Shown here piece after piece: positions 1 to 64,000 of a stretch of 64,000 nucleotides of DNA; the first letter of the stretch is position 1; each line of letters begins with the position of its first letter. Source of the stretch: Pseudomonadota bacterium (lineage in GTDB: Bacteria > Desulfobacterota > Desulfobacteria > Desulfobacterales > Desulfolunaceae); NCBI GenBank assembly GCA_018818835.1, contig JAHIRD010000109.1, positions 1 through 64,000 of the forward strand. The letters run 5' to 3'. The translations under genes and the position numbers were made by a program. The notes beneath the pieces were generated by a model. That model was not told the origin of the DNA. It was given only the letters and a program-made list of their open reading frames with translations, and made no database searches.

Positions 1-643
1 TCATGGGTGTTCTGATTTCGTGGCTCATATTGGCCAGAAAATCACTCTTGGCAGTACTGGCCATTTCTGCCTGTGTCGCCATTTCTTTGGCCCTGGTGGA
101 GTCGATTTCAAGTTGGCGGTTGGTTTCAAGAAGATCCTCTTGAGCCATCCTTCGGTTCGTTACATCCCGGAAACGGATGAGGATGACAAGGAAAAGGGCC
201 AGGAGAATTCCCGTGATGCTTGTCAACATGCCTACCTGCCTGGAATTCAGGTGAAAAAAGTCAGGGTCGGCTTGGGTTGTCACGGGAACGGGAGGCCTGA
301 TGGACTGAACCGGCATGGACGCGGTGCCGTCATCCCGTGATGATGCGAGTTGCTCAGAAAGGTATTGGGGGCTGATCGACCGGATGTTAGCCAGTGATTT
401 TTTGAGACGAAGAAACTCGGGATTCTCAAGGTGCTCTTCCACACTATCGAGGAATTTGAAATTATTCGAATCCATGGCCCAATCCATCACCTGTGCCAGC
501 TGGGTTAGATCCCGTATTTTGCGGTCAGTTTGTTTTATGGTCCAATAGTTTAAACACAGGCACCCTGCCAGCATCATCAGAAATAGGAGCGTTACCCATT
601 GGTATAACCGCTGGGATCTGTCTGGCGATGTTCGGTCAAACAT
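1..643 (-). CDS. Membrane sensor histidine kinase, N-terminal part (runs off the window)
   Basis: The minus strand is open from an ATG at 643 to the window edge, giving 214 codons of a larger gene. AAGGAGG lies 9 nt before this ATG and fixes the start. The protein has an N-terminal membrane segment (about residues 15-31), an extracytoplasmic stretch of about 100 residues, a second membrane segment (about 128-148), a coiled-coil linker, and then an H-box reading SDFLANMSHEIRTPM, with the phospho-acceptor His at residue 208. It is therefore a two-component sensor kinase of the family that is often hybrid, but the ATPase and any receiver domains are outside the window. It lies 111 bp downstream of a SpoIIE-type phosphatase gene on the same strand, so the two may be cotranscribed. 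The ligand is unknown. Confidence 0.88.
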   Translation of the reverse strand, partial: MFDRTSPDRSQRLYQWVTLLFLMMLAGCLCLNYWTIKQTDRKIRDLTQLAQVMDWAMDSNNFKFLDSVEEHLENPEFLRLKKSLANIRSISPQYLSEQLASSRDDGTASMPVQSIRPPVPVTTQADPDFFHLNSRQVGMLTSITGILLALFLVILIRFRDVTNRRMAQEDLLETNRQLEIDSTRAKEMATQAEMASTAKSDFLANMSHEIRTPM

Positions 644-754
644 GGGGCCGTGCCTCCTTGGGAGATGATCCGCCATTTAATATAAGAAGAAACGCTTCAA
701 TGAAACTTAGAATAAGATTTAAGTGTTTGATTTTTTGAAGAAAAGGCTTTGTGC

Positions 755-2185
755 TTACTGAATGTTGAACCCGATGAGGGTGATATCATCTATCTGTTCA
801 TTCTCCCCTCTATAGTTTATCAAAGCGTCAAGGAACAATTTTCTCTGGTCACTATAAGGCTTTTTATGGTTTTGTTGAATTAAATCTTTGAATTTATCCG
901 TCCCGAAACGAAGTCGTTTATCGCCACCCAGCTGATCTGTATAGCCGTCTGTTTTTATATAGAAGGAGCATGGGCTGTCAATGTCAATGGAATAATCTGT
1001 GAAGTCAAAATTATCAATGGAATGTTTATAGCCAATACTTTGTTTATCCCCGTTTATTCGGTGTAAGGATCCATCCTTAACGAAGAACAGAGGGATCCGG
1101 GCCCCGGCATAAGTGACTTTTTTTTCTGAATGATTTATGCTGCATACAGCAGCATCAAGTCCGTCATTTGCCTGGGCACTGTTTGTTTTGTAAAGGATAT
1201 TTTTTACGGAAAGGTTCAGGCGTTTTAATATGTCGGAGGGCTTGCGGCAGACTTCATCCATAATTATTTTTCGTATCTCCGAATAGACGATCATGGTTAA
1301 AAAGGCGCCGGGAACGCCATGGCCTGTGCAATCCATCACAGCAATGATACTTACTTCCAGGCCCGCATAGGTATAGAATATATCCCCTCCCACAATATCT
1401 TTCGGCATCCATATAAACATGCTTTCCGGGCTGACCTCCTTGATCCGATCAATGCCTGGAAGCAGTGAACGTTGGATCATCTCTGCATAACGGATGCTTT
1501 CAATCATCCTGTCATTGTGTCCCTCAAGTTCGGTATGGATGAGTCCAAGTTCGTCATGGGTGGCTTTAAGTTCTGCATGGGTGGTTTTGAGTCTTGAGCT
1601 GGCAAGTTTGATTTTTTTTTGCTGGTCCTGCATGATCTTTGAAATGAAGGCGATGAAAATACAAACGGGAACAAAAATCAGAATGTATAAGACATCACCG
1701 ACAAATGATCCTGCTTGACCTCTGTATCCGATACCGACATAGGATATTGATAGATAAAGTGACACGAAAAACAGGATGGCCGAAAAAGAAACAAACAGTG
1801 TGGATTGGATAAATACGAAGATCAATATCAAAAGGCAGCCGATGGGAACCAGATAGCGCTGGTCATTCATTGCATATATCATATAGGCTGAAATAATAAG
1901 ACAGAAAAATACTTGGAAATGAAGCATGAAATAGATGAACGGCTTTGTGATCATTTTCTTTAATCTGATCAGAATCAATGCCAGGATGCTCACGCCTATA
2001 TAGGATAGATAGGCGGGATGGATGTCTGAATAGTCGTATTTTGCTATGTTGAAGAATATAGCCAGATAAGCCACCCCCACGGGAAGTTGATAAGATAATA
2101 ACGCTAAAAAGGTATAACGTAATAAGGTTCGTCGTCGTTGATCATCAATTTCTTTTGGCAGGGATTTATCCATCAGGACTTTCAT
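755..2185 (-). CDS. Membrane-bound SpoIIE/PP2C-type serine phosphatase
   Basis: A protein of 476 residues. The N-terminal half (about 20-200) holds some six hydrophobic membrane segments. A coiled coil follows (about 200-235, with TTHAELKATHDELGLIHTEL heptads). The C-terminal SpoIIE-type phosphatase domain starts near SLLPGI. Metal-binding motifs are visible: GGDIFY and MDCTGHGVPGAFLTM carry the conserved Asp and Gly residues, and a late IDDITLIGF supplies the final Asp. Family members dephosphorylate anti-sigma-factor antagonists or similar regulators, often under control of a fused sensor. Here the membrane half is the probable sensor. It precedes the histidine kinase gene on the same strand, consistent with a joint signalling unit. 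The target is not in the window. Confidence 0.85.
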   Translation of the reverse strand: MKVLMDKSLPKEIDDQRRRTLLRYTFLALLSYQLPVGVAYLAIFFNIAKYDYSDIHPAYLSYIGVSILALILIRLKKMITKPFIYFMLHFQVFFCLIISAYMIYAMNDQRYLVPIGCLLILIFVFIQSTLFVSFSAILFFVSLYLSISYVGIGYRGQAGSFVGDVLYILIFVPVCIFIAFISKIMQDQQKKIKLASSRLKTTHAELKATHDELGLIHTELEGHNDRMIESIRYAEMIQRSLLPGIDRIKEVSPESMFIWMPKDIVGGDIFYTYAGLEVSIIAVMDCTGHGVPGAFLTMIVYSEIRKIIMDEVCRKPSDILKRLNLSVKNILYKTNSAQANDGLDAAVCSINHSEKKVTYAGARIPLFFVKDGSLHRINGDKQSIGYKHSIDNFDFTDYSIDIDSPCSFYIKTDGYTDQLGGDKRLRFGTDKFKDLIQQNHKKPYSDQRKLFLDALINYRGENEQIDDITLIGFNIQ

Positions 2186-2550
2186 TTGATTTTAAAATGT
2201 ATAGTCGTTTTCGGGCCATGATCTTGTATGAGCACGTATTTTCTTATAATATAACGTGGTCAGGGCGAGATAACAACTAAATAAATTCGTTTTAAAATAA
2301 TTGGATTTGTAGTAAGTTTTAAATGATTTTATATGGCTGTTAATTCGATATGTTTATCTTCATAGGGGTTTTTTGAATTTTTTCCTGTCTTGTTCCCATA
2401 TTTAATGACATTTTGAACCACATAAACAACTTATTATGAAAATAGGGATGTTCTCTGTAACATGATTTTGTGTTTGCATATTGGATCTGTTTCATATAAA
2501 TACAGCCGCTTGTTGGGAAAATTATTATAGGATATTCAAATGGAGGGTTT
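2186..2550. other. AT-rich intergenic region upstream of the SLOG-like gene
   Basis: This 365-bp gap separates the divergent phosphatase and SLOG-like genes. It is AT-rich and has no convincing coding frame. The long minus-strand open frame reaching in from the next gene is a shadow. The only structured element I see is the promoter-like pair at 2474-2502. Confidence 0.6.
2474..2502 (+). promoter_or_regulatory. Putative sigma70 promoter of the SLOG-like gene
   Basis: TTGCAT (2474-2479) and TAAATA (2497-2502) are separated by 17 nt, about 50 nt before the start codon at 2551. Both boxes deviate from consensus, so this is a modest prediction. Confidence 0.4.
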
Positions 2551-3102
2551 ATGTTAAAGGCGTCACAGTGCAAATTTTTCAGCGGTGGGTTAAAAGGGGC
2601 TGAAAAGACATTTGGTGAGAATGCCGAAAAATTCGGTGTTGCAGAAACTACGATCACATTCAAGGGACATGAGCTGGCCCGGGAAAAAAATGTTCTGGTA
2701 TTGAATGACAAGGAACTCACCCTGGGTGATGTCAGCATGGAAATCGTTTCAAAACGAATGGGGCGGCGATACGCCCAGGCTGACAAAATACGTAAAGTTT
2801 TCCAGGTTATTTTTCATATGGTGAACAAGGGCTTGCAGGTGTTCGCTGTGGGCTGGATCCAGGACGATAAAACCGTTAAAGGCGGGACAGGCTGGGGTGT
2901 CGAGCTGGCTAAGTTTTTTAACAGGCCCGTCAGTGTTTTTGATCAGACCAGTAATAAATGGTTCACCTGGAGTGACAGCGAATGGAAAGAAGATGTGCCC
3001 GTCATTTCTTTTGATACATTTTGTGGAACCGGAACACGTAATCTTTCAGACCAAGGGGAAAAAGCAATCGAAGATCTTTTTTCCAGATCCTTTAGCGAGT
3101 AA
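2551..3102 (+). CDS. SLOG/Rossmann-like protein of unknown function
   Basis: A protein of 183 residues. The start is supported by GGAGGG just upstream. It has no signal peptide or membrane segment, so it should be cytosolic. The central part reads as alternating hydrophobic strands and helices: VFAVGWIQ, then a Gly-rich GGTGWGVELAKFFNRPVSVFDQ, then VPVISFDTFCGTGTRNLSDQG near the C-terminus. That pattern of Gly-rich loops between strands and a late G-x-RN motif resembles SLOG-type nucleotide-binding Rossmannoid proteins, as in DprA and LOG relatives. I infer this from the motifs alone. It stands as a single gene between divergent and unrelated neighbours. Its ligand and role are unknown. Confidence 0.6.
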   Translation: MLKASQCKFFSGGLKGAEKTFGENAEKFGVAETTITFKGHELAREKNVLVLNDKELTLGDVSMEIVSKRMGRRYAQADKIRKVFQVIFHMVNKGLQVFAVGWIQDDKTVKGGTGWGVELAKFFNRPVSVFDQTSNKWFTWSDSEWKEDVPVISFDTFCGTGTRNLSDQGEKAIEDLFSRSFSE

Positions 3103-3376
3103 TTTTTAAACACCATATGTTATCCTTCTTGATCTTTTCATGGATATTGTTTAAAAATTTATGGGCTCATGTAATGGATAGGGCTGTTTTTATACTTGTT
3201 GGCGAGCCAAATACTCGTACTCAGTACCGAAGGGACGGTACTCGTACGCGTACTCGAAAAGAGATGTCATCGGCGCCGATGTGGGTGTGTGAGATGCTCA
3301 AGTTCGAGAACGAGTACGAATAAGCTGAAGGCGACCTGCGCGTCTCAGCTGGGCGATACATAAGGGGATCCCAGGG
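3103..3376. repeat. Intergenic region with GTACTCG/CGAGTACG word repeats
   Basis: Between about 3211 and 3322 the short word ACTCGTAC and its complement GAGTACGA recur several times (near 3213, 3238, 3246 and 3304-3320), mixed with other short words. The region has a small open frame at 3117-3323, but its composition follows the repeats and it has no plausible Shine-Dalgarno, so I treat it as noncoding. The style matches other word-repeat patches in this window, at 14011, 25505, 52521 and 58891. Confidence 0.6.
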
Positions 3377-4081
3377 ATGACCATGGTGTTTAAAATATCT
3401 AAGAATTTGTCCGATCAGATTGCTGATTATTTAATCGACAAGGTCATTCATTTGGAAATCGCCCCAGGTGAGAGAATTCTTGAGCAGAAAGTCGCCCGTG
3501 AGCTTGGCGTCAGCCGGTCGCCGGTGCGTGAAGCCTTCCGGATTCTTGAGCAAACAGGTCTGGTTGAATTGATTCCCCGATGTGGGGTGAGGGTAACAGG
3601 TTTATCTGAAAAAAGCATTGACGCGTACTGTGATGTATTTTCCCTTTTATTCGGCCATGTGGTCCGGAGGTGAATTGAGAATTGCGATGAGGATCATCGC
3701 ATGGAATTGATCACAGCCCTGGACAAGATGGAAACTTGTGCTGAAAAAAACGATAACCGGGGATTTTACAAAGCGCTTCTGGATTTCACCGCCGCTGGGA
3801 TCGGTTCCACAAAGAACCCCGTTCTTTTGAAGGTGGTGATGGGGATCATGCCCAACCTTCAGCGCCTTCAATATATCGCCATTATGCTCAAAAACGATTC
3901 GCTCAAGGAAAACGTCTCGTATTTCAGGACCATCATCGAGGCTCTGGGTGAGAAAAATCCTGAAAAAGGGGTTAAGGCCATTGAGGCCTATATACACAGC
4001 GAAAAAGACTACGCCTTATCCCTGGTGAAAAATTCCCCCCTGTCTAGTTTTCTTATTGATGACCCTGTCGGGCCCGAATAA
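3377..4081 (+). pseudogene. GntR/FCD-family regulator interrupted by one in-frame TGA
   Basis: The first 98 codons encode a GntR winged helix-turn-helix. Codons 100-234 of the same frame encode an FCD-type effector domain (ELITALDKMETCAEKND and onward). The only defect is a TGA at 3671-3673. Aligning from memory with FCD proteins, the stretch from LLFG to ALDKM has the normal length with no gap, so no frameshift is needed. A CGA-to-TGA change is a likely origin. Unless the TGA is suppressed, the product is a DNA-binding domain without its ligand domain. Related regulators control organic-acid or sugar-acid catabolism; no target is evident here. A sequencing error remains possible. Confidence 0.75.
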
Positions 4082-4095
4082 TTTGCCCTGATTTT

Positions 4096-5088
4096 TTATG
4101 ACATGGTTGCCATGATATGATTCACCGATTCGGTGACCTCCAGGCCTATGGCTGCCCATTCATCATCTGAAAAACCCACAAAATCAATAGCATTCTGTTC
4201 ATTTGCGAAGTTTTGTTCTGTTTTGTTCTCATTGGCCAGGGCATCGGCGGCATGGAGTACCCGGGACAGGGGGTCTCCCCCTGATTGCGAGGGTTTGTGG
4301 TGATACCGGATAGCATGGGTCTGGCAAGGCGGGAGTTTCCATTTTTTGAAAAATTCAGAGGCGATGATTCCGTGGTCAAATCCGAAAAGAAGGGTTTCCG
4401 CTTCTTGAATGGTTTTTTTCTTATCCATGGCATCCTCGAAGGTTGCTTTTTCTTCAGCCACATAATCATCCAGAATCAACATGCCCGAATCATGGATAAG
4501 GCCAGCGTTGAATGCGTCATTGACCAGTGCGGGGAATTTTTTCTCCGCGATAAGTTTGGCCCCTATGGCCACGGACAACGAATGTTCCCACATGTCTCTG
4601 GCATCAATGGCGTAGCCCGTGAGTGCTTTGCCCATCATTTTGGATGTGCTCACCACGGTGATCAGCTCCAGAAGGGCCTGGAAGCCCAAGAGGGCCGAAG
4701 CCTGCTGGACAGAGGATACAGGTACCGTGAGTCCGTAATAGGCGGAATTGGCCAGCTTTAAAACGCGTGTGGCCATGGCTTGGTCCGTTGCAAGAACATC
4801 CCCCACTTCTTTGAATCCGGCTTTATCACTTGATAAAACTTCGTTGGCTTTGATGATGATCTGGGGCATGGGTGGAAGTGCCCTGGAATTTTTGATGATT
4901 TTTTTCATCAAGGCATCCCCTGCCTGGGAATCAAAACCCGAAACAACGGGCTCTTGGGGGGCATTTTTTTTGAGTTTAATGATTGTTTTACACGCAGGGC
5001 AAGGAAGATCTATCTCCTTGTCCATGGGAAGTTTTTCCTCGGGTATGGCGTATTTTTTTTGGCAACCTGGACAATGGACTTTAATCAC
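4096..5088 (-). CDS. HDOD-domain signalling protein with N-terminal zinc ribbon
   Basis: A protein of 330 residues, starting at GTG with GAGGTG five nt upstream. Residues 1-42 form a zinc ribbon of the MJ0042 type (CPGC near residue 6, then PCPACK). Residues from about 60 match an HDOD domain: ALPPMPQIIIKANEVL, then DQAMATRVLKLANSAYYGL, then DAFNAGLIHDSGML and a late HAADALANE. HDOD proteins lack phosphodiesterase activity in most cases and act in regulation of motility, biofilm or cell-cycle signalling. The same kind of zinc ribbon opens the protein at 12906-13688. It ends 15 bp from the convergent GntR pseudogene. The partner is unknown. Confidence 0.88.
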   Translation of the reverse strand: MIKVHCPGCQKKYAIPEEKLPMDKEIDLPCPACKTIIKLKKNAPQEPVVSGFDSQAGDALMKKIIKNSRALPPMPQIIIKANEVLSSDKAGFKEVGDVLATDQAMATRVLKLANSAYYGLTVPVSSVQQASALLGFQALLELITVVSTSKMMGKALTGYAIDARDMWEHSLSVAIGAKLIAEKKFPALVNDAFNAGLIHDSGMLILDDYVAEEKATFEDAMDKKKTIQEAETLLFGFDHGIIASEFFKKWKLPPCQTHAIRYHHKPSQSGGDPLSRVLHAADALANENKTEQNFANEQNAIDFVGFSDDEWAAIGLEVTESVNHIMATMS

Positions 5089-5318
5089 AATGGCACCTCG
5101 TTTATGGGGACTATGAGTTACTCAAGAAAGTCTTCCCTCGACTTTTTACGAGTTCATCAGATAAGAATGGCGGATCTTATCAACTTATCGTCAATCGTGA
5201 GAAAATATTTAATAAGAATTTTCCATGGAGGACCATTTTGGATGGTTTAGGATGAATGGGCCAGTCCAGAGGCAGGGCAATCAGCCCGGGACTGGCTACG
5301 AATTGAGGTCTCCTGTTT

Positions 5319-6806
5319 TCAGACCCAGGCCTTGGCTTTTTCCACTGCTTTTTCCCATTGTTTATAGAGTTTTTCAGCCGTTTCATATGCCATATGAGGT
5401 TCAAAACGCCGTTCAAGTTGCCAGGAGTTTCTTACATCCGCTATTCCTTGATACAGGCCCACACCCAGACCGGCAAGATAGGCCGCCCCCAATGCCGTTG
5501 TTTCAAACACATAGGGCCTGTCCACGGTGGTCTGAAGGATATCGGCCTGGAACTGCATGAGAAAATTGTTGGCTACAGCCCCGCCGTCAACCCTGAGGCC
5601 TTTCAGATCCATGCGGGCATCTGCCAGCATGGCTTTCACAATATCGTTGGTTTGATAGGCCATGGATTCCAGGGCAGCCCGGGTGATATGGAACTTGTTG
5701 GTTCCCCGGGTCATTCCTGTGATGGTTCCACGGGCATACATGTCCCAGTGGGGGGCACCCAGGCCCACAAACGCCGGAACAAGATAGACGCCACCCGTGT
5801 CTTGGACCTTGAGGGCATACTCTTCGGCTTGGGCCCCATCGGAAATCAGGCCCATTTCATCCCTGAGCCACTGGATCACAGCACCGGAAATAAACGTGCT
5901 TCCCTCCAGAGCATATATGACCTTGCCCTCCAGCCCCCAGGCAATGGTTGTCAGAAGGCCGCTTTGGGAGTTGACAGCCTTTTCGCCGGTATTCATCAGA
6001 AGGAAAGAACCGGTTCCATAGGTACATTTGGTCATGCCCGGATCAAAACAACACTGGCCGAACAGTGCGGCTTGCTGATCGCCGGCCACACCGGCCACCG
6101 GGATTTCAGCACCGAGAAAGTTTTTTTCAGTGAAACCAAAATCACTTGATGAGGGCCTGACATCCGGAAGAAGCGAGCTGGGAATGTCCAGAGATGTGAG
6201 AATATCCATGTCCCATTCCAGTTTATGGATATTGTACATCATGGTTCTGGATGCATTGGAATAATCGGTTGCATGGACCTTTCTACCGGTCAGATTCCAG
6301 ATAATCCAGGTGTCAACGGTCCCGAAAAGAAGATCGCCTTTGAGTGCTTTTTCCATGGCTCCCGGTACCTGTCTGAGGATCCATCGGACCTTGGTGGCTG
6401 AAAAATAGGCATCCAGGACCAGGCCGGTTTTACGTCGGATCACCTGGTCCAGGCCTTCTTTTTCAAACCGTTTGCAGGTGTCCGCCGTTCGGCGGCATTG
6501 CCAGACAATGGCGTTGTAGATGGGCTTTCCCGTGTATCTATCCCAGATAATGGTTGTTTCTCTCTGATTGGTGATGCCTATGGCCGCAATGTCGGAGGGG
6601 CTTATTCCCGCGTTTCGAATAACCCCACGGGCGACTTCCAGCTGGCTTTCCCATATTTCCATGGGGTCATGTTCCACCCAACCGGGCTGGGGATATATCT
6701 GGCGGAATTCTTTGTTAAGGCGGGCGATAATCTGGCCTGATGTGGAAAACAAAATGGCTTTGGAACTTGTGGTTCCCTGGTCCAGGGAAAGGAGATATCG
6801 GGTCAT
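5319..6806 (-). CDS. glpK: Glycerol kinase
   Basis: The 495 residues match the family's usual length. The FGGY-kinase features are present: the N-terminal phosphate loop [18 protein letters not shown], the substrate-binding [20 protein letters not shown] region, [16 protein letters not shown], and the C-terminal [19 protein letters not shown]. It phosphorylates glycerol to glycerol-3-phosphate with ATP in the cytosol. Just upstream on the same strand (60 bp) is a monoacylglycerol-lipase-like hydrolase, so the pair may process glycerol from acylglycerols. No glycerol-3-phosphate dehydrogenase or facilitator is in the window. Confidence 0.95.
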
Positions 6807-6866
6807 TTTTATAAGGTCCCTGCTTTTTGGATGGTTATCAGAACAAATAGGATCAGAATGCCATGT

Positions 6867-7793
6867 TTACTTCAGATGGTCTGCTATCCATTGAATCACA
6901 TCCTGCGCCACATCGTCCCGGTTTATTTCATTGAGCATTTCATGGCGTCCCTGGTCATATAAACGAAGGGCCAGATCGTTGACGCCTGCTTTTTGATAGG
7001 CCTCGTGGGTTTTTCGGACCCCCTTTGAAAAATCTCCCACAGGATCCATGGCCCCTGAAAACAGATAGATAGGCAGGGTGGATGGGGTTTTGTCAAAATG
7101 AGCCGGGCGGTTTATCTTGAAAATACCTGAAATTAGATCCATATAGAATCCCGATGCGCACACAAAGCCACACAAAGGATCCCTGATGTACGCATCAACT
7201 TGGTCGTTGTCCCTGCTCAACCAGTCAAAGGGGGTTCGTCCCGGAGAAAAGGCTTTGGCATAGCTGCTAAAAGAAAGTTTGTCCATCAGGGGGCTTGGGG
7301 TGCTTGCCCCTTTGAGGAACACCTGGGCACGGGCCACCATCAGACCCATTTTTCCTATAAACCCCGGATCTCCGGCAGTACCTGACAAAATGGCTCCCTT
7401 GAGTGTTTTGCCAAATCGGGCTATATAGTCCCGGGATAGAAAGGATCCCATGGAATGGCCGAAAAGAAATAGGGGGAGGTCAGGGTGCCTTACCCTGATC
7501 AGGTCGCTTAATTCCTTCATGTCATCGACTACCCTGTCCCAGCCGTTTCCTTTGGCAAAAAACCCCAGGTCTTCATCACGTTCGGCCGTGTTTCCGTGTC
7601 CCCTGTGGTCATTGGCATAGACAGCAAAGCCCTGTTGAGTGAGTTTTTCTGCAAACCAGGCATAGCGCTCTGAATGTTCGGCCATGCCGTGGGTGATCTG
7701 GATGACTGCCTTTGGGCTTTTTTCGGGTTCAGGCAGCCAATTCCGACAGAAAATGTTCGAATGATCCGATGCTTTGAATGTAAACGTTTCCAT
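6867..7793 (-). CDS. Alpha/beta hydrolase, monoacylglycerol lipase/lysophospholipase-like
   Basis: A protein of 308 residues with the alpha/beta-hydrolase fold. HGMAEHSERYAWFAEKL and YANDHRGHGNTA are typical of the monoacylglycerol-lipase group. The nucleophile elbow reads FGHSMGS. A late YLFSGAMDPVGDFSKGV carries the catalytic Asp, and YDQGRHEMLNE carries the catalytic His. There is no signal peptide, so it should act in the cytosol or at the inner membrane face. It is followed by glpK on the same strand, which would consume the released glycerol. Substrate is inferred from family and context. Confidence 0.85.
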   Translation of the reverse strand: METFTFKASDHSNIFCRNWLPEPEKSPKAVIQITHGMAEHSERYAWFAEKLTQQGFAVYANDHRGHGNTAERDEDLGFFAKGNGWDRVVDDMKELSDLIRVRHPDLPLFLFGHSMGSFLSRDYIARFGKTLKGAILSGTAGDPGFIGKMGLMVARAQVFLKGASTPSPLMDKLSFSSYAKAFSPGRTPFDWLSRDNDQVDAYIRDPLCGFVCASGFYMDLISGIFKINRPAHFDKTPSTLPIYLFSGAMDPVGDFSKGVRKTHEAYQKAGVNDLALRLYDQGRHEMLNEINRDDVAQDVIQWIADHLK

Positions 7794-8087
7794 AAGCGTT
7801 CTGTCTCCCCCTTACGAATGGATGGTTTTTTTATTCTGTGTTTATACCTAAGTGGCGTTTTACGGTATATGATTGAACCACGTATTGACCAGGCTGATCA
7901 GGATGACAATCAGGTGAAATTAACAGGTTCAACCCGGCCTTTGCAAGACAAATTTAGTGAGCGTCTGTTAAAACGACCCTTTCCAGAGGCTGGTTGAAGT
8001 CTGATTTGTCTTGTGTTATAGTTTTATCATCATCTGGAAGGGCGTTCATGGCGTGTCTGAAATAATCTAATTACAAGAGAGGGTGCT

Positions 8088-8546
8088 ATGTCAACGGGGC
8101 TTGATGTGATTATCGTGGATGATGATTTCGATGTTCTTGAAATCACGGCCGGTATTGTCAACCGCTTTTACGCATGGGGAGATGTGTTTGTTTTTTCAGA
8201 TGTTGATGAAGCCATTGAATATTGCCAACTCAAGGATTCAAGCATTGCCGTTTTTATTGTGGACGTGTTTATGGGTGAAAAGACCGGCTATATGTTTCTG
8301 GACTCACTGGCCGACAAGTTTCCGTCCATATATGAGGACTCGGTGATGATGACCGGTGATGCCAGTGACCAGGTTGTGAATGCCTGTGTGGCCTCGGGTA
8401 TCAATCACCTGCTCGAAAAACCGGTGAGAGCCTACGCACTCCAACTTGCTGTCAGATCCATTGTGTTTAAATACATCTCTTTTTCCCAGAGGTTGTTGAA
8501 AAATCCGGAATTTGCCGGTCTGGTCGCCGGTCTGAAGACGGCTTAA
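8088..8546 (+). CDS. Stand-alone response regulator receiver protein
   Basis: A protein of 152 residues made almost entirely of a receiver domain, starting after GAGAGGGTG. The acidic pair appears in IIVDDDFDVLE, the phospho-acceptor Asp in FIVDVFMGEKTG, the conserved Thr in VMMTGDAS, and the Lys in LLEKPVRAYAL. No output domain follows; the C-terminus is a short helix. It therefore acts by protein interaction, as CheY-like or phosphorelay proteins do. It is convergent with proC and has no cognate kinase beside it. Confidence 0.88.
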   Translation: MSTGLDVIIVDDDFDVLEITAGIVNRFYAWGDVFVFSDVDEAIEYCQLKDSSIAVFIVDVFMGEKTGYMFLDSLADKFPSIYEDSVMMTGDASDQVVNACVASGINHLLEKPVRAYALQLAVRSIVFKYISFSQRLLKNPEFAGLVAGLKTA

Positions 8547-8567
8547 CATTGTCCGGGAACAGTTCGC

Positions 8568-9419
8568 TCAGGCTGAAAGCTCTTTGGACCTTGTCGCAGC
8601 AGCAGCCAGAGCCTTTTTAACGATGTCCTTGAAGCCGGCGTCTCTCAGAAAACCAAGGGCTGCCTCGGTGGTCCCACCGGGAGAGGTCACTTTTTTTCGT
8701 AGGGCTTCTGGGGAATCGCTTGATTTTTCGAGTAATTTTGCCGCGCCTTTCATGGTCTGGACCGATAGAGTCAGGGCATCGTCAGGGTTTAATCCCAGGT
8801 TGGTTCCCGCCTCCACCATGGCCTCCACCATATAAAAAAAATAGGCCGGTCCGGAACCGGAAACCGCCGTAATCGCATCCATCTGATTCTCTGTACATGG
8901 AAGAGCCCGGCCCATGGATTCAAGAATGATACGGGTCATGCGCGCATCATCCTCATCTGCAAAGGCATTCATGCAGAACCCTGACATCCCTTCAAGGACC
9001 AGACTTGGGGTGTTTGGCATGACGCGGATGATGGGAAACAGAGCCCGGGAGGATTGGTCAAGGGATGCATAAATAACCTGTTCTATCCGAGAAAGACTGA
9101 TGCCAGCTGCAATGGAGATAATCAGTTTTTTTCTTTTGGATATAAATGAGGGCGCGGATGTCAACTGATCAAGCACAGCACCCATCACCTGGGGCTTCAC
9201 CGCGAGAATCACGATATCCGATGAGGAAAACAGAATCCCTGCCTCGGGTGTGATGCGAATGTTGTAGGACCGTTTAAGAACATCCAGTTTCTCACCGCTG
9301 ATATCACAGGCCATCACGTTGGCCGAGTTAATGGTTCTGGATGCAATCAGAGCTCCGATCATGGCTTCGGCCATATTGCCGGCTCCGATAAAGCCAATGG
9401 TCTTATCGAGTGTACTCAT
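8568..9419 (-). CDS. proC: Pyrroline-5-carboxylate reductase
   Basis: The 283 residues match the family length. The N-terminal Rossmann motif is IGFIGAGNMAEAMIGALI. VRVMPNTPSLVLEGMSGFC and the C-terminal VTSPGGTTEAALGFLRD are family signatures. The enzyme reduces 1-pyrroline-5-carboxylate to proline with NAD(P)H, the last step of proline synthesis. It is a single gene, convergent with the receiver gene (21 bp apart) and divergent from yggT. Confidence 0.95.
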   Translation of the reverse strand: MSTLDKTIGFIGAGNMAEAMIGALIASRTINSANVMACDISGEKLDVLKRSYNIRITPEAGILFSSSDIVILAVKPQVMGAVLDQLTSAPSFISKRKKLIISIAAGISLSRIEQVIYASLDQSSRALFPIIRVMPNTPSLVLEGMSGFCMNAFADEDDARMTRIILESMGRALPCTENQMDAITAVSGSGPAYFFYMVEAMVEAGTNLGLNPDDALTLSVQTMKGAAKLLEKSSDSPEALRKKVTSPGGTTEAALGFLRDAGFKDIVKKALAAAATRSKELSA

Positions 9420-9567
9420 AACGCACCTCCATGTTTTTGGTGTCAGGATGACAGTTAACCGGCAATCCGGTTCCTTGTCAGGTTATTTCCCGGGCACGTG
9501 GGATTTTTTATTTTACACTCTTATGACCGCCCAGAACCAAAGTCAATGCTTTTTTAAGCAAAATACC

Positions 9568-9596
9568 TTGACTTAAGGGATGAATATACCTTATTT
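9568..9596 (+). promoter_or_regulatory. Putative sigma70 promoter of the yggT-divIVA-pilT cluster
   Basis: TTGACT (9568-9573) and TTATTT (9591-9596) lie 17 nt apart in the AT-rich gap (9420-9710) between proC and yggT. The -10 box is poor, so confidence is low. Confidence 0.3.
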
Positions 9597-9710
9597 TTAT
9601 GCTTCATTATAAGCAAAATCAAAAAAGGGAATTTAAATCAAATGCTCTGTTCCCCTTTGTATATATCCAAACGAAACCCAGGACTTAATGAAAAATAGAG
9701 GTTTATTAAC

Positions 9711-10007
9711 ATGTTGATATTGGGAAATCTGTTGAGAGCCGTGGCCGTTGTGCTGAAAATGGGCTTGGATCTTTATATGTGGATTATCATTGCCCGGGCG
9801 ATATTGTCCTGGGTGAGTACGGACCCCTACAATCCCATTGTGCGTTTTGTTTACGATGTGACTGAGCCGGCTTTAAGGGCTGTGCGCTCGAAAATGCCCA
9901 GAATCGAGGGAATCGATCTCTCTCCCATCATCATTATTTTTGGAATTATTCTACTCCAGTCATTTGTGGTGCAAAGCCTTTTCGATTTTGCACAAATGCT
10001 CAAATAA
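9711..10007 (+). CDS. YggT-family membrane protein
   Basis: A protein of 98 residues, starting after GAGG with a 9-nt spacer. It shows two membrane segments flanking the family motif MWIIIARAILSWVSTDPYNPIVRF and TEPALRAVR, then LSPIIIIFGIILLQSF. YggT proteins are widespread inner-membrane proteins near cell-division or proC/yggS genes, with roles in envelope or ion homeostasis. Here the DivIVA-like gene follows 14 bp later and proC is the divergent neighbour, a common arrangement. Confidence 0.9.
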   Translation: MLILGNLLRAVAVVLKMGLDLYMWIIIARAILSWVSTDPYNPIVRFVYDVTEPALRAVRSKMPRIEGIDLSPIIIIFGIILLQSFVVQSLFDFAQMLK

Positions 10008-10021
10008 CAGAACCGTTATCT

Positions 10022-10519
10022 ATGAAAAATAAACTGACCCCACTTGAGATTCACCAGCAACGGTTTAGCGTTCGATTTCGAGGTTACAATACCAGCGAAG
10101 TTGATTTTTTTCTTGATCAGGTATCCGAAACCCTTGAACTCATGACGAGTGAAGCTGAAGCCCTGCGAGAAAAAATCCGTCAACTCAACCTGGAAAACCA
10201 GGACTACAGGTCCAGGGAGGAGTCCTACAAACGGGTGATGCTCAATTCCCAGACGGTCTTGGAGCAGATGAAGGAGAACGCTCGGAAATCGTCGGAAGTG
10301 ATTGTGGCCCAGGCCGAGGTAGACGCGGATAAGATCATCCAAAGCGCACACAACAAGCTGGAGAGGATGCACGATGAGGTCAACGAACTGAAACGCCAGC
10401 AGGTTCAGTTCAGGGCCCAGATGAAATCAATGATTGAGGCCCATTCGGTGCTGCTTGAAATGACCCAGATTGAACTGGATCCCAAAGAAGAAGGCGTTCG
10501 GCAGATTGACTATGATTAA
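10022..10519 (+). CDS. DivIVA-domain protein
   Basis: A protein of 165 residues. The N-terminal segment KLTPLEIHQQRFSVRFRGYN followed by TSEVDFFLDQVSETLE is the DivIVA membrane-curvature-binding motif. A long coiled coil covers most of the rest (about residues 35-155). DivIVA proteins bind curved membrane and recruit division or polar factors. In Deltaproteobacteria a DivIVA-like gene beside yggT is usual, but its function is less defined than in Gram-positives. No strong Shine-Dalgarno is visible, so translation may be coupled to yggT 14 bp upstream. Confidence 0.88.
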   Translation: MKNKLTPLEIHQQRFSVRFRGYNTSEVDFFLDQVSETLELMTSEAEALREKIRQLNLENQDYRSREESYKRVMLNSQTVLEQMKENARKSSEVIVAQAEVDADKIIQSAHNKLERMHDEVNELKRQQVQFRAQMKSMIEAHSVLLEMTQIELDPKEEGVRQIDYD

Positions 10520-10605
10520 AGGTGGATGGGGAAGATGATAACCGTTTCCGGGGGATCCGGTTATGCCAATAGAAAAACCGAGGAACGACATAGCAGGAGA
10601 TATCC

Positions 10606-11688
10606 ATGGCAAAAATAGATGCTTTTTTTAAATTGATGCATGACCAGGGGGCCTCAGATCTTCATCTTAATGCCGGTCAACCTCCGGCTCTCCGGATTGA
10701 CGGGCAGATTGAGCGGGTCAAGTACAAAGTGCTTGACAACAACACGCTCAAGGGCATGCTTTATGAAATTGCGCCTGAAAATAAAATCAAACAGTTCGAG
10801 GAAACCGGAGATGTGGATTTCGGGTATGAAATTCCGGGGCTTGCACGCTACAGGGCCAATTTTTTCCAGCAGAAAAATGGGGTTGGGGCCGTGTTCCGTG
10901 AAATCCCAAGCACCATTCAGACCGCCGAGCAACTGGGTCTGCCCCAAGTGGTGTCCCGGCTGGCCACCCTTCCCAGGGGGCTGGTTCTGGTGACAGGGCC
11001 AACGGGAAGCGGGAAATCAACGACTCTTGCGGCCATTCTTGACGTAGCCAATCGTTTGCGCAGGGATCATATCATCACCATTGAGGATCCCATCGAATTT
11101 GTTCACGAATGCAGAGGCTGTCTGGTGAATCACCGGGAGGTGGGTTTTCATACAAAATCTTTTACAGCCGCATTAAGAGGGGCCTTACGTGAAGACCCGG
11201 ATATTATTCTGGTGGGTGAGCTCAGGGATCAGGAAACCATTTCCCTGGCCATTGAGGCTGCCAATACCGGTCATCTGGTTTTGGCAACACTTCATACCTC
11301 CAGTGCTCCCAAAACCGTGGACCGATTGATTGAGGTGTTTCCGGCCAACCAGCAGGCCCAGATCCGTTCAACCTTGGCCGATGGTATCAGGGCTGTTATC
11401 TCCCAGACCTTATTCAAACGCAAAGACCAGAGAGGGCGCTGCGCAGGCCTTGAAATAATGATCGCAACACCGGCAGTAAGAAATTTGATCCGTGAAGGGA
11501 AATCCCACCAGATTCCGTCGGCCATCCAGGTGGGACAGAAATATGGCATGCAGCTGATGGATGATTCCATCATGGATCTCCATAACAAGGGTTGGATTAC
11601 CTCCGAAGATGCCTATGCCAAGGCCTATGACAAACAAAAATTTCGAGCCCTGATGGCCGGTTCGCCCCAGGACTTTACGGATGCCTGA
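10606..11688 (+). CDS. pilT: Type IV pilus twitching ATPase, PilT family
   Basis: A protein of 360 residues, starting after AGGAG. It has the N-terminal PAS-like domain (GASDLHLNAGQPPALRIDG), Walker A GPTGSGKST, the Asp box ITIEDPIEF, Walker B LREDPDIILVGELRD, the His box TGHLVLATLHT, and the PilT-specific AVRNLIREGK near residue 290. PilT is the cytosolic hexameric ATPase that retracts type IV pili. It is followed 25 bp later by a second family member and then by a pseudo-receiver protein. No pilin, pilB or pilC gene is in this cluster. Confidence 0.92.
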   Translation: MAKIDAFFKLMHDQGASDLHLNAGQPPALRIDGQIERVKYKVLDNNTLKGMLYEIAPENKIKQFEETGDVDFGYEIPGLARYRANFFQQKNGVGAVFREIPSTIQTAEQLGLPQVVSRLATLPRGLVLVTGPTGSGKSTTLAAILDVANRLRRDHIITIEDPIEFVHECRGCLVNHREVGFHTKSFTAALRGALREDPDIILVGELRDQETISLAIEAANTGHLVLATLHTSSAPKTVDRLIEVFPANQQAQIRSTLADGIRAVISQTLFKRKDQRGRCAGLEIMIATPAVRNLIREGKSHQIPSAIQVGQKYGMQLMDDSIMDLHNKGWITSEDAYAKAYDKQKFRALMAGSPQDFTDA

Positions 11689-11713
11689 TCGTCATTTGGC
11701 AGGGAGCTAAAAA

Positions 11714-12883
11714 ATGAGAAAACAGGAAATAGACTATATTCTTGCCCGGATGCTTGATTCCAATACCAACGTATCCGACTTGAACCTCACGGTGGGCAAG
11801 CCCTTGCAGGTGGAAAGTTCCGGAAAATTGGTTGCTGTTGATATCGAACCTGAAATCAAGGAGCTGACGCCCTTTCAGACCGAAGTGTTCGCCATGAATC
11901 TTTTAAGCCAGGACCGTCGTCTGACCGAAACTCTGATTAGATCAGGTTCATGCGATTTATCTTACAGCCTGCCGGGAAAGGCACGGTTCAGGGTGAATAT
12001 ATTTTCCCAGTCAGGCAACTATTCCATTGTACTCAGGCGACTTGAAACCACCATCCCGTCCATCCGGGAATTGAATCTGCCCAAAGCCTTTGAAGAAATT
12101 CCCAGAACCCTGAACGGCATCGTGTTCATTACGGGAGCCACGGGAACCGGTAAAACAACCTCCCTTGCCGCTGTGTTGGCAGAAATAAACGCCACCCGTC
12201 CGGAACATGTGATCACCCTTGAAGATCCTATTGAATACGTGCATCCCCATAAAATGGCCACCTTTAATCAACGTGAACTGGGCAGTGATTTTGAAAGTTT
12301 TGCCAGTGGGCTGAGGGCCGCGCTCAGGCAGGCCCCCAAAGTGATTCTCGTGGGTGAAATGCGCGATAAAGAAACCGTTGAAATCGGCTTGAGGGCTGCA
12401 GAAACAGGGCATCTGGTGCTTACGACCCTGCATACAAACAATGCCGGACAGACCATCAACCGTATTTTGGGTATGTTTGACCCAGATGAAGAAAGGCAGT
12501 TGCGTATCCGTCTTGCGGATTCGGTGCGGTGGATTATTTGCCAGAGACTTTTACCGAAAATTGGTGGGGGCCGGGTGGCGGCCTTTGAAATACTTGGAAC
12601 CAGTCTGAGGGTCAAGGATATCATCCTTAATGGTGAAATCAATGAAAATACCTATGAAAGCTGTATGGATGCAGGAAAAGCCTTTGGAATGACCACCTTT
12701 GACTATTACATTATCGATCTTTATGAAAAGGGTCTGATCACCCATGAAACCGCCATGACCTATGCCAGCCACAAGGCCGTGGTGGGACGTGGGATTGATT
12801 CGGTGAAAAGTTCCAGAGGTGAGAAAACAACCGATATTGAATCCCTTGAAATCGATCACGGTTACAATAAAAAATTCAAGTAA
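11714..12883 (+). CDS. Second PilT/PilU-like type IV pilus ATPase
   Basis: A protein of 389 residues with GGGAG upstream of ATG. It has Walker A GATGTGKTT, ITLEDPIEYVH, Walker B LRQAPKVILVGEMRD and the His box TGHLVLTTLHT. The PilT AIRNLI motif is replaced by RVKDIILNGE, which suggests a PilU-like accessory retraction ATPase rather than a second PilT. A C-terminal charged tail (about 340-389) extends beyond the core. It sits between pilT and the zinc-ribbon/pseudo-receiver gene with short spacers, so all three are probably cotranscribed. Confidence 0.88.
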   Translation: MRKQEIDYILARMLDSNTNVSDLNLTVGKPLQVESSGKLVAVDIEPEIKELTPFQTEVFAMNLLSQDRRLTETLIRSGSCDLSYSLPGKARFRVNIFSQSGNYSIVLRRLETTIPSIRELNLPKAFEEIPRTLNGIVFITGATGTGKTTSLAAVLAEINATRPEHVITLEDPIEYVHPHKMATFNQRELGSDFESFASGLRAALRQAPKVILVGEMRDKETVEIGLRAAETGHLVLTTLHTNNAGQTINRILGMFDPDEERQLRIRLADSVRWIICQRLLPKIGGGRVAAFEILGTSLRVKDIILNGEINENTYESCMDAGKAFGMTTFDYYIIDLYEKGLITHETAMTYASHKAVVGRGIDSVKSSRGEKTTDIESLEIDHGYNKKFK

Positions 12884-12905
12884 AACGAACAGGGAAGGCC
12901 AACCC

Positions 12906-13688
12906 ATGAAAATCATATGTGAAAAATGCCAGGGTAAATACAATGTGGCGGAAGAAAAGCTCCCGGAAGGTAAACAGTTCGGATTTACTTGCCCGAAATG
13001 TAAACATAAAATTTCTGTGACGAAGGCCAGAAAGCCAGAGGTTTCAACGGACGAGGAAATTGTGTTTTCCCTGGCCGGAGATGAACCCAAGGGTGACCCC
13101 TCGAAAAAAGAGAGCCCCAAAAAAGAGGGCTCCAAACCAAGCAAAAAGAGTCCCCTAAGATTTGATGAAGAGGATTCATCCAAACCCTCCATTTCCTTTG
13201 CAGAAGATGAGTCCATTTATGATGCATCGGAAAAACCATTTGATTTTGTTGAAGAAGATTATGAAACAGCCATGATATGCGAATCAGACCCAGCCATCCG
13301 AGAAAAGATCAAAATCGCTTTGGAATTGATGGAATACAGTATCACCATGGCCGAAAACACCCGTGAAGCCCTGAAAAACATGCGCTATCATACCTATGAC
13401 TTGATCGTTCTCAATGAACGGTTTGATACTCCCAATCCAGATGTAAATGGTATTCTGATTTATCTGAATCGTCTGGTGATGGCTGAACGTAGAAAAATTA
13501 CTCTTTTCCTTTTGACTGATCGGTATCGGACCATGGACCCCATGGAGGCCTATCATCGGAGTGCCAATGCGGTGGTGAACATCAAAGATATTGACAGAAT
13601 TGATACGATACTGCAAAAAGGTTTGAATGATTCGTCAGTTTTCTATAAAATATTCAAAGAATTTCTTATCCAGGCGGGTAAAATTTAA
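12906..13688 (+). CDS. Zinc-ribbon plus pseudo-receiver protein
   Basis: A protein of 260 residues. I chose the ATG at 12906 because the zinc ribbon begins there and GGGAAGG lies upstream. Residues 1-38 form an MJ0042-type ribbon (CEKC, then CPKCK). A low-complexity acidic/lysine-rich linker covers about 40-115. From about residue 117 the fold resembles a receiver domain (AMICESDPAIREKIKIALEL, then TYDLIVLNERFD), but the position of the phospho-acceptor Asp is Asn (VLN). It should therefore not be phosphorylated in the usual way. Its location after two PilT-family genes suggests a role in pilus regulation; this is inference. Confidence 0.75.
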   Translation: MKIICEKCQGKYNVAEEKLPEGKQFGFTCPKCKHKISVTKARKPEVSTDEEIVFSLAGDEPKGDPSKKESPKKEGSKPSKKSPLRFDEEDSSKPSISFAEDESIYDASEKPFDFVEEDYETAMICESDPAIREKIKIALELMEYSITMAENTREALKNMRYHTYDLIVLNERFDTPNPDVNGILIYLNRLVMAERRKITLFLLTDRYRTMDPMEAYHRSANAVVNIKDIDRIDTILQKGLNDSSVFYKIFKEFLIQAGKI

Positions 13689-13763
13689 ACCCCCCGTTTA
13701 AGGTGTCCCGTAAGGAGCCCGGATAAGACTAAGATTTTCAATTCAGGGTCTGGGGCAGGACGT

Positions 13764-13922
13764 ATGGGAATAAAAAAAGGAAATTACACGTGTAATGATT
13801 ACAGAGAGGAAATGATTCTTCTCGGTCTACAGAAACGATTGAATCAGGGCAACCTGACCGATGATGAAAGAAAAGAGCTTCTCAAGGAAATCGAAAGCAT
13901 AGAAAAACAGATGGGCATGTAA
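13764..13922 (+). CDS. Small 52-residue charged protein
   Basis: The frame from ATG 13764 to TAA 13922 encodes 52 residues, with AGGA six nt upstream. The product begins MGIKKGNYTCNDYREEMILL and continues as an amphipathic helical stretch ending in KEIESIEKQMGM. The high Lys/Glu content and regular heptad-like spacing suggest a two-helix coiled coil. A strong terminator follows 16 bp after the stop, which supports a real 3' end of this transcript. It is probably the last gene of the pilT cluster. I do not recognise a family. Confidence 0.65.
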   Translation: MGIKKGNYTCNDYREEMILLGLQKRLNQGNLTDDERKELLKEIESIEKQMGM

Positions 13923-13937
13923 AGCCCCGATGAAAAT

Positions 13938-13970
13938 AAAAAAGCGCTTTTTTAAGAAAGCGCTTTTTTT
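13938..13970 (+). terminator. Rho-independent terminator after the 52-residue gene
   Basis: The arms AAAAAAGCGCTT and AAGAAAGCGCTT flank a very short loop and are followed by seven T. The structure is near-symmetric and could also act on minus-strand transcripts. Confidence 0.8.
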
Positions 13971-14010
13971 GTTGGAAGGTATGGATTTTATAAAGGGACG
14001 TGGCTGTTAA

Positions 14011-14048
14011 TGGGACCCATAAGTCCTATGAGTCCCATAAGTCCCATT
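14011..14048. repeat. GGGACTTATG/CATAAGTCCC word repeat
   Basis: Four copies of CATAAGTCC-like words in tandem (CCCATAAGTCC, TATGAGTCC, CATAAGTCC, CATTCC). The complement of this word recurs at 58891-58930, and a related version lies at 52521-52564. Confidence 0.7.
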
Positions 14049-14052
14049 CCAT

Positions 14053-16107
14053 TTATTTCGATAATCCTGACCTGATGAAAATACCCGTCCCCTGGGTGCG
14101 TTCAGCCGGGAGTGTGAGGTTCAGTGTCGGTCCGTTGTGCTGTGAAATATCCACCAGAAATTCGTGTAGAGCCGTGTCCGTCTCCACAAGTCGCACAGAC
14201 AGAGAATATGTGATGTCATCCTGGCTCACCTGGGTGGTCATCTCGAATCCTCCGTCTTCGACAATCACAGGTACGTCCGAAAAATCGAGGTTCAGACCAT
14301 GGCCCATGCAATCAAGGACTGTGATTATACCCACACTGCCCGAGGCACTGATATCATAGCCGTTTTCATTAAAAACCTTCGAGAGGGTCAGATCAACGTC
14401 CATGTCCATGTCATTGATTTTTTGGTTTGTGTTCACGCCTTCCATGGAGCAGGCCACCCGATGATAGGGCATGCCCAGGACGGTCCATTGGCTGCTTGAG
14501 AGATCCTCTCCGGGGTCTGTTCTCATGAGTTCAAGGTCTGTAAAATTGATTCGGGTCATGAGGTCATCGCTTGAGAGGTCAATTGCACAGACATAAATGC
14601 CCTCATCGGTTGGGTTCATATCAAGTGTCAGCATGGCTCCGATACTTGTAATAAAACCGATGGCATCTGTCTTGTCCAGTTGTGCAGGGGAGCTGAGGTG
14701 AATGGTTCCGTTTTCTGATATGTCCGGCTGGGCATTGTCAAAGGAGATCACCATAAACGGAGCCCCGTCCGGCGTGGCTTCAAAGGGCAGGCCAATCATT
14801 CCTTGGGCCAGTGCAGATCCGGTTCCACTGGGGTTGAAATTCAGGTTTAATCCTATGAGTCCGTATGGGGCATGGACAATGTCAGTGGTTTCGCCTTCCG
14901 AGAATGAATGGGTCACGGTGTAGGTCTTCTCCTGGGCCATCGTAAACACAGCATGTGCAAACAGTGCCTCAATATCACTGGAATCTGTCCGGGTGAGGGT
15001 ATCGACAAGTGTGGTTCGGACATTGAGGGCCGAAAGAATCAACGCTGCCGTGCATTTATATTGGGCAACCTGTCTGAGTTCAGGCGTGTTGTTTTCTCCG
15101 GTAAAGGATTCTGTTATGACCTTTTTGGTGATCTCCAAATCCAGACTGTAGTCTGTTGAGATAAGGGTGCCCTGCATATCCGGTGTTTCCAAAGTCCCCG
15201 ATGCATGGCAGGTGAGAATCTGATTGAGATCACTGGCCATGATGGCCAGATTTGTAAAATCAATGCGAAGATCCGTCTGATTGGGTGAAAGTGTTGAGGG
15301 CAGATCGATAAATCCCGAGGCTCTAGGGTCAATGAGACTCTCATTGATAGACAGATTCAAGATGTCCCGGGTGGGGACGGCATGTGCTTCAGTTCGACGA
15401 TAATACAGTTTTCTCGGATAGCTGATGTCGATACTCGGACTTTTCTTTGCCCAGGTGCTTTCAAAAAAGGAGATCAGGTTGTTTCCGCCGGTTCGATGGA
15501 TCTCCACTGAAAATTCGCATATGGTTTGAAGTTCATCCACCTGGAATACACCATGACACATGAATTTCTGGGCTGATCCTTTTTTGATGTCCATGGTCAG
15601 ATTAAAAGAAGGCCGGATAAGGACGCCCGACTGGGTTTTGGTGGTCAAGATGTCTGTTCCGCTGATCGTGATTGAATCCGCCGTGATCTCAAAGGGAAAA
15701 TTCCTGAACTCCAGCGTCATGGGATAGCCGGTTACGGATACACTCCCATCAAGGGAAATAGAACCGTGGGCGCGGATGATGCCGGATTGTTCAGCAAGGG
15801 TAAGGCTTACTTGCAGGGATTCCTCATCCCCACTTCGGCTTAGGGGGGTGCCCAATCCATTGCTGGGGGTGAAGGTGGCACTTAAGGGCGCAGAAAGGAG
15901 TGCGGACTGCGTTTCCCAGTGCTCCATGGCGGAGGTCTGGCTTGCATCGGCTGATGTGAGTCCGTCCTGGGCTTCGGTGCTCAAGGATTCAGGTTCGGTG
16001 GCGTATTTCCCTTCACCACAGCCTATGATCGTCAGGCAGCAAAGAAAGAAAATGGCAATAAACCCCATAGAGGATGGAAAAATAGTTTTCAGGTGCAAGG
16101 CTTTCAC
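14053..16107 (-). CDS. Large predicted lipoprotein of unknown function
   Basis: The best start is a GTG at 16107 with AGGAGG seven nt upstream; an ATG 18 nt earlier overlaps that Shine-Dalgarno. The 684-residue product has a basic N-terminus, a hydrophobic segment and a lipobox ending IIGC, with the lipidated Cys at residue 30. The mature part is rich in Thr, Ser and Asp and looks beta-rich, with several strand-like segments such as TYSLDMTI-type alternations and repeated LTLDM/DLTL motifs. No catalytic motif is recognised. It is the last gene of the minus-strand coaX cluster, 130 bp away, and may be independently transcribed. Confidence 0.75.
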   Translation of the reverse strand: MKALHLKTIFPSSMGFIAIFFLCCLTIIGCGEGKYATEPESLSTEAQDGLTSADASQTSAMEHWETQSALLSAPLSATFTPSNGLGTPLSRSGDEESLQVSLTLAEQSGIIRAHGSISLDGSVSVTGYPMTLEFRNFPFEITADSITISGTDILTTKTQSGVLIRPSFNLTMDIKKGSAQKFMCHGVFQVDELQTICEFSVEIHRTGGNNLISFFESTWAKKSPSIDISYPRKLYYRRTEAHAVPTRDILNLSINESLIDPRASGFIDLPSTLSPNQTDLRIDFTNLAIMASDLNQILTCHASGTLETPDMQGTLISTDYSLDLEITKKVITESFTGENNTPELRQVAQYKCTAALILSALNVRTTLVDTLTRTDSSDIEALFAHAVFTMAQEKTYTVTHSFSEGETTDIVHAPYGLIGLNLNFNPSGTGSALAQGMIGLPFEATPDGAPFMVISFDNAQPDISENGTIHLSSPAQLDKTDAIGFITSIGAMLTLDMNPTDEGIYVCAIDLSSDDLMTRINFTDLELMRTDPGEDLSSSQWTVLGMPYHRVACSMEGVNTNQKINDMDMDVDLTLSKVFNENGYDISASGSVGIITVLDCMGHGLNLDFSDVPVIVEDGGFEMTTQVSQDDITYSLSVRLVETDTALHEFLVDISQHNGPTLNLTLPAERTQGTGIFIRSGLSK

Positions 16108-16237
16108 GGTCTGCCCTCCTAACATATGACTCTGATTTGGATAACGACTTGATCGATTGTAAAAATATACTTACATGCATATCTGATAAATGAGTCATTG
16201 TCAAATTTCAATCGCATCATCAGACGTAACAATTCAT

Positions 16238-17014
16238 TTATTTGTCGTGAAGATGGTCGTAGATAATTCTCAGCCCTTCAAGGGTCAAGGAGCTGTCAAC
16301 GTGCTCAATACTTTCGGAGACATGGTTCATCAATGGAGCCAGGCCTCCAGTGGCTATAATCAGGGGTTTTTCGTCCAGTTCTTTTTTAATGCGGGCCACC
16401 ATGCCGTCCACAAGGCCGGCATACCCAAAAATAATCCCGGATTTCATGCTTTCGGCCGTATCTTTTCCAATGACCTTGTCCGGAGGGGAGAAGATTTCCA
16501 CCCGGGGCAGTTTTGATGCATTAAGGAACAAGGCATCGGAGGAAATCATGATGCCGGGTGAGATGGCACCGCCCAGATATTCCCCTTTCCGTGAGATGAC
16601 ATCAAAGGTGGTGGCTGTCCCAAAGTCGATGACAATGAGGGCTGCTTTATAACGGGAATAAGCGGCAATGGCATTGACGATCCGATCAGCACCCACTTCC
16701 GAGGGGTTACTGTAAAGGATGGGCATGATGGATGAGACTGTCGATGCATCAACCCATATGGGGGGGTGATGCATGTATTTGAGGCAGAAAGCGTTAAGGA
16801 TCATCATCATACGGGGTACCACGCATGAGATGATCGTGCCTCTGAAACCGGTTATATCGAGTTTCCGCTCATTGAAAAGGCTGCTTACAAGAACGTTAAA
16901 CTCATCCTCGGTCATATTCTTATCCGAGCGAATGCGCCAACTGTGGATCAGATTCTTTTCATCAAAAACACCCAGAACCGTGTTTGTATTTCCCACATCA
17001 ATGACCAGAAGCAT
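16238..17014 (-). CDS. coaX: Type III pantothenate kinase
   Basis: The 258 residues match the family. It has the ASKHA N-terminal phosphate motif MLLVIDVGNTNTVLGVF, then EVGADRIVNAIAAYSRY, IVIDFGTATTFDVI and LGGAISPGIMISSDALF, all characteristic of CoaX. It phosphorylates pantothenate in the first step of coenzyme A synthesis. AGGA lies eight nt before the ATG. It is 15 bp downstream of the YbbR-domain gene on the same strand, so cotranscription is likely. Confidence 0.95.
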   Translation of the reverse strand: MLLVIDVGNTNTVLGVFDEKNLIHSWRIRSDKNMTEDEFNVLVSSLFNERKLDITGFRGTIISCVVPRMMMILNAFCLKYMHHPPIWVDASTVSSIMPILYSNPSEVGADRIVNAIAAYSRYKAALIVIDFGTATTFDVISRKGEYLGGAISPGIMISSDALFLNASKLPRVEIFSPPDKVIGKDTAESMKSGIIFGYAGLVDGMVARIKKELDEKPLIIATGGLAPLMNHVSESIEHVDSSLTLEGLRIIYDHLHDK

Positions 17015-17029
17015 GTGATTCGTCCTAAA

Positions 17030-17941
17030 TTATTTTATGGTAAGTGTAAACAATTCCGGTGTCACACTGATGAGAGTGAAATCAACCGGCAGACTGATGG
17101 TGGCGCGGCGGACATAGATCCCGGGCATGAGATCATCCACCTTGATTGATATCTGGATGTCCTTGAGAACATCCATTCCGTTAAAGCGGTTTTCAGGTCC
17201 GCTGATTTCAATGCTGGCAAGGGTAGGGTTGACCTCTACTGAATTTTGGGGAAGAAATACGGGCAGGTCCATTTTTTTGACCACCCGTTTTTCAGTGATT
17301 GAAATGGTGGCTACCACAGGGCCCGGAGGAAGGATTAAGGGCAATGAGGGGTCAATGTCGAATACCGCTTCTTTTTTACATGATTCAATAATGCCGGTTA
17401 TATCAACAGCTTTAGTCCGGATTTTATCCAGGCTCTCAATGAGCAACCGGGGGCCGGCCACGGTCACACTCTTGGGGTAGGCCAGAACACCTCCGATCCT
17501 GTAGCCCGATGCAGGCGAACCTGTGTATACGATCTCAACGGGAAGCTCCCGGCTGATTTTTTTATCGATACTCACATGAATGGACACGGGCTGGATACTT
17601 TGAATCATGACGTTCTGGGGTAAGAGAAACAACGAAGGCGTTACCGGGATATGCTTTTCTCCCACCTGTACACCGGAAAGGGAAAGTCGGCACGTCAGGG
17701 AGGTGAGGTGCTCCAGTTTTTCCTTGGGGCCCTTGACCTTGACCTCAATGGCTCGGGTACTTTCCGAAGAAATGATCAGGTCACCCGAAAGACCTGAGAA
17801 TTCAACAGGCACCAGGACCAGGAATTCCTGAGTCATGTCCGGCCTAAGGGAATAAAATATAAACAAGCCACCAAGGACGAGACAGATAAGAACTGCAATG
17901 GTTATGGACATGGATTTGGAGTTCATTATTCTCATGAACAT
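17030..17941 (-). CDS. cdaR: YbbR-domain protein (CdaR-like)
   Basis: A protein of 303 residues with one N-terminal membrane helix (about 11-30) followed by three YbbR-like beta domains, with repeats such as VTVAGPRLLIESLDKIRT and ITEKRVVKKMDLPVFL. In bacteria with c-di-AMP, CdaR is the extracytoplasmic regulator of the diadenylate cyclase CdaA, and the two genes are normally adjacent. Here folP lies immediately upstream (8 bp) and coaX downstream; no cdaA is present in the window. The start could be the ATG at 17941 or one five codons later. Confidence 0.85.
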   Translation of the reverse strand: MFMRIMNSKSMSITIAVLICLVLGGLFIFYSLRPDMTQEFLVLVPVEFSGLSGDLIISSESTRAIEVKVKGPKEKLEHLTSLTCRLSLSGVQVGEKHIPVTPSLFLLPQNVMIQSIQPVSIHVSIDKKISRELPVEIVYTGSPASGYRIGGVLAYPKSVTVAGPRLLIESLDKIRTKAVDITGIIESCKKEAVFDIDPSLPLILPPGPVVATISITEKRVVKKMDLPVFLPQNSVEVNPTLASIEISGPENRFNGMDVLKDIQISIKVDDLMPGIYVRRATISLPVDFTLISVTPELFTLTIK

Positions 17942-17949
17942 TCAGCCTG

Positions 17950-18807
17950 TCAGGCATTTTTAAGGGCGTCAATGATTTTGACGGTGGCCTGGGTTGAGGC
18001 CACATCATGAACCCGGACCATGTGGGCGCCACCAAGGATGGCGGCTGAGACAGTGGCCTGGGTGCCGATTTCAATGGCATGACTCATATCTTTGTCGGTG
18101 TTTGTGGACACCGTATTCCGTATAAAGGCTTTCCGGGACGAGCCTACCAGAATGGGCACATTCAGGGAAGAGAAATCCCTGAGATGTTTCAGGAGAATAA
18201 AGTTGTGTGCCATGGTTTTCCCAAAGCCAATTCCCGGGTCGGCAATGATCATGGACCTTGAAATTCCCTGTTGTTCGGCTTTTTGAATGGCGGATTCCAG
18301 GTACGCATAAATTTCTTTGACCGGGTCATGGTAATGGGGGGTGTCCTGCATGGTTCCCGGTGTTCCCATCATGTGCATCAACACCACCGGAACCTTGGAC
18401 GTGGCCACCACCGATGCCATGTCCGGGTCCATTTCCATGGCTGAAATATCATTGACAATGCTGGCCCCGGCTTCAATGGCCCTTCGGGCAACCTCGGCCT
18501 TGGTGGTATCCACGGAAATGGGAACATGGATCTTTTTGGCCAGTTGCTCGATGACCGGGATCACCCGATTGATCTCTTCTGAAAGGGAGACGGCCTTGGC
18601 ATAGGGCCGGGTGGATTCACCCCCGATATCGATGATGTCGGCACCTTCTTCAACCATTTGCTGAGCCCGGCTAACAGCCTGGGACGTTTTAAAAAAACGC
18701 CCCCCGTCGGAAAAAGAATCCGGAGTGACATTCAAAATGCCCATGATACAGGTGCTGGTGCCGAGTTTCAGTTTGTGTTCTTTGAACGAAAGAAGGAAAT
18801 CATTCAT
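17950..18807 (-). CDS. folP: Dihydropteroate synthase
   Basis: A protein of 285 residues. The family signatures are clear: IMGILNVTPDSFSDGG, DIIDIGGESTRPYAKAV, PISVDTTKAEVARRAI, and IADPGIGFGKTMAHNF. The SRKAFI and HMVRVHDVA segments complete the active site. It joins p-aminobenzoate to dihydropterin pyrophosphate in folate synthesis. Its start overlaps the 3' end of ftsH by 8 bp, so the two are translationally coupled. Confidence 0.95.
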   Translation of the reverse strand: MNDFLLSFKEHKLKLGTSTCIMGILNVTPDSFSDGGRFFKTSQAVSRAQQMVEEGADIIDIGGESTRPYAKAVSLSEEINRVIPVIEQLAKKIHVPISVDTTKAEVARRAIEAGASIVNDISAMEMDPDMASVVATSKVPVVLMHMMGTPGTMQDTPHYHDPVKEIYAYLESAIQKAEQQGISRSMIIADPGIGFGKTMAHNFILLKHLRDFSSLNVPILVGSSRKAFIRNTVSTNTDKDMSHAIEIGTQATVSAAILGGAHMVRVHDVASTQATVKIIDALKNA

Positions 18808-20662
18808 CTTTCGGCGTATCCTCCGTGGGAATGGTTTCTTCGACTTCGTGTTTTATTGAAGGCAGCTTGATTCCGGGTCTCATGGACAGGATCAGGTGAT
18901 CCAGCTCTGCACCCATAATGGTTTCCTTCTCAAGAAGAAGCTCGGTCAGTTTGTGAAGAATATCCACATTTTCCGTAAGAATCTGTTTGGCGGTTGCGTA
19001 ACTGTTTGAAATAAAATCTGAGACTTCCTGGTCAATCAGTTTCGCTGTATCTTCGGAATAATCCCGGTGCTGGGAAATTTCACGGCCGAGAAAGACCTGA
19101 TCGTTACTCAGGGAATAGCACAGTGGACCCAGTTTCTCACTCATACCCCAGTCTCGGATCATTTTATTGGCCAGCTCCGTTGCTTTTTTGATGTCGTTGG
19201 ATGCTCCGGTGCTCAGCCGTTTATAGATGATCTCTTCTGCGACACGCCCCCCCAGGAGGATGGACAGTCGATTTAAAAGTTGTTCCTTGAAGCTGAAATC
19301 CCGTTCTTCGGGTAAGAACCATGTCATACCTGCGGCTCTGCCCCTGGGGATGATGGTGATTTTGTTGACCGAATCGGTATCGGCCAGGAATCGAGCCACA
19401 ATGGCGTGGCCCCCTTCATGGTAGGCCGTGTTTTTTCGATCTTCTTCACGAACCACTTTGGATTTGCGTTCAAGGCCCATGTATACTTTGTCCTTGGCGT
19501 CATCAAAATCTATCATGCGGACTTTTTCCTGGTCACGTTTGGCAGCCAGGAGAGCTGCTTCGTTGACCATGTTTTCCAGGTCCGCCCCAGAGAACCCGGG
19601 CGTTCCTTTGGCCAGGGTCAGCACATCCACATCCGTGTCCAGGGGTGTTTTTTTCATGTGGACGCGCAAAATTCCTTCTCGGCCTTTGATATCCGGAAGG
19701 TCCACGACCACCTGACGGTCAAATCGACCGGGTCGAAGCAGGGCAGGGTCAAGAACATCCGGGCGGTTTGTGGCTGAGATGAGGATGACTCCTTCGTTGC
19801 TCTCAAAACCATCCATCTCAACAAGCAGCTGGTTGAGGGTCTGTTCACGCTCGTCGTGCCCTCCACCTAAGCCAGCGCCCCGTTGGCGGCCCACAGCATC
19901 AATTTCATCAATGAACACGATGCAGGGCGCATTTTTCTTGGCCTGGGCAAAAAGATCCCTGACTCTGGATGCCCCCACACCCACGAACATTTCAACAAAA
20001 TCAGATCCACTGATGGTGAAGAAGGGGACTTCCGCTTCGCCTGCTATGGCCCTGGCAAGTAAGGTTTTACCGGTTCCGGGGGAGCCCACGAGGAGAACAC
20101 CCTTGGGGATACGACCCCCCAGCCGGGTGAATTTTTTTGGCTCACGAAGAAACTCAACAATTTCGGCAAGCTCTTCCTTGGCTTCTTCCACTCCGGCCAC
20201 ATCCTCAAAGGTAACCCGACCCTTGTCATCGGACAACAGACGAGCCCTGCTTTTACCGAAGGACATGGCTTTCCCCCCGCCTCCGCTCTGCATCTGGCGC
20301 ATGAAAAAAATCCATACACCAATGAGGATGATCATGGGCAGCCAGGAAACAATTATTTCAAACCAGGGGGATTCGGAGGGTGGTTTGGCTTCTATTTCAA
20401 TACCGTGGCCGTTCAAGATCTTGATCAACTCAGGATCATCCGGGGCATAGACCCTGTATCGATTCTGACTTGTATCTGTCACATGCAGGTTTTTGTCCTG
20501 CATGGTCACCTTGATAACCTCATCCTTTTGGATTTTAGTTAGAAATTCTGTATAATTGATAGGCTTTTCAATGCCCTGGGCAGGGTTGAAAATCTGGTAA
20601 AGCACAATCATCATCAGAATGATGACAATCCATAGGGAGAGATTTTTATAAAAGGGATTCAA
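18800..20662 (-). CDS. ftsH: Membrane-bound AAA+ zinc protease FtsH
   Basis: I chose the TTG at 20662 because AGGAGG lies nine nt upstream and the protein then begins [11 protein letters not shown], as in many FtsH. The 620-residue product has two membrane segments (about 8-25 and 100-120), Walker A GSPGTGKT, Walker [12 protein letters not shown], the SRH region [20 protein letters not shown], and the zinc site HEGGH. It degrades misfolded membrane proteins and regulators using ATP. The order tilS-ftsH-folP is conserved in many bacteria. A longer reading from an ATG at 20698 is possible but lacks a Shine-Dalgarno. Confidence 0.95.
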
Positions 20663-20805
20663 CGGGCTGCACCTCCTGAATGATTTGAAATCAACCATGC
20701 AAGGTCTATGGTTCTTTAGAAATATAAACGATAGGGTTTGAAATTAAAGACGTCTTACCCCATCTGCGGAAAAACCGATTATATCATATTAATCATCATT
20801 GTGTG

Positions 20806-22272
20806 TTAAGCAAGTAAAAGTTCTATTTTCAAAACTTTTTTTGTGTCCGGTCCGAGACGGTATGCCCCATCAATACGATGACCGCAAACCCAGACGATAT
20901 GCTCACCGGAAATAAGAACAGGGCAATGTTTTCTGTTTTCCGGGGGGACTTTCATACTGTTAAAAAACCGTGAGACCTTTCGGTGTCCAGGCATGCCCAG
21001 GGGCATGAAACGGTCTCCGGGCCTATGATTTCTAAGGGATAGGGGAAAGCTGAGTTTATCCATATCCAGAAAGGCCGTGTCAGGTCCGGTGTGGCCCAAG
21101 TCTCTGGGAGCAGGGCTGTGTGATTCGGAAAATGTGAAAGAAAGATTCGCTTCCGGGATGTGAACCAAAAGGGGCTGATCCGAGGGCTTTTCCACAGAAT
21201 AATCAAAGTCCGACACGGTGGGTGGCACTTCAAAGGGCGGACAGTGCCTTAAGGAACGCGCTTCCCTGCAAAAGACAAGGGTGTCTCCCTCCCTTTGGAC
21301 CCGTATCCGGTCGGGAAGATCCAGACTGCATCTGCTTTTTTCCGACCGGATTAAGCGGACAGCCGATTCCACATGGATCAGGCCGATGCGCCTTAAGTCA
21401 CCTTTGATCAGGGCGATGGATTTTCGGATGATTCGCCTTTGGGCTGATACATGAAGTTCGCCAAGTTCCGGTAGGGCCAGGGTAAGGTTTTTGTCATTTT
21501 TTTGTATGACCAGTCCTTTAAACAACGTGTCGATAAGGCTGTTCATCCATGCGTCATCATCTCTGATAATCCGGGCGGTACGGCTTAGCACCCGACTGAA
21601 GCCCTTCTGGTAATGACACTCGATTAATGGTAAAAGTTCCAGACGGATTCTGTTTCTCAAAAAAGTCCGGTCTGCATTGGAACTGTCTTCACGGAAGGTC
21701 AGGCCCTCCTGGGTCAGGTAATCGAGAATGTCCGAACGTGTGCAATCAAGAAAGGGCCGGATTAGGCGCCCATCCATGGCCAGGGTATCCATTCCCCCCA
21801 GGCCCGAGGGGCCGCTTCCCCGCATGAGGTTCATCACGAGCAGCTCGGCATTGTCATCTGCGTGGTGTGCTGTTAAGATTTTGGAATACCCGTGTGCGTC
21901 AGCCGTTTCAAACAGAAAGTCATAGCGAACCTGGCGGGCTGCCTCTTCAAGGGACAGCCGCTTTTTTTTTCTGTGGGCCTCAACATCACGGAATCCACTA
22001 TGGCAGACAAGGTCCATGGCCTTGGCCAGATTTTCAACAAAGGCGCAATCACGGTCCGATTCAAGCCCCCTTAATCCATGATTTAAGTGGCAGACGGCCA
22101 GGCTGAAATGATATGGTTTCCGGAGTTGGTTAAAAAGGTGAAGCAGTGCCACGGAATCGGCCCCACCGGACACGGCGATCAAGAGTGCATCTCCGGAGCA
22201 GAGCCATCGGGTATTATCAATACCATGGAGCACATGGCTAAGAAGACCTGGCTTGAACGGTGGGTTGGCCAT
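20806..22272 (-). CDS. tilS: tRNA(Ile)-lysidine synthase
   Basis: The product is 488 residues from the ATG at 22272; an in-frame ATG at 22335 would add 21 residues, and neither has a clear Shine-Dalgarno. The PP-loop reads LIAVSGGADSVALLHLF, followed by CHLNHGLRGLESDRDCAFV and LTAHHADDNAELLVMNLMRG. The C-terminal half holds the TilS substrate-binding and C-terminal domains (NHRPGDRFMPLGMPGHRKVS). TilS converts the CAU-anticodon cytidine of tRNA-Ile2 to lysidine. It is followed by ftsH on the same strand. Confidence 0.92.
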   Translation of the reverse strand: MANPPFKPGLLSHVLHGIDNTRWLCSGDALLIAVSGGADSVALLHLFNQLRKPYHFSLAVCHLNHGLRGLESDRDCAFVENLAKAMDLVCHSGFRDVEAHRKKKRLSLEEAARQVRYDFLFETADAHGYSKILTAHHADDNAELLVMNLMRGSGPSGLGGMDTLAMDGRLIRPFLDCTRSDILDYLTQEGLTFREDSSNADRTFLRNRIRLELLPLIECHYQKGFSRVLSRTARIIRDDDAWMNSLIDTLFKGLVIQKNDKNLTLALPELGELHVSAQRRIIRKSIALIKGDLRRIGLIHVESAVRLIRSEKSRCSLDLPDRIRVQREGDTLVFCREARSLRHCPPFEVPPTVSDFDYSVEKPSDQPLLVHIPEANLSFTFSESHSPAPRDLGHTGPDTAFLDMDKLSFPLSLRNHRPGDRFMPLGMPGHRKVSRFFNSMKVPPENRKHCPVLISGEHIVWVCGHRIDGAYRLGPDTKKVLKIELLLA

Positions 22273-22424
22273 AGATACATTTTCACAGAGATTAATGGTT
22301 TTTATTTTACCGGCCACAGCCGGAAGTACAAACATGCGCCATGCATTTATTTTGGAATATCCGTCATCGTGACGGTCATTGTGACGCGTGACGGATGATC
22401 ATATCATGACTTTTTCTTTTTTTC

Positions 22425-22453
22425 TTGATAAAATCATTGTTTAAGTCTATAAA
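22425..22453 (+). promoter_or_regulatory. Sigma70 promoter of the SRP RNA gene
   Basis: TTGATA (22425-22430) and TATAAA (22448-22453) are separated by exactly 17 nt and lie seven nt before the start of the SRP RNA helix. Confidence 0.75.
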
Positions 22454-22460
22454 ATGTTCG

Positions 22461-22600
22461 CCTGGCCGTGCTGATACGCTTTCCGGCCGCCGCGCAACAG
22501 ACACACCCGAACTTTGTCAGGTCCGGAAGGAAGCAGCAATAAGGGAGGTTGACTGTGTCGTGGATCGATCCCGGTTAGCGTCAGTGCGGTCAGGTTTTTT
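22461..22600 (+). ncRNA. ffs: Signal recognition particle RNA (4.5S type)
   Basis: The apical domain carries the invariant GGTCCGGAAGGAAGCAGC. The outer helix pairs CCTGGCCGTGCTGA (22461 onward) with TCAGTGCGGTCAGG near 22581-22594, with wobble pairs, and CGGTTAGCG with CGCTTTCCG. A run of T (22595-22603) forms the terminator. The RNA assembles with Ffh to target membrane proteins. It lies between divergent tilS and grpE, with its own promoter. Confidence 0.93.
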
Positions 22601-22775
22601 TTTATTTCCAACTTCCCCCTTCTTGACATCGTTTCAATCGGTATTACTTTCTTACACAAAATCACATTGCTGTCAGGCCTTTGCAATGTTTTCCATATGA
22701 TTACATATATTTTTGATGCATTGGACATCATCAATCTTAATGACGCAATTTTAAACGGTATTGCAGGAGTTATCA

Positions 22776-23444
22776 TTGGCAAAGAAACAGGAAAAGGTTC
22801 AGGAGAAAGACCTGGCCAGAGAAATGGACGAGCATGCTCCGGACTATACGGTCACTGCTGATACTACGGAAAATGAACCCGGAGAAAACGCACAAGAGCT
22901 CGAGGATATTGATCCTTTGATGGCACTTGAAATCAGAGCCCAGCAGGCAGAGGACGCTGCATCCCAGGCCCGTGAAAGACTGCTCAGGGCATCTGCAGAA
23001 TACGAGAACTACAAAAAACGTGCCCAGCGTGAAGTCGAAGAATTCAGGAAATTTGCCAATGAAACACTGATCAAGGAATTGTTACCGGTGATTGACAATC
23101 TGGAACGGGCCGTGGAATCCTCCGGAACAGATAAAAATTCCAACAAAGGAATTATTGAAGGTGTGGAAATGACCCTCCGGGAAATTTACAAAGTTCTGGA
23201 ACGGTTCAATCTGAAAGCCCTGGAGTCCGAGGGACAGATCTTTGATCCCAATTTCCATCAGGCCGTTTTCCAGGAGGAGACATCCGATCACCCTGAACAT
23301 ACCGTTTTGAAAGAAATGCAGAAAGGATATATTCTCCATGACCGGCTGATCCGTCCGGCCATGGTTGTGGTGGCCAAATCACTGAATAAGGATAATGAGA
23401 GTCAGGCATCTGCTCAGGAATCTGCTGATCAAGCTGACGAATAA
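22776..23444 (+). CDS. grpE: GrpE nucleotide exchange factor
   Basis: The likely start is a TTG at 22776 with AGGAG six nt before, giving 222 residues beginning MAKKQEKVQEK. A TTG 15 nt earlier would add five residues. An acidic disordered N-terminus (1-50) precedes a coiled coil (about 55-100) and then the GrpE core: ENYKKRAQREVEEFRKFANE, LLPVIDNLERAVES, and the C-terminal YILHDRLIRPAMVVVAKS. GrpE releases ADP from DnaK. It is followed 72 bp later by dnaK. TTGACA at 22623-22628 may mark the -35 region of its promoter. Confidence 0.93.
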   Translation: MAKKQEKVQEKDLAREMDEHAPDYTVTADTTENEPGENAQELEDIDPLMALEIRAQQAEDAASQARERLLRASAEYENYKKRAQREVEEFRKFANETLIKELLPVIDNLERAVESSGTDKNSNKGIIEGVEMTLREIYKVLERFNLKALESEGQIFDPNFHQAVFQEETSDHPEHTVLKEMQKGYILHDRLIRPAMVVVAKSLNKDNESQASAQESADQADE

Positions 23445-23516
23445 CAATAATTTTACGGAATACTAATATAATTAACGCAGCCTGTCTCGATGGTTGAACA
23501 GGCAGGGAGGATGAAC

Positions 23517-25439
23517 ATGGGCAAGGTAATAGGAATTGATTTGGGCACGACCAATTCATGCGTCGCCATTATGGAAGGAGGCGATGCAAAGGTTATCACA
23601 AACCAGGAAGGCGGCAGAACCACACCATCCATTGTGGCAATTTCGGAAAGCGGAGAACGTCTTGTGGGCCAGATTGCCAAACGCCAGGCCATCACAAATC
23701 CGGAAAATACGGTATACGGAGTCAAACGATTGATCGGCCGAAAATTCGATTCCAAAGAAGTCCAGGGTGATATCAAGATTCTTCCTTTTAAAATCCAGAA
23801 AGCCGATAATGGTGATGTGCGCGTTAACATCCGCGGCAAAGCTCACAGTCCGGCTGAAATTTCTTCATTTATTCTCGCAAACATCAAGAAAACAGCGGAA
23901 GCCTATCTGGGAGAAGACGTGACCGATGCCGTGATTACCGTTCCCGCCTACTTCAACGACAGCCAACGGCAGGCCACCAAGGACGCGGGTAAAATTGCGG
24001 GACTTAACGTTCTGCGAATTATCAACGAGCCGACAGCCGCATCACTGGCCTATGGTCTGGACAAGAAAGCCGAAGAAAAAATTGTCGTGTTTGACCTGGG
24101 CGGCGGTACCTTTGACGTCTCGGTGCTTGAAATCGGCGAAGGTGTCTTTGAGGTGAAATCCACCAATGGAGACACCCATCTGGGCGGCGAGGACTTTGAC
24201 ATGCGGGTCATTGATTATCTGGCCTCGGAATTCAAAAAAGACCAGGGCATTGACCTCAGAAGTGATAAAATGGCCTTGCAGCGCCTGAAAGAAGGGGCGG
24301 AAAAAGCCAAAATGGAATTATCCACAGCCCTTGAAACCGACATCAATCTTCCGTTTATCACTGCGGATGCTAGCGGTCCCAAACATTTGAACATTAAACT
24401 GAGCCGGGCCAAACTCGAATCTCTTGTGGCAGATCTTCTGGACAAGATGACGTTGCCCTGTACCACGGCTTTGAAGGATGCGGGTTTGTCAGCAAGTGAT
24501 CTTGATGAGGTGATTCTTGTGGGCGGTATGACACGTATGCCTGCTGTTCAGGATCGGGTCAAGAAAATTTTCGGTAAGGAGCCCCATAAAGGCGTGAACC
24601 CGGATGAGGTTGTAGCGCTGGGTGCCGCCATCCAGGGCGGTGTTCTCAAAGGCGAGGTGAACGATGTGCTTCTTCTTGATGTCACACCCCTTTCACTGGG
24701 TATTGAGACCCTGGGTGGTGTAATGACCAAGCTCATTGAAAAGAACACCACCATCCCCACACGGAAAAGTCAGATTTTTTCCACGGCGGCTGACAGCCAG
24801 CCCGCTGTGTCCATCCATGTTCTTCAAGGTGAACGCGAAATGGTTGCCGGCAACAAGACGTTGGGCCGGTTCGACCTTGCAGATATTCCTCCGGCTCCCC
24901 GGGGTGTCCCCCAGATTGAAGTGACCTTTGATATTGACTCAAACGGTATCGTCCATGTTTCAGCCAAGGACAAGGCCACCAATAAAGAACAATCCATCAG
25001 GATCACCAGTGACAGCGGCCTGACCGATGAAGAAGTTCAGAAAATGGTCAAGGACGCCGAACTCCATGCCGAAGAGGATAAGAAACTGCGGGCACTGGTG
25101 GATGCTAAGAATACGGCCGACTCCTTGATATACCAGACTGAAAAAGCCCTGAAAGACGTGGGTGAGACCGTGGATGCCGACACCAAATCCAAAGTGGAAA
25201 GTGCCATTACCGCTCTGAAATCAGCCATGGAAACAAGCGATGTTGAAAACATCCAAAAACTTACCCAGGAACTCACGGAAGCCTCCCATAAGGTTGCCGA
25301 AGCCGCTTACCAGAAAGCGGCCCAGGACGGACAGGCTGGCGGCGCAGGCCCCGAAGGTGATGCTGGTGCAACAGCCCAGGCCGCTGATGATGATGTGGTG
25401 GATGCTGATTTTGAAGAAGTCAAAGAAGAAGAAAAATAA
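23517..25439 (+). CDS. dnaK: Chaperone DnaK (Hsp70)
   Basis: The ATG at 23517 is preceded by GGGAGG, and the protein begins [14 protein letters not shown]. The 640 residues match the family. ATPase motifs are [36 protein letters not shown] and [14 protein letters not shown]. The substrate domain includes [17 protein letters not shown], and the C-terminal tail is Gly/Ala-rich and ends in an acidic [17 protein letters not shown]. It folds client proteins with GrpE and DnaJ; no dnaJ follows here. A terminator lies 21 bp downstream. Confidence 0.97.
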
Positions 25440-25460
25440 TTCTTTTTGATTTTATTTATA

Positions 25461-25494
25461 AGTCCGCTGTTTCAAAAAACAGCGGACTTTTTTA
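25461..25494 (+). terminator. Rho-independent terminator after dnaK
   Basis: AGTCCGCTGTTT and AAACAGCGGACT form a 12-bp stem with a four-base loop, followed by T5-6. Confidence 0.93.
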
Positions 25495-25504
25495 TTGCTG
25501 ATGT

Positions 25505-25697
25505 GGACAGTGGACTTGGTGGACGATGTGGACCCAGTGGACTGTGGACGAAGTGGACCGTCCACCAAGTCCACCGTCCACCAAGTCCACCGTCCACCAA
25601 GTCCACCGTCCACCAAGTCCACCGTCCACCAAGTCCACCGTCCACCAAGTCCACCGTCCACCAAGTCCACCCTGTCCACCAAGTCCACTGTCCACCC
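25505..25697. repeat. GTCCACC(AA) tandem array with inverted flank
   Basis: Seven perfect 16-bp units GTCCACCAAGTCCACC fill 25560-25671. Degenerate copies continue to about 25697. The left part (25505-25556) carries the same word in the opposite orientation (GTGGACTTGGTGGAC, GTGGAC repeats). Each unit itself holds GTCCACC twice. The whole can fold into many alternative hairpins. Open frames crossing it encode repetitive Pro/Ser/Thr text and have no Shine-Dalgarno, so they are not genes. It fills the 348-bp gap between dnaK and tatD along with the terminator. Confidence 0.92.
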
Positions 25698-25787
25698 AAA
25701 TAAAAAAAATAATCCAATCTTGAGATAAACAAAATAAATCTGTATAAATTCCAAACGCTGTAATGAACCCAATATGGACTAAACCCA

Positions 25788-26594
25788 ATGAAACTGTTTG
25801 ATGTACATACCCATATCCAGGACGACAGAGTCCGGGATATTCGAGCGGCGATCATGGCGCGGGCCATGGCCGCCGGCGTGGACAGGATCATGGTCTGCGG
25901 ACTCCATGAACAGGACTGGGATCAGGTTCTTGCCATGGCCCATGACCATGACTGCCTAGTGCCTAGTCTGGGCATTCACCCCTGGTTTATCCAAGGACGC
26001 AGTGTTTCGTGGGCAGAGGTGCTTAGAAAGAAACTTGAGACCCATGGGGCTGCTGTGGGTGAAATTGGGCTTGACCGCATGATTCCGGATAGAGACGATC
26101 AGGACCAGGAACAGGTTTTTGTCACACAGCTCAATATCGCACGGGACCTTGGCAGGCCCGTGAATATCCATTGCCGGAGCGCCTGGGGCCGCATGGCGGA
26201 CATTTTAAAAGAAAGGGGTGGCCTCCCCCAGGGGGGGATTATTCATTCCTGGTCAGGATCCGCTGACATGGTCCGGGTCTTTGAGGGTTTTGGGGCCTCA
26301 ATTTCATTTTCGGGTTCGGTGACCCGGCCAGACAATAAAAAAGTGAGAAAGGCTGTATGCTCCGTGTCCCGGGACCGACTGGTCCTTGAGACGGACAGTC
26401 CTGATATTCTCCCCACAGGAGTGAATGCCATGCTCAACGAACCGGCCTTTGTGAGAGTCGTTCTTGAATCCGTTGCCTTTTTAAGACATGAGAGCGTGGA
26501 TGAGGTGGCGGCCTATACCTACGACAATGCCATGCGGATATTTTCAGCCTGTGAAAATGTCCATGCTCCAAAGGAACTTCATGGAATGGAATAA
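25788..26594 (+). CDS. TatD-family metal-dependent hydrolase
   Basis: A protein of 268 residues. The metal site appears in LFDVHTHIQDD near the N-terminus, then AVGEIGLDRM, then VNIHCRSAWG and IIHSWSGSADM, and LETDSPDILPTG near the C-terminus. These are TatD/YcfH signatures; family members are Mg-dependent DNases or tRNA/D-amino-acid processing enzymes. The C-terminus overlaps the next gene by 14 bp, so it is the first gene of a four-gene coupled operon. Exact substrate cannot be read from the sequence. Confidence 0.87.
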   Translation: MKLFDVHTHIQDDRVRDIRAAIMARAMAAGVDRIMVCGLHEQDWDQVLAMAHDHDCLVPSLGIHPWFIQGRSVSWAEVLRKKLETHGAAVGEIGLDRMIPDRDDQDQEQVFVTQLNIARDLGRPVNIHCRSAWGRMADILKERGGLPQGGIIHSWSGSADMVRVFEGFGASISFSGSVTRPDNKKVRKAVCSVSRDRLVLETDSPDILPTGVNAMLNEPAFVRVVLESVAFLRHESVDEVAAYTYDNAMRIFSACENVHAPKELHGME

Positions 26595-27315
26595 CAGGAC
26601 ACACCTTTTGATCGGTGAGGAAAACGTCGGAATTTTGTCCCGTGCCCATGTAGCCATCTGCGGCATGGGTGCCGTGGGCTCCTTTGCCGTGGAGGCGCTG
26701 GCCAGGGCCGGTGTGGGACACCTGAGGCTTGTGGATTACGACCACGTTCATCCCAGCAACATCAACCGGCAGTTATTTGCCCTGACATCAACCCAGGGTA
26801 TGAAAAAAACAGAGGTGGCCCGAATTCGAGTTAAGGACATTAATCCCTTATGCCATGTTGAGATCCTGGATACCTATATTGATGAGACAACCAACCCCAG
26901 AATCATGGAGGGACAGGTCGATGTGATGATTGATGCCATTGACAGTCTGACCCCCAAGATTTTTTTGATCGCTAATGCCTTTCGAGCCGGAATCCCGGTG
27001 ATTTCAAGTATGGGGGCTGCCGGCCGAATGGATGCCAATGCCATCACCACAGGCGATTTATCCGAAACCCATACCTGCCCGTTGGCCCGTTTTGTCCGGC
27101 GCAGACTTCACAGGCAGGGAATTTTCAGCGGCATACGCTGCATTTTTTCAACGGAAATGCCCATGAAAAAGAAAAAGGAAGACAAGGAACCCCACGACGG
27201 CAAGAGGCAAGCCCCTGTTCTGGGAAGCATCTCCTATGTGACAGCCATTTACGGCCTCAAAGCGGCCTATGAAGCCATCGATTGTCTGCTCAAGCAAAAA
27301 GGGGGCTGCCCATGA
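26581..27315 (+). CDS. E1-like ThiF/TcdA-family adenylating enzyme
   Basis: The ATG at 26581 follows AAAGGA and gives 244 residues starting MEWNNRTHLLIGEENV, as in TcdA. An upstream in-frame ATG at 26563 is less likely. The nucleotide-binding loop is ICGMGAVGSFAVEALARAGV, followed by LVDYDHVHPSNINRQLFA and VDVMIDAIDSLTPKIFLIAN. The C-terminus contains GSISYVTAIYGLKAAYEAI. TcdA cyclises the t6A modification of tRNA (ct6A37). Other ThiF-type enzymes activate sulfur carriers. The length and start favour TcdA, but its place before a tungsten AOR gene leaves a cofactor-related role open. It overlaps both neighbours. Confidence 0.82.
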   Translation: MEWNNRTHLLIGEENVGILSRAHVAICGMGAVGSFAVEALARAGVGHLRLVDYDHVHPSNINRQLFALTSTQGMKKTEVARIRVKDINPLCHVEILDTYIDETTNPRIMEGQVDVMIDAIDSLTPKIFLIANAFRAGIPVISSMGAAGRMDANAITTGDLSETHTCPLARFVRRRLHRQGIFSGIRCIFSTEMPMKKKKEDKEPHDGKRQAPVLGSISYVTAIYGLKAAYEAIDCLLKQKGGCP

Positions 27316-29003
27316 ACGGATGGTGCGGGAACATACTGATCGTTGATCTTGACACCAAGCGCTGGGCCATGGATCATCCTGACCCTGAGATCTATCGGAC
27401 CTATATCGGGGGTCGCGGGCTTGCGGGTTTTTATTTGAAAGACCATATCACCCGAAACTACGATGATCCGGCCATGCCCCTTCTTTTTTTTACCGGGCCC
27501 CTTGTGAATACGTCCTCACCCACGTCGGGCAGAATGGCGGTGATGAGCCGATCCCCCCTGACCGGAACCGTGGGGGATTCCTCGGTGGGCGGGAGTCTGG
27601 GGACGAACTTAAAAAAGGCAGGTCTCGATGGCCTGGTGATCCGGGGGAAAAGCACCGACCTCTGCGGTATAGAGATTTCGGAGGATGGGGTTCGTATCAC
27701 CGATGCAAGGCATTTGAAAGGAAAAGGCGCGGGCGAAACCTTTTCCCTGTTGCCTGCCAAGGCCTCAGCTGCAGTGATCGGGCCTGCCGCAGAAAACGGG
27801 GTGCTTTTTTCAAGCATCATTGTGGATGGGCATTTTGCGGCCGGGCGGAACGGCATCGGCCTGGTGATGGCCGCAAAGAATCTCAAATACATCAGTGTCA
27901 AGGGCAAGGGCAGAACACCGGTTCATGACCCGGAAAAGCTGCTCAAAGCCCGGGAGGAAATTTATCGGCTTGTGTCGGCATCCCCTGCACTTTCAGGGTC
28001 CTTTGGGATTTCCAAATTCGGAACCGGGGCCTTGTATGATCTGATGGATGCCCGGAGGATGATGCCCACGGATAATTTTCGAAAAACGAGGTTTGAACAC
28101 GCCCCATCCATGAATGCCGCCGCCTATAAAAAGGCTTACGCACCGAAAAGCAAGGGGTGCAGGGGCTGTCATATCCAGTGCAAGAAGGTGGCCAAAGACG
28201 GCCGGGGGATCCCGGAGTTTGAAACCATGTCCCATTTCAGCGCCCTTTTATCAAATACGGATATGGACTGTGTGATGGAGGCCAATAGGATCTGTAATGA
28301 CATGGGCATGGATACCATTTCGGCGGCGGCAACCCTTTCCTGCTACGGGGAGATTCAAAATAAAACCCTGGAACCCCATGAGATTCTCGGCCTTCTGACA
28401 GATATCGGACAGGGACGCGATGAAGGCGCACTTTTGGGTCGGGGATCGGCCCGCTATGCAAAGGATATGGGCAAACCCGAGGCATCCATCAGCGTGAAAT
28501 CCCAGGAATTATCAGCCTATGACCCCCGGGGTGCCCTGGGCATGGCCCTGTCCTTTGCCCTGTCCACACGGGGGGCCTGTCATCTGAGGGCCTATCCCAT
28601 TTCCCATGAAATCCTGAGAAAACCCGTGGCCACCGACAGATTTTCATTTTTGGGCAAGGCGCGGATCATTAAAATCAGTGAGGATGCAAATGCCATGGCC
28701 GATTCCCTGACCGCCTGTAAATTCATTTTTTTCGCCGCAACCCTGGAAGAATATGCCAAGGTCTATGAGGCGGTGACCGGCCATGGGATATCGGGTCAGG
28801 ATCTGTTGAAAATCGGAGATGCCGTTTGTAAAAATGAACGTGACATGAACAGGGCCAATGGTTTTACACACAAGGATGACGATCTTCCGGAACGATTTTT
28901 TAAAGAGCCGGGGTCCTCTGAACAGAGCCTGTCCATCAAACCCATTGACCGCGAGGCCTTTTTAAAGGCCCGTGGGGCCTATTATAAAATCCGGGGGGAA
29001 TAA
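27312..29003 (+). CDS. Tungsten aldehyde:ferredoxin oxidoreductase family enzyme
   Basis: The start at 27312 overlaps the previous stop by four bases (ATGA). The 563-residue product has the N-terminal AOR domain (GNILIVDLDTKRW, then YIGGRGLAGFYLKDH, then TGPLVNTSSPTSGRMAVMSRSPLTG), the pterin-binding GTVGDSSVGGSLGTNLKKAG region, and the Fe4S4 ligands Cys283, Cys286 and Cys290 (CRGCHIQC) with a later Cys in SLTACKF. AOR enzymes oxidise aldehydes to acids with ferredoxin in the cytosol; some relatives serve in aromatic metabolism. The companion class II aldolase-like gene begins two bases after its stop. Confidence 0.88.
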   Translation: MNGWCGNILIVDLDTKRWAMDHPDPEIYRTYIGGRGLAGFYLKDHITRNYDDPAMPLLFFTGPLVNTSSPTSGRMAVMSRSPLTGTVGDSSVGGSLGTNLKKAGLDGLVIRGKSTDLCGIEISEDGVRITDARHLKGKGAGETFSLLPAKASAAVIGPAAENGVLFSSIIVDGHFAAGRNGIGLVMAAKNLKYISVKGKGRTPVHDPEKLLKAREEIYRLVSASPALSGSFGISKFGTGALYDLMDARRMMPTDNFRKTRFEHAPSMNAAAYKKAYAPKSKGCRGCHIQCKKVAKDGRGIPEFETMSHFSALLSNTDMDCVMEANRICNDMGMDTISAAATLSCYGEIQNKTLEPHEILGLLTDIGQGRDEGALLGRGSARYAKDMGKPEASISVKSQELSAYDPRGALGMALSFALSTRGACHLRAYPISHEILRKPVATDRFSFLGKARIIKISEDANAMADSLTACKFIFFAATLEEYAKVYEAVTGHGISGQDLLKIGDAVCKNERDMNRANGFTHKDDDLPERFFKEPGSSEQSLSIKPIDREAFLKARGAYYKIRGE

Positions 29004-29004
29004 G

Positions 29005-30183
29005 GTGGAAGAACAATTCGTCCATTTTGAAGAACAGTTGATCGCGGCAGGCCTGGTCAATCCCGGTGATGCTCTGATGGCATTTCTCGATGAAGACATC
29101 AGTTGGAGTCGGCCAAGCCCGGACCAGGAATTTGCCACCCGTCTTTTTGAGGGATTGAATATCAACTCCCTGATTGTCTCCAAGGCCGCAGAACCTTACC
29201 AGAGTATCATTGATTACCTGGCAGAAACAGCCGACGGTTCCATTTTACCCCAGGACTGTGAAACCCGGACCTTTCTCCATGACCTGCCCGTGGCCCTGGC
29301 ATTTTTGCCGGAACAGGTGATTCCCCTTTTGAAACAGAGGAAAAGCGTCATTGTCCCGGGAAAGGGCCTGATCACCTACGGCACCATCAGCCTGGAACAG
29401 TCATTCGTGACCTTTTCATCGGTTTGTTTTGCGGTGTTTGTGAAATTCTTTTCCGATTATCTGGCCGCTTACAAAAAAGGGGTGATTCCAGCAGATTTTC
29501 AGGATGTTTTTCAGAGGGTCATTCGCTTTCTTCCTCCGCCGCCCCAGTTTGAAGGGACGCTGGCCCAGGGGCCGTTTACCCATGAGGAGCAGGTGCTCAT
29601 GGCCATGGATGAAGCCGGTAAAATGACGATCCGCCATCGTTTGGTGGATTCGTTTTTTGGAAATATTTCATGCCGTCTTGGGGATGTTCTTTATATCAGC
29701 CAGACCGGCAGTTCCCTGGATCATCTGGCCGGGTGTATTGACCCTTGCGCCATGGACGGATCATCTTGTGCTGCCATGACCGCATCCAGCGAGCTGTCCG
29801 CCCACATGGAAATTATTCGGAAAACCGGCCATCGGGCCATTCTCCACGGCCATCCCCGATTCTCCGTGATTCTGTCCATGGACTGTGATGTGGATGCTTG
29901 TGCCAAGGGGGATTCCTGTTATCTCACCTGCTCTTATAAACGGGAGGTGTCAGGGATTCCTATTGTTCCGGGTGAGGTTGGAACCGGGCCTTACGGTCTC
30001 TGTAACACCGTACCCTCGGCCATCAAGGGCAAGGACGGTGTCATTGTTTACGGACATGGTCTTTTCACAACCGCACCACAGGATTTCAATCTGGCATTTT
30101 CACGGCTAATGACCATTGAAAACACCTGCCGGGAAGCGTATTTCAGGCGCATCGGCAGATCGGATCCCTCTTTATCAGAATGA
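29005..30183 (+). CDS. Class II aldolase/adducin-domain protein
   Basis: The start is a GTG at 29005, with GGGGGAATAAG just before. The product has 392 residues. The N-terminal half (about 1-190) is not recognised. The C-terminal half resembles class II aldolase/adducin proteins: DSFFGNISCRLGDVLYISQTG, SSELSAHMEIIRKTGHRAI, and the metal-binding HGHPR. Such proteins are fuculose-phosphate aldolase-like, epimerase or dehydratase enzymes on sugar or methylthio-sugar phosphates. An aldolase that makes an aldehyde for the adjacent AOR would fit, but this is inference. The C-terminus overlaps the convergent ridA gene by 9 bp. Confidence 0.75.
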   Translation: MEEQFVHFEEQLIAAGLVNPGDALMAFLDEDISWSRPSPDQEFATRLFEGLNINSLIVSKAAEPYQSIIDYLAETADGSILPQDCETRTFLHDLPVALAFLPEQVIPLLKQRKSVIVPGKGLITYGTISLEQSFVTFSSVCFAVFVKFFSDYLAAYKKGVIPADFQDVFQRVIRFLPPPPQFEGTLAQGPFTHEEQVLMAMDEAGKMTIRHRLVDSFFGNISCRLGDVLYISQTGSSLDHLAGCIDPCAMDGSSCAAMTASSELSAHMEIIRKTGHRAILHGHPRFSVILSMDCDVDACAKGDSCYLTCSYKREVSGIPIVPGEVGTGPYGLCNTVPSAIKGKDGVIVYGHGLFTTAPQDFNLAFSRLMTIENTCREAYFRRIGRSDPSLSE

Positions 30184-30555
30184 AAGAACAGCCTCGATTT
30201 CCAGATGGACCCCAAGGGGAAGGGCCGCCACCTGAACCGTGCTCCTTGCCGGTGGCTGATCCGTGAAATACTCTGCGTAAACCTCATTGACTGCTTTGAA
30301 CTGACTCATATCGGTCAGAAAAAGAGTGGTTTTCACCACGTTCAAAAGGCTTCCCCCTGCTTCTTCACAGATGGCCCGAAGGTTTCTAAGTGCCTGGTGG
30401 GCCTGGTCCCTGATGCCCCCTTCCACGACCTTGCCCGTTTCCGGATCAAGGGGGATTTGCCCGGACGTGAAGACCAGATTTCCTGCTTTAACAGCCTGGG
30501 AATAGGGACCGATGGCTGAAGGGGCCTTGGTTGTCGATATAATTTTTTTACTCAT
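30175..30555 (-). CDS. ridA: RidA-family reactive-intermediate deaminase
   Basis: The ATG at 30555 has AAGGA five nt upstream and gives 126 residues starting MSKKIISTTKAPSAIGPYSQ. LVFTSGQIPLDPETGKVVEG, EAGGSLLNVVKTTLFLTDM and PARSTVQVAALPLGVHLEIE are RidA signatures, including the active-site Arg. RidA hydrolyses enamine/imine intermediates such as 2-aminoacrylate in the cytosol. A longer upstream frame exists but lacks support. It is convergent with the aldolase-domain gene and follows the HAMP gene on the same strand. Confidence 0.93.
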   Translation of the reverse strand: MSKKIISTTKAPSAIGPYSQAVKAGNLVFTSGQIPLDPETGKVVEGGIRDQAHQALRNLRAICEEAGGSLLNVVKTTLFLTDMSQFKAVNEVYAEYFTDQPPARSTVQVAALPLGVHLEIEAVLSF

Positions 30556-30568
30556 GAAGGTCCTTATT

Positions 30569-31162
30569 CTACTCGTCTTTAGTTCCGCATGTTTCCTTGG
30601 CCATGGTCGTGATGCTCTCTGTAAGATCAGCCAGTATCTTTTCAATATTTGATCGGGTCAAAGGGTCAGTCACACCTTCAAGGGAGGCTTCCAGGGAGTG
30701 GACAAGGTTTACATGGTTCGTGGATATCTGGTGAAAATGATCAGACAAGCCTTCGATCATTCCGTTGATAATGTCACATTCCTTTTTCAGGTAATCCCCT
30801 TTTCTCAAGGTCACCCGGCGGGTTAGATCGCCGTTGGAGATTCTCCGGAAAGTGTTGGTGAAGTTTACCAGGGGGCCGCAGATGCGGTGGGTGATAAACA
30901 ATTGATGGAAAAAAAACAGGGCGAACAGAACCACCATTGAGGGCATTAAACGTTTGGCCAGGACCAGAAAAGTCTGGGCTGCCGCGTACTGAACATTAAG
31001 GTCGCTGGATGAAAGCATGTCAAAGATCAATGGAAAGAGAATGGCCCCGGTGGTGACAAGCATGACTAAAAACATGTATACCATGCTCGTCATGATAATT
31101 TTAAATTGTAACCCTCTGTTGATGACGATATTTTTTTTAAGCCTTCGGTTGGTCTCACCCAT
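30569..31162 (-). CDS. HAMP-domain membrane protein without output domain
   Basis: The ATG at 31162 with AAAGG upstream gives 197 residues. Two membrane segments (about 18-40 and 67-87) are followed by a HAMP region: THRICGPLVNFTNTFRRISN and GDLTRRVTLRKGD. The rest is a short helical tail. No kinase, cyclase or chemotaxis domain follows, so it would pass a signal to a partner. It lies 5 bp after the pilin-like gene and 13 bp before ridA, suggesting a small operon. HAMP-only proteins of this size beside a pilin-like gene recur in Deltaproteobacteria; I cannot name a function. Confidence 0.75.
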   Translation of the reverse strand: MGETNRRLKKNIVINRGLQFKIIMTSMVYMFLVMLVTTGAILFPLIFDMLSSSDLNVQYAAAQTFLVLAKRLMPSMVVLFALFFFHQLFITHRICGPLVNFTNTFRRISNGDLTRRVTLRKGDYLKKECDIINGMIEGLSDHFHQISTNHVNLVHSLEASLEGVTDPLTRSNIEKILADLTESITTMAKETCGTKDE

Positions 31163-31167
31163 GCTCT

Positions 31168-31656
31168 TCACCTTTCAATCATTGTGCCGCTTTGAAAGTT
31201 ATACTCAAATACTGTATCGGATTTTTCGTGTTTTGCCTGAAATATGACAGGATTATCAAGGTCATCAGGCTTTGTGGGGTCGCCTGAAATGATGGTGATG
31301 GAAACACCTTCGGACACAGAGTAATTCTCAAGTTTGATGTTGGATTCGATCCCATCGTTCCGGATGGATTGTCCCTGCTCTCCAAGGCACCGGCCCGTCA
31401 ATTTAAAATAATAATCCTGGAAATCGATAAATTCCTGGAGGTCGTGTTTTGCCATGATATCGTAGGCAGATTTACTTGTGATTGTAAGGAAAATAGCACC
31501 GGCTAAAAAAAAAGCACATATGACGACAATCACAATGGTCAGCTCCACGGAAGTAAATCCCTTGGGTACCGAACAGGGCACAGGTTTGCCCTGACCATGG
31601 CCTTCGCACTCTTTATCAGCGGTTGAAACGTGTTTCCATTTCAGATAGCCATCCAT
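31168..31656 (-). CDS. Type IV pilin-like/pseudopilin protein
   Basis: A protein of 162 residues. A hydrophilic leader of about 33 residues ends in PKG, followed by FTSVELTIVIVVICAFFLAG. This is the prepilin peptidase pattern (cleavage after Gly, then Phe, Glu at mature position 5, and a hydrophobic helix). The globular part has two Cys-poor beta segments and ends near GTMIER. The long leader is unusual but the motif is clear. It may form part of a pseudopilus or minor pilin. The HAMP gene follows 5 bp later. Confidence 0.82.
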   Translation of the reverse strand: MDGYLKWKHVSTADKECEGHGQGKPVPCSVPKGFTSVELTIVIVVICAFFLAGAIFLTITSKSAYDIMAKHDLQEFIDFQDYYFKLTGRCLGEQGQSIRNDGIESNIKLENYSVSEGVSITIISGDPTKPDDLDNPVIFQAKHEKSDTVFEYNFQSGTMIER

Positions 31657-31770
31657 GTGATATTTTCTCCTGAAGCACGTTTTTAGGGAAGTATAGAGAT
31701 GATATTTTTAATTTTAAAAATAATGTTGTAAGTGTCTATCATACTCCTGCTGAAAAAGCAAAACGCAAAA

Positions 31771-31805
31771 AAGCCGGTTTCTCTGATGAGAGGAAACCGG
31801 CTTTC
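31771..31805 (-). terminator. Rho-independent terminator of the acyl-CoA hydrolase/transferase gene
   Basis: AAAGCCGGTTTCCTCT pairs with AGAGAAACCGGCTTT on the minus strand around a short loop, followed by TTTTTT. It lies 18 bp downstream of the gene ending at 31823. Confidence 0.9.
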
Positions 31806-31822
31806 GAACGAATCAGGTAAGA

Positions 31823-34000
31823 TCAGATCCTGTTGCTTGTTCTCAATGCCAGAAGAACGATTTTCTGCATGATTTTTTCCTTGAAAGATGCGGTGTTTTC
31901 AAGCTGCATGCGTCTCAGGTATGGAAGGGCATTGTCAGGTATTTCCTTGAACATTTCTGATAGCAGGCCTTTGATTATGAACATTTTGCTGTCTGCGGCC
32001 TTTGCCTTGAAAGCTTTGAGTGAACCGCCCAGAACGACTTCGTCTTCCTTGACATCTGTGCCAAAGGGGAAGAGTTTGAAGTGGCCTTTGGACTGGAAGG
32101 GTTTGAGCAAGGCATCGATTTTCTGGGGTGTGTTGTTTCTGTACTGGGGTGCCAGTTCGAAATCAGCAGGCAGTTTCCCCGCCTTTTTTGCTTTTTCGAT
32201 CAACTCATCCTGAAATCTGGAATCGGCCACTTGTATCATTTCAGTTATGATAGTCTTGTCGGCTTTGCCTCGGATATCTGCAATTCCGTATTCGGTCACG
32301 ATGATATCTCTCAAATGCTTTGGAATTGTGCAATGGCCATAGTTGAAAACAATGTTGGACCGAAGACTCTTCCCTGAGCCACGGGTGCTTCGAATCATCA
32401 TGATCAGCCTGCCGTCGGGAAGGGCATGGGCCATGGAAACGAAGTTATACTGGCCACCTATACCGCTGACCACCCGTCCGTCTTCCAGCTGGTCTGATGT
32501 AATGGCACCAAGAATGTTGGCCATCATGCCGGCGTTGATGAATCGACCGTCTTTTCTCTGGAGGGCTCGAAGTTCTTCACCACCGTATAACTGGTTTACA
32601 GTTTCAACTCCGCTCATGCCGAACTGCTGGCGTTCTTCCTCACTCATGGCGTTCAGGGCATCATAGAATGCCTTGGGGCCAAGGAAGAAAGCTCCGAGAA
32701 TAACGGTTCCTTTTTTAAGTTGTTCACCAAGGATGTTTTTGATGGCCGAGAGATTGGCTGCATCTCTCAAATCCGCATTATAAGAGGTGGCCCCGTCAAT
32801 GATCATGCCATCTTCATAGCGTAGACCTTGTTTAAGGATGCCGTAATGGGTAAGGAGGTCAAAATCTTTTTTCTTAAGCTTTTTGTGGATCCCTTTTTCT
32901 TCGAACAGAAGTTCTAAAATGTTTTCCGGGATTTTTTCCGCATCCAGCTTGCCGGCGTTGATAAGCTTCATGATTGGAATATTATCAAACACTTTACGTT
33001 TTAAGATGCCGCTTTTATACATCTGCATAAAGGCGTCCACAAACATTTCAGATGAGCCGTAGAGACCCTTGTCAAATGTGTTTGTACCGCCAATTTTATC
33101 GATCAGGGCGGAATAACGATCTTTAATGCCTGTTTCCTTGACGATTTGATTGTATGCATCATTGTCGTTATGACGCATTTCAAGACCGGCAACGATGGCG
33201 TCTCCCAGGGCGCCGATTCCAACCTGGATGGTTCCGCCATCTTTCACCAGTGTGCTGACATTCAGGCCAAGCATATGGTCCTTCAAAGCAACGGAGTCTT
33301 TGGGCGGTCCGAAAAGCGGGTAGTCGCATTCCGGGCAATCCTCAATGACGTAGTTGTATTTATCTTTACCTACAACGGCATCTCCGTACATAAAGGGCAG
33401 GTTGGGGTTGACTTCACCGACCAGGATACGGGGTTCACCATCGTCCTGCTTCGCTTTAAATACGTCGAGGGTTTCAATGGCGATATCTGTGTTACATCCC
33501 ATGGAATACATGGCTTTACCGTTGAACTCACGTTTGGAAAGCATCTGACCGAACACATTGATGCCAAAATCAGATCCATCCCGGACAGCATGGGTGTAGT
33601 TGGAGTGCATATGATTTTGCTGTGCCACGGGGTTGTTCATGTAACCGCCCGCTTTGTTGAAGAACTCATAAAGTTCAACGTTTGCCGGCATTTTACCTGC
33701 ACGGAAATCAATCATATAATCAAAATCAGGTGTGCCTGCGAAAACACGTTCAACCAGAGGTTCCAGTAATCGGCGTTCCAGATCACTGCCTGCTCTGGGT
33801 TTTTCCAGTGCAAGTGCCGTCACTATTGTTAAGTGGATATTCGGGTTTTCTTTGGCTCTTTTGTATAAGGCATTAACAAAACGCGCTGGTTTGCCGAGGG
33901 CAAGAGGCATACCGAAAATTATTTTATTCCCCACGAGTTTGATAACTTCGTCCACAGTCTTTTCAATGTTATTTGAAACGACTCCCATCTTGATGCTCAT
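31823..34000 (-). CDS. Acetyl-CoA hydrolase/transferase-family protein, long form
   Basis: A protein of 725 residues, starting with GGGGGAG upstream. The N-terminal half has the CoA-transferase fold (IIFGMPLALGKPARFVNALY, VALKDHMLGLNVSTLVKDGG, IQVGIGALGDAIVAGLEM). The C-terminal half contains VVSGIGGQYNFVSMAHALPD, IRSTRGSGKSLRSNIVFNYG and VTEYGIADIRGKADKTII, the hallmark of acetyl-CoA hydrolases and 4-hydroxybutyrate or propionate CoA-transferases. The usual family length is 430-550 residues, so it is about 200 longer, with extra sequence mainly between the halves (about 290-450). Probable role is acyl-CoA:acid CoA transfer in fatty-acid or organic-acid metabolism. Confidence 0.88.
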   Translation of the reverse strand: MSIKMGVVSNNIEKTVDEVIKLVGNKIIFGMPLALGKPARFVNALYKRAKENPNIHLTIVTALALEKPRAGSDLERRLLEPLVERVFAGTPDFDYMIDFRAGKMPANVELYEFFNKAGGYMNNPVAQQNHMHSNYTHAVRDGSDFGINVFGQMLSKREFNGKAMYSMGCNTDIAIETLDVFKAKQDDGEPRILVGEVNPNLPFMYGDAVVGKDKYNYVIEDCPECDYPLFGPPKDSVALKDHMLGLNVSTLVKDGGTIQVGIGALGDAIVAGLEMRHNDNDAYNQIVKETGIKDRYSALIDKIGGTNTFDKGLYGSSEMFVDAFMQMYKSGILKRKVFDNIPIMKLINAGKLDAEKIPENILELLFEEKGIHKKLKKKDFDLLTHYGILKQGLRYEDGMIIDGATSYNADLRDAANLSAIKNILGEQLKKGTVILGAFFLGPKAFYDALNAMSEEERQQFGMSGVETVNQLYGGEELRALQRKDGRFINAGMMANILGAITSDQLEDGRVVSGIGGQYNFVSMAHALPDGRLIMMIRSTRGSGKSLRSNIVFNYGHCTIPKHLRDIIVTEYGIADIRGKADKTIITEMIQVADSRFQDELIEKAKKAGKLPADFELAPQYRNNTPQKIDALLKPFQSKGHFKLFPFGTDVKEDEVVLGGSLKAFKAKAADSKMFIIKGLLSEMFKEIPDNALPYLRRMQLENTASFKEKIMQKIVLLALRTSNRI

Positions 34001-34284
34001 AAGATACTCCCCCTGTTAAAAAAACTTTAACCCTTTATGACCTGTTTATCAAGTTAATGTATGAAATCAGTTCATTTCAGACTTTAAAACACAGTTCACA
34101 ATTCTAAAATTATGTTTCTCTTTTTAAGCGCGCATCCTAAAAAATTATGTGAGGAATGTCAATAACTATCCGTTATCTGTAAAAAAAGTCTGAAACGTCG
34201 GCTAAACGGCCGAATGGCTTTAAAATAAAAGAAAAAGCGTGTTTTATGGGGGGTTGGAGCCTATTTATTTTTGAAAATATTTTT

Positions 34285-34809
34285 TTATCGACATACGTTG
34301 ATGAACATTTTTTCCAGTAGTTTTCTATCATTTTTAAGAGACAGGATGGTGTCATTGAATGTGCTTCGAATCAGCTCATCCTTTTTCCTGAGAAGGGCCA
34401 TCTGGGGTGGGCAAAGATACATGGTGCAGACCCATGGACGGGACAAACGGGGAAGTGTGCACCCTGATAGGGAATTGTACTTGCAGGAATCCGGTTGCTT
34501 TTCAATCAATTGATGGGGGGGAATGGGAGCTCCGCTGAGGTGAATGTAAATCAGGTCACAAAAATCAAGCCAGACCGTGGCCGTGATGCAGCAGGTTGAA
34601 GAGCAGTGCACACAGGTCTCCTGGCAGAACTCATCGAGGATCGGGAAAAGAGAGGACAGTTTGGCCTTTATGTCCAAGGCTTTGCCGAAGGCATGTTTAA
34701 GGTTTTTATTGTGGATGCGGACCAGATGCTCAATGGCTCTGTTTGCTTCGTTCCAGTCTGAAATTGAACCCCACTGGGGGATTTCTATAATCTTGTTCGA
34801 AGACTGCAT
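34285..34809 (-). CDS. Cysteine-rich protein, YkgJ-like metal-binding
   Basis: The ATG at 34809 has GGGTGGG just before it and gives 174 residues. From about residue 65 a Cys cluster appears: CQETCVHCSSTCCITATVW, then DSCKYNSLSGCTLPRLSRPW, then VCTMYLCPPQ. This spacing (CxxxCxxCxxxCC and later Cys pairs) resembles YkgJ-type zinc/iron-binding proteins. There is no signal peptide. It stands alone between a CoA-transferase gene and tRNA-Asn. A redox or metal-handling role is inferred from the Cys pattern only. Confidence 0.65.
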   Translation of the reverse strand: MQSSNKIIEIPQWGSISDWNEANRAIEHLVRIHNKNLKHAFGKALDIKAKLSSLFPILDEFCQETCVHCSSTCCITATVWLDFCDLIYIHLSGAPIPPHQLIEKQPDSCKYNSLSGCTLPRLSRPWVCTMYLCPPQMALLRKKDELIRSTFNDTILSLKNDRKLLEKMFINVCR

Positions 34810-35300
34810 ATCAACCCACCCCACAGCCCTGGTCAGGGCGTTATTTTTACCAGGCAGCTACCCCTAATGAGACGTATTCAAGGGAAATGACGTTTGCCCG
34901 GGCGATTCACTAATTTTGTTTCATATCGTCCATGTGACTTTGACTGTTTCGTTTAATCAGCTTTATAAATTATACCAAAAAAAGGTAATAATCAAATACT
35001 TAGTTCGGGGAAACATTCAAAAAAATCGAGGTGTTACTGTTCGGGTAAACCTTGGGAAGCTATGGGTCATGGTGTGTGGCAGTATTCGTCCATGTATGTC
35101 AACCGGATGTGCTGGGTGTCAATGCCATGGGTTTTAACGGACTCGGTCATCCCCCCAACGATGGCGCTCACGGGTCTTATCCCAGGCAAAATAAAAAAAC
35201 GTTGACACCCCCATTTATATGCTGTAAATATGTCTCCGTTGTTGCGGGGGGGCTTTGATTTCTTGAGCGGAGCCTTATTTTACAAAGCAATAACTCTCAT
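34810..35300. other. Intergenic region before tRNA-Asn
   Basis: About 490 bp without a credible gene. Short frames are present but lack Shine-Dalgarno sites and coding composition. It ends with the tRNA promoter at 35202-35230. Nothing else structured is seen. Confidence 0.55.
35202..35230 (+). promoter_or_regulatory. Sigma70 promoter of tRNA-Asn
   Basis: TTGACA (35202-35207), a 17-nt spacer and TAAATA (35225-35230), about 70 nt upstream of the mature tRNA. Confidence 0.7.
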
Positions 35301-35376
35301 TCCCCAGTAGCTCAGTCGGCAGAGCAATTGGCTGTTAACCAATGGGTCCGCGGTTCAAGTCCGTGCTGGGGAGCCA
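35301..35376 (+). tRNA. tRNA-Asn(GTT)
   Basis: A full cloverleaf can be folded. The acceptor stem pairs TCCCCAG with CTGGGGA, the anticodon loop CTGTTAA sits on an ATTGG/CCAAT stem with anticodon GTT at 35334-35336, and the T arm contains GGTTCAAGTCC. The CCA end is encoded (35374-35376). The accessory genes begin just downstream, but no 3'-end duplication was seen, so use as an integration site is unproven. Confidence 0.96.
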
Positions 35377-35385
35377 AAAAATAAT

Positions 35386-35412
35386 AACCCGGTCATTTTG
35401 GCCGGGTTTTTT
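35386..35412 (+). terminator. Rho-independent terminator after tRNA-Asn
   Basis: AACCCGG and CCGGGTT arms, followed by TTTTT, nine nt after the tRNA CCA. Confidence 0.85.
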
Positions 35413-35489
35413 ATTTGTATCAGTCGGTTATGAAGTTCTGATCTACAGTGTAAAAAGCATGCTCGTTCATAGAACGGTGAACCATTCGC

Positions 35490-36458
35490 TTAGGGATTAC
35501 CATGCTTTTCATCAATCCCTTGACGTTCTTTTGAATGAGGCATACTCAACGGCAAATCTGGATATCCTGCAAGAAAAACAGCTTCGTCCATATAACCGGC
35601 ATATCCTTGGAATATATACTCATTCCAATAAGTTTTGTTAAATCCAAATTTCATCAAAAACTCGTACGCGGTGGATGCTTCTTTTTTTCCTGTTTTTTCC
35701 AGATTTCTTTCCATGTATGAAATCCAGCCCTTCTCATTTGCGTAAGAATTTGAATTATTGTCGTTTTCCATAAGAATATAGGGCGTCGTAAAAACGACGG
35801 AGTATCCCAGACTGTATTCAGGTAAAGGCTCCGGCAGTATCCTTGCAAACCAGACTTGGCCTCTTTCTCCCAAATAACCGCTTGGAATGATAGCAAGGCA
35901 CTGTTTTTGCGTAATGATCTCTCGCAATAGGACCTTATTACCCGAAAAGCCTTCATGGACATAAAATCCCATTCGGGAATCCTGCATTTTTTGAAACACA
36001 TCTATCAGATGGGAATCAAAACCCATCTTTTTGCATAGATCGATAATAACGGTTCCAAACGTTTCTCTTTTTAATCCGGCCCACAAGTCAAAGCACCCCC
36101 AGCAAAAAAAATAAGAAGCGGTCAGAGGGCTCATTGGAGGTCCGGAAGGCATATATTCTTCGGCAGCATTGATATAAGGGTTCACGATTTTTACCATCTC
36201 AGGACATTCACCCACCTGTTCCATCAAAACGGATATGATATTCTGTGCATAAATATATACAGCGTGAACCGGATCATAGTCTGACAGTGTCTCCCCGGTA
36301 ACTATCGTTTTTTGAAGTTCCTCAGCACAAATTTTACTGTTTCTTACTTCAGAAATATCGACGACTTTTCGTTCGAGGTAATGCCTAAAGGATGCAATAA
36401 CTTTTTTTGATACTGGAGAATTCACCTTATTGGTTTTTTTGGCTTTCTTCTTTTTCAT
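35490..36458 (-). CDS. Conserved protein of unknown function (322 aa)
   Basis: The start follows AAGGAC at some distance. The N-terminus is Lys-rich (MKKKKAKKTNKV). The core has FCWGCFDLWAGLKRETFGTV, then MGFYVHEGFSGNKVLLREII, IIPSGYLGERGQVWFARILP, and AAGYPD-type text near the C-terminus (YMDEAVFLAGYPDLP). Text of this type occurs in a widespread uncharacterised family, as far as I recall. No enzyme motif is visible and no signal peptide is present. It is divergent from the next gene pair. It belongs to the accessory stretch after tRNA-Asn. Confidence 0.65.
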   Translation of the reverse strand: MKKKKAKKTNKVNSPVSKKVIASFRHYLERKVVDISEVRNSKICAEELQKTIVTGETLSDYDPVHAVYIYAQNIISVLMEQVGECPEMVKIVNPYINAAEEYMPSGPPMSPLTASYFFCWGCFDLWAGLKRETFGTVIIDLCKKMGFDSHLIDVFQKMQDSRMGFYVHEGFSGNKVLLREIITQKQCLAIIPSGYLGERGQVWFARILPEPLPEYSLGYSVVFTTPYILMENDNNSNSYANEKGWISYMERNLEKTGKKEASTAYEFLMKFGFNKTYWNEYIFQGYAGYMDEAVFLAGYPDLPLSMPHSKERQGIDEKHGNP

Positions 36459-36544
36459 GATGTATACATAGTCCTTATTTTGAATACAGTCGAATGTATG
36501 ATATACTTATTGCCTTGTAAAAACAATTCAAGGAAACTCTCATC

Positions 36545-37699
36545 ATGAGCGAATACCAGTATTATGAATTTCTTTCAATAGACAAGCCATTGACACAGGA
36601 TGACATGGACGTATTACGGGGAATTTCATCACGGGCCACGATCACTCCGGTGAGTTTCACCAATGAATACAACTGGGGAGATTTCAAGGGGGACCCCGAT
36701 AAATTAATGCTGGCGTATTTCGACGCCCACGTCTATGTGGCCAACTGGATGTCGGCCAGATTCATGGTTCGCCTGCCCATCGAGGCGTTGGATAAAAAAA
36801 CCGTACATGCCTTTGCCGTACCTTATGTATTGGATTTTGAAGCCAGCCAAACCCACTGGGTGGTAACCTGGAGTCTTGATGAGTCCGAAGACTACGATCG
36901 ATTCGGCATGGAGGACCGCACCGGCTGGATGGCCCGCCTGACTCCCATACGGGATGAATTGTTGCGCGGGGATCTCCGCAGTCTGTATATCGGTTGGCTG
37001 GCCTCTGTTTATGAAGATATGGCGGAAGACGATGAGGAAGAGCCGATGTTCGTGGGCGGATTGGGCAATCTCACGCCAGCCCAAAAAGCCCTGGTGGAGT
37101 TTCTTGAAGTCGAGCCGGATCTGCTGTCCGGTGCGAGCCTGGATAGTCCTGAAATTCAGAATGAAGAAACGCCTCAAAAGCTCATGGATGAATGGATTGC
37201 CGCCCTTCCCAAAGATGATATAATCGGGGTTTTAAAACAACTTCTGGAAGGTAAAGGCCATCAGGTCGAGCGAACAATCCGGACTCGATTTCTGGTCTGG
37301 AGGAGAAGCCAATCCGCCGACGATCATGACGTTCCCCGGCGTTCTGTTGCGGAATTGTGGAAAAATGCCGAAAAAGCGAAACTCATCCGAACGGAAAAGG
37401 AAAAACACGCCCGCAAATTGAGGGAGGAAAAGCGCCGAAAGGAACGGGACACATACCTAAACAATTTATCCAATGATTATTCGAAGGCGTGGAAGTCGGT
37501 GGCCATGACTTTAGAACGCAAATCAGGCCAGGCTTATGACGAAGCCTGCCGGGGGCTTGTCGATATTTCTGAAGCCTATGCTCTCCAAAAAAACACAAAA
37601 GCTTTTCAAAAAGAAATGAAACAATTCATGGCCAAATATTCACGGCGCTGGGCCTTGATTCAGCATCTGGTCAAGGCCGGGCTCTGGAAGGATAAATAA
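36545..37699 (+). CDS. Conserved protein of unknown function (384 aa), first of a coupled pair
   Basis: AAGGAA lies nine nt before the ATG. The N-terminus, MSEYQYYEFLSIDKPLTQDD, followed by TITPVSFTNEYNWGDFKGDP, is a recognisable conserved family without assigned function. A C-terminal region from about 270 to 345 is strongly charged and coiled (EKAKLIRTEKEKHARKLREE), perhaps nucleic-acid binding. No catalytic motif is visible. The next gene starts 3 bp after its stop, so the two are cotranscribed. From memory similar pairs occur in several bacterial phyla, sometimes near SWIM zinc-finger proteins, which I cannot verify here. Confidence 0.72.
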   Translation: MSEYQYYEFLSIDKPLTQDDMDVLRGISSRATITPVSFTNEYNWGDFKGDPDKLMLAYFDAHVYVANWMSARFMVRLPIEALDKKTVHAFAVPYVLDFEASQTHWVVTWSLDESEDYDRFGMEDRTGWMARLTPIRDELLRGDLRSLYIGWLASVYEDMAEDDEEEPMFVGGLGNLTPAQKALVEFLEVEPDLLSGASLDSPEIQNEETPQKLMDEWIAALPKDDIIGVLKQLLEGKGHQVERTIRTRFLVWRRSQSADDHDVPRRSVAELWKNAEKAKLIRTEKEKHARKLREEKRRKERDTYLNNLSNDYSKAWKSVAMTLERKSGQAYDEACRGLVDISEAYALQKNTKAFQKEMKQFMAKYSRRWALIQHLVKAGLWKDK

Positions 37700-37702
37700 G
37701 TC

Positions 37703-38935
37703 ATGACCAAGAAAAAATCATTAACCGGAAAAAGTATCAGCGATTTAGACGAATTGATAGAAAACATCATTGTCGATGCTTACAATACCGATGAACAACT
37801 ATGGGCTTTCAGTCAAGTCATTGAAGATGAGATCGAACTGCCTGCCGATGCTTTTGTCATCGGTGAACCGGTGGCAGTGATCGACGTGGACTACGACGGA
37901 AACAAACAGCGCGGACTTACGGCGACATGTAGGTGCGAGGATGGTTCCGAGCATGTGGTTGCACTCTTTGATGTCGTTTTTCCTCAAACGTTTGAAGGCA
38001 TTCGCACCATGGCCGCCTACCGGAGATGGCTCAATCTCGAGCCCTGGCCTGATGAAGGGCGCAATGCAAAATCCAAGCGGAAACACAAGGCGAAAGACGA
38101 GGACATTGATCTTGGCAGGCCGGCGGACTTAGCCGTCCTTTCGCTCAAGGAAGGCACCGCGCGATGCCGTTTGACTGAAGGTCAGCGAGAACTGACCCTG
38201 CGGTCCGGCGAACTGTGGGATGTGGTGCCCGGCATGGTTCTTACAGTTTCACCCAAAAAACATTGGCGTTTTAACGGCCACCCCTATCTATCCGGCGAGG
38301 TTCAATCGGCTCGAATCGACGCTGAAGCCCTTAACCTGATACCTTTGGGACTGGCAGACAGAGGTACATGGAACCCGAATGAAGCGTGGAGGGGAGACGA
38401 AGATGAACCCATTGACGAATGGGTTTTGCCGATCGTCACTCACGGTCCCCGTCCGATGTTCGAGATGGAGCAGATTCTTCCAGACCAAGACCCCAGTGAT
38501 TCTTTCAATGACCCCATTACCAAAGTAATCGACCTCAACAGTACCGGTGAACGGGCAGAAGCCATGATGATGTTGATGGATCTTTGCCGGAAAGACATGC
38601 GTTGCCTTGATGCCCATGCACATCTTGGCAATTTATCCTTTGATCATCGCCCCCAGGAAGCCATTCGGCATTACGAAGTCGGTCTGCGCATTGGAGAGTT
38701 ATCTTTGGGTGACGGCTTTATAGGGGTGCTGCCATGGGGTTTTATAGACAATCGCCCGTTTCTGCGTTGCATGCACGGCTATGGCCTGTGCCTCTGGCGA
38801 CTTAATCGATTTGACGAAGCGGAAGACATTTTTCATCGAATTCTTTGGCTGAATCCTCAAGATAACCAGGGCGTACGTTTTCTTTGTGATGAGGTAAAGA
38901 ATAAAACGGCCTGGGAGAATTGGAAGCTTGAATAA
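37703..38935 (+). CDS. Conserved protein with C-terminal TPR-like repeats, second of a coupled pair
   Basis: A protein of 410 residues, three bp after the preceding stop and preceded by AAGGA. The N-terminal third contains DEQLWAFSQVIEDEIELPAD, FVIGEPVAVIDVDYDGNKQR and EHVVALFDVVFPQTFEGIRT, a conserved but unnamed domain. The C-terminal 120 residues look like TPR helices: KDMRCLDAHAHLGNLSFDHR, then QEAIRHYEVGLRIGELSLGD, and LWRLNRFDEAEDIFHRILWL. It probably works as a scaffold with its upstream partner. Function is unknown. Confidence 0.7.
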   Translation: MTKKKSLTGKSISDLDELIENIIVDAYNTDEQLWAFSQVIEDEIELPADAFVIGEPVAVIDVDYDGNKQRGLTATCRCEDGSEHVVALFDVVFPQTFEGIRTMAAYRRWLNLEPWPDEGRNAKSKRKHKAKDEDIDLGRPADLAVLSLKEGTARCRLTEGQRELTLRSGELWDVVPGMVLTVSPKKHWRFNGHPYLSGEVQSARIDAEALNLIPLGLADRGTWNPNEAWRGDEDEPIDEWVLPIVTHGPRPMFEMEQILPDQDPSDSFNDPITKVIDLNSTGERAEAMMMLMDLCRKDMRCLDAHAHLGNLSFDHRPQEAIRHYEVGLRIGELSLGDGFIGVLPWGFIDNRPFLRCMHGYGLCLWRLNRFDEAEDIFHRILWLNPQDNQGVRFLCDEVKNKTAWENWKLE

Positions 38936-39005
38936 TCGATTGGTGTGACAATGGCTGTCATGCATTTGCATAGAAAACCCGGTCATACATCTGCAAACCA
39001 TCCCC

Positions 39006-39203
39006 TTATGAATTCTCTATGCTTTTCAGCAATTCATTGGCAATATGAGAACTTTCAATGCGCATGAGACTTTCTTGAGCGCTTCCATAGCTCAACAGGT
39101 TGATACTACCATACCACACGATGGATTGATCCATGACAGCAAATTTCTGGTGAATATTTGATTTGAACAGGATGGTGAACCCACTTTCTGTTAAAAGATC
39201 CAT
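39006..39203 (-). pseudogene. C-terminal fragment of a PLD-domain (TOTE-type) protein
   Basis: This 65-residue frame has no start context of its own; its first ATG lies at the edge of the transposase element. It contains IHQKFAVMDQSIVWYGSINL, an H-x-K-x4-D phospholipase-D active-site motif, followed by SYGSAQESLMRIESSHIANE. This matches, from memory, the extreme C-terminus of the about 1000-residue archaeo-eukaryotic-primase/helicase proteins of TOTE conflict systems. The matching N-terminus lies on the same strand at 40684-40950, beyond the element. The fragment is therefore best read as the 3' remnant of one disrupted gene. Confidence 0.7.
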
Positions 39204-39353
39204 TAGGATATTAGGATATTAGGGGACAGGACAATAATACAATAAATTTGGGAGACAGCAGGATAACAATATACTTTTCAAATAATGTTCCTTCTGCTAT
39301 GGTCATTCGCATATAAACAACAACCCCATTCTCACGATTTATGGAGGTATCCT

Positions 39354-40280
39354 ATGCCACGAACAACACGAATGGTTATTCGGGATGAAAAGAGTGTTTA
39401 TCATGTGATCTCCCGCACCGCCCTGGACGGTTTTCCCTTCGGGACGGTGGAAAAAGAAAAATTTGTATCAATTCTCAAGTGGTTTGCCCGCATTTATTTT
39501 ACGGAAATTCTCGGTTACGCTGTTCTAGACAATCACATTCACATCCTCGTCAAGATGCTTCCTGAACGGAACTATTCAGATGACGAGATCAAAAAAAGAT
39601 ACGAGGCCCGTTATGGGGATGATGCCATGTTTCCTGTGGGACGCATCGACCATTTTAGAAGGAAATGGGCCAGCCTTTCGGAATTCATGAAAGAGGTCAA
39701 GCAGACGTTTTCACGGTATTACAACAAGGCCAAGGGCCGGCGTGGAACGCTCTGGGGTGAGCGTTTCAAGAGTCTGATCGTTGAAAAAGGCGATACCCTG
39801 ATCCATTGCCTGGCCTACATCGACCTGAATGCAGTCCGGGCGGGAATCGTGAAACGACCCGAGGATTACCGCTGGTGTTCACTTGGTTATCACAGCCAGA
39901 CCAACAACACTGACGATTTTCTTTCAACGGACTTCGGGATTGTGGAATTCAATGATGTGGATGAAAAGGAACGGTTCCGCCGCTACCGGCGATATGTTTA
40001 TGAGGCCGGAGCCCTGGCCAGAGCTGACGGGAAAAGAGGCCAGGCCATAGGAAAAGGCATTGTCGAGGACGAACGTGAAAAGAATTTCGAATTCACCAGA
40101 ACCGAACGGTTCATGAACAGAACGCGGTATTTTACCGATTCCGGGATCATCGGATCAAAGGCCTTTGTGGCTGAACAATACCTGCGATTCAAACATATGT
40201 TTCAGTCAAAGCATGAAAAAATACCCAAGCCCATCAAGGGCCTTGAGGGCCTGTATTCCTTGAAACGACTCTCATCCTGA
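39354..40280 (+). CDS. REP-associated tyrosine transposase (TnpA-REP, Y1 family)
   Basis: The ATG at 39354 follows GGAGG six nt upstream; an upstream ATG at 39285 is not supported. The 308-residue product has the HUH motif in VLDNHIHILVKML and the catalytic Tyr region MKEVKQTFSRYYNKAKGRRG, then GTLWGERFKSLIVEKGDTL and YIDLNAVRAGIVKRPEDYRW, all typical of RAYT proteins. These are single-strand transposases related to IS200/IS605 that act on REP palindromes. A C-terminal extension (about 210-308) is present. It lies inside the remnants of a TOTE gene. Confidence 0.9.
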   Translation: MPRTTRMVIRDEKSVYHVISRTALDGFPFGTVEKEKFVSILKWFARIYFTEILGYAVLDNHIHILVKMLPERNYSDDEIKKRYEARYGDDAMFPVGRIDHFRRKWASLSEFMKEVKQTFSRYYNKAKGRRGTLWGERFKSLIVEKGDTLIHCLAYIDLNAVRAGIVKRPEDYRWCSLGYHSQTNNTDDFLSTDFGIVEFNDVDEKERFRRYRRYVYEAGALARADGKRGQAIGKGIVEDEREKNFEFTRTERFMNRTRYFTDSGIIGSKAFVAEQYLRFKHMFQSKHEKIPKPIKGLEGLYSLKRLSS

Positions 40281-40611
40281 CCCATACGTTTCAAGGTTTT
40301 ATTTAATAGCCCCTTCTTTTTTTCTGTGTCATAAAAAGAATCGCCGAGCTGTTTTTTCTTTTCATTGAAACTTGATCAACCGGGTTTTGATGATATAATT
40401 CCGGTAGGTCAATTCCCTTTTCCCCAGACAAAAAAGAATCCTTGGCAGGCTTTTTCTTAAGAAGCATATTATTTAAACCGCCTGTTTTTCATTTTTCGTC
40501 GCTTGTATACTCTAAATTTATAATTTTCTGAGAACCTTCTTGCCAGCCACGCCAACGATGCTGGCAACACAACAAAAATTTCATTTTCTAAAAAACGATT
40601 GAAAACCCCGG
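40281..40611. other. 3' flank of the transposase gene within the element
   Basis: This 330-bp stretch is AT-rich with several short inverted repeats, such as GCCAGC and GCTGGC around 40543-40565. I see no gene in it. It is presumably noncoding DNA of the element. Confidence 0.5.
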
Positions 40612-40683
40612 TCAACCCTTGCTGCGGGACTTATGTATAATTTGCCTGTCCCTTATTCTTTTTGCCTGTCCCTTATTCTTATC

Positions 40684-40950
40684 CCCGCGTCCTTTGAACA
40701 ATGACATGAACAGATGAATCTTTGAAAGAGAATCCGACACGTTGTCAATATCGATACAACGGTTCCCAACACTCAATCTACGGTCTGGGGCCTCTGTTTC
40801 CGGTTGATTCACAGAAATTGTGGCCTGGATTTGTTGTGGTTGCGATTCCCGCAACCCAAGTTCGGCCCTTAATTGGCTATTTGCTTTCCGTAACCGGTCT
40901 ACTTCGTCCAACAGGATATGATATTTTTTTAGGAGGTCATGATATTCCAT
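40684..40950 (-). pseudogene. N-terminal fragment of a TOTE conflict-system primase/helicase
   Basis: The start at 40950 opens a frame whose first 89 codons are host sequence: a coiled-coil N-terminus (MEYHDLLKKYHILLDEVDRL) followed after a variable linker by SDSLSKIHLFMSLFKGRGD. That last motif resembles the entry to the archaeo-eukaryotic primase domain of TOTE proteins (K-I-x-LF-x-SLF-x-GRED), with Glu replaced by Gly. Host sequence ends at 40684, and the frame then reads through the element's repeats to a stop at 40612. The C-terminal PLD fragment at 39006-39203 would be the other end. The gene is inactive. Confidence 0.72.
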
Positions 40951-40992
40951 GGAACATATGTACCTTAATGCGCACGGGCATTGAGCAGTTTT

Positions 40993-41838
40993 TTAATCCT
41001 CTTCCCCCCAGGTCTTTGCGCTGCGGGTTACCTTTTTGCGCACACTTGGCCAGGCGCCATCCACGTTGAACATGGATTCCGGCAAGGCCGTTAACATTTT
41101 CTTGTACAGAGACCAGGGGATTGTAAAGGTTAATTCGTCGGTTTTCATAAATTTCCTGGCCGAAGGGTCAAAGCCGCCAAGAACAGCCTTTTCTATCCCC
41201 TGTTCTTTATAGAAAAGCGGCCAGGCGATGATATTGGTACACCCTGCCCCAAAGGGTGAGGCCACACAGTCCACATCACCCGTGGTGAAAATTGTTTGAG
41301 TGAAGAGACCGCTTAATACTTCGGGCCGTGCGAAAAAGATAACGAATTCAGGCTCTTCTCTGTCTGAAAACAAAGAAAGAGGCTTGAAAATACAGTATTT
41401 TGCAGACGCTTTGCGGGGGGCGACCTTGCCAAGAAATGTCCTCATGGCACCGGGCGAAGGCAAATACCGCTCGCCATGCATGGGAGTGCCGCTATAGCCC
41501 GTGGTCACATAATGCTCAATAAATTTAAGGTTGGGCTTCATCATGGCGCAGTAGAACACACCGCCCGGGCAGCCATACTCTTCCGTGGAAATAAAGGCGG
41601 CACCATGCTTTTTTCTGGCCAGCCAGATATTGCCCATGACGCAGGAAAAATGCTTAAAAACCTCTTGCATATTTATTTTTCCCTGGTCTTCCAGCTCGCG
41701 GGAGATGGGTATGCCAGGCTTTGGGCCGAATGCTTTTTCCGGTTTGGTGTTATCGTAATACACTCCGAATGGCTCTTCGTTCAAACCGAGATGATCCAGA
41801 AATTTTTGGGTGTCCTCACGTACCGATGTCACTGTCAT
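40993..41838 (-). CDS. DUF169-family protein
   Basis: A protein of 281 residues, starting after GGGAG. Family features include EEPFGVYYDNTKPEKAFGPK, the Cys-containing HFSCVMGNIWLARKKHGAAF, GCPGGVFYCAMM and AGCTNIIAWPLFYKEQGIEK. DUF169 proteins are common in anaerobes and methanogens, probably binding a metal or cofactor through conserved Cys, but their function is not settled. It diverges from the TetR/molybdoenzyme region 700 bp away; no shared operator was found at its start. Confidence 0.85.
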   Translation of the reverse strand: MTVTSVREDTQKFLDHLGLNEEPFGVYYDNTKPEKAFGPKPGIPISRELEDQGKINMQEVFKHFSCVMGNIWLARKKHGAAFISTEEYGCPGGVFYCAMMKPNLKFIEHYVTTGYSGTPMHGERYLPSPGAMRTFLGKVAPRKASAKYCIFKPLSLFSDREEPEFVIFFARPEVLSGLFTQTIFTTGDVDCVASPFGAGCTNIIAWPLFYKEQGIEKAVLGGFDPSARKFMKTDELTFTIPWSLYKKMLTALPESMFNVDGAWPSVRKKVTRSAKTWGEED

Positions 41839-42179
41839 GGTATTTTTATCTCCCTTTGGAATAGCAGCCAGTCATGAGGATAAATAGATATTTTGCAGCC
41901 GTCTCAGGGGTTGAACGACTACTCGACATAAACAGGCTGGGCATTAACATATATTCAATCAGAGTGGTTTTCGGAAAAAAGTTTATCATAAAATTATTAA
42001 AGAGTTAAAATTATCATTACATTCAAAACATTGACAAGAAAAATTATTATAGAATAACAATCAGCGCTCTTTCAATATCTTGGAATGTTTTAGCCGTTCT
42101 CGGGATGAATGGGAGACAAACACGTTCCCATGGTGTAAAATGGCATCATAATAAAAAAACACGGCATGCATTTTTTTGC

Positions 42180-42206
42180 TTGAGTTTATAATAAAATACG
42201 TATAGT
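42180..42206 (+). promoter_or_regulatory. Putative promoter of the candidate small RNA
   Basis: TTGAGT (42180-42185) and TATAGT (42201-42206) with a 15-nt spacer, slightly short of the optimum. Confidence 0.35.
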
Positions 42207-42207
42207 G

Positions 42208-42309
42208 TCCCCAAGTCATCCGGATTTATCGGAACTGGCGAGCTTGTTTTCAATCCGCATATGCGGTTTATATATTAAAACCCCGTGAATGATCTTCACG
42301 GGGTTTTTT
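42208..42309 (+). ncRNA. Candidate small RNA ending in a strong terminator
   Basis: About 100 nt lie between a promoter-like pair and a terminator with stem CCCCGTGAA/TTCACGGGG (42281-42303) followed by six T. It contains a perfect internal hairpin CCGCATATGCGG at 42255-42266. No reading frame of useful length starts here. It lies 230 bp before the TetR gene, too far for a simple leader. The evidence is structure only. Confidence 0.4.
42281..42309 (+). terminator. Rho-independent terminator in the DUF169-TetR gap
   Basis: CCCCGTGAA, loop TGATC, then TTCACGGGG, followed by TTTTTT. An A-rich run upstream makes it potentially bidirectional. Confidence 0.88.
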
Positions 42310-42508
42310 GTTTTTATGCCCGCTTAAGATTGCAAAAAAGTTTGTCGATTCAAAATTCAATTTTCAATCGACAACATTGGCCCATTCAAAAATAACCCGG
42401 TTGAAATTTCAAGGCCCTCATGTAATTATAGTGTATCATGACAGAGAGGATATGTTAAACGGGTGTGTTAATGACCAAGTAACGTTTCCATTCATAAATT
42501 TAAATGAT

Positions 42509-42526
42509 GTACCAACGGGTTGGTTT
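42509..42526. promoter_or_regulatory. TetR operator in front of the regulator gene
   Basis: The palindrome ACCAAC-GG-GTTGGT (42511-42524) lies 10 bp before the TetR start. The same site, with TG in the centre, occurs at 43218-43231 upstream of the molybdoenzyme operon. Confidence 0.8.
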
Positions 42527-42535
42527 TGAGGGGAC

Positions 42536-43126
42536 ATGCAAAAAGGGGATGAAACAAAAGAAAGGATCACGGACGTATCCTTGGACCTATTTCATAAAAG
42601 AGGTTACAAAAATACAAGCATCAATGATATTCTCGGTTCTTCGGGCGTGAAGAAGGGTGCTTTCTATTTTCATTATCAGTCCAAAGATAAACTCATTGTC
42701 GAGGTCCTGAATAAAGCGCTTCTACAGTATGAAGAGCGGATCGAATCACGGGAAACTCCCCTGGGTGCAGTTGATCAGATCGTCAGTATGATTCAAAAAA
42801 TAGCAGATTATCATTTAACGGATGGCACATCAAAAGGATGCATCTTCGGCAATACAGCCTTGGAGATTGGCCATGATGGCTCCGAGGTATCCCAGTTCGT
42901 GGAACGGGTGTTTAAGCGATGGGAGACTCGGTTCGAAAACCTGCTCAACCAGGCTGTCTCGGATGGAGAACTTCAACTTAAAGAGCCCGCCAAGGTATTT
43001 TCACAAATGATTCTCGCTTTAATTGAAGGCGGTCTTGTCTTGTCAAAAATTTCGGGCCATGCAGAAGCATTTAAGAACAGCACGGATTTTATCATGTCCT
43101 TGATTGAAGATAGAAAAATTCCCTGA
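42536..43126 (+). CDS. TetR/AcrR-family transcriptional regulator
   Basis: A protein of 196 residues with GAGGGG close to the ATG. The N-terminal helix-turn-helix reads KERITDVSLDLFHKRGYKNT, SINDILGSSGVKKGAFYFHY and QSKDKLIVEVL, matching the TetR pattern. The C-terminal ligand domain is all-helical with CIFGNTALEIGHDGSEV, a pattern common to acyl-CoA or xenobiotic sensors of the YcdC group. The palindrome overlapping its own promoter region and the identical one ahead of the next operon indicate autorepression plus control of the molybdoenzyme genes. Its ligand is unknown. Confidence 0.92.
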   Translation: MQKGDETKERITDVSLDLFHKRGYKNTSINDILGSSGVKKGAFYFHYQSKDKLIVEVLNKALLQYEERIESRETPLGAVDQIVSMIQKIADYHLTDGTSKGCIFGNTALEIGHDGSEVSQFVERVFKRWETRFENLLNQAVSDGELQLKEPAKVFSQMILALIEGGLVLSKISGHAEAFKNSTDFIMSLIEDRKIP

Positions 43127-43193
43127 TGATTTAGATTATCCCAACACCTGTAAACGCCGCGCATCGCAGCTGGGTGGGTCTTTGTCAATTTGC

Positions 43194-43231
43194 TTGACAT
43201 CTTGAATTAAAAAATGTACCAACTGGTTGGT
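43194..43231 (+). promoter_or_regulatory. Promoter and TetR operator of the molybdoenzyme operon
   Basis: TTGACA at 43194-43199 is followed after 18 nt by the palindrome ACCAAC-TG-GTTGGT (43218-43231), which sits where the -10 region would be. Repressor bound here would block polymerase. The site shares TGTACCAAC and GGTTGGTTT with the one at 42509. Confidence 0.75.
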
Positions 43232-43336
43232 TTAAATGAAAGGGCGTAAAATTCAAACATTGTGAGTAGGCAGTGGACGCAAGCTCCAAAACAGTCCGAT
43301 TCATAATAATCGGGGTATCCATGGAGGAAGAGACGG

Positions 43337-45685
43337 ATGATGCTTAACAAGGGACTCCGGGAAAGAAAATCCGGAAATACTGAGTCCAGCCAAAAGGTCT
43401 TGGACGAAAAAATATTCAGCTGCATGTGTGTGGGCAATTGCCAGAGCCGTTGCAGGCTGTTTGTTCATGTGCGGGATGGTAAAGCCGTTAAAACATCCAT
43501 GGCGCCGTTTCCTGACCCGCGATACAATCGCGTCTGTCTGAGAGGGTTGAGCCATGTTCAGCGGATTTACGATCCCAATCGCATCAAGTACCCCATGAAG
43601 CGAGTCGGAGCACGGGGCGAGGGAAAATGGGAACGTATTTCATGGGATGAGGCCATTGATACGATTGTCACAAAATTTAAAGCGTACCAGGAGGAATTCG
43701 GGCCGCAGTCGGTTGCCTTTTCCACGGTAAGCGGAAACATGGCCATGCTGAACGGCATGTACAGCAGCTTTCGCCTGGCCAACCTAATGCATGCCACACA
43801 GACCGACTATTCGCTTGATATGGCCGATACCTTCGGGCTGGGCCGGGTGATCGGCAGCGGAGGGGTATTTAACCAGAGCAATGATCCGGCTGATCTTGCC
43901 AATGCGAAAACCATCATCGTCTGGGCGGCCAACATTACGGATTCACATCCCCATGCCTGGCATTCGGTTGTCGAGGCCCAGAAAAAAGGGGCAAAGGTCG
44001 TGGTCGTGGATCCACGATTCACCACAGCCGCCGCCAAAGCGGACCAGTGGATTTCAATCCGTCCCGGTGCTGACCCGGCCCTGGCCATGTCCATGGCTGA
44101 GGTGATCATTTCGGAAAAATTGTACGATCCTTCGTATATGCTGGACCATACCGTTGCACCTTTTCTTGTTCGGGCAGATACCAAGCGGTTTTTAAGGCAC
44201 AGTGATCTGACCGGTGTAAAGCCTGAAAAAAAAACCCTGGATCCTTACATGGTGTGGGATAGCGACACAAATGAGGCCAAGCCTTTGGATCAGGTGAAAA
44301 CGCCTTCTCTTGAAGGAACATTTACCGTTTCAGGCATCACGGTCACCACGGCGTTCAGCCTGCTTAAAGGGGAAATGTCACAATACACGCCCGAATCCGT
44401 GGCGGGTATCTGTGAGGTTAAGGCTGAAGATATCCGCTTGCTTGCACGATTATACGCCACGAACACCCCATCAAGCATATATCCCGGATTTATACAGTAT
44501 AATAACGGCCTTCAAACCGGTCATGCCTGGGGAATACTTGCGTCACTGACAGGCAATATTGCGAAACAAGGCGCTTCGGTGGGCCACTGTGGTTTGTCCG
44601 GCTATAATCTTAACATGCTTCCCTTTCTGTTCCCCCGGGGCAAGAACACCGCCACCATTCCCTGGGTCTATCTCAAAGAGGTCTTAAAGACCGGTCAATT
44701 TTACGGCAAACCCCATCCGATCAAAGCCATGTATTTTCACGGCAGTAATGTGGTTTGCAATGCAAGCAATCAGAATGAAATTATCAATACCATTTTACCC
44801 GCCATTGAATTTATCGTTGTGGTCGATATGATCGAAACGGATACAACCCGGTATGCCGATATCATACTCCCTGCCTCCCACTGGTTCGAAAGAATGGAGT
44901 TTGTCCAGGGACCGGATCAGCCGTATACGACACTCAGTGAAAAAGCCATTGAGCCGGCCTATGAATCAAAATCGGATATGGATATTTATCGCCTTATTTC
45001 CAAAGGAATGGGTCTGGGTGAATTTTTTGATTACACGGACGAGGAATTCATAAAAAAGCTGATCGATACCGATGCAGCACGGGCGGCCGGGTTGACATGG
45101 GAGCGGTTGAAAGAGGAGAAAGTCATTCAAACTCTTCCAAGCTGCTGGGTAAACTGGAAGGGGAATAAATTCCCATCGCCCTCGGGTCGGTTGGAGTTTT
45201 ATCTTGAAAATCCCCAGCCGAGAGTTGACTGCGGCATTGAAATCGATCAAAGCCGTGAGCATCTTCCTATATTCACACCGCCGGTTGAAGCTTGGCCGGA
45301 CAATCCCTTATGGAAAAAATATCCTTTGGTCTACCACACTGTCCGGCATCGATGGCGGCTGCACAGCCAGTGGTACAGCACTCCCTGGCTTCGTGAACTT
45401 GATCAGGAGCCGGTGGCGAGAATCAACCCCCGGGATGCCAAGGCCCGGGGTATTAAGGAGGGCGACATTGTAGAAGTCTACAATGACCGTGGTCATGTGG
45501 TGATTAAGGCTGTTTTAAGCGAAGCCCAGAGGCCGGGCATCGTCACCGTTCCCAAGGGATGGCAGCGAGACCAGTTCATTGCCGGATCATACCAGGAACT
45601 CACCCATGATCATGTCAATACCTCTGATTACAATCAGAGTTTCTATGATGTTCTTTGCAACGTCCGAAAGGTTCAAGGGAGGTGA
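43337..45685 (+). CDS. Molybdopterin oxidoreductase (DMSO-reductase family), catalytic subunit
   Basis: A protein of 782 residues after GGAGGAA. The N-terminal Fe4S4 ligands are Cys31, Cys35, Cys39 and Cys67 (CVGNCQSRC, then RVCLRG), followed by the molybdopterin domains: SWDEAIDTIVTKFKAYQEEF, IIVWAANITDSHPHAWHSVV, VVVDPRFTTAAAKADQWISI, and the C-terminal dinucleotide-binding YNDRGHVVIKAVLSEAQRPG. No twin-arginine signal is present, so the enzyme should stay in the cytoplasm. The following genes encode an Fe-S subunit and a DmsC-like anchor, so it is a three-subunit quinone-linked reductase or oxidase. Substrate cannot be told from sequence. Confidence 0.88.
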   Translation: MMLNKGLRERKSGNTESSQKVLDEKIFSCMCVGNCQSRCRLFVHVRDGKAVKTSMAPFPDPRYNRVCLRGLSHVQRIYDPNRIKYPMKRVGARGEGKWERISWDEAIDTIVTKFKAYQEEFGPQSVAFSTVSGNMAMLNGMYSSFRLANLMHATQTDYSLDMADTFGLGRVIGSGGVFNQSNDPADLANAKTIIVWAANITDSHPHAWHSVVEAQKKGAKVVVVDPRFTTAAAKADQWISIRPGADPALAMSMAEVIISEKLYDPSYMLDHTVAPFLVRADTKRFLRHSDLTGVKPEKKTLDPYMVWDSDTNEAKPLDQVKTPSLEGTFTVSGITVTTAFSLLKGEMSQYTPESVAGICEVKAEDIRLLARLYATNTPSSIYPGFIQYNNGLQTGHAWGILASLTGNIAKQGASVGHCGLSGYNLNMLPFLFPRGKNTATIPWVYLKEVLKTGQFYGKPHPIKAMYFHGSNVVCNASNQNEIINTILPAIEFIVVVDMIETDTTRYADIILPASHWFERMEFVQGPDQPYTTLSEKAIEPAYESKSDMDIYRLISKGMGLGEFFDYTDEEFIKKLIDTDAARAAGLTWERLKEEKVIQTLPSCWVNWKGNKFPSPSGRLEFYLENPQPRVDCGIEIDQSREHLPIFTPPVEAWPDNPLWKKYPLVYHTVRHRWRLHSQWYSTPWLRELDQEPVARINPRDAKARGIKEGDIVEVYNDRGHVVIKAVLSEAQRPGIVTVPKGWQRDQFIAGSYQELTHDHVNTSDYNQSFYDVLCNVRKVQGR

Positions 45686-45690
45686 CAAGG

Positions 45691-46317
45691 ATGGCAGACA
45701 AAAAATATGTGATGGTTATAGATTTAAAGCTGTGCATCGGTTGTCATACCTGTGCCATTGCGTGTAAGCAGGGCAACAACCTGCCCAATGAGGTCTGGTG
45801 GAACAGGGTAATGACCTTCGGAGGTCCAACCATGGATACGCCCCATGGGGTCTTTCCGAATCTTAAGATGAGTTTTCTGACCTTGAATTGCCAGCATTGC
45901 GATGATCCGCCCTGTGTCAAGGCCTGTCCGGCAGAGGCCACGTACAAACGGGAAGACGGCTTGGTCATGCAGGACTATGATACATGTCTGGGATGCCGGA
46001 TGTGCATTATGGCCTGCCCCTATAACGATGTGCGCACCTATAATGAGAATCATCCCCAGTATTATTTAGATTTTCCCGTGGGGGATCAGTCCGCCAAAGA
46101 ACAGCAAAAGGGGACCGTGTCCAAATGTACGTTTTGTTATCATAGACTTGACGCAGGTCTTTCCCCGAACTGTATCGAGGTCTGTCCGGTCAGGGCCCGT
46201 TCTTTTGGAGACATTGCTGATAGTGACAGCGATGTTTCCAAGCTTCTTGAGGCCAGGACTCATACACAGCTTCTGGCGGATAAGGGGACCAAACCATCGG
46301 TCTTTTATTTGATATGA
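45691..46317 (+). CDS. Molybdoenzyme Fe-S electron-transfer subunit
   Basis: The ATG at 45691 follows GGGAGGTGACAAGG and gives 208 residues. Four cysteine clusters for four Fe4S4 centres are visible: CIGCHTCAIACK, CQHCDDPPCVKACP, CLGCRMCIMACP and CTFCYHRLDAGLSPNCIEVC. This is the DmsB/NrfC/PhsB-type ferredoxin subunit that links the catalytic subunit to the membrane anchor. It lies 5 bp after the catalytic gene. No signal peptide is present, which agrees with a cytoplasmic-facing complex. Confidence 0.93.
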   Translation: MADKKYVMVIDLKLCIGCHTCAIACKQGNNLPNEVWWNRVMTFGGPTMDTPHGVFPNLKMSFLTLNCQHCDDPPCVKACPAEATYKREDGLVMQDYDTCLGCRMCIMACPYNDVRTYNENHPQYYLDFPVGDQSAKEQQKGTVSKCTFCYHRLDAGLSPNCIEVCPVRARSFGDIADSDSDVSKLLEARTHTQLLADKGTKPSVFYLI

Positions 46318-46351
46318 AACGGGTTCATTCATGTTTGGAGGTTATATCATC

Positions 46352-47236
46352 ATGATACGCAAAGAATGGTCATTGATCGTGAACAGTCTCATGGTACAGC
46401 TTGCCGCGGGTATGTATACCTGTCTTGCTGTCTACAGGGTGATCCTTGAACAACAAATTGGTCGTGAGGCAGCAATAACGCTGACAGATCCGGGTATGGT
46501 TATGGCCGGTCCCATTTTGCTGTTTGGGATGGTGGCCTCATTATTTCATCTGGGCAACCCGGCCAGGGCTTACCGGTCCGTGACCAATATTTGGACCTCA
46601 TGGCTCAGCCGGGAAATTTTTTTTACAGGTGTTTTTTTTGTGCTTTGGTTTGTCACTCATGTCATGGGAATAAACGGACATAACCATTTCTTGATGACCT
46701 TTCTCACGGTTGTGGCCGGTCTTTCAGCGGTGGTCAGTATGGCGTCTATTTATTATTCAACGGGCAAGCCGGGATGGGCCAGTCAGAATACATATACAGA
46801 CTTTTTGGGAACGACGGTTATCTTCGGTATTGTGAGTGCCACGGTTATTCTTTATACCCGGGGCGCTGCCTTGGAATACAGTAAGAATGGTCTGTTAATC
46901 GCTCCCGCCATTCTTGCCGTGTTTATCCTTTTAATAAGATGCATGGAGCAGATCAACCTGATGCCGTCATTGACCATTGATGACAATGTCCTGAGCTTGG
47001 ATAACTTGGTCTCTGCAGAACCCATGGCCAAGAAATCAGCCGGGATGTATAAGTCCTTAACCCTGTGGGGAATGACATGCTCAAGCATAGGAATTTGTCT
47101 GGTTCTGTTTATGTTGATCGCGGGACATTTAATTCGCGGCGGCTTGATCATCATTGTTTCGGCCCTGGTGGTTTTTATGGGTGAATTCTTAGTGCGCTCA
47201 GGTTTTTACAGTCTGGGACAGAATGAAAATAAATAA
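46352..47236 (+). CDS. DmsC-like membrane anchor subunit
   Basis: I chose the ATG at 46352, with GGAGG ten nt upstream, over an ATG at 46331. The 294-residue product has about eight membrane segments. FHLGNPARAYRSVTNIWTSW followed by LSREIFF is the DmsC-family signature. The subunit should anchor the complex and exchange electrons with menaquinone. It overlaps the start of moeA by one base (TAATG), so the four genes form one transcript. Confidence 0.87.
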   Translation: MIRKEWSLIVNSLMVQLAAGMYTCLAVYRVILEQQIGREAAITLTDPGMVMAGPILLFGMVASLFHLGNPARAYRSVTNIWTSWLSREIFFTGVFFVLWFVTHVMGINGHNHFLMTFLTVVAGLSAVVSMASIYYSTGKPGWASQNTYTDFLGTTVIFGIVSATVILYTRGAALEYSKNGLLIAPAILAVFILLIRCMEQINLMPSLTIDDNVLSLDNLVSAEPMAKKSAGMYKSLTLWGMTCSSIGICLVLFMLIAGHLIRGGLIIIVSALVVFMGEFLVRSGFYSLGQNENK

Positions 47237-48582
47237 TGAGAACGACCTCTTTAAGTTCTGTGCCCGGGTTTTTTTATATGCGTTATGACGTGTCACTTGA
47301 AACGGCCCACCGTATCCTGTTGAATGCGAGCAGCCCGGTTGAAATGGGCGTTGTAACCATCGGTGATGCATACGGAAGGATTCTCTCGCGTGATGTTTTT
47401 TCACCTATTAATCTCCCGCCGTTCAGAAAATCCGCCATGGACGGATATGCTTTGAGAAGTTTCGATATCGCAAAGGCCTCACGTAAAAAACCTGTCAGGC
47501 TAAGGGTTATTGATCAGGCCCGGGCCGGGTATATGCCAGAAAACGGCATTCGCCCGGGAACAGCTGTCAACGTGATGACCGGAGCTGTTGTCCCTGACGG
47601 TGCCGATGTGGTGGTTCGATCCGAGGATGTGGATCTTTGTTCTGAAGGTATTATTGTAAATAAAGCCTTTTGCGCCGGCACATACCTGGTCATGCCAGGA
47701 GAGGATGTCCCTATGGGAGAATCCATAGCTCGGAAAGGAGCCTTGATCACACCACCTATGGTTGGACTTCTGGCCGGACTGGGGCTGGTCCAAATCCCGG
47801 TTTACCGAAAGGTCGTCATTGCCCTGATGAGCACGGGGGATGAACTCATTGACCCCGCGGACCCGTACCGGCCGGGTAAGATATTCAACAGCAGTCTTTA
47901 CGGGATTTTGGGCCGTTGCCAGGCCGCAGGAGCACAGCCCCTTCATCTGGGCACTGTTCCGGATCAGGTGACTCGTGTTGCTGAAAAAATGTCCGAGGGA
48001 TTGGAGAAGGCCGATATCGTCATTACAACCGGCGGGACCTCCAACGGCCTGTTTGATGTCACCAAAGATGCCATGCTGCTTGCCGGCGCTGAAATTCTGT
48101 TCAATGGTGTTGCCGTGAAATCCGGCTCACCCATTTTCGCAGGCAAACGGAACGGTAGGTTTATCATTTCACTGCCAGGCAACCCGGCAGGGGCCATGGC
48201 GGCCTTTGATCTGATTGTAATGGTCTTGATCAATAATTTAAGGGGGCTTTCACACCCTTTTTTGCCACGGATCGAGGCAGTCATGGCAGGAAGCTATCTG
48301 AGATTCAGCCCGGTCCGCAGGCTTTTACACGCAAGGCTGTTCAGGCAATACGGCGTCGATTATGTGGCGTTGGCTGACCACCACTCCCGTTGCATGGTGG
48401 AATCCATTGTTGACTCTAATTTTTTTATCGATGTTCCGGCAGGAAGCAGATATATCCAAGCGGGTGAGCGGGTTTGGGGGTTTCCCGTGGGAGATCTTGG
48501 CCGCGTGTATTCCGACATTGCCGTTCAGATGGTGGAGAAAAATGCAGGTCTATTCCATGCCGATTACACCTCAGCCCAATAG
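47236..48582 (+). CDS. moeA: Molybdopterin molybdenumtransferase
   Basis: A protein of 448 residues. The start at 47236 overlaps the previous stop; a second start at 47278 would remove 14 residues. Signatures are INLPPFRKSAMDGYALRSFD, MTGAVVPDGADVVVRSEDVD, and VITTGGTSNGLFDVTKDAML, with a late VKSGSPIFAGKRNGRFIISL and PGNPAGAMAAFDLIV. MoeA inserts molybdate into molybdopterin, and its place after the molybdoenzyme genes supplies cofactor for them. The frame continues open for 63 codons beyond the TAG stop, discussed as a finding. Confidence 0.93.
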   Translation: MRTTSLSSVPGFFYMRYDVSLETAHRILLNASSPVEMGVVTIGDAYGRILSRDVFSPINLPPFRKSAMDGYALRSFDIAKASRKKPVRLRVIDQARAGYMPENGIRPGTAVNVMTGAVVPDGADVVVRSEDVDLCSEGIIVNKAFCAGTYLVMPGEDVPMGESIARKGALITPPMVGLLAGLGLVQIPVYRKVVIALMSTGDELIDPADPYRPGKIFNSSLYGILGRCQAAGAQPLHLGTVPDQVTRVAEKMSEGLEKADIVITTGGTSNGLFDVTKDAMLLAGAEILFNGVAVKSGSPIFAGKRNGRFIISLPGNPAGAMAAFDLIVMVLINNLRGLSHPFLPRIEAVMAGSYLRFSPVRRLLHARLFRQYGVDYVALADHHSRCMVESIVDSNFFIDVPAGSRYIQAGERVWGFPVGDLGRVYSDIAVQMVEKNAGLFHADYTSAQ

Positions 48583-48774
48583 GACCCCTGTTTACAGTCC
48601 ATTGAGGCCGTCCACCGCCGCCCGGATGACAAAATTATACGGCTGAAAAAGGAAGACCTGTGGGGCATGGGGCACATCCTTTCCTCCACCCGCTTGGGGC
48701 CGCTCGATGTTCGTGCCTTTATCGAACAAGGAACAACCTATATTCCGGATAAACCCCCGCCCTTTGCATGTTGA
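48583..48774 (+). other. Coding-like remnant in frame with moeA, after its TAG stop
   Basis: Directly after the moeA TAG (48580-48582) the same frame stays open for 63 codons to a TGA at 48772-48774. The codons look coding (KIIRLKKEDLWGMGHILSST, then AFIEQGTTYIPDKPPPFAC). There is no separate start with a Shine-Dalgarno; the only internal ATG lies late. It may be a fragment of another gene, or a C-terminal extension of MoeA cut off by a nonsense mutation. I do not recognise the sequence. The rest of the gap to 48867 holds nothing obvious. Confidence 0.45.
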
Positions 48775-48867
48775 CAACCCCCCCCGATCTATGAAAATTT
48801 TTAATTAGTGATAAAATTCCAAAGCAAATGACCGTTAAAAAAAGTCCGATGATTCAAGAGGCTATAT

Positions 48868-49158
48868 ATGGACCAACAAGAAATACTTTCGGTATTGCGG
48901 AAATTCAAGCGAATGAACGCAGACAAATACCGAATTCTTCAACTCGGCGTTTTCGGTTCGGTCGCCCGGAACGAGGCCAAGAATGACAGTGATGTGGATG
49001 TGGTTGTTCGCATCGAAAGACCGGATCTTTTTCTACTGGCCGGGATCAAGCTTGATCTGGAAGAACGACTTAACAGATCTGTGGATCTGGTTACATATCG
49101 GGACACCATGAACCCTTTTTTAAAACAAAAGATTGATGGAGACGTTGTGTATGCGTGA
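48868..49158 (+). CDS. mntA: MntA-type minimal nucleotidyltransferase (antitoxin)
   Basis: A protein of 96 residues with AAGAGG before the ATG. The active site reads LGVFGSVARNEAKNDSDVDV: GSxA and then SDVDV supply the Mg-binding Asp residues, and a later SVDLVTY carries the third Asp. In type VII toxin-antitoxin pairs MntA adds AMP groups to HepT and silences its RNase. Its 3' end overlaps the hepT start by 8 bp. Confidence 0.88.
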   Translation: MDQQEILSVLRKFKRMNADKYRILQLGVFGSVARNEAKNDSDVDVVVRIERPDLFLLAGIKLDLEERLNRSVDLVTYRDTMNPFLKQKIDGDVVYA

Positions 49159-49525
49159 CAAAGCTCTTGCATTGGAGGTGCTTCGTCAGATTATAGAGGC
49201 CGCTGATAAAATCGTGATATGATTTCAATTCATCGGAAAGATAGCCGATTTTACAGACTCACCCGGTGGGATGGAAAAAATGGATTCCATCTGCATGATG
49301 CTAATTGTCATTGGAGAATCACTGAAGAATCTTGATAAAGTGACCGAAGGGAAGCTTCTTCCTCGATATCCTGATGTGGACTGGAAAAAGGCAAAGGGCA
49401 TGCGTGATATTTTGACTCATCATTATTCGGACATCAATGCCGAAGCGGTTTTCTTTACCTGCAAAGATAAAATCCCCCAGCTCCTTTTAACGGTTCAAAA
49501 GATGGTCGGGGATTTAAAGGGGTAA
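49151..49525 (+). pseudogene. hepT: HepT-like RNase toxin interrupted by one in-frame TGA
   Basis: The frame from ATG 49151 reads 23 residues, hits TGA at 49220-49222, then continues in the same frame for 100 residues to a stop at 49525. The downstream part keeps the HepT active site R-x4-H-x-Y (RDILTHHY) and MEKMDSICMMLIVIGESLKN, typical of the DUF86 family. The TGA falls where homologs usually have Arg, so a CGA-to-TGA change is likely. An ATG at 49271 could start a shortened protein. Loss of the toxin would be tolerated while MntA remains. Confidence 0.78.
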
Positions 49526-49675
49526 ATTGGCTGTTTTTACAATTTAATTTCATGTGATAAACTGACCAAGGATTGGCTGTTCACTTGTGCGACTCCCGGC
49601 CCCTCAATAATTTCCATTCAGGTTTTTTCTTTTTATCCACCACCCGGTCGCTTCGCTTCCTGAAGAACACGAAGA
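49526..49675. other. Short gap with GC-rich unexplained sequence
   Basis: The gap between hepT and the first cassette gene, extending into 49676-49790, has a distinct base composition (CGGTCGCTTCGCTTCCTGA). It may be a junction between unrelated segments. No gene or clear repeat is identified. Confidence 0.4.
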
Positions 49676-50182
49676 TCACGTGAGAGATATATTTCTTGGT
49701 GCGTCTTTGCCGCCTCGCTCCCAGGCTCCAGCCATGCCGATGGGAGGCCGAACCTTCAGGCTTGTTAACCCCCACACCCTGATAATAATATTCGTCTGAT
49801 TTTCAAGAAAGCGACAAATATTAGCTTTAACTAAAACTAAGGGAGATTGTTTTCCGTTTATGGCCTCAAGATCAGCAACTAAATTGCCAAAGTCTGAAAG
49901 GATTGTGGCCTCTCGTTCCTTACCTTTCATTTTATTGACTGGTTTGTAGGTTGAATCTACTAAGAAAAAACCTTGGCTCTTAAAAAACTCAAGACCATCC
50001 TTCTTATCGGCAGGTTTATAATGAAAGGTTTTCATCATCTCGTTGAACAAAGGCTCGGTCGTTTTTCCTGTCTCATTATAGAAATATTTACCTGATGCTG
50101 GTGGCGATTCTAAAATGAAAATAAGTTTCAAAGCTTCCGGTAAATACTTGTTCCTTAATTTAAGATAATTATCTTTATCCAT
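49676..50182 (-). CDS. Uracil-DNA-glycosylase-like cassette protein, C-terminus probably replaced
   Basis: A protein of 168 residues. The first 130 residues resemble small uracil-DNA-glycosylase-fold proteins: LIFILESPPASGKYFYNETG, FKSQGFFLVDSTYKPVNKMK and PLVLVKANICRFLENQ. After about residue 135 the text changes to LTSLKVRPPIGMAGAWERGG, with different composition, and no attC follows. I infer that the 3' end of this cassette and its attC were lost and joined to foreign DNA. It is the leftmost cassette gene of the array. The activity, if any, is unproven. Confidence 0.5.
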   Translation of the reverse strand: MDKDNYLKLRNKYLPEALKLIFILESPPASGKYFYNETGKTTEPLFNEMMKTFHYKPADKKDGLEFFKSQGFFLVDSTYKPVNKMKGKEREATILSDFGNLVADLEAINGKQSPLVLVKANICRFLENQTNIIIRVWGLTSLKVRPPIGMAGAWERGGKDAPRNISLT

Positions 50183-50206
50183 AGTTTATTCCGGAATATG
50201 AAACAC

Positions 50207-50327
50207 AACGCTGCCTTCACACGGCGGGCGGCAAATACCGGAAACCACCACAGAAACGAGGGGGACAATTAAAAGTTAATGTTCAAAAATCCGTCGCTGT
50301 AGCCCGCTCGTGGTGCAAGGCACTGTT
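50207..50327 (-). repeat. attC-like site A of the cassette array
   Basis: It runs from AAC (50207) to GTT (50327), 121 bp. The ends AACGCTGCCTTCACAC and GTGGTGCAAGGCACTGTT are imperfect inverted repeats, extended by CGGCGGGC/GCCCGCTCG, as in integron attC sites folded as single strands. It lies directly after the 73-residue gene (stop at 50334) in minus-strand order. The centre is nearly identical to that of site D. Confidence 0.78.
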
Positions 50328-50333
50328 CTCTGA

Positions 50334-50555
50334 TTAAATAGATATAGAAATGGGAGTCAACTGAAAGATACGTGCAAGCTTCGCTGCCGTTTCAAGATCT
50401 CCTCGGTGTAATGCAGCACGAACATTATCAAGCTTGTATGCATCTTCAAGCGATATATATGGAGACCACCCCTCATCTGCTTCGATCAAATCCACATCAA
50501 CTTCAGCAACAAATCCCCCCTCATGAATAAATTTTGTGCGATTTCTTTTTTTCAT
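50334..50555 (-). CDS. Small antitoxin-like partner of the DUF4258 protein
   Basis: A protein of 73 residues from the ATG at 50555, with GAAGGAGA upstream. It reads MKKRNRTKFIHEGGFVAEVD, then EADEGWSPYISLEDAYKLDN and VRAALHRGDLETAAKLARIF. No DNA-binding motif is evident, but the size, order and ATGA overlap with the preceding DUF4258 gene suggest the antitoxin of a toxin-antitoxin pair. An in-frame upstream ATG adds ten residues without a Shine-Dalgarno. Confidence 0.68.
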   Translation of the reverse strand: MKKRNRTKFIHEGGFVAEVDVDLIEADEGWSPYISLEDAYKLDNVRAALHRGDLETAAKLARIFQLTPISISI

Positions 50556-50875
50556 ATTTTTCTCCTTCTGAAATCGTCTTCCCACCGTTCTGGGTCAGGT
50601 CGATAAGCTGTAACCAAAACAGCTGTCGCTTCAGACCTACGTGGGATACCCCAAACGGCATGAATGGGATTCCCTTCAAAATCTTTCAGAATTATCAAGG
50701 CACATGGTCCTTTATGATATTCCGGATATTCCTCCAAAATTGTGCCACTTGGACTTCCAGACACAATCTCTCGAACAGTTATTCCATCCGCCGCAAGTTC
50801 ATCGTAACCATGTTCGGAGATTCTAATATTACCATTTTCAATCAATCTTATTATGTTATTCCAAATATTGATCAT
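50552..50875 (-). CDS. DUF4258-domain protein, probable RelE-like toxin
   Basis: A protein of 107 residues. ISEHGYDELAADGITVREIV, then EEYPEYHKGPCALIILKDFE, and IHAVWGIPRRSEATAVLVTA match the DUF4258 family, which has a small RelE/BECR-like fold. These are commonly paired with a short second gene as here, and are suspected RNase toxins. The stop overlaps the next start (ATGA), so the pair is coupled. Together with attC A it forms one integron cassette. Confidence 0.8.
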   Translation of the reverse strand: MINIWNNIIRLIENGNIRISEHGYDELAADGITVREIVSGSPSGTILEEYPEYHKGPCALIILKDFEGNPIHAVWGIPRRSEATAVLVTAYRPDPERWEDDFRRRKI

Positions 50876-50935
50876 GCTATTTTTATAACATATTATGAGA
50901 TTTTCAACAAGAATCCGACATTAAGTGTACAAGAG

Positions 50936-51058
50936 AACGCCGCAAATAACCGGATGGCGGCTATTCACGAAAACGCTGAAAAAAGTTAATAAAGTATGTA
51001 AAGCCTTGATATTACGAAAAACGCCACCGTAAGCCAGTTCGAGTTAATTTGCATTGTT
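50936..51058 (-). repeat. attC-like site B of the cassette array
   Basis: It spans AAC (50936) to GTT (51058), 123 bp. The ends AACGCCGCAAAT and ATTTGCATTGTT are inverted repeats with an inner GGATGGCGGC matched by GCCACCGTAAGCC. GTTATG at the end matches the GTTRRRY class best of the five. It directly follows the SnoaL-like gene (stop at 51064) in minus-strand order. Confidence 0.8.
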
Positions 51059-51063
51059 ATGTT

Positions 51064-51423
51064 TTATTCGTTTGGTATTGGTAAATTGTGCATCCTTAGA
51101 AATGAAAGTTTATCCCAGTAACCTCTCTGGAATACGATTTTATCATTTTTGATATGAAAGAAACCACAACCTCTAAGCCCTAAAGGGTCTTTCCATTCAA
51201 GAATAGCCCAATTCCCATCTTCAAAAATATTCTCAATTATGCAGGTCATGTCCGCTTGTGAAAATTCGTTAGAGAACATTTCTTTAATTGACTTTTTACC
51301 TTCTACAGGCTCATTTGCGACTTGATGATTAACTGCATTATCAGCATAAAATTCTGCAATTATGTCTGCATCTCCTTTGTTGAATGCATCGACCCATTGT
51401 ATTATCAATTCTTTTGGTTTCAT
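51064..51423 (-). CDS. SnoaL-like/NTF2-fold cassette protein
   Basis: A protein of 119 residues from the ATG at 51423; in-frame ATGs upstream fall in or beside attC C. It begins MKPKELIIQWVDAFNKGDAD, followed by FYADNAVNHQVANEPVEGKK and IEWKDPLGLRGCGFFHIKND, the pattern of small SnoaL/nuclear-transport-factor-2-like proteins. Such proteins are isomerase-like or ligand-binding; the substrate cannot be told. It is one cassette of the array, bounded by attC C and attC B. NTF2-fold genes are frequent in integron cassettes. Confidence 0.78.
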   Translation of the reverse strand: MKPKELIIQWVDAFNKGDADIIAEFYADNAVNHQVANEPVEGKKSIKEMFSNEFSQADMTCIIENIFEDGNWAILEWKDPLGLRGCGFFHIKNDKIVFQRGYWDKLSFLRMHNLPIPNE

Positions 51424-51447
51424 CAAATTATTACTTTCTAAAGACAT

Positions 51448-51544
51448 AACGCGTGGCAAAGCTGACCCAAAAAGCTGATAGGGACAGCGGTTGAAGTTGC
51501 GAAAGACGTGGCCAGTTTTTTTGGTCGGCCTTTAGCCAATTGTT
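51448..51544 (-). repeat. attC-like site C of the cassette array
   Basis: It spans AAC (51448) to GTT (51544), 97 bp, the ends being AACGCGTGGCAAAGCTGACC and GGTCGGCCTTTAGCCAATTGTT. These form imperfect inverted repeats, with CATAACG at the outer left. It lies directly downstream of the 22-residue reading frame in minus-strand order. Confidence 0.72.
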
Positions 51545-51553
51545 TTCTGTTCT

Positions 51554-51622
51554 TTATTTCTTTCTGTCCAATGGATAGCTAAGAACGATGATTGATAGAA
51601 TAAGAATTATTATTTTATTCAT
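51554..51622 (-). CDS. Possible 22-residue hydrophobic peptide of a minimal cassette
   Basis: The frame ATG (51622) to TAA (51554) encodes MNKIIILILSIIVLSYPLDR and two Lys: a single hydrophobic helix with a basic tail. It lies between attC D and attC C, in a cassette body of only about 96 bp. No strong Shine-Dalgarno precedes it (GAG close to ATG). It could be a membrane micropeptide, or the cassette may be noncoding. Confidence 0.4.
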   Translation of the reverse strand: MNKIIILILSIIVLSYPLDRKK

Positions 51623-51640
51623 AGCTCATTGTTGAGACAG

Positions 51641-51761
51641 AACGCTTCCTTCACACGGCGGGCGACGAATAACGAAGACCACCACAAAAACGTGGAAGAC
51701 AATTAAAAGTTAATGTTCAAAAATCCGTCGCTGTAGCCAGCTCGTGGCGGAAGGCATTGTT
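51641..51761 (-). repeat. attC-like site D of the cassette array
   Basis: It spans AAC (51641) to GTT (51761), 121 bp. Ends AACGCTTCCTTCACAC and GTGGCGGAAGGCATTGTT are inverted repeats. Its length and most of its interior (AATTAAAAGTTAATGTTCAA and CCGTCGCTGTAGCC) match site A closely. It lies directly after brnA (stop at 51771). Confidence 0.8.
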
Positions 51762-51770
51762 CTGCCGGAT

Positions 51771-52046
51771 TTATTTATGCGCTTCTTTGTAAGCCTTAAG
51801 TAACGAGTTAATACGTGTTTGATAACCAGTGCCCTGATTTTTAAACCATAACAAAACATCTTCATCTATTCGCAAAGTAACCTGGCTTTTTCGAGTTACA
51901 GGTTTCAGCCCTTTTCTGAGAATAGCTTTTGCAAAAAGTTCGGGCGTTACTTCGGGGATATCCGAATAATCAATATCCTCATCGCTCATACTATCCACAC
52001 TGTTCCAATCAGTCTGGGATTTGTGAGAAGTATGTTTTTTCTTCAT
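51771..52046 (-). CDS. brnA: BrnA antitoxin
   Basis: A protein of 91 residues. Its features are typical of BrnA: a central SDIPEVTPELFAKAILRKGL, then SQVTLRIDEDVLLWFKNQG and TGYQTRINSLLKAYKEAHK, a ribbon-helix-helix domain that binds the operator. BrnA neutralises BrnT and represses the pair. The start overlaps the brnT 3' end by 38 bp in a different frame, as usual for these pairs. Confidence 0.92.
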   Translation of the reverse strand: MKKKHTSHKSQTDWNSVDSMSDEDIDYSDIPEVTPELFAKAILRKGLKPVTRKSQVTLRIDEDVLLWFKNQGTGYQTRINSLLKAYKEAHK

Positions 52047-52284
52047 ATTTCGTCGCCTTTCGTATTGAAATAATTCTTATAGAGTCATCATTTTCAGTGT
52101 GTGTGACCACAACGACCCTTCCTTCAAGAATTCCAAATGTAATAAAACGCTCTTCTCCATAGTCGTATCGATCATCGTTAATCGTAAGGGTATAGCTATC
52201 AAAAATCATTGGTGCGTTGATGAAATCGATGCCACGTTTTTTTATATTTGATTTACGTTTTGTATCGTCCCATTTAAAATTCAT
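52009..52284 (-). CDS. brnT: BrnT toxin
   Basis: A protein of 91 residues beginning MNFKWDDTKRKSNIKKRGID, with YDYGEERFITFGILEGRVVV and RIISIRKATKYEEKTYF. These are BrnT (RelE-fold ribonuclease) hallmarks, including the W-D, R-x-I-S-x-R-K-A and Y-E positions. It is transcribed first, followed by brnA, the usual order for this type II pair. It is a cassette in the array, bounded by attC E and attC D. Confidence 0.93.
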   Translation of the reverse strand: MNFKWDDTKRKSNIKKRGIDFINAPMIFDSYTLTINDDRYDYGEERFITFGILEGRVVVVTHTENDDSIRIISIRKATKYEEKTYFSQIPD

Positions 52285-52290
52285 ATTTTT

Positions 52291-52319
52291 ATTGTAGTTA
52301 CATTACGTCAATACGTCAA
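52291..52319 (-). promoter_or_regulatory. Promoter of brnT-brnA
   Basis: On the minus strand TTGACG (52319-52314) is followed by 17 nt and TACAAT (52296-52291). The -35 region contains the direct repeat TTGACGTAT-TTGACGTAA-like words, a plausible BrnA operator. It lies just after attC E. Confidence 0.6.
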
Positions 52320-52351
52320 GCGTGAATGTTGTATGATTATTTTAAGGGCAG

Positions 52352-52401
52352 AACGCCAAAATCACGGCGCGCTGTAGCCCGGTCCAGTGCATTTTATTGT
52401 T
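52352..52401 (-). repeat. attC-like site E (short) at the right end of the array
   Basis: It spans AAC (52352) to GTT (52401), 50 bp. AACGCCAAAATCACGGCGCG pairs imperfectly with GGTCCAGTGCATTTTATTGTT. It is shorter than the others, but it occupies the expected place before brnT. The cassette that would precede it is not recognised; beyond it are word repeats at 52521-52564. Confidence 0.55.
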
Positions 52402-52520
52402 GGCAGATATTATTTTATTTTTCTGCCGGGTGAAAACAACGAAAACGAAAAACGTCCGAAAGAACTGAAAACCATAGTAGGGCAAAGGAACGTGCCCATC
52501 GAATGGCTCGACTCCTCTAA

Positions 52521-52564
52521 GTCGCATGGGTCTCATGGGACCTATACGACCCATGGGGCTTATG
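52521..52564. repeat. CATGGGTC/GACCCATG word repeat
   Basis: GTCGCATGGGTCTCATGGGA and CCTATACGACCCATGGGGCT contain the words ATGGG and its complement in alternation. The style matches the CATAAGTCC repeats at 14011 and 58891. Confidence 0.55.
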
Positions 52565-52679
52565 AAAATTTTAACGTCCAACGCCCATGACCTTTATTCG
52601 ATGTTGATCGTTAATATTAGGCTTTTATAATATGGATTCCGGGTTAAATCCATTGGGCAAAACCGTTCGTACACTGTAG

Positions 52680-52699
52680 GGACACGGCGCGCCGTGTCC
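52680..52699. repeat. Perfect 20-bp palindrome GGACACGGCGCGCCGTGTCC
   Basis: The palindrome is preceded by TGTAG and sits alone in noncoding DNA. It resembles short palindromic elements (TAGGG-type with GGCGCGCC core) seen in many genomes as repeated MITE-like pieces; whether it recurs in this genome cannot be tested here. Confidence 0.6.
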
Positions 52700-52732
52700 T
52701 TGTTTGACGGGATTAAAACGACATGTTTTTTT

Positions 52733-52762
52733 TAAAGGCCCGGACAAAAAAGCTCCGGGCCG
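52733..52762 (-). terminator. Hairpin downstream of glnA, possible terminator
   Basis: On the minus strand GGCCCGG pairs with CCGGGCC around the loop AGCTTTTTTGT, followed by only three T. It is a plausible transcription end but the T-tract is weak. Confidence 0.5.
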
Positions 52763-52772
52763 GAACATGGCA

Positions 52773-54185
52773 TCAGATATCATAGTAAAGAAAAAACTCA
52801 TGGGGATGGGGTCTGAGGCGTATGGCCTCAACTTCATGCTTCATCTTGTATTCAATCCAGCGGTCAATGACATCTTGGGTGAACACGTCTCCTTTGAGCA
52901 GGAAATCATGATCGTCCTTAAGGGCTCTTAGTGCCTCGTCCAGGGAGGCTGGGGCGGATTCGATGTGGGCCAGCTCTTCCGGGGGAAGATCATAGATGTT
53001 TTTGTCCAGGGGGTCCCCGGGATCGATCTTGTTCTGGATGCCGTCCAGTACGGCCATGAGGATGGCGGAAAATGCCATGTAGCCGTTGCAGGATGGATCG
53101 GGTGTCCTGAATTCGATGCGTTTGGCCTTGGGTGAACTGGAATACATGGGGATGCGGACAGAGGCACTTCTGTTCCGGCTTGAGTAGGCAAGGTTCACCG
53201 GTGCTTCGTACCCTGGAACCAGACGTTTGTAGCTGTTGGTGGTGGGGTTGGTGATGGCACACAGGGCTTTGCAGTGTTTGATGATCCCGCCGATGGCGTA
53301 AAGGGCTTCCTGGGAAACACCGGCATATTTATCTCCGGCAAACAAAGGGCGGCCTTTTTTCCAAAGACTTACATGGGTGTGCATGCCCGAGCCGTTGTCC
53401 TCGAACAGGGGTTTGGGCATGAAGGTGACGGTGTGACCGGCTCGGTAGGCTGTATTTCTGAGCACATATTTGAACCAGGCCAGCTGGTCCCCCATCTGAA
53501 CCAGGGGCTTGAACCGCATGTCGATTTCAGCCTGGCCTGCGGTGGCCACCTCATGGTGCTGGCATTCCACATCAATATCCAGGCTCTCTAAGATCAACAT
53601 CATTTCACTCCGAAGGTCCTGGAATTTGTCCGTGGGCGGCACCGGGAAATAGCCTTCCTTGTGCCGGGGCTTGTAACCCAGATTCATGACGTCATCCCGC
53701 CCTGTGTTCCAGGCTGCTTCAACCGAGTCCACTTCATAAAATGACCCGTTGCTGGCGGATTGATATCGGACACTGTCGAAAATAAAAAATTCAGCTTCAG
53801 GTCCGAAATAAGCCACATCGCCAATTCCGGTGCTTTGGAGATAATTTTCCGCTTTTCGTGCAATGTTTCGAGGGTCCCGGGTGTAGGGCTCCCGTGTCAT
53901 GGGATCCACGATATTGCCGATAAGAACCAGGGTGGGGTCTTTAAAAAAGGGATCGATTTTGGCTGTGGGGGCATCGGGGATAACCAGCATGTCACTGGCG
54001 TTGATGGGCTGCCAGCCCCTTATACTGGAGCCGTCAAATCCGTAGCCGTCTTCGAAACTGGATTCAGTCAGCTCGCAGATGGGGACGGAGAAATGCTGCC
54101 AGATACCCGGAAAGTCCATGAATCGGATATCCACAATTTTTACCTCGTTTTCTTTTGCCATTGTCATCACATCGTTGGGTGTCAT
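52773..54185 (-). CDS. glnA: Glutamine synthetase type I
   Basis: The ATG at 54185 has GGAGG nine nt upstream, giving 470 residues. The beta-grasp start reads [20 protein letters not shown]. The Mg and ammonia sites include [24 protein letters not shown] and [13 protein letters not shown], then [20 protein letters not shown]. The adenylylation site Tyr appears in [10 protein letters not shown], so GlnE-type control is possible. It makes glutamine from glutamate, ATP and ammonia. glnD lies 106 bp upstream on the same strand, linking nitrogen sensing and assimilation. An ATG 30 nt upstream is less likely. Confidence 0.96.
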
Positions 54186-54291
54186 GTCATTGATCCTCCA
54201 AAGGTTGGGGATCATGCCCTGGCAAGGACACTAATCCCGGGTTTTGAACCGGATGGGGATATAAGGCAAAAAAGAAAGCGAAAGGAAAATG

Positions 54292-56907
54292 TCAGGTTTC
54301 GTTCTGCTTGAGAACCCGGGTGATTTCCCCTTTGATCATGGCGATCTGCTCGGGGGTGTGAACCTTTTCACCGTAAAGATTCCTCACGTAAAAAATATCC
54401 ACCACCTGATCCATATTGGTTGCGATTTTTGAAACATAAATGTCAAGACCACATTTGAACAGCGTATCAGTAATGCTGAAAAGAAGCCCCGGATAATCAT
54501 CGGTGTGGACATCAATAATGGTGAAATAACCCGAGGTCTCGTTATCCACGTCAATGCGCAGATCCTGCTTAAGGGCGAATCGTTTGGCAGGTTTGGCGTG
54601 TCTGATCATGTCATCCAGTCTTACCTTGAGGTTGACCTCATGGACAAGGACATGGCTCAGTTCTTCTTTGGCCTGGGCCCATTTTTCCTCTTCGAACAAA
54701 AGGTCCAGGGGTGGGGCCAGGTGGAACACATCCAGGCCAGTGTTGTTCTTCCAGGTGTAGATCTGGGCATCCAGAATATTGAATCCGCAGAGGGTAAGCA
54801 CTCCGGCGATTTTTGAGAAAAGACCCGGCCGGTTTTTGGCTGAAATGGTCAGGGTCCTTGCATTCTGGGTTCCCTGGCCTGTGATTTCCCAGACAAAGGG
54901 GGAGGAACCAAGGCTTTCGAACAGGTGGGCGTGGGCCACGATATCCATCACCGGTACGGTGAGAAGGTAACGCAAAGACAAGAGACTGAAAAATTTTTGA
55001 AAACGGCTCTCATCCATACCCTTGTCCGTAAAAATCCGAGCCAGCATGTCTTTTTTTCTTTCGATGGTTTCCACGGCTTCATCCGGGGCAAACTCCTCTT
55101 TTTTGAGGATGGTCAGGGTCCGGTGGTAGAGGCTTTGGAGAAGTGAATGGGTCCAGTCGTTCCAGGCTTTGGGTCCTGTGGACATGGAGTCGGCCACGGT
55201 CAAAAGATAAAGCAGGGCAAGGCAATGTTCATCCTTGATTCTTTTGGCACAGAACACGGCGGTTTCCTCGTCATGGACATCCCTGCGCGTGGCCATTTTT
55301 ACCAGAAAGAGATGCTCCCGGACCAGAAAACCAACCATAGAGGCTATGGCAGAGCTATACCCCAGGTTAAGCAGGATGTTTTCTGCAAGCAATGCCCCTT
55401 TTTCAGAGTGCATGCCATCCAGATCACTTTTACCGATGTCGTGCAAAAGACAAGCCCAGAGCAGAATCTTCTTGTCCGGAAGCTCAGAATAAATCTGCTT
55501 GCACAAGGAGTCCGTTTTACCTGGAATCCCGAAAAGTTTAGCGACCCTGACCGTCATCAGTGAATGTTTGTCCACAGGGAAAAGGTGGTATTCATTGTAT
55601 TGTATCCGGTTCATGATGCCCTTGAACTCAGGGATCATGCACTCCATAAAGCCGGTTCGGACCATCTCGTCCAGGACATTGAAATCATGGGCCGGTGTGA
55701 GCAGGACCTTTTCAAAGGCCCGGACCACGGAACGGCTTTTTCGGTAGGCCGGTGTGACCAGCTTCGGGGAAAGATCCCTGACTATACGCCTGGCTTCGGC
55801 ACTGGGGGGGATTTTAAGTGATGCGCTTTCAGCAAAGAGTTTAACCAGAAGCTCAGGCGATTGGAGAAGACTCTCGGGCGAAGCAAAGATCAGCATGTTT
55901 TTTTCATTGACCGAAAGGCCGCGGACCCGTGTTTTTTTTGTGGTTATTCGTCCGGTGGGGGTCCTGTTGCCAAAATAGCCCAATTCCGAGAGGAAAATTT
56001 TGTATTGCTGCTTGATAATCCTCATCTGGCTGTGGAGGTCTCCCATGAAGCACTCCACCGGTTCCTGGCCATCTTTTTTTTTGTAATATAGAAGATCTGC
56101 TATCCGGGGTTGATATTCCATGAACAATTGATCGCACTTTCTGCCGGTCAGGTGATGCAGTACGTTTCTGATTTTTAGGACAAAGGACAGGGCATTCCGG
56201 ACATCTTCAAACTCTTTTTCTGAAAGATAGCCCCCATATTCCATGTCACGGGGCTCCCTTAGACCCGATTTTATGCGGGCCATGGAAAGCATGGCGTCGT
56301 AATCGGCAAGGCCGCCCTTGCCCTCTTTTAAATTGGGCTCCAGAAGGTAGGATGAATCCCCGAACCTATCATGGCGTCCCTTGTTTTTTTCCACGATATC
56401 GGTGAGGATATCTGATGAATGGCGCGTCACGATCTTTTCCCTCAGGTCTTCATTCAACTGGAAAAACAGTCGGGACATGCCGCAGATAAAACGCCCGTCC
56501 AGCAAGGAGACCAGGACATCCACATCTTTTTCCGCGCCCTCGATACACTCATCAAGGGTCCGGACCACCTGGGTGACCTCAAAGCCGCTGTCCCACAAGG
56601 GGTAAACAAATTCTTTGATCAGCTGTTCCGCCTCATCAGGCAGTGTTTTTTGAAACAAGAAGAGAAGGGCGATGTCCGAACGGATGCAGGGCTCTTTTCG
56701 CCCATAGGAGCCCAAGGCAATGATTGAATAGGGGTTGTTGACAATGCCGAGATTTAATCCCGTGGGGCTTTTTTCAAAACACTGGCAGAGGTATTCGTCC
56801 AGAATATGGGCAAGCTTTTCAGGGAAATCAGTCCCTTTACTTTGAATAAAGGAGGAGATCAGTGCTTCTTTTTTCTTTTTCAGATAATCACCGTTGAGTT
56901 CCGGCAT
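54292..56907 (-). CDS. glnD: GlnD (PII uridylyltransferase/uridylyl-removing) family protein, altered active site
   Basis: A protein of 871 residues, close to the family length. The order is nucleotidyltransferase domain, helical region, HD domain (LLHDIGKSD, HSEKGALLAENIL), and two C-terminal ACT domains (FSKIAGVLTLCGFNILDAQI; YFTIIDVHTDDYPGLLFSIT). In the nucleotidyltransferase motif it reads GSYGRKEPCIRSDIALL: the second of the two catalytic Asp (SDxD) is Ala, and the GG pair is GS. The DNA shows GCC at that codon. The HD hydrolase half is intact, so uridylyl removal may remain while transfer may be lost. It precedes glnA on the same strand. Confidence 0.88.
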   Translation of the reverse strand: MPELNGDYLKKKKEALISSFIQSKGTDFPEKLAHILDEYLCQCFEKSPTGLNLGIVNNPYSIIALGSYGRKEPCIRSDIALLFLFQKTLPDEAEQLIKEFVYPLWDSGFEVTQVVRTLDECIEGAEKDVDVLVSLLDGRFICGMSRLFFQLNEDLREKIVTRHSSDILTDIVEKNKGRHDRFGDSSYLLEPNLKEGKGGLADYDAMLSMARIKSGLREPRDMEYGGYLSEKEFEDVRNALSFVLKIRNVLHHLTGRKCDQLFMEYQPRIADLLYYKKKDGQEPVECFMGDLHSQMRIIKQQYKIFLSELGYFGNRTPTGRITTKKTRVRGLSVNEKNMLIFASPESLLQSPELLVKLFAESASLKIPPSAEARRIVRDLSPKLVTPAYRKSRSVVRAFEKVLLTPAHDFNVLDEMVRTGFMECMIPEFKGIMNRIQYNEYHLFPVDKHSLMTVRVAKLFGIPGKTDSLCKQIYSELPDKKILLWACLLHDIGKSDLDGMHSEKGALLAENILLNLGYSSAIASMVGFLVREHLFLVKMATRRDVHDEETAVFCAKRIKDEHCLALLYLLTVADSMSTGPKAWNDWTHSLLQSLYHRTLTILKKEEFAPDEAVETIERKKDMLARIFTDKGMDESRFQKFFSLLSLRYLLTVPVMDIVAHAHLFESLGSSPFVWEITGQGTQNARTLTISAKNRPGLFSKIAGVLTLCGFNILDAQIYTWKNNTGLDVFHLAPPLDLLFEEEKWAQAKEELSHVLVHEVNLKVRLDDMIRHAKPAKRFALKQDLRIDVDNETSGYFTIIDVHTDDYPGLLFSITDTLFKCGLDIYVSKIATNMDQVVDIFYVRNLYGEKVHTPEQIAMIKGEITRVLKQNET

Positions 56908-57497
56908 AGTGCCATGGCCCTAAGTCCATTCGGGGGCACATGACTGTGCAATCCAATGGACGAGTTACAGATAAGAATGTTAAATGTCATTGCCAATCAT
57001 TGTGGGTGGCCCATTTTGACGTCTTTGAACATGGATCTTTGTCACGATTCGTACCTGTTCAGATGGCGTGTCTGCAATGTGAATATAAGGACGAATGAAA
57101 ATTATGACAGCAAGCCTTGTGCCAGACATGTCGAAGATGGAACCGCGCGTATTCCATGAATACACTTATTTTATAGTCTAAAAAGACTAAGGAGGCAATC
57201 AACAAATTTGTTAGATTTCAGCTGAAATAATTACAAATCTGAATTTTTTTTAGCAAAAAAATTGTCATCCAGACCGTTCAAGGCGATGATAAAAAAATAA
57301 AGCTCCTGATGGGTTGCTTTGAGTATTCATGTTGAGATTATGCGAAAAAAAGTGTAAATAATAAAACTGTACTATCCTATGGTATTATCGCTTCATTTCT
57401 GCTGGATATGACTCTTGAAGTGGAAGCCCCGGGGGGAGTTCCCCAATATGATGAATGGATTGATAAATTATTAACCTATATTGAAAGGATTCACGGC
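56908..57497. other. Intergenic region between glnD and mscS
   Basis: About 590 bp, AT-rich, between divergent genes. A frame reaching from 57408 into mscS adds 30 residues but has no Shine-Dalgarno. Promoters for both genes must lie here; I could not name them with confidence. Confidence 0.5.
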
Positions 57498-58319
57498 ATG
57501 GATAACTTTTTCAACAAATATATTGATGTCATTGTCCAATGGGTCAGCACCTATTCTCTGAAAATTGTTGCCGCCATTCTTGTTATGATTATCGGGAACT
57601 GGATTTCCCATAAAATTTCTAAGATTTTTGCCAAGCTCCTTGAAAAGAACAAAGTGGATGTCACGCTGGTGGGCTTTTTATCCAACATCATCTATTATGG
57701 CCTGATCATCATGGTGATGATTGCCGCTGCAGGGCAACTGGGGATCAACACCACATCATTTTTAACCATTGTGGGTGCTGCCGGTCTTGCCGTCGGTCTT
57801 GCTTTGAAGGATTCTCTGTCGAACTTTGCAGCCGGTGTGATGTTGATTCTTTTCAGGCCTTTCAAGGTGGCGGATGTGGTTAATGCAGGGGGCGTTGTTG
57901 GCAAAGTGGAAAGCATCAATATTTTCAATACCATTCTGAATACCCCGGACAACCAGAGGGTCATCGTCCCTAACAATAATATTACATCCGGTGTGATCAC
58001 CAATATTACAGCCAATCCGACACGTCGTGTGGATCTTGTGGTGGGTATCAGCTATGCGGATAATATCGGTGATGCCAAAACGATTTTAAAATCAATACTT
58101 GACAGTGATAGCCGTATACTCAAAGATCCGGTACCGACCATTGCGGTTTCTGAGTTGGGTGACAGCAGCGTCAATCTGGTGGTGCGACCCTGGGTCAAGA
58201 CCTCAGAATATTGGGATGTTTATTTTTCCCTGACTGAAACAATCAAAACAACATTTGATGAAAAAGGTATCAGTATTCCCTTTCCCCAGCGGGATGTGCA
58301 TATTTTTAATGAAAAATAA
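57498..58319 (+). CDS. mscS: MscS-family mechanosensitive channel
   Basis: The ATG at 57498 follows AAAGGA and gives 273 residues, close to the family size; a longer frame starts at 57408 without support. Three membrane segments occur at about residues 14-34, 55-78 and 85-115. The pore helix reads GAAGLAVGLALKDSLSNFAA, then GVMLILFRPFKVADVVNAGG, followed by the beta and alpha/beta cytoplasmic domain (VIVPNNNITSGVITNITANP, then RRVDLVVGISYADNI). The channel opens on membrane tension to release solutes in osmotic downshock. Confidence 0.92.
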   Translation: MDNFFNKYIDVIVQWVSTYSLKIVAAILVMIIGNWISHKISKIFAKLLEKNKVDVTLVGFLSNIIYYGLIIMVMIAAAGQLGINTTSFLTIVGAAGLAVGLALKDSLSNFAAGVMLILFRPFKVADVVNAGGVVGKVESINIFNTILNTPDNQRVIVPNNNITSGVITNITANPTRRVDLVVGISYADNIGDAKTILKSILDSDSRILKDPVPTIAVSELGDSSVNLVVRPWVKTSEYWDVYFSLTETIKTTFDEKGISIPFPQRDVHIFNEK

Positions 58320-58370
58320 GGTGATGCTTAGATTGCTGACAGTCATTTAACCTCACGGAGACATGATACA

Positions 58371-58877
58371 ATGATTGCACGAGCGGAAAAACCGGAAGAT
58401 ATTTCAAGGATTTATCAAATAAATATTGAAACGTTCAGCACCGACGCCGAAGCGAACCTGGTGGACATGCTCAGGGAGCATAAGGTCCCTCTTATTTCAT
58501 GGGTTGCGGAAGATAAAGGGGAACTGATCGGTCATATCTTGTTCAGCCCGGTGACCCTTGTGGGTCAAATGTCCCGTATCTCCATGGCCGGTTTAGGTCC
58601 CATGGCTGTTCGGCCTTCCCATCAGAAAAAAGGTGTGGGAACCATGCTGGTTGAGGCCGGCTTGAAACAATGCCTTAAAGAAGGCTATAGCGCAGTGGTG
58701 GTCCTGGGATACCCGGAGTACTATCCGCGATTTGGCTTTGTGCCGTCTGTTGCTTATGGCATTGATTCGACATATGATGTCCCTCCTGAGGTTTTCATGG
58801 TCAAGGAGCTGAAGAAGGGTGCCTTGAAAGGGATACAGGGGACTGTTTCTTATCATGGACTTTTTAATGATGTTTAG
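58371..58877 (+). CDS. GNAT-family N-acetyltransferase
   Basis: A protein of 168 residues after GGAG. The N-terminus MIARAEKPEDISRIYQINIE, HILFSPVTLVGQMSRISMAG, then GLGPMAVRPSHQKKGVGTML with the acetyl-CoA-binding Q/R-x-x-G-x-G/A pattern, and VVLGYPEYYPRFGFVPSVAY are typical of the YhbS-like subgroup of predicted acetyltransferases. The acceptor is unknown. It follows mscS by 51 bp on the same strand. Confidence 0.88.
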   Translation: MIARAEKPEDISRIYQINIETFSTDAEANLVDMLREHKVPLISWVAEDKGELIGHILFSPVTLVGQMSRISMAGLGPMAVRPSHQKKGVGTMLVEAGLKQCLKEGYSAVVVLGYPEYYPRFGFVPSVAYGIDSTYDVPPEVFMVKELKKGALKGIQGTVSYHGLFNDV

Positions 58878-58890
58878 GTTTTGGATTTAA

Positions 58891-58930
58891 TAGGACTCAT
58901 AGGACTTATGGGACTTATGGGACTTATGGT
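58891..58930. repeat. GGACTTATGG word repeat
   Basis: TAGGACTCATAGGACTTATG and GGACTTATGGGACTTATGG place four near-identical nine-base words in tandem. Their complement is found at 14011-14048 and a related pattern at 52521-52564. Confidence 0.75.
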
Positions 58931-58963
58931 TGGGGGCGGCCCTTTTATTTGGTCTGGTTATAA

Positions 58964-60142
58964 ATGATGTATAATTTTATCAAGCCATGGATGATCATGG
59001 TTCTTTTTGTTTTTTGTTTGAACCTGGCGGTTTTTAACGACACGGCCGGTGCTGAAAATCTTTCCTGTGCGCGGTGTGGAAAACCCATTACACATAACTA
59101 TATCAAATCGGTCGATTTTTCATTTCATCCCCAATGTTTTACCTGCATGTTGTGTGGTAAACCCTTGAAAGATGCCATTGTTCAGGATGGCAAGGACATG
59201 TATCATCCTGATTGTCATTCCAAGGCCAAGAATCTGGTTTGTGAAGTCTGTGGGAAACCATTGGCAGAGACCTGGGTGGATGTCGATGGAAAAAAATATC
59301 ACTCCGAGTGCTATAAAAAAAACATTCAAATTCGTTGTGGGATTTGCGGAAAACCCATTGAGGGGGATTATGTCCGTGATAATGGGGTTTATCACGAATC
59401 GTGCTATAAGGAGCATAAGCTGGAGCGCTGTGTGGTCTGCTCTCGTCCCTTGGATGGCCGCCATATTGTGGATGCCTGGGGCAATAAAGCCCATGAACGG
59501 CATGGCAGTGAAGATTCGTTGCAATGCGGGTCCTGTGGTCGGATCATAGCTAAAAAAAGCTCAGGCGGAGGCTCTCGGTACCATGACGGACGGTTGATCT
59601 GTGGCATATGCAGTCGGACAGCTGTGCACAATCTGGATCACCTGAAAAAAGTCAGTGATGAAATTTTTTCTCTTTTTTCATCGGTGGGGATCATGGGTAT
59701 ACCCCGGGGCATTCCCGTTACACTGGTGGACAAGGATGGGCTGAAAAAACAAAGTGGGGTTGGCTACAATGAATCAGCCCGTGGATTTACCCTGTCATTG
59801 AGTAAGCGACAAAACACAAAAACCCTGTCCCGTGATCATACCATATTTATTTTGGAAGGACTCCCCTTGCTTGAATTTAAAGGGATTCTGGCCCATGAAT
59901 ATCTTCACGTGTGGCTGAGTGAAAACGAAATTCACCCCTCTGCCCAGGCCACCGAGGGGTTCTGCAATCTGGGTATCATGCTTGTCAATACGAATGATTC
60001 ATCGGCCCTTGCCAGGGTACTTCAAACAGAGCTGGAAAATAACCCGGATCCCATATACGGAAAGGGTTATAGGGCCATCAAGAAAAAACTGGATCAGAAG
60101 GGCTGGGAAGGTCTGATCAGATCCTTTCGATCATCACGATAG
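58964..60142 (+). CDS. Secreted LIM-domain protein with DA1-like metallopeptidase domain
   Basis: A protein of 392 residues. A signal peptide (about 1-30, ending TAGA) precedes several LIM-type zinc modules: CARC, then HPQCFTCMLC, HPDC, CEVCGKPL, HSECYK, CGICGKPIEG, HESCYK and CVVCSRPLDG, up to about residue 230. The pattern C-x2-C-x16-H-x2-C-x2-C-x2-C is a classical LIM. The C-terminal part has the metal site HEYLH (residues 311-315, LAHEYLHVWLSE) and Glu331 in ATEGFCNLGI, matching the HExxH...EEG pattern of DA1-type peptidases. DA1 proteins in plants cut ubiquitin-pathway proteins; here the product is exported. The target is unknown. No strong Shine-Dalgarno is visible. Confidence 0.82.
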   Translation: MMYNFIKPWMIMVLFVFCLNLAVFNDTAGAENLSCARCGKPITHNYIKSVDFSFHPQCFTCMLCGKPLKDAIVQDGKDMYHPDCHSKAKNLVCEVCGKPLAETWVDVDGKKYHSECYKKNIQIRCGICGKPIEGDYVRDNGVYHESCYKEHKLERCVVCSRPLDGRHIVDAWGNKAHERHGSEDSLQCGSCGRIIAKKSSGGGSRYHDGRLICGICSRTAVHNLDHLKKVSDEIFSLFSSVGIMGIPRGIPVTLVDKDGLKKQSGVGYNESARGFTLSLSKRQNTKTLSRDHTIFILEGLPLLEFKGILAHEYLHVWLSENEIHPSAQATEGFCNLGIMLVNTNDSSALARVLQTELENNPDPIYGKGYRAIKKKLDQKGWEGLIRSFRSSR

Positions 60143-60194
60143 CTTCTTTGTGCATCCGTTTGGTTCGTTCCGGTTTCGGCGAAACAGTCGTAAT

Positions 60195-63100
60195 TTACTT
60201 TGCGCTTCTGGACTCGGAGCAACGTCCTCCGTCAATTTCGCAGACCTTGTATTCGCCAGCACCCGAAGACCAGTAATGCCTGGAACCTTCCGGGCCTCCT
60301 GAGCCGATTCGCCGGTCGTTTTTAAACAACGACACATCGGATGTCCCGCCAGACCAGGTGATGGTCACGATATTAAAATAATAGAAACTGCGTGAGGAGA
60401 CCTGTACCTCCAGCTGGGAGTCATGAACAGCTGAAAGTGTCATGGACTTGGATACGTCTTTTCCCTGTCTGTCTGTCACTGTGGCATAAATAGTATGGGT
60501 TCCAGGTGACAGTTCAACCGTGATGAAGGCCCCTTGTCCAATATCTCCGTCACGATCTGAACGCCAGAGGATCAATGAACTCAGGTCGCCATCTTCCGGG
60601 TCAGCAGCCTTTCCTGAAAATTCGAAGACCTGGCCCTGGCTGTTTATTTCTCCCCCCATGGCCCCGAGGATTTCAAGGGTTGGCGGGACATTGAACGATT
60701 CAACCCGGATGCTGGTTCTGGCCAATGAATTGCCGCCACTCTGATCTGAAACCCGGGCCGTGATGGTATGGGTGCCTTCTGACAGGGTCACCCAGATGTT
60801 GGTGCCTTCACCGATCTGACCGTCCAGGCTTGATGTCCAGACAATCCGTGAGCCCAGGTCCCCGTCTTCCATATCCGTGGCACTTCCGGTGAAGGTATAA
60901 ACCTGGCCTTGGGTACCGGCAGCTCCGGCCTGGGCTGAAAGAATCCTGACCACAGGGTTCTGGTTGACCCAGACAAGGTTGAGGTCCTTTGTGATTTCAC
61001 ATACTGTTCCCTGGCTGTCGCTGACCCGCGCAATGATGGTATGTTGACCGTAAGGTATCAGTGTCGTGATTTCAGGGCCTGTTCCAATATCTCCCTGGGC
61101 AGTTGATGACCACTGGATGGAGGAACTCAGGTCGCCTTCTTCAGGATCCGTGGCATTGCTTGAAAAGGTATAGGTCTGGCCGTTGACCGTTGCTGCGCCC
61201 TTGACAGCACCCATGGGTGTAAGAACAGGAGGTTTATTAAGGGCCTGGATGCTGATGCTCAGTGAGGCCTCTGCCCGGTTGTTTCCGCTGTCTTTGACAC
61301 TGGCGATAAGCGCATGTGTTCCAGGACAGAGGTGGGTCTGAAGGGTTGCACCGGATCCCAGGGCACCTTGGAGATTTGATGTCCAGGATATACGTGCCGA
61401 TATGTTTCCGTCCTCGTTGTCGTCAGCCTTTGCAGAGAGTTCACAGGTTTGTCCGGAATCATCCTGGGCCTTCTCAACAACAGGAAGGATGGTGATGACC
61501 GGAGGGGCATCATAGGCTTCAATCGCAATTTCTTTGCTGGCATTCTGGGTTTTCCCGCCAGTGTCACAGACCTGGGCTAGGATGGAATGCACACCCGCTG
61601 ACAAGGTGACCGTCATGGTGGCGCCTGTGCCAAGGACTCCGTTCACGTTTGAAGACCATGAAATGGTTGAACTCAGATCCCCGTCTTCAGCGTCCGTGGC
61701 TGAGCCTTTAAAGGTGTAAACCTGTCCTTCCGGTCCAGAAGCGCCAGGGGTGGATGACATGATGGCAATTTCAGGGGCATTGTTGTACGAGCCCACGCTG
61801 AGCGTCATCGTGGTTTCAGCGGTTTTGCCCTGACTGTCCGTGACGGTTGCGGTCAACATGTGTTCGCCCGGTGACAGAGTCACCTGGATTTGTTTTCCAG
61901 TGCCAAGCTGGCCGTCCTTATTTGAGGTCCAGACTGTTTTTGAACTCAGATCCCCTTCTTCGACGTCACTGGCCGAGGCCAGGAGAGTGTAATTTTTGCC
62001 CTCGGGTCCCAGAACACCCGGGATGGACGATGTGATGGCAATGACAGGGGCTGTGTTGAATGTTTCAACGGTCAGGGGCATCCGGGTCAGGGCGTTTTTA
62101 CCCTGACTGTCCGAGATGGCTGCGGTCACACTATGTTCGCCGGGAGACAGCGTCACCCGTATCTGTTTTCCCGTGCCAAGCTGGCCGTCCTTATTTGAGG
62201 TCCAGACTATGTTTGAGCTCAGATCACCATCTTCGGTATCACTGGCCAACCCTGTAAACGCATAGGCCTGTCCTTGGGTGCCCAGGGCACCTGGGCTGGC
62301 CGATGATATGGATATTTCCGGGGCGGCATTGTAAACACCTGTAACGACAGTGATTCGTGCTTCGGCGCTTTTACCCTGGCTGTCGGTGATGAGGGCGGTC
62401 AGAATATGCTCGCCGGGGGAGAGAGTCACGGTGATGTTTGAGCCCACACCGATTTTCCCATCTTTACTGGATGTCCAGATAATGGCCGCACTCAGGTCTC
62501 CGTCCTCGGTGTCTTTGGCTGACCCAGTGAGGCAGTATTCTTGCCCTCCGATTCCCAAAGCTCCATCCTTGGCCGAGAGAATACTCAGCGACGGGGGTGC
62601 GTTCCAGGGAGCCACATAAAGTGGAAGGCTGTCTTCTCCAAGTGTTTCTTTGCTGTCGGCCACACGGGCGGTGATGGTGTGATGGCCCTGTGAAAGGGTG
62701 ACCTGGACAGTGGCTCCGCTACCTATGCCTCCATCAAGGTCAGATAGCCAAACAATCGTTGGGGACAAATCCCCGTCTTCGGCATCCAAGGCTTGGCCGG
62801 TGAGCGTATAGGGCTGACCTTGCTCGGTGGCCGTCCCCCCTTTGGCATCGAGAATAGTCATGGCAGGAGGCGCATTGTATGCCATGGCAACAACAGACAT
62901 GGAGGCCTCCCGTGATCCATTGTCCTTGTCCGTGACAATGGCGGTAATGGTATGGGCGCCCGGGGTCAGAGATACCTGAATACTCTGCCCGCTTCCCAAT
63001 CGTCCGGCCAGGTTTGAACGCCATAGGATGGTTTCACTTAGATCTCCATCTTCAATATCATTGGCTTGTCCTGTAAATGTATAGGTTTGACCTTGTGGGC

Positions 63101-63803
63101 TTGTCAGGCCGCCACTGCTTTGGATAGCTATGTCCGGAAGGGTGTTCGGTGCTTCAACGGTGACAAGCAGGGTGTCAACTCCGATATTGCCCTGGTTGTC
63201 ATCCGTGGTGGCCATGATGGTATGCAGGCCCGAGGAAAGTCTGGCAGATATATCCGAGCCTGTTCCGATCTGGCCATCAATGCTTGAGTTCCACGTAACA
63301 TCATCGGTCACAATCAGCGACTCATTATTATAGATATTTGCTGAGAATTCGGCTGGGGTGTCTTCCTGAAGTAAGGTTCCTGCTTCAGGAAGAATGATTT
63401 CAAGGGAAAGGACTGATGGGATGTCAACGCTTCCGTACGGGAGATGGGCAGTTTTGATTTCATCGGAAAAGTCACTGGAGTTCCCGCAGGCATTAAACGC
63501 TTTGACAGAATAAAAATATTCTTTGCCATCCGGGGATGCCGAAAGGGGGAATGATAGCGTTCCTGCCGGGATGGGGGCACTGTGCTCCGAGGGTGTTGAT
63601 TCGGAAGTCGTACGCCAGTAGACCACATAATAATCAGCATCCGAGTTGTTGTCCCACTGGAGAGCAGGTGCGGCTGCCCATACACCCGTTGCCGCCAGGG
63701 TGCTTATAAAAAGAATGATGAGAAATAACGCGGCTCTGGGGCTGAGCCTTGTTTGCGTATTCAGAGGCCTGTGTGAGAGGGTGATCATATATTTTTCCAT
63801 CAT
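60195..63803 (-). CDS. Exported protein with eleven tandem Ig/PKD-like repeats
   Basis: A protein of 1202 residues. A basic N-terminus and a hydrophobic signal (about 20-43, ending VWAAA) precede a fibronectin-III-like domain (about 45-135). About eleven repeats of roughly 80 residues follow (about 145-1110); each carries DAEDGDLS-like text, then VWTSNKDGQLGTG-like text and LSPGEHTITATVTDSQGK-like text. The acidic EDGDLS loop suggests calcium binding, as in PKD or cadherin-like domains. The C-terminal domain (about 1120-1202) has two Cys and an Ig-like pattern. It is probably a surface or secreted adhesive or structural protein. The start could be 63803 or an ATG 15 nt downstream. It converges with the LIM-DA1 gene. 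Confidence 0.85.
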   Translation of the reverse strand: MMEKYMITLSHRPLNTQTRLSPRAALFLIILFISTLAATGVWAAAPALQWDNNSDADYYVVYWRTTSESTPSEHSAPIPAGTLSFPLSASPDGKEYFYSVKAFNACGNSSDFSDEIKTAHLPYGSVDIPSVLSLEIILPEAGTLLQEDTPAEFSANIYNNESLIVTDDVTWNSSIDGQIGTGSDISARLSSGLHTIMATTDDNQGNIGVDTLLVTVEAPNTLPDIAIQSSGGLTSPQGQTYTFTGQANDIEDGDLSETILWRSNLAGRLGSGQSIQVSLTPGAHTITAIVTDKDNGSREASMSVVAMAYNAPPAMTILDAKGGTATEQGQPYTLTGQALDAEDGDLSPTIVWLSDLDGGIGSGATVQVTLSQGHHTITARVADSKETLGEDSLPLYVAPWNAPPSLSILSAKDGALGIGGQEYCLTGSAKDTEDGDLSAAIIWTSSKDGKIGVGSNITVTLSPGEHILTALITDSQGKSAEARITVVTGVYNAAPEISISSASPGALGTQGQAYAFTGLASDTEDGDLSSNIVWTSNKDGQLGTGKQIRVTLSPGEHSVTAAISDSQGKNALTRMPLTVETFNTAPVIAITSSIPGVLGPEGKNYTLLASASDVEEGDLSSKTVWTSNKDGQLGTGKQIQVTLSPGEHMLTATVTDSQGKTAETTMTLSVGSYNNAPEIAIMSSTPGASGPEGQVYTFKGSATDAEDGDLSSTISWSSNVNGVLGTGATMTVTLSAGVHSILAQVCDTGGKTQNASKEIAIEAYDAPPVITILPVVEKAQDDSGQTCELSAKADDNEDGNISARISWTSNLQGALGSGATLQTHLCPGTHALIASVKDSGNNRAEASLSISIQALNKPPVLTPMGAVKGAATVNGQTYTFSSNATDPEEGDLSSSIQWSSTAQGDIGTGPEITTLIPYGQHTIIARVSDSQGTVCEITKDLNLVWVNQNPVVRILSAQAGAAGTQGQVYTFTGSATDMEDGDLGSRIVWTSSLDGQIGEGTNIWVTLSEGTHTITARVSDQSGGNSLARTSIRVESFNVPPTLEILGAMGGEINSQGQVFEFSGKAADPEDGDLSSLILWRSDRDGDIGQGAFITVELSPGTHTIYATVTDRQGKDVSKSMTLSAVHDSQLEVQVSSRSFYYFNIVTITWSGGTSDVSLFKNDRRIGSGGPEGSRHYWSSGAGEYKVCEIDGGRCSESRSAK

Positions 63804-64000
63804 TAAAAATGTTTGAATAGGTATAAATACAATATATCCCGATGCTTACATAATTTTTGTTGTATGCGATCAGGGAAGGAAACTATGTTTATGGAGATGA
63901 CACGTATTTTACGTCATTAGCATAAAGTTTTTTAAAAAGAAACATCTTTAATAAAAAAAATACAGGTTATTGGATCATACATGTTTGAGAAGATACATAT

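What the first reader, a model, noticed from the sequence alone, without database searches (positions are those of the whole stretch)
58964..60142. Exported bacterial LIM-DA1 metallopeptidase
LIM domains are rare in bacteria. Here several LIM-type zinc modules are joined to a DA1-type HExxH...E peptidase, behind a signal peptide. In plants DA1 is an intracellular ubiquitin-activated peptidase, so export to the envelope implies a different function, perhaps trimming surface proteins.
Basis: partly seen in the sequence, partly recalled or inferred. Interest (0 to 1): 0.75.

Follow-up and report, generated by a model that had tools for sequence, protein, structure and literature searches.

The report
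Exported bacterial LIM-DA1 zinc peptidase
A bacterium makes a zinc-dependent protein-cutting enzyme, related to a plant organ-size regulator, that carries a chain of zinc fingers and an export signal, so it probably cuts proteins outside the cytoplasm instead of inside the cell as in plants.

Summary
Window 58964-60142 (+) encodes 392 aa: a hydrophobic export signal, six zinc-finger sites (one canonical LIM, then four 31-32-residue finger units) and a DA1-type peptidase with HExxHx15E. Pfam LIM scores 69.9 bits and DA1-like 43.3, both over cut-off. H311, E312, H315 and E331 are invariant in 29 of 29 aligned members. AlphaFold (pLDDT 91) gives clear LIM folds and a peptidase half that best fits gluzincins, at middling scores. 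It is a real family: 9 of 340 genomes drawn from the window's class and 37 of 199 in the Neomarinimicrobiota group. A hydrophobic export-type N-terminus is kept in 28 of 29 aligned members.

The repeat-protein partner is not supported: that gene lies beside the peptidase in 1 of 14 other loci searched, within a wider syntenic block. 'Trims surface proteins' is a guess. Bacterial relatives of DA1 with LIM-like Cys pairs are already in print (PMC5322733, passages), so this is an exported variant of a known kind. Activity, location and substrate are untested.

The parts
58964..60142 (+). gene for exported LIM-DA1 peptidase, 392 aa
   Evidence: ORF; Pfam LIM and DA1-like over cut-off; family alignment of 29
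58964..59053 (+). export signal, residues 1-30, predicted cut after A28-G29-A30
   Evidence: 15-residue hydropathy 2.77; hydrophobic N-terminus in 27 of 28 homologs against 9 of 44 window ORFs; cut site is my reading
59066..59215 (+). canonical LIM domain, residues 35-84, two zinc sites
   Evidence: Pfam LIM best stretch 35-87; VIA-align Z 9.8, rmsd 1.1, 60 aligned, to LMO2
59240..59404 (+). two finger units, residues 93-147
   Evidence: ligand spacing; hairpin then helix in the model; C125, C128, H144, C147 invariant in 29 of 29
59429..59611 (+). two C-terminal finger units, residues 156-216, probably the 'LIM-like' part of DA1
   Evidence: C156, C188, C191, C213, C216 invariant in 29 of 29
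59642..60133 (+). DA1-like peptidase domain, residues about 227-390
   Evidence: Pfam DA1-like stretches; pLDDT block means of 90 or more; gluzincin matches Z 7.8-9.0
59894..59956 (+). catalytic motif H311-E-Y-L-H315-x15-E331
   Evidence: H311, E312, H315, E331 invariant in 29 of 29; on helices 302-320 and 327-343 in the model
60195..63803 (-). convergent neighbour: Ig/PKD-like repeat protein, 1202 aa, with a hydrophobic N-terminus; probably not a functional partner
   Evidence: Pfam Big_9, PKD_4, DUF4399; related gene (42% identity) beside the peptidase only in L036 among 14 loci

Best explanation
It is an exported zinc metallopeptidase of the DA1-like family. Shown by sequence: the gene, an export-type N-terminus and its conservation, six zinc-finger sites, and invariant active-site residues. 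Inferred: after export the finger array (3 to 6 sites across the family) binds a peptide segment or partner protein, the last finger pair docks on the peptidase domain and presents the substrate, and the zinc held by H311, H315 and E331, with E312 as base, cuts that protein at a specific place in the periplasm or on the surface. The most likely role is limited, selective processing of envelope or extracellular proteins, without ubiquitin.
For: LIM and DA1-like both over cut-off; 28 of 29 members match DA1-like and 25 of 29 LIM at E 0.01. H311, E312, H315, E331, G332 invariant in 29 of 29. HExxHx15E has the spacing of HEMMHX15EE in plant DA1 (PMC5322733, passages). Hydrophobic N-terminus in 27 of 28 homologs against 9 of 44 ORFs of the window. 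Model pLDDT 91.1, pTM 0.73; peptidase half aligned to an M1 peptidase (6koz, Z 9.0, rmsd 3.1, 138 aligned) and to ACE2 entries. One DA1-like gene in the window's genome. In plant DA1 a change of one LIM-like Cys abolished activity on BB, so the fingers matter there.
Against: No activity, location or substrate is shown; selectivity is inference. Gene neighbours differ between lineages, so no partner is indicated. One homolog (L011) lacks the hydrophobic N-terminus. I chose the homologs' start codons. The plant Cys mutant also lost ubiquitylation, so its loss of activity need not reflect substrate reading. Foldseek's 50 listed rows show no peptidase, and VIA-align's Z 7.8-9.0 for the peptidase half is only a little above the typical best Z of 7-8 that its note gives for models without a clear match.
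Confidence: 0.6

Rival explanations
1. It is a secreted digestive protease that breaks down proteins for nutrition; the fingers only hold onto substrate or matrix.
For: Export-type N-terminus; the fold rows include a bacterial collagenase (8jt1, Z 8.8, rmsd 3.6, 152 aligned).
Against: One DA1-like gene in the window's genome; only four residues between the predicted cut site and the first finger Cys, so no room for an inhibitory propeptide; plant DA1 cuts defined regulators.
Confidence: 0.2
2. It processes the convergent Ig/PKD repeat protein next door, for example trimming it at the surface.
For: Both proteins have hydrophobic N-termini and both occur in the same 2 of 8 genomes of the family, side by side.
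Against: The repeat gene lies beside the peptidase in 1 of 14 other loci; the shared block also holds GNAT, MscS and a glnD-like gene, so co-occurrence may be plain synteny.
Confidence: 0.1
3. It is delivered to other cells, as a toxin or effector, where a cytoplasmic target is cut.
For: Exported relative of a family whose plant members cut intracellular regulators.
Against: An N-terminal signal stands directly before the fingers; I recognised no delivery or immunity gene in the neighbourhoods inspected, but did not search for them specifically.
Confidence: 0.07
4. It is mainly a zinc-storing or scaffold protein and the peptidase domain is not active.
For: 24 metal ligands in the array by my count.
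Against: The catalytic residues, including the non-ligand base E312, are invariant in 29 of 29 rows, which a scaffold would not need.
Confidence: 0.03

Closest known systems
Plant DA1/DAR peptidases (ubiquitin-activated, PMC5322733, passages)
   Same: LIM, LIM-like fingers and a C-terminal peptidase; HExxHx15E spacing; Pfam DA1-like.
   Different: Export-type N-terminus, no UIM among Pfam matches, a longer and variable finger array.
Bacterial DA1 relatives, e.g. of Roseiflexus (PMC5322733, which cites Burroughs et al. 2011; the 2011 paper is not held)
   Same: Bacterial sequences highly similar to DA1's conserved C-terminal region, with four CxxC/H pairs. The 2011 abstract, as I recall it, already links prokaryotic LIM domains to membrane-associated peptidases that process proteins.
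   Different: Whether those carry an export signal or a variable array could not be read here.
Gluzincins, such as M1 aminopeptidases and ACE2 (M2)
   Same: HExxH helix followed by a helix with the third ligand; Z 7.8-9.0 over roughly 130-190 aligned residues.
   Different: 9-16% identity in the listed rows; here the domain is short and follows zinc fingers.

Membership tests
Pfam DA1-like (PF12315) | profile score over the curated cut-off | tested here: met
   43.3 bits against 25
Pfam DA1-like (PF12315) | HExxHx15E zinc peptidase motif | tested here: met
   H311, H315, E331 with x15; invariant in 29 of 29; plant motif in PMC5322733
LIM domain (PF00412) | profile score over cut-off and double zinc site with 2-residue junction | tested here: met
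   69.9 bits against 22.9; ligands 35/38/55/58 and 61/64/81/84; only this first domain has canonical spacing
LIM domain (PF00412) | LIM fold | tested here: met
   model residues 31-90 match LMO2, Z 9.8, rmsd 1.1, 60 aligned; Foldseek top rows are LIM proteins
Gluzincin metallopeptidases | HExxH on one helix and the third ligand Glu on the next | tested here: met
   helices 302-320 and 327-343 hold H311/H315 and E331; ligand distances could not be measured
Gluzincin metallopeptidases | gluzincin fold clearly above unrelated folds | tested here: inconclusive
   M1, M2 and collagenase rows at Z 7.8-9.0; no peptidase among Foldseek's 50 listed rows
Plant-type ubiquitin-activated DA1 | ubiquitin-interacting motifs | tested here: inconclusive
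   no UIM among Pfam matches up to E 1; the motif is short and easily missed
Plant-type ubiquitin-activated DA1 | intracellular location | tested here: not met
   predicted only: export-type N-terminus in the window protein and 27 of 28 aligned homologs
Plant-type ubiquitin-activated DA1 | latent until ubiquitylated | not testable with these tools
   needs biochemistry

The most novel reading that the evidence does not exclude
An exported family of selective peptidases that reads its substrates with an adjustable chain of 3 to 6 zinc-finger sites, present in two distant bacterial groups, and representing the pre-ubiquitin form of the DA1 machine: finger-guided proteolysis came first, ubiquitin control was added in plants.
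Probability: 0.2. Interest if true: 0.6.

Novelty: new variant of a known kind. Interest (0 to 1): 0.4.

Why it matters
Plant DA1 genes control organ and seed size (abstracts listed), but no DA1 peptidase is among the PDB chains matched by sequence. Compact bacterial relatives without ubiquitin control could be easier to purify and solve, and could show what the LIM-like fingers do to the peptidase. If the exported form is active, finger-guided selective proteolysis also works outside the cytoplasm.

Tried and rejected
Repeat-protein partner: searched in 14 loci with wider flanks, out of 30 homolog loci at hand; only L036 has it (phmmer E 1e-3). Some of the 14 end close to the gene (L037 is 5,089 bases), so a miss there is weak. 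In the window's family the repeat gene and the peptidase occur in the same 2 of 8 genomes, but those two also share the surrounding block, so no partnership is claimed.

A different conserved neighbour: I read the ORFs around the 14 loci by eye and scanned a few with Pfam. Two same-genus genomes have a PilZ gene upstream and lipoprotein-like genes downstream that share 34% identity over 165 residues; I saw nothing that carries across lineages.

Direct DA1 superposition: no DA1 chain among PDB matches by sequence nor among the listed Foldseek and VIA-align rows; absence there proves nothing. Model coordinates are not given, so zinc geometry was not measured.

Plasmids: tblastn found no match. 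NCBIfam: no family over cut-off. Spread in further phyla was not tested: the one genome-contig scan returned 2 loci, and the genome search reaches only groups around known handles.

Tree (31 rows): the window-order rows need 2 changes and are not one clade, with long branches L010, L011, L012; six of the nine (window, L007, L008, L009, L055, L056) group together at 91/95, under the tree's own star limit. Vertical descent against transfer is left open.

Literature: ten searches, lists capped at 6 to 20 rows; no listed title or abstract start treats an exported bacterial LIM-DA1 protein. The library lacks most subscription journals and the 2011 survey. Passages of PMC3710099 and PMC3482391 did not mention LIM-DA1.

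Full report
What is there. The ORF 58964-60142 on the + strand is real and 392 aa long. Pfam finds LIM (69.9 bits, cut-off 22.9) and DA1-like (43.3 bits, cut-off 25); no NCBIfam family reaches its cut-off. By ligand spacing I count six zinc sites before the peptidase: a canonical LIM (35-84) and four further Cys/His units starting at 93, 125, 156 and 188. A self-comparison of residues 89-218 gives its best score, 32, at a shift of 63 residues, against a maximum of 19 in 1000 shuffles, so the latter four units look like two finger pairs. The peptidase motif is H311-EYL-H315-x15-E331.

Family. The window protein found matches in 7 of 146 genomes drawn from its order and 2 of 297 from its phylum, own genome included in both; a profile of alignment A1 found 9 of 340 drawn from its class. 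Centred on the genome of L001, a Neomarinimicrobiota record, it found 37 of 199; 22 of those 37 entered the alignment (20 loci plus L001 and L002), the other 15 were not read. The tools tell no kinship between the two groups; none of the 199 seems to have been drawn in the earlier searches (handle numbers), so I take them as different phyla (inference). Alignment A1 has 29 rows: the window and 28 homologs. L006, a weak match, was dropped: no LIM or DA1-like Pfam match was found in it. H311, E312, H315, E331, G332 and nine finger ligands are invariant in 29 of 29; C334, beside the active-site Glu, is in 90% or more. Of the 29 rows, 28 match Pfam DA1-like and 25 LIM at E 0.01. Two later homologs, L055 and L056, show the same architecture by eye. 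Finger sites number from 3 (L002) to 6 (window, L007, L009, L015, L016) by my count of the motif list.

Export. The threshold was set after the fact, at the lowest value of the passing homologs (mean Kyte-Doolittle 1.79 over 15 residues within about the first 60). By it 27 of 28 homologs pass, and so does the window protein at 2.77; of 44 window ORFs 9 pass, this protein and the repeat protein among them. I chose the homologs' starts, so the count leans towards a signal; in 17 or more rows the first finger Cys lies within residues 25-31, right after the hydrophobic stretch. The exception, L011, has a short polar start and lies near PP2C and protein kinase genes.

Structure. AlphaFold gave mean pLDDT 91.1, pTM 0.73. 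Foldseek's listed PDB rows are nearly all LIM proteins and contain no peptidase. VIA-align gives LMO2 at Z 9.8, rmsd 1.1, 60 aligned, for residues 31-90. For residues about 220-392 it gives an M1 peptidase (6koz, Z 9.0, rmsd 3.1, 138 aligned), many ACE2 entries, a bacterial collagenase and a Shewanella lipoprotein of unknown function, at Z 7.8-9.0. Its note puts the typical best Z of models without a clear match at 7-8, so the fold match alone is modest; the sequence family and the motif carry the claim. H311 and H315 lie on helix 302-320 and E331 on helix 327-343.

Surroundings. In the window the order is a glnD-like gene (my reading), MscS channel, GNAT acetyltransferase, the peptidase, then the convergent Ig/PKD repeat gene. 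The same-family genome G311 has the same order, read by eye, with a repeat protein 42% identical over 1073 positions. Of 14 other loci searched only this one has the repeat gene, so the partner idea rests on synteny in one family. The window genome carries dsrA over cut-off (568.6 bits against 392.85), so it probably reduces sulfite or sulfate without oxygen (inference), and has one LIM locus at E 0.01.

Mechanism. Most likely: exported, zinc-loaded, finger-guided peptidase that makes selective cuts in envelope or extracellular proteins. The signal-like N-terminus, fingers and active-site conservation are shown from sequence; export itself, catalysis, location, selectivity and target are inferred. 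In plant DA1 the HEMMH motif is needed for cleavage, and a Cys change in the LIM-like fingers abolished activity on BB, though it abolished ubiquitylation too (PMC5322733, passages).

Known or new. PMC5322733 (passages) reports high similarity of DA1's conserved C-terminal region to Roseiflexus sequences with four CxxC/H pairs and cites Burroughs et al. 2011; that paper is not held. Its abstract, which I recall only, ties prokaryotic LIM domains to membrane-associated peptidases that process proteins. So the kind is known; what is added here is the conserved export-type N-terminus, the variable finger number and the spread in the window's order and in Neomarinimicrobiota. Whether the 2011 survey already had exported forms I cannot tell.

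Verdict. Observation confirmed; interpretation partly supported; interest 0.4.

Noticed in passing
L039 516-2909, 2909-4372 and 6338-7288 (G417): A LIM-DA1 homolog without export signal sits downstream of a PP2C phosphatase gene and a protein kinase gene; a cytosolic branch tied to phospho-signalling is possible.
   Followed up: partly
L035 7703-11156 and L037 2030-5087: In two genomes of one genus the peptidase gene lies between a PilZ-domain gene and a lipoprotein-like gene; the two latter proteins share 34% identity over 165 residues, and one matches GDSL lipase.
   Followed up: partly
L006 1-2178 (G080): An HExxH segment after a Cys-rich stretch in a long frame (1302 aa), with no Pfam LIM or DA1-like match at E 0.01.
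   Followed up: no
about 58892-58929: Short near-tandem GGACT(C/T)AT units just upstream of the peptidase gene.
   Followed up: no
G000 contig C232:30474-34461 and C155:19533-19823: Stretches related to the neighbour repeat protein elsewhere in the genome: repeats on C232, one part with an internal stop, and on C155 a 151-aa frame matching only its N-terminal part.
   Followed up: no
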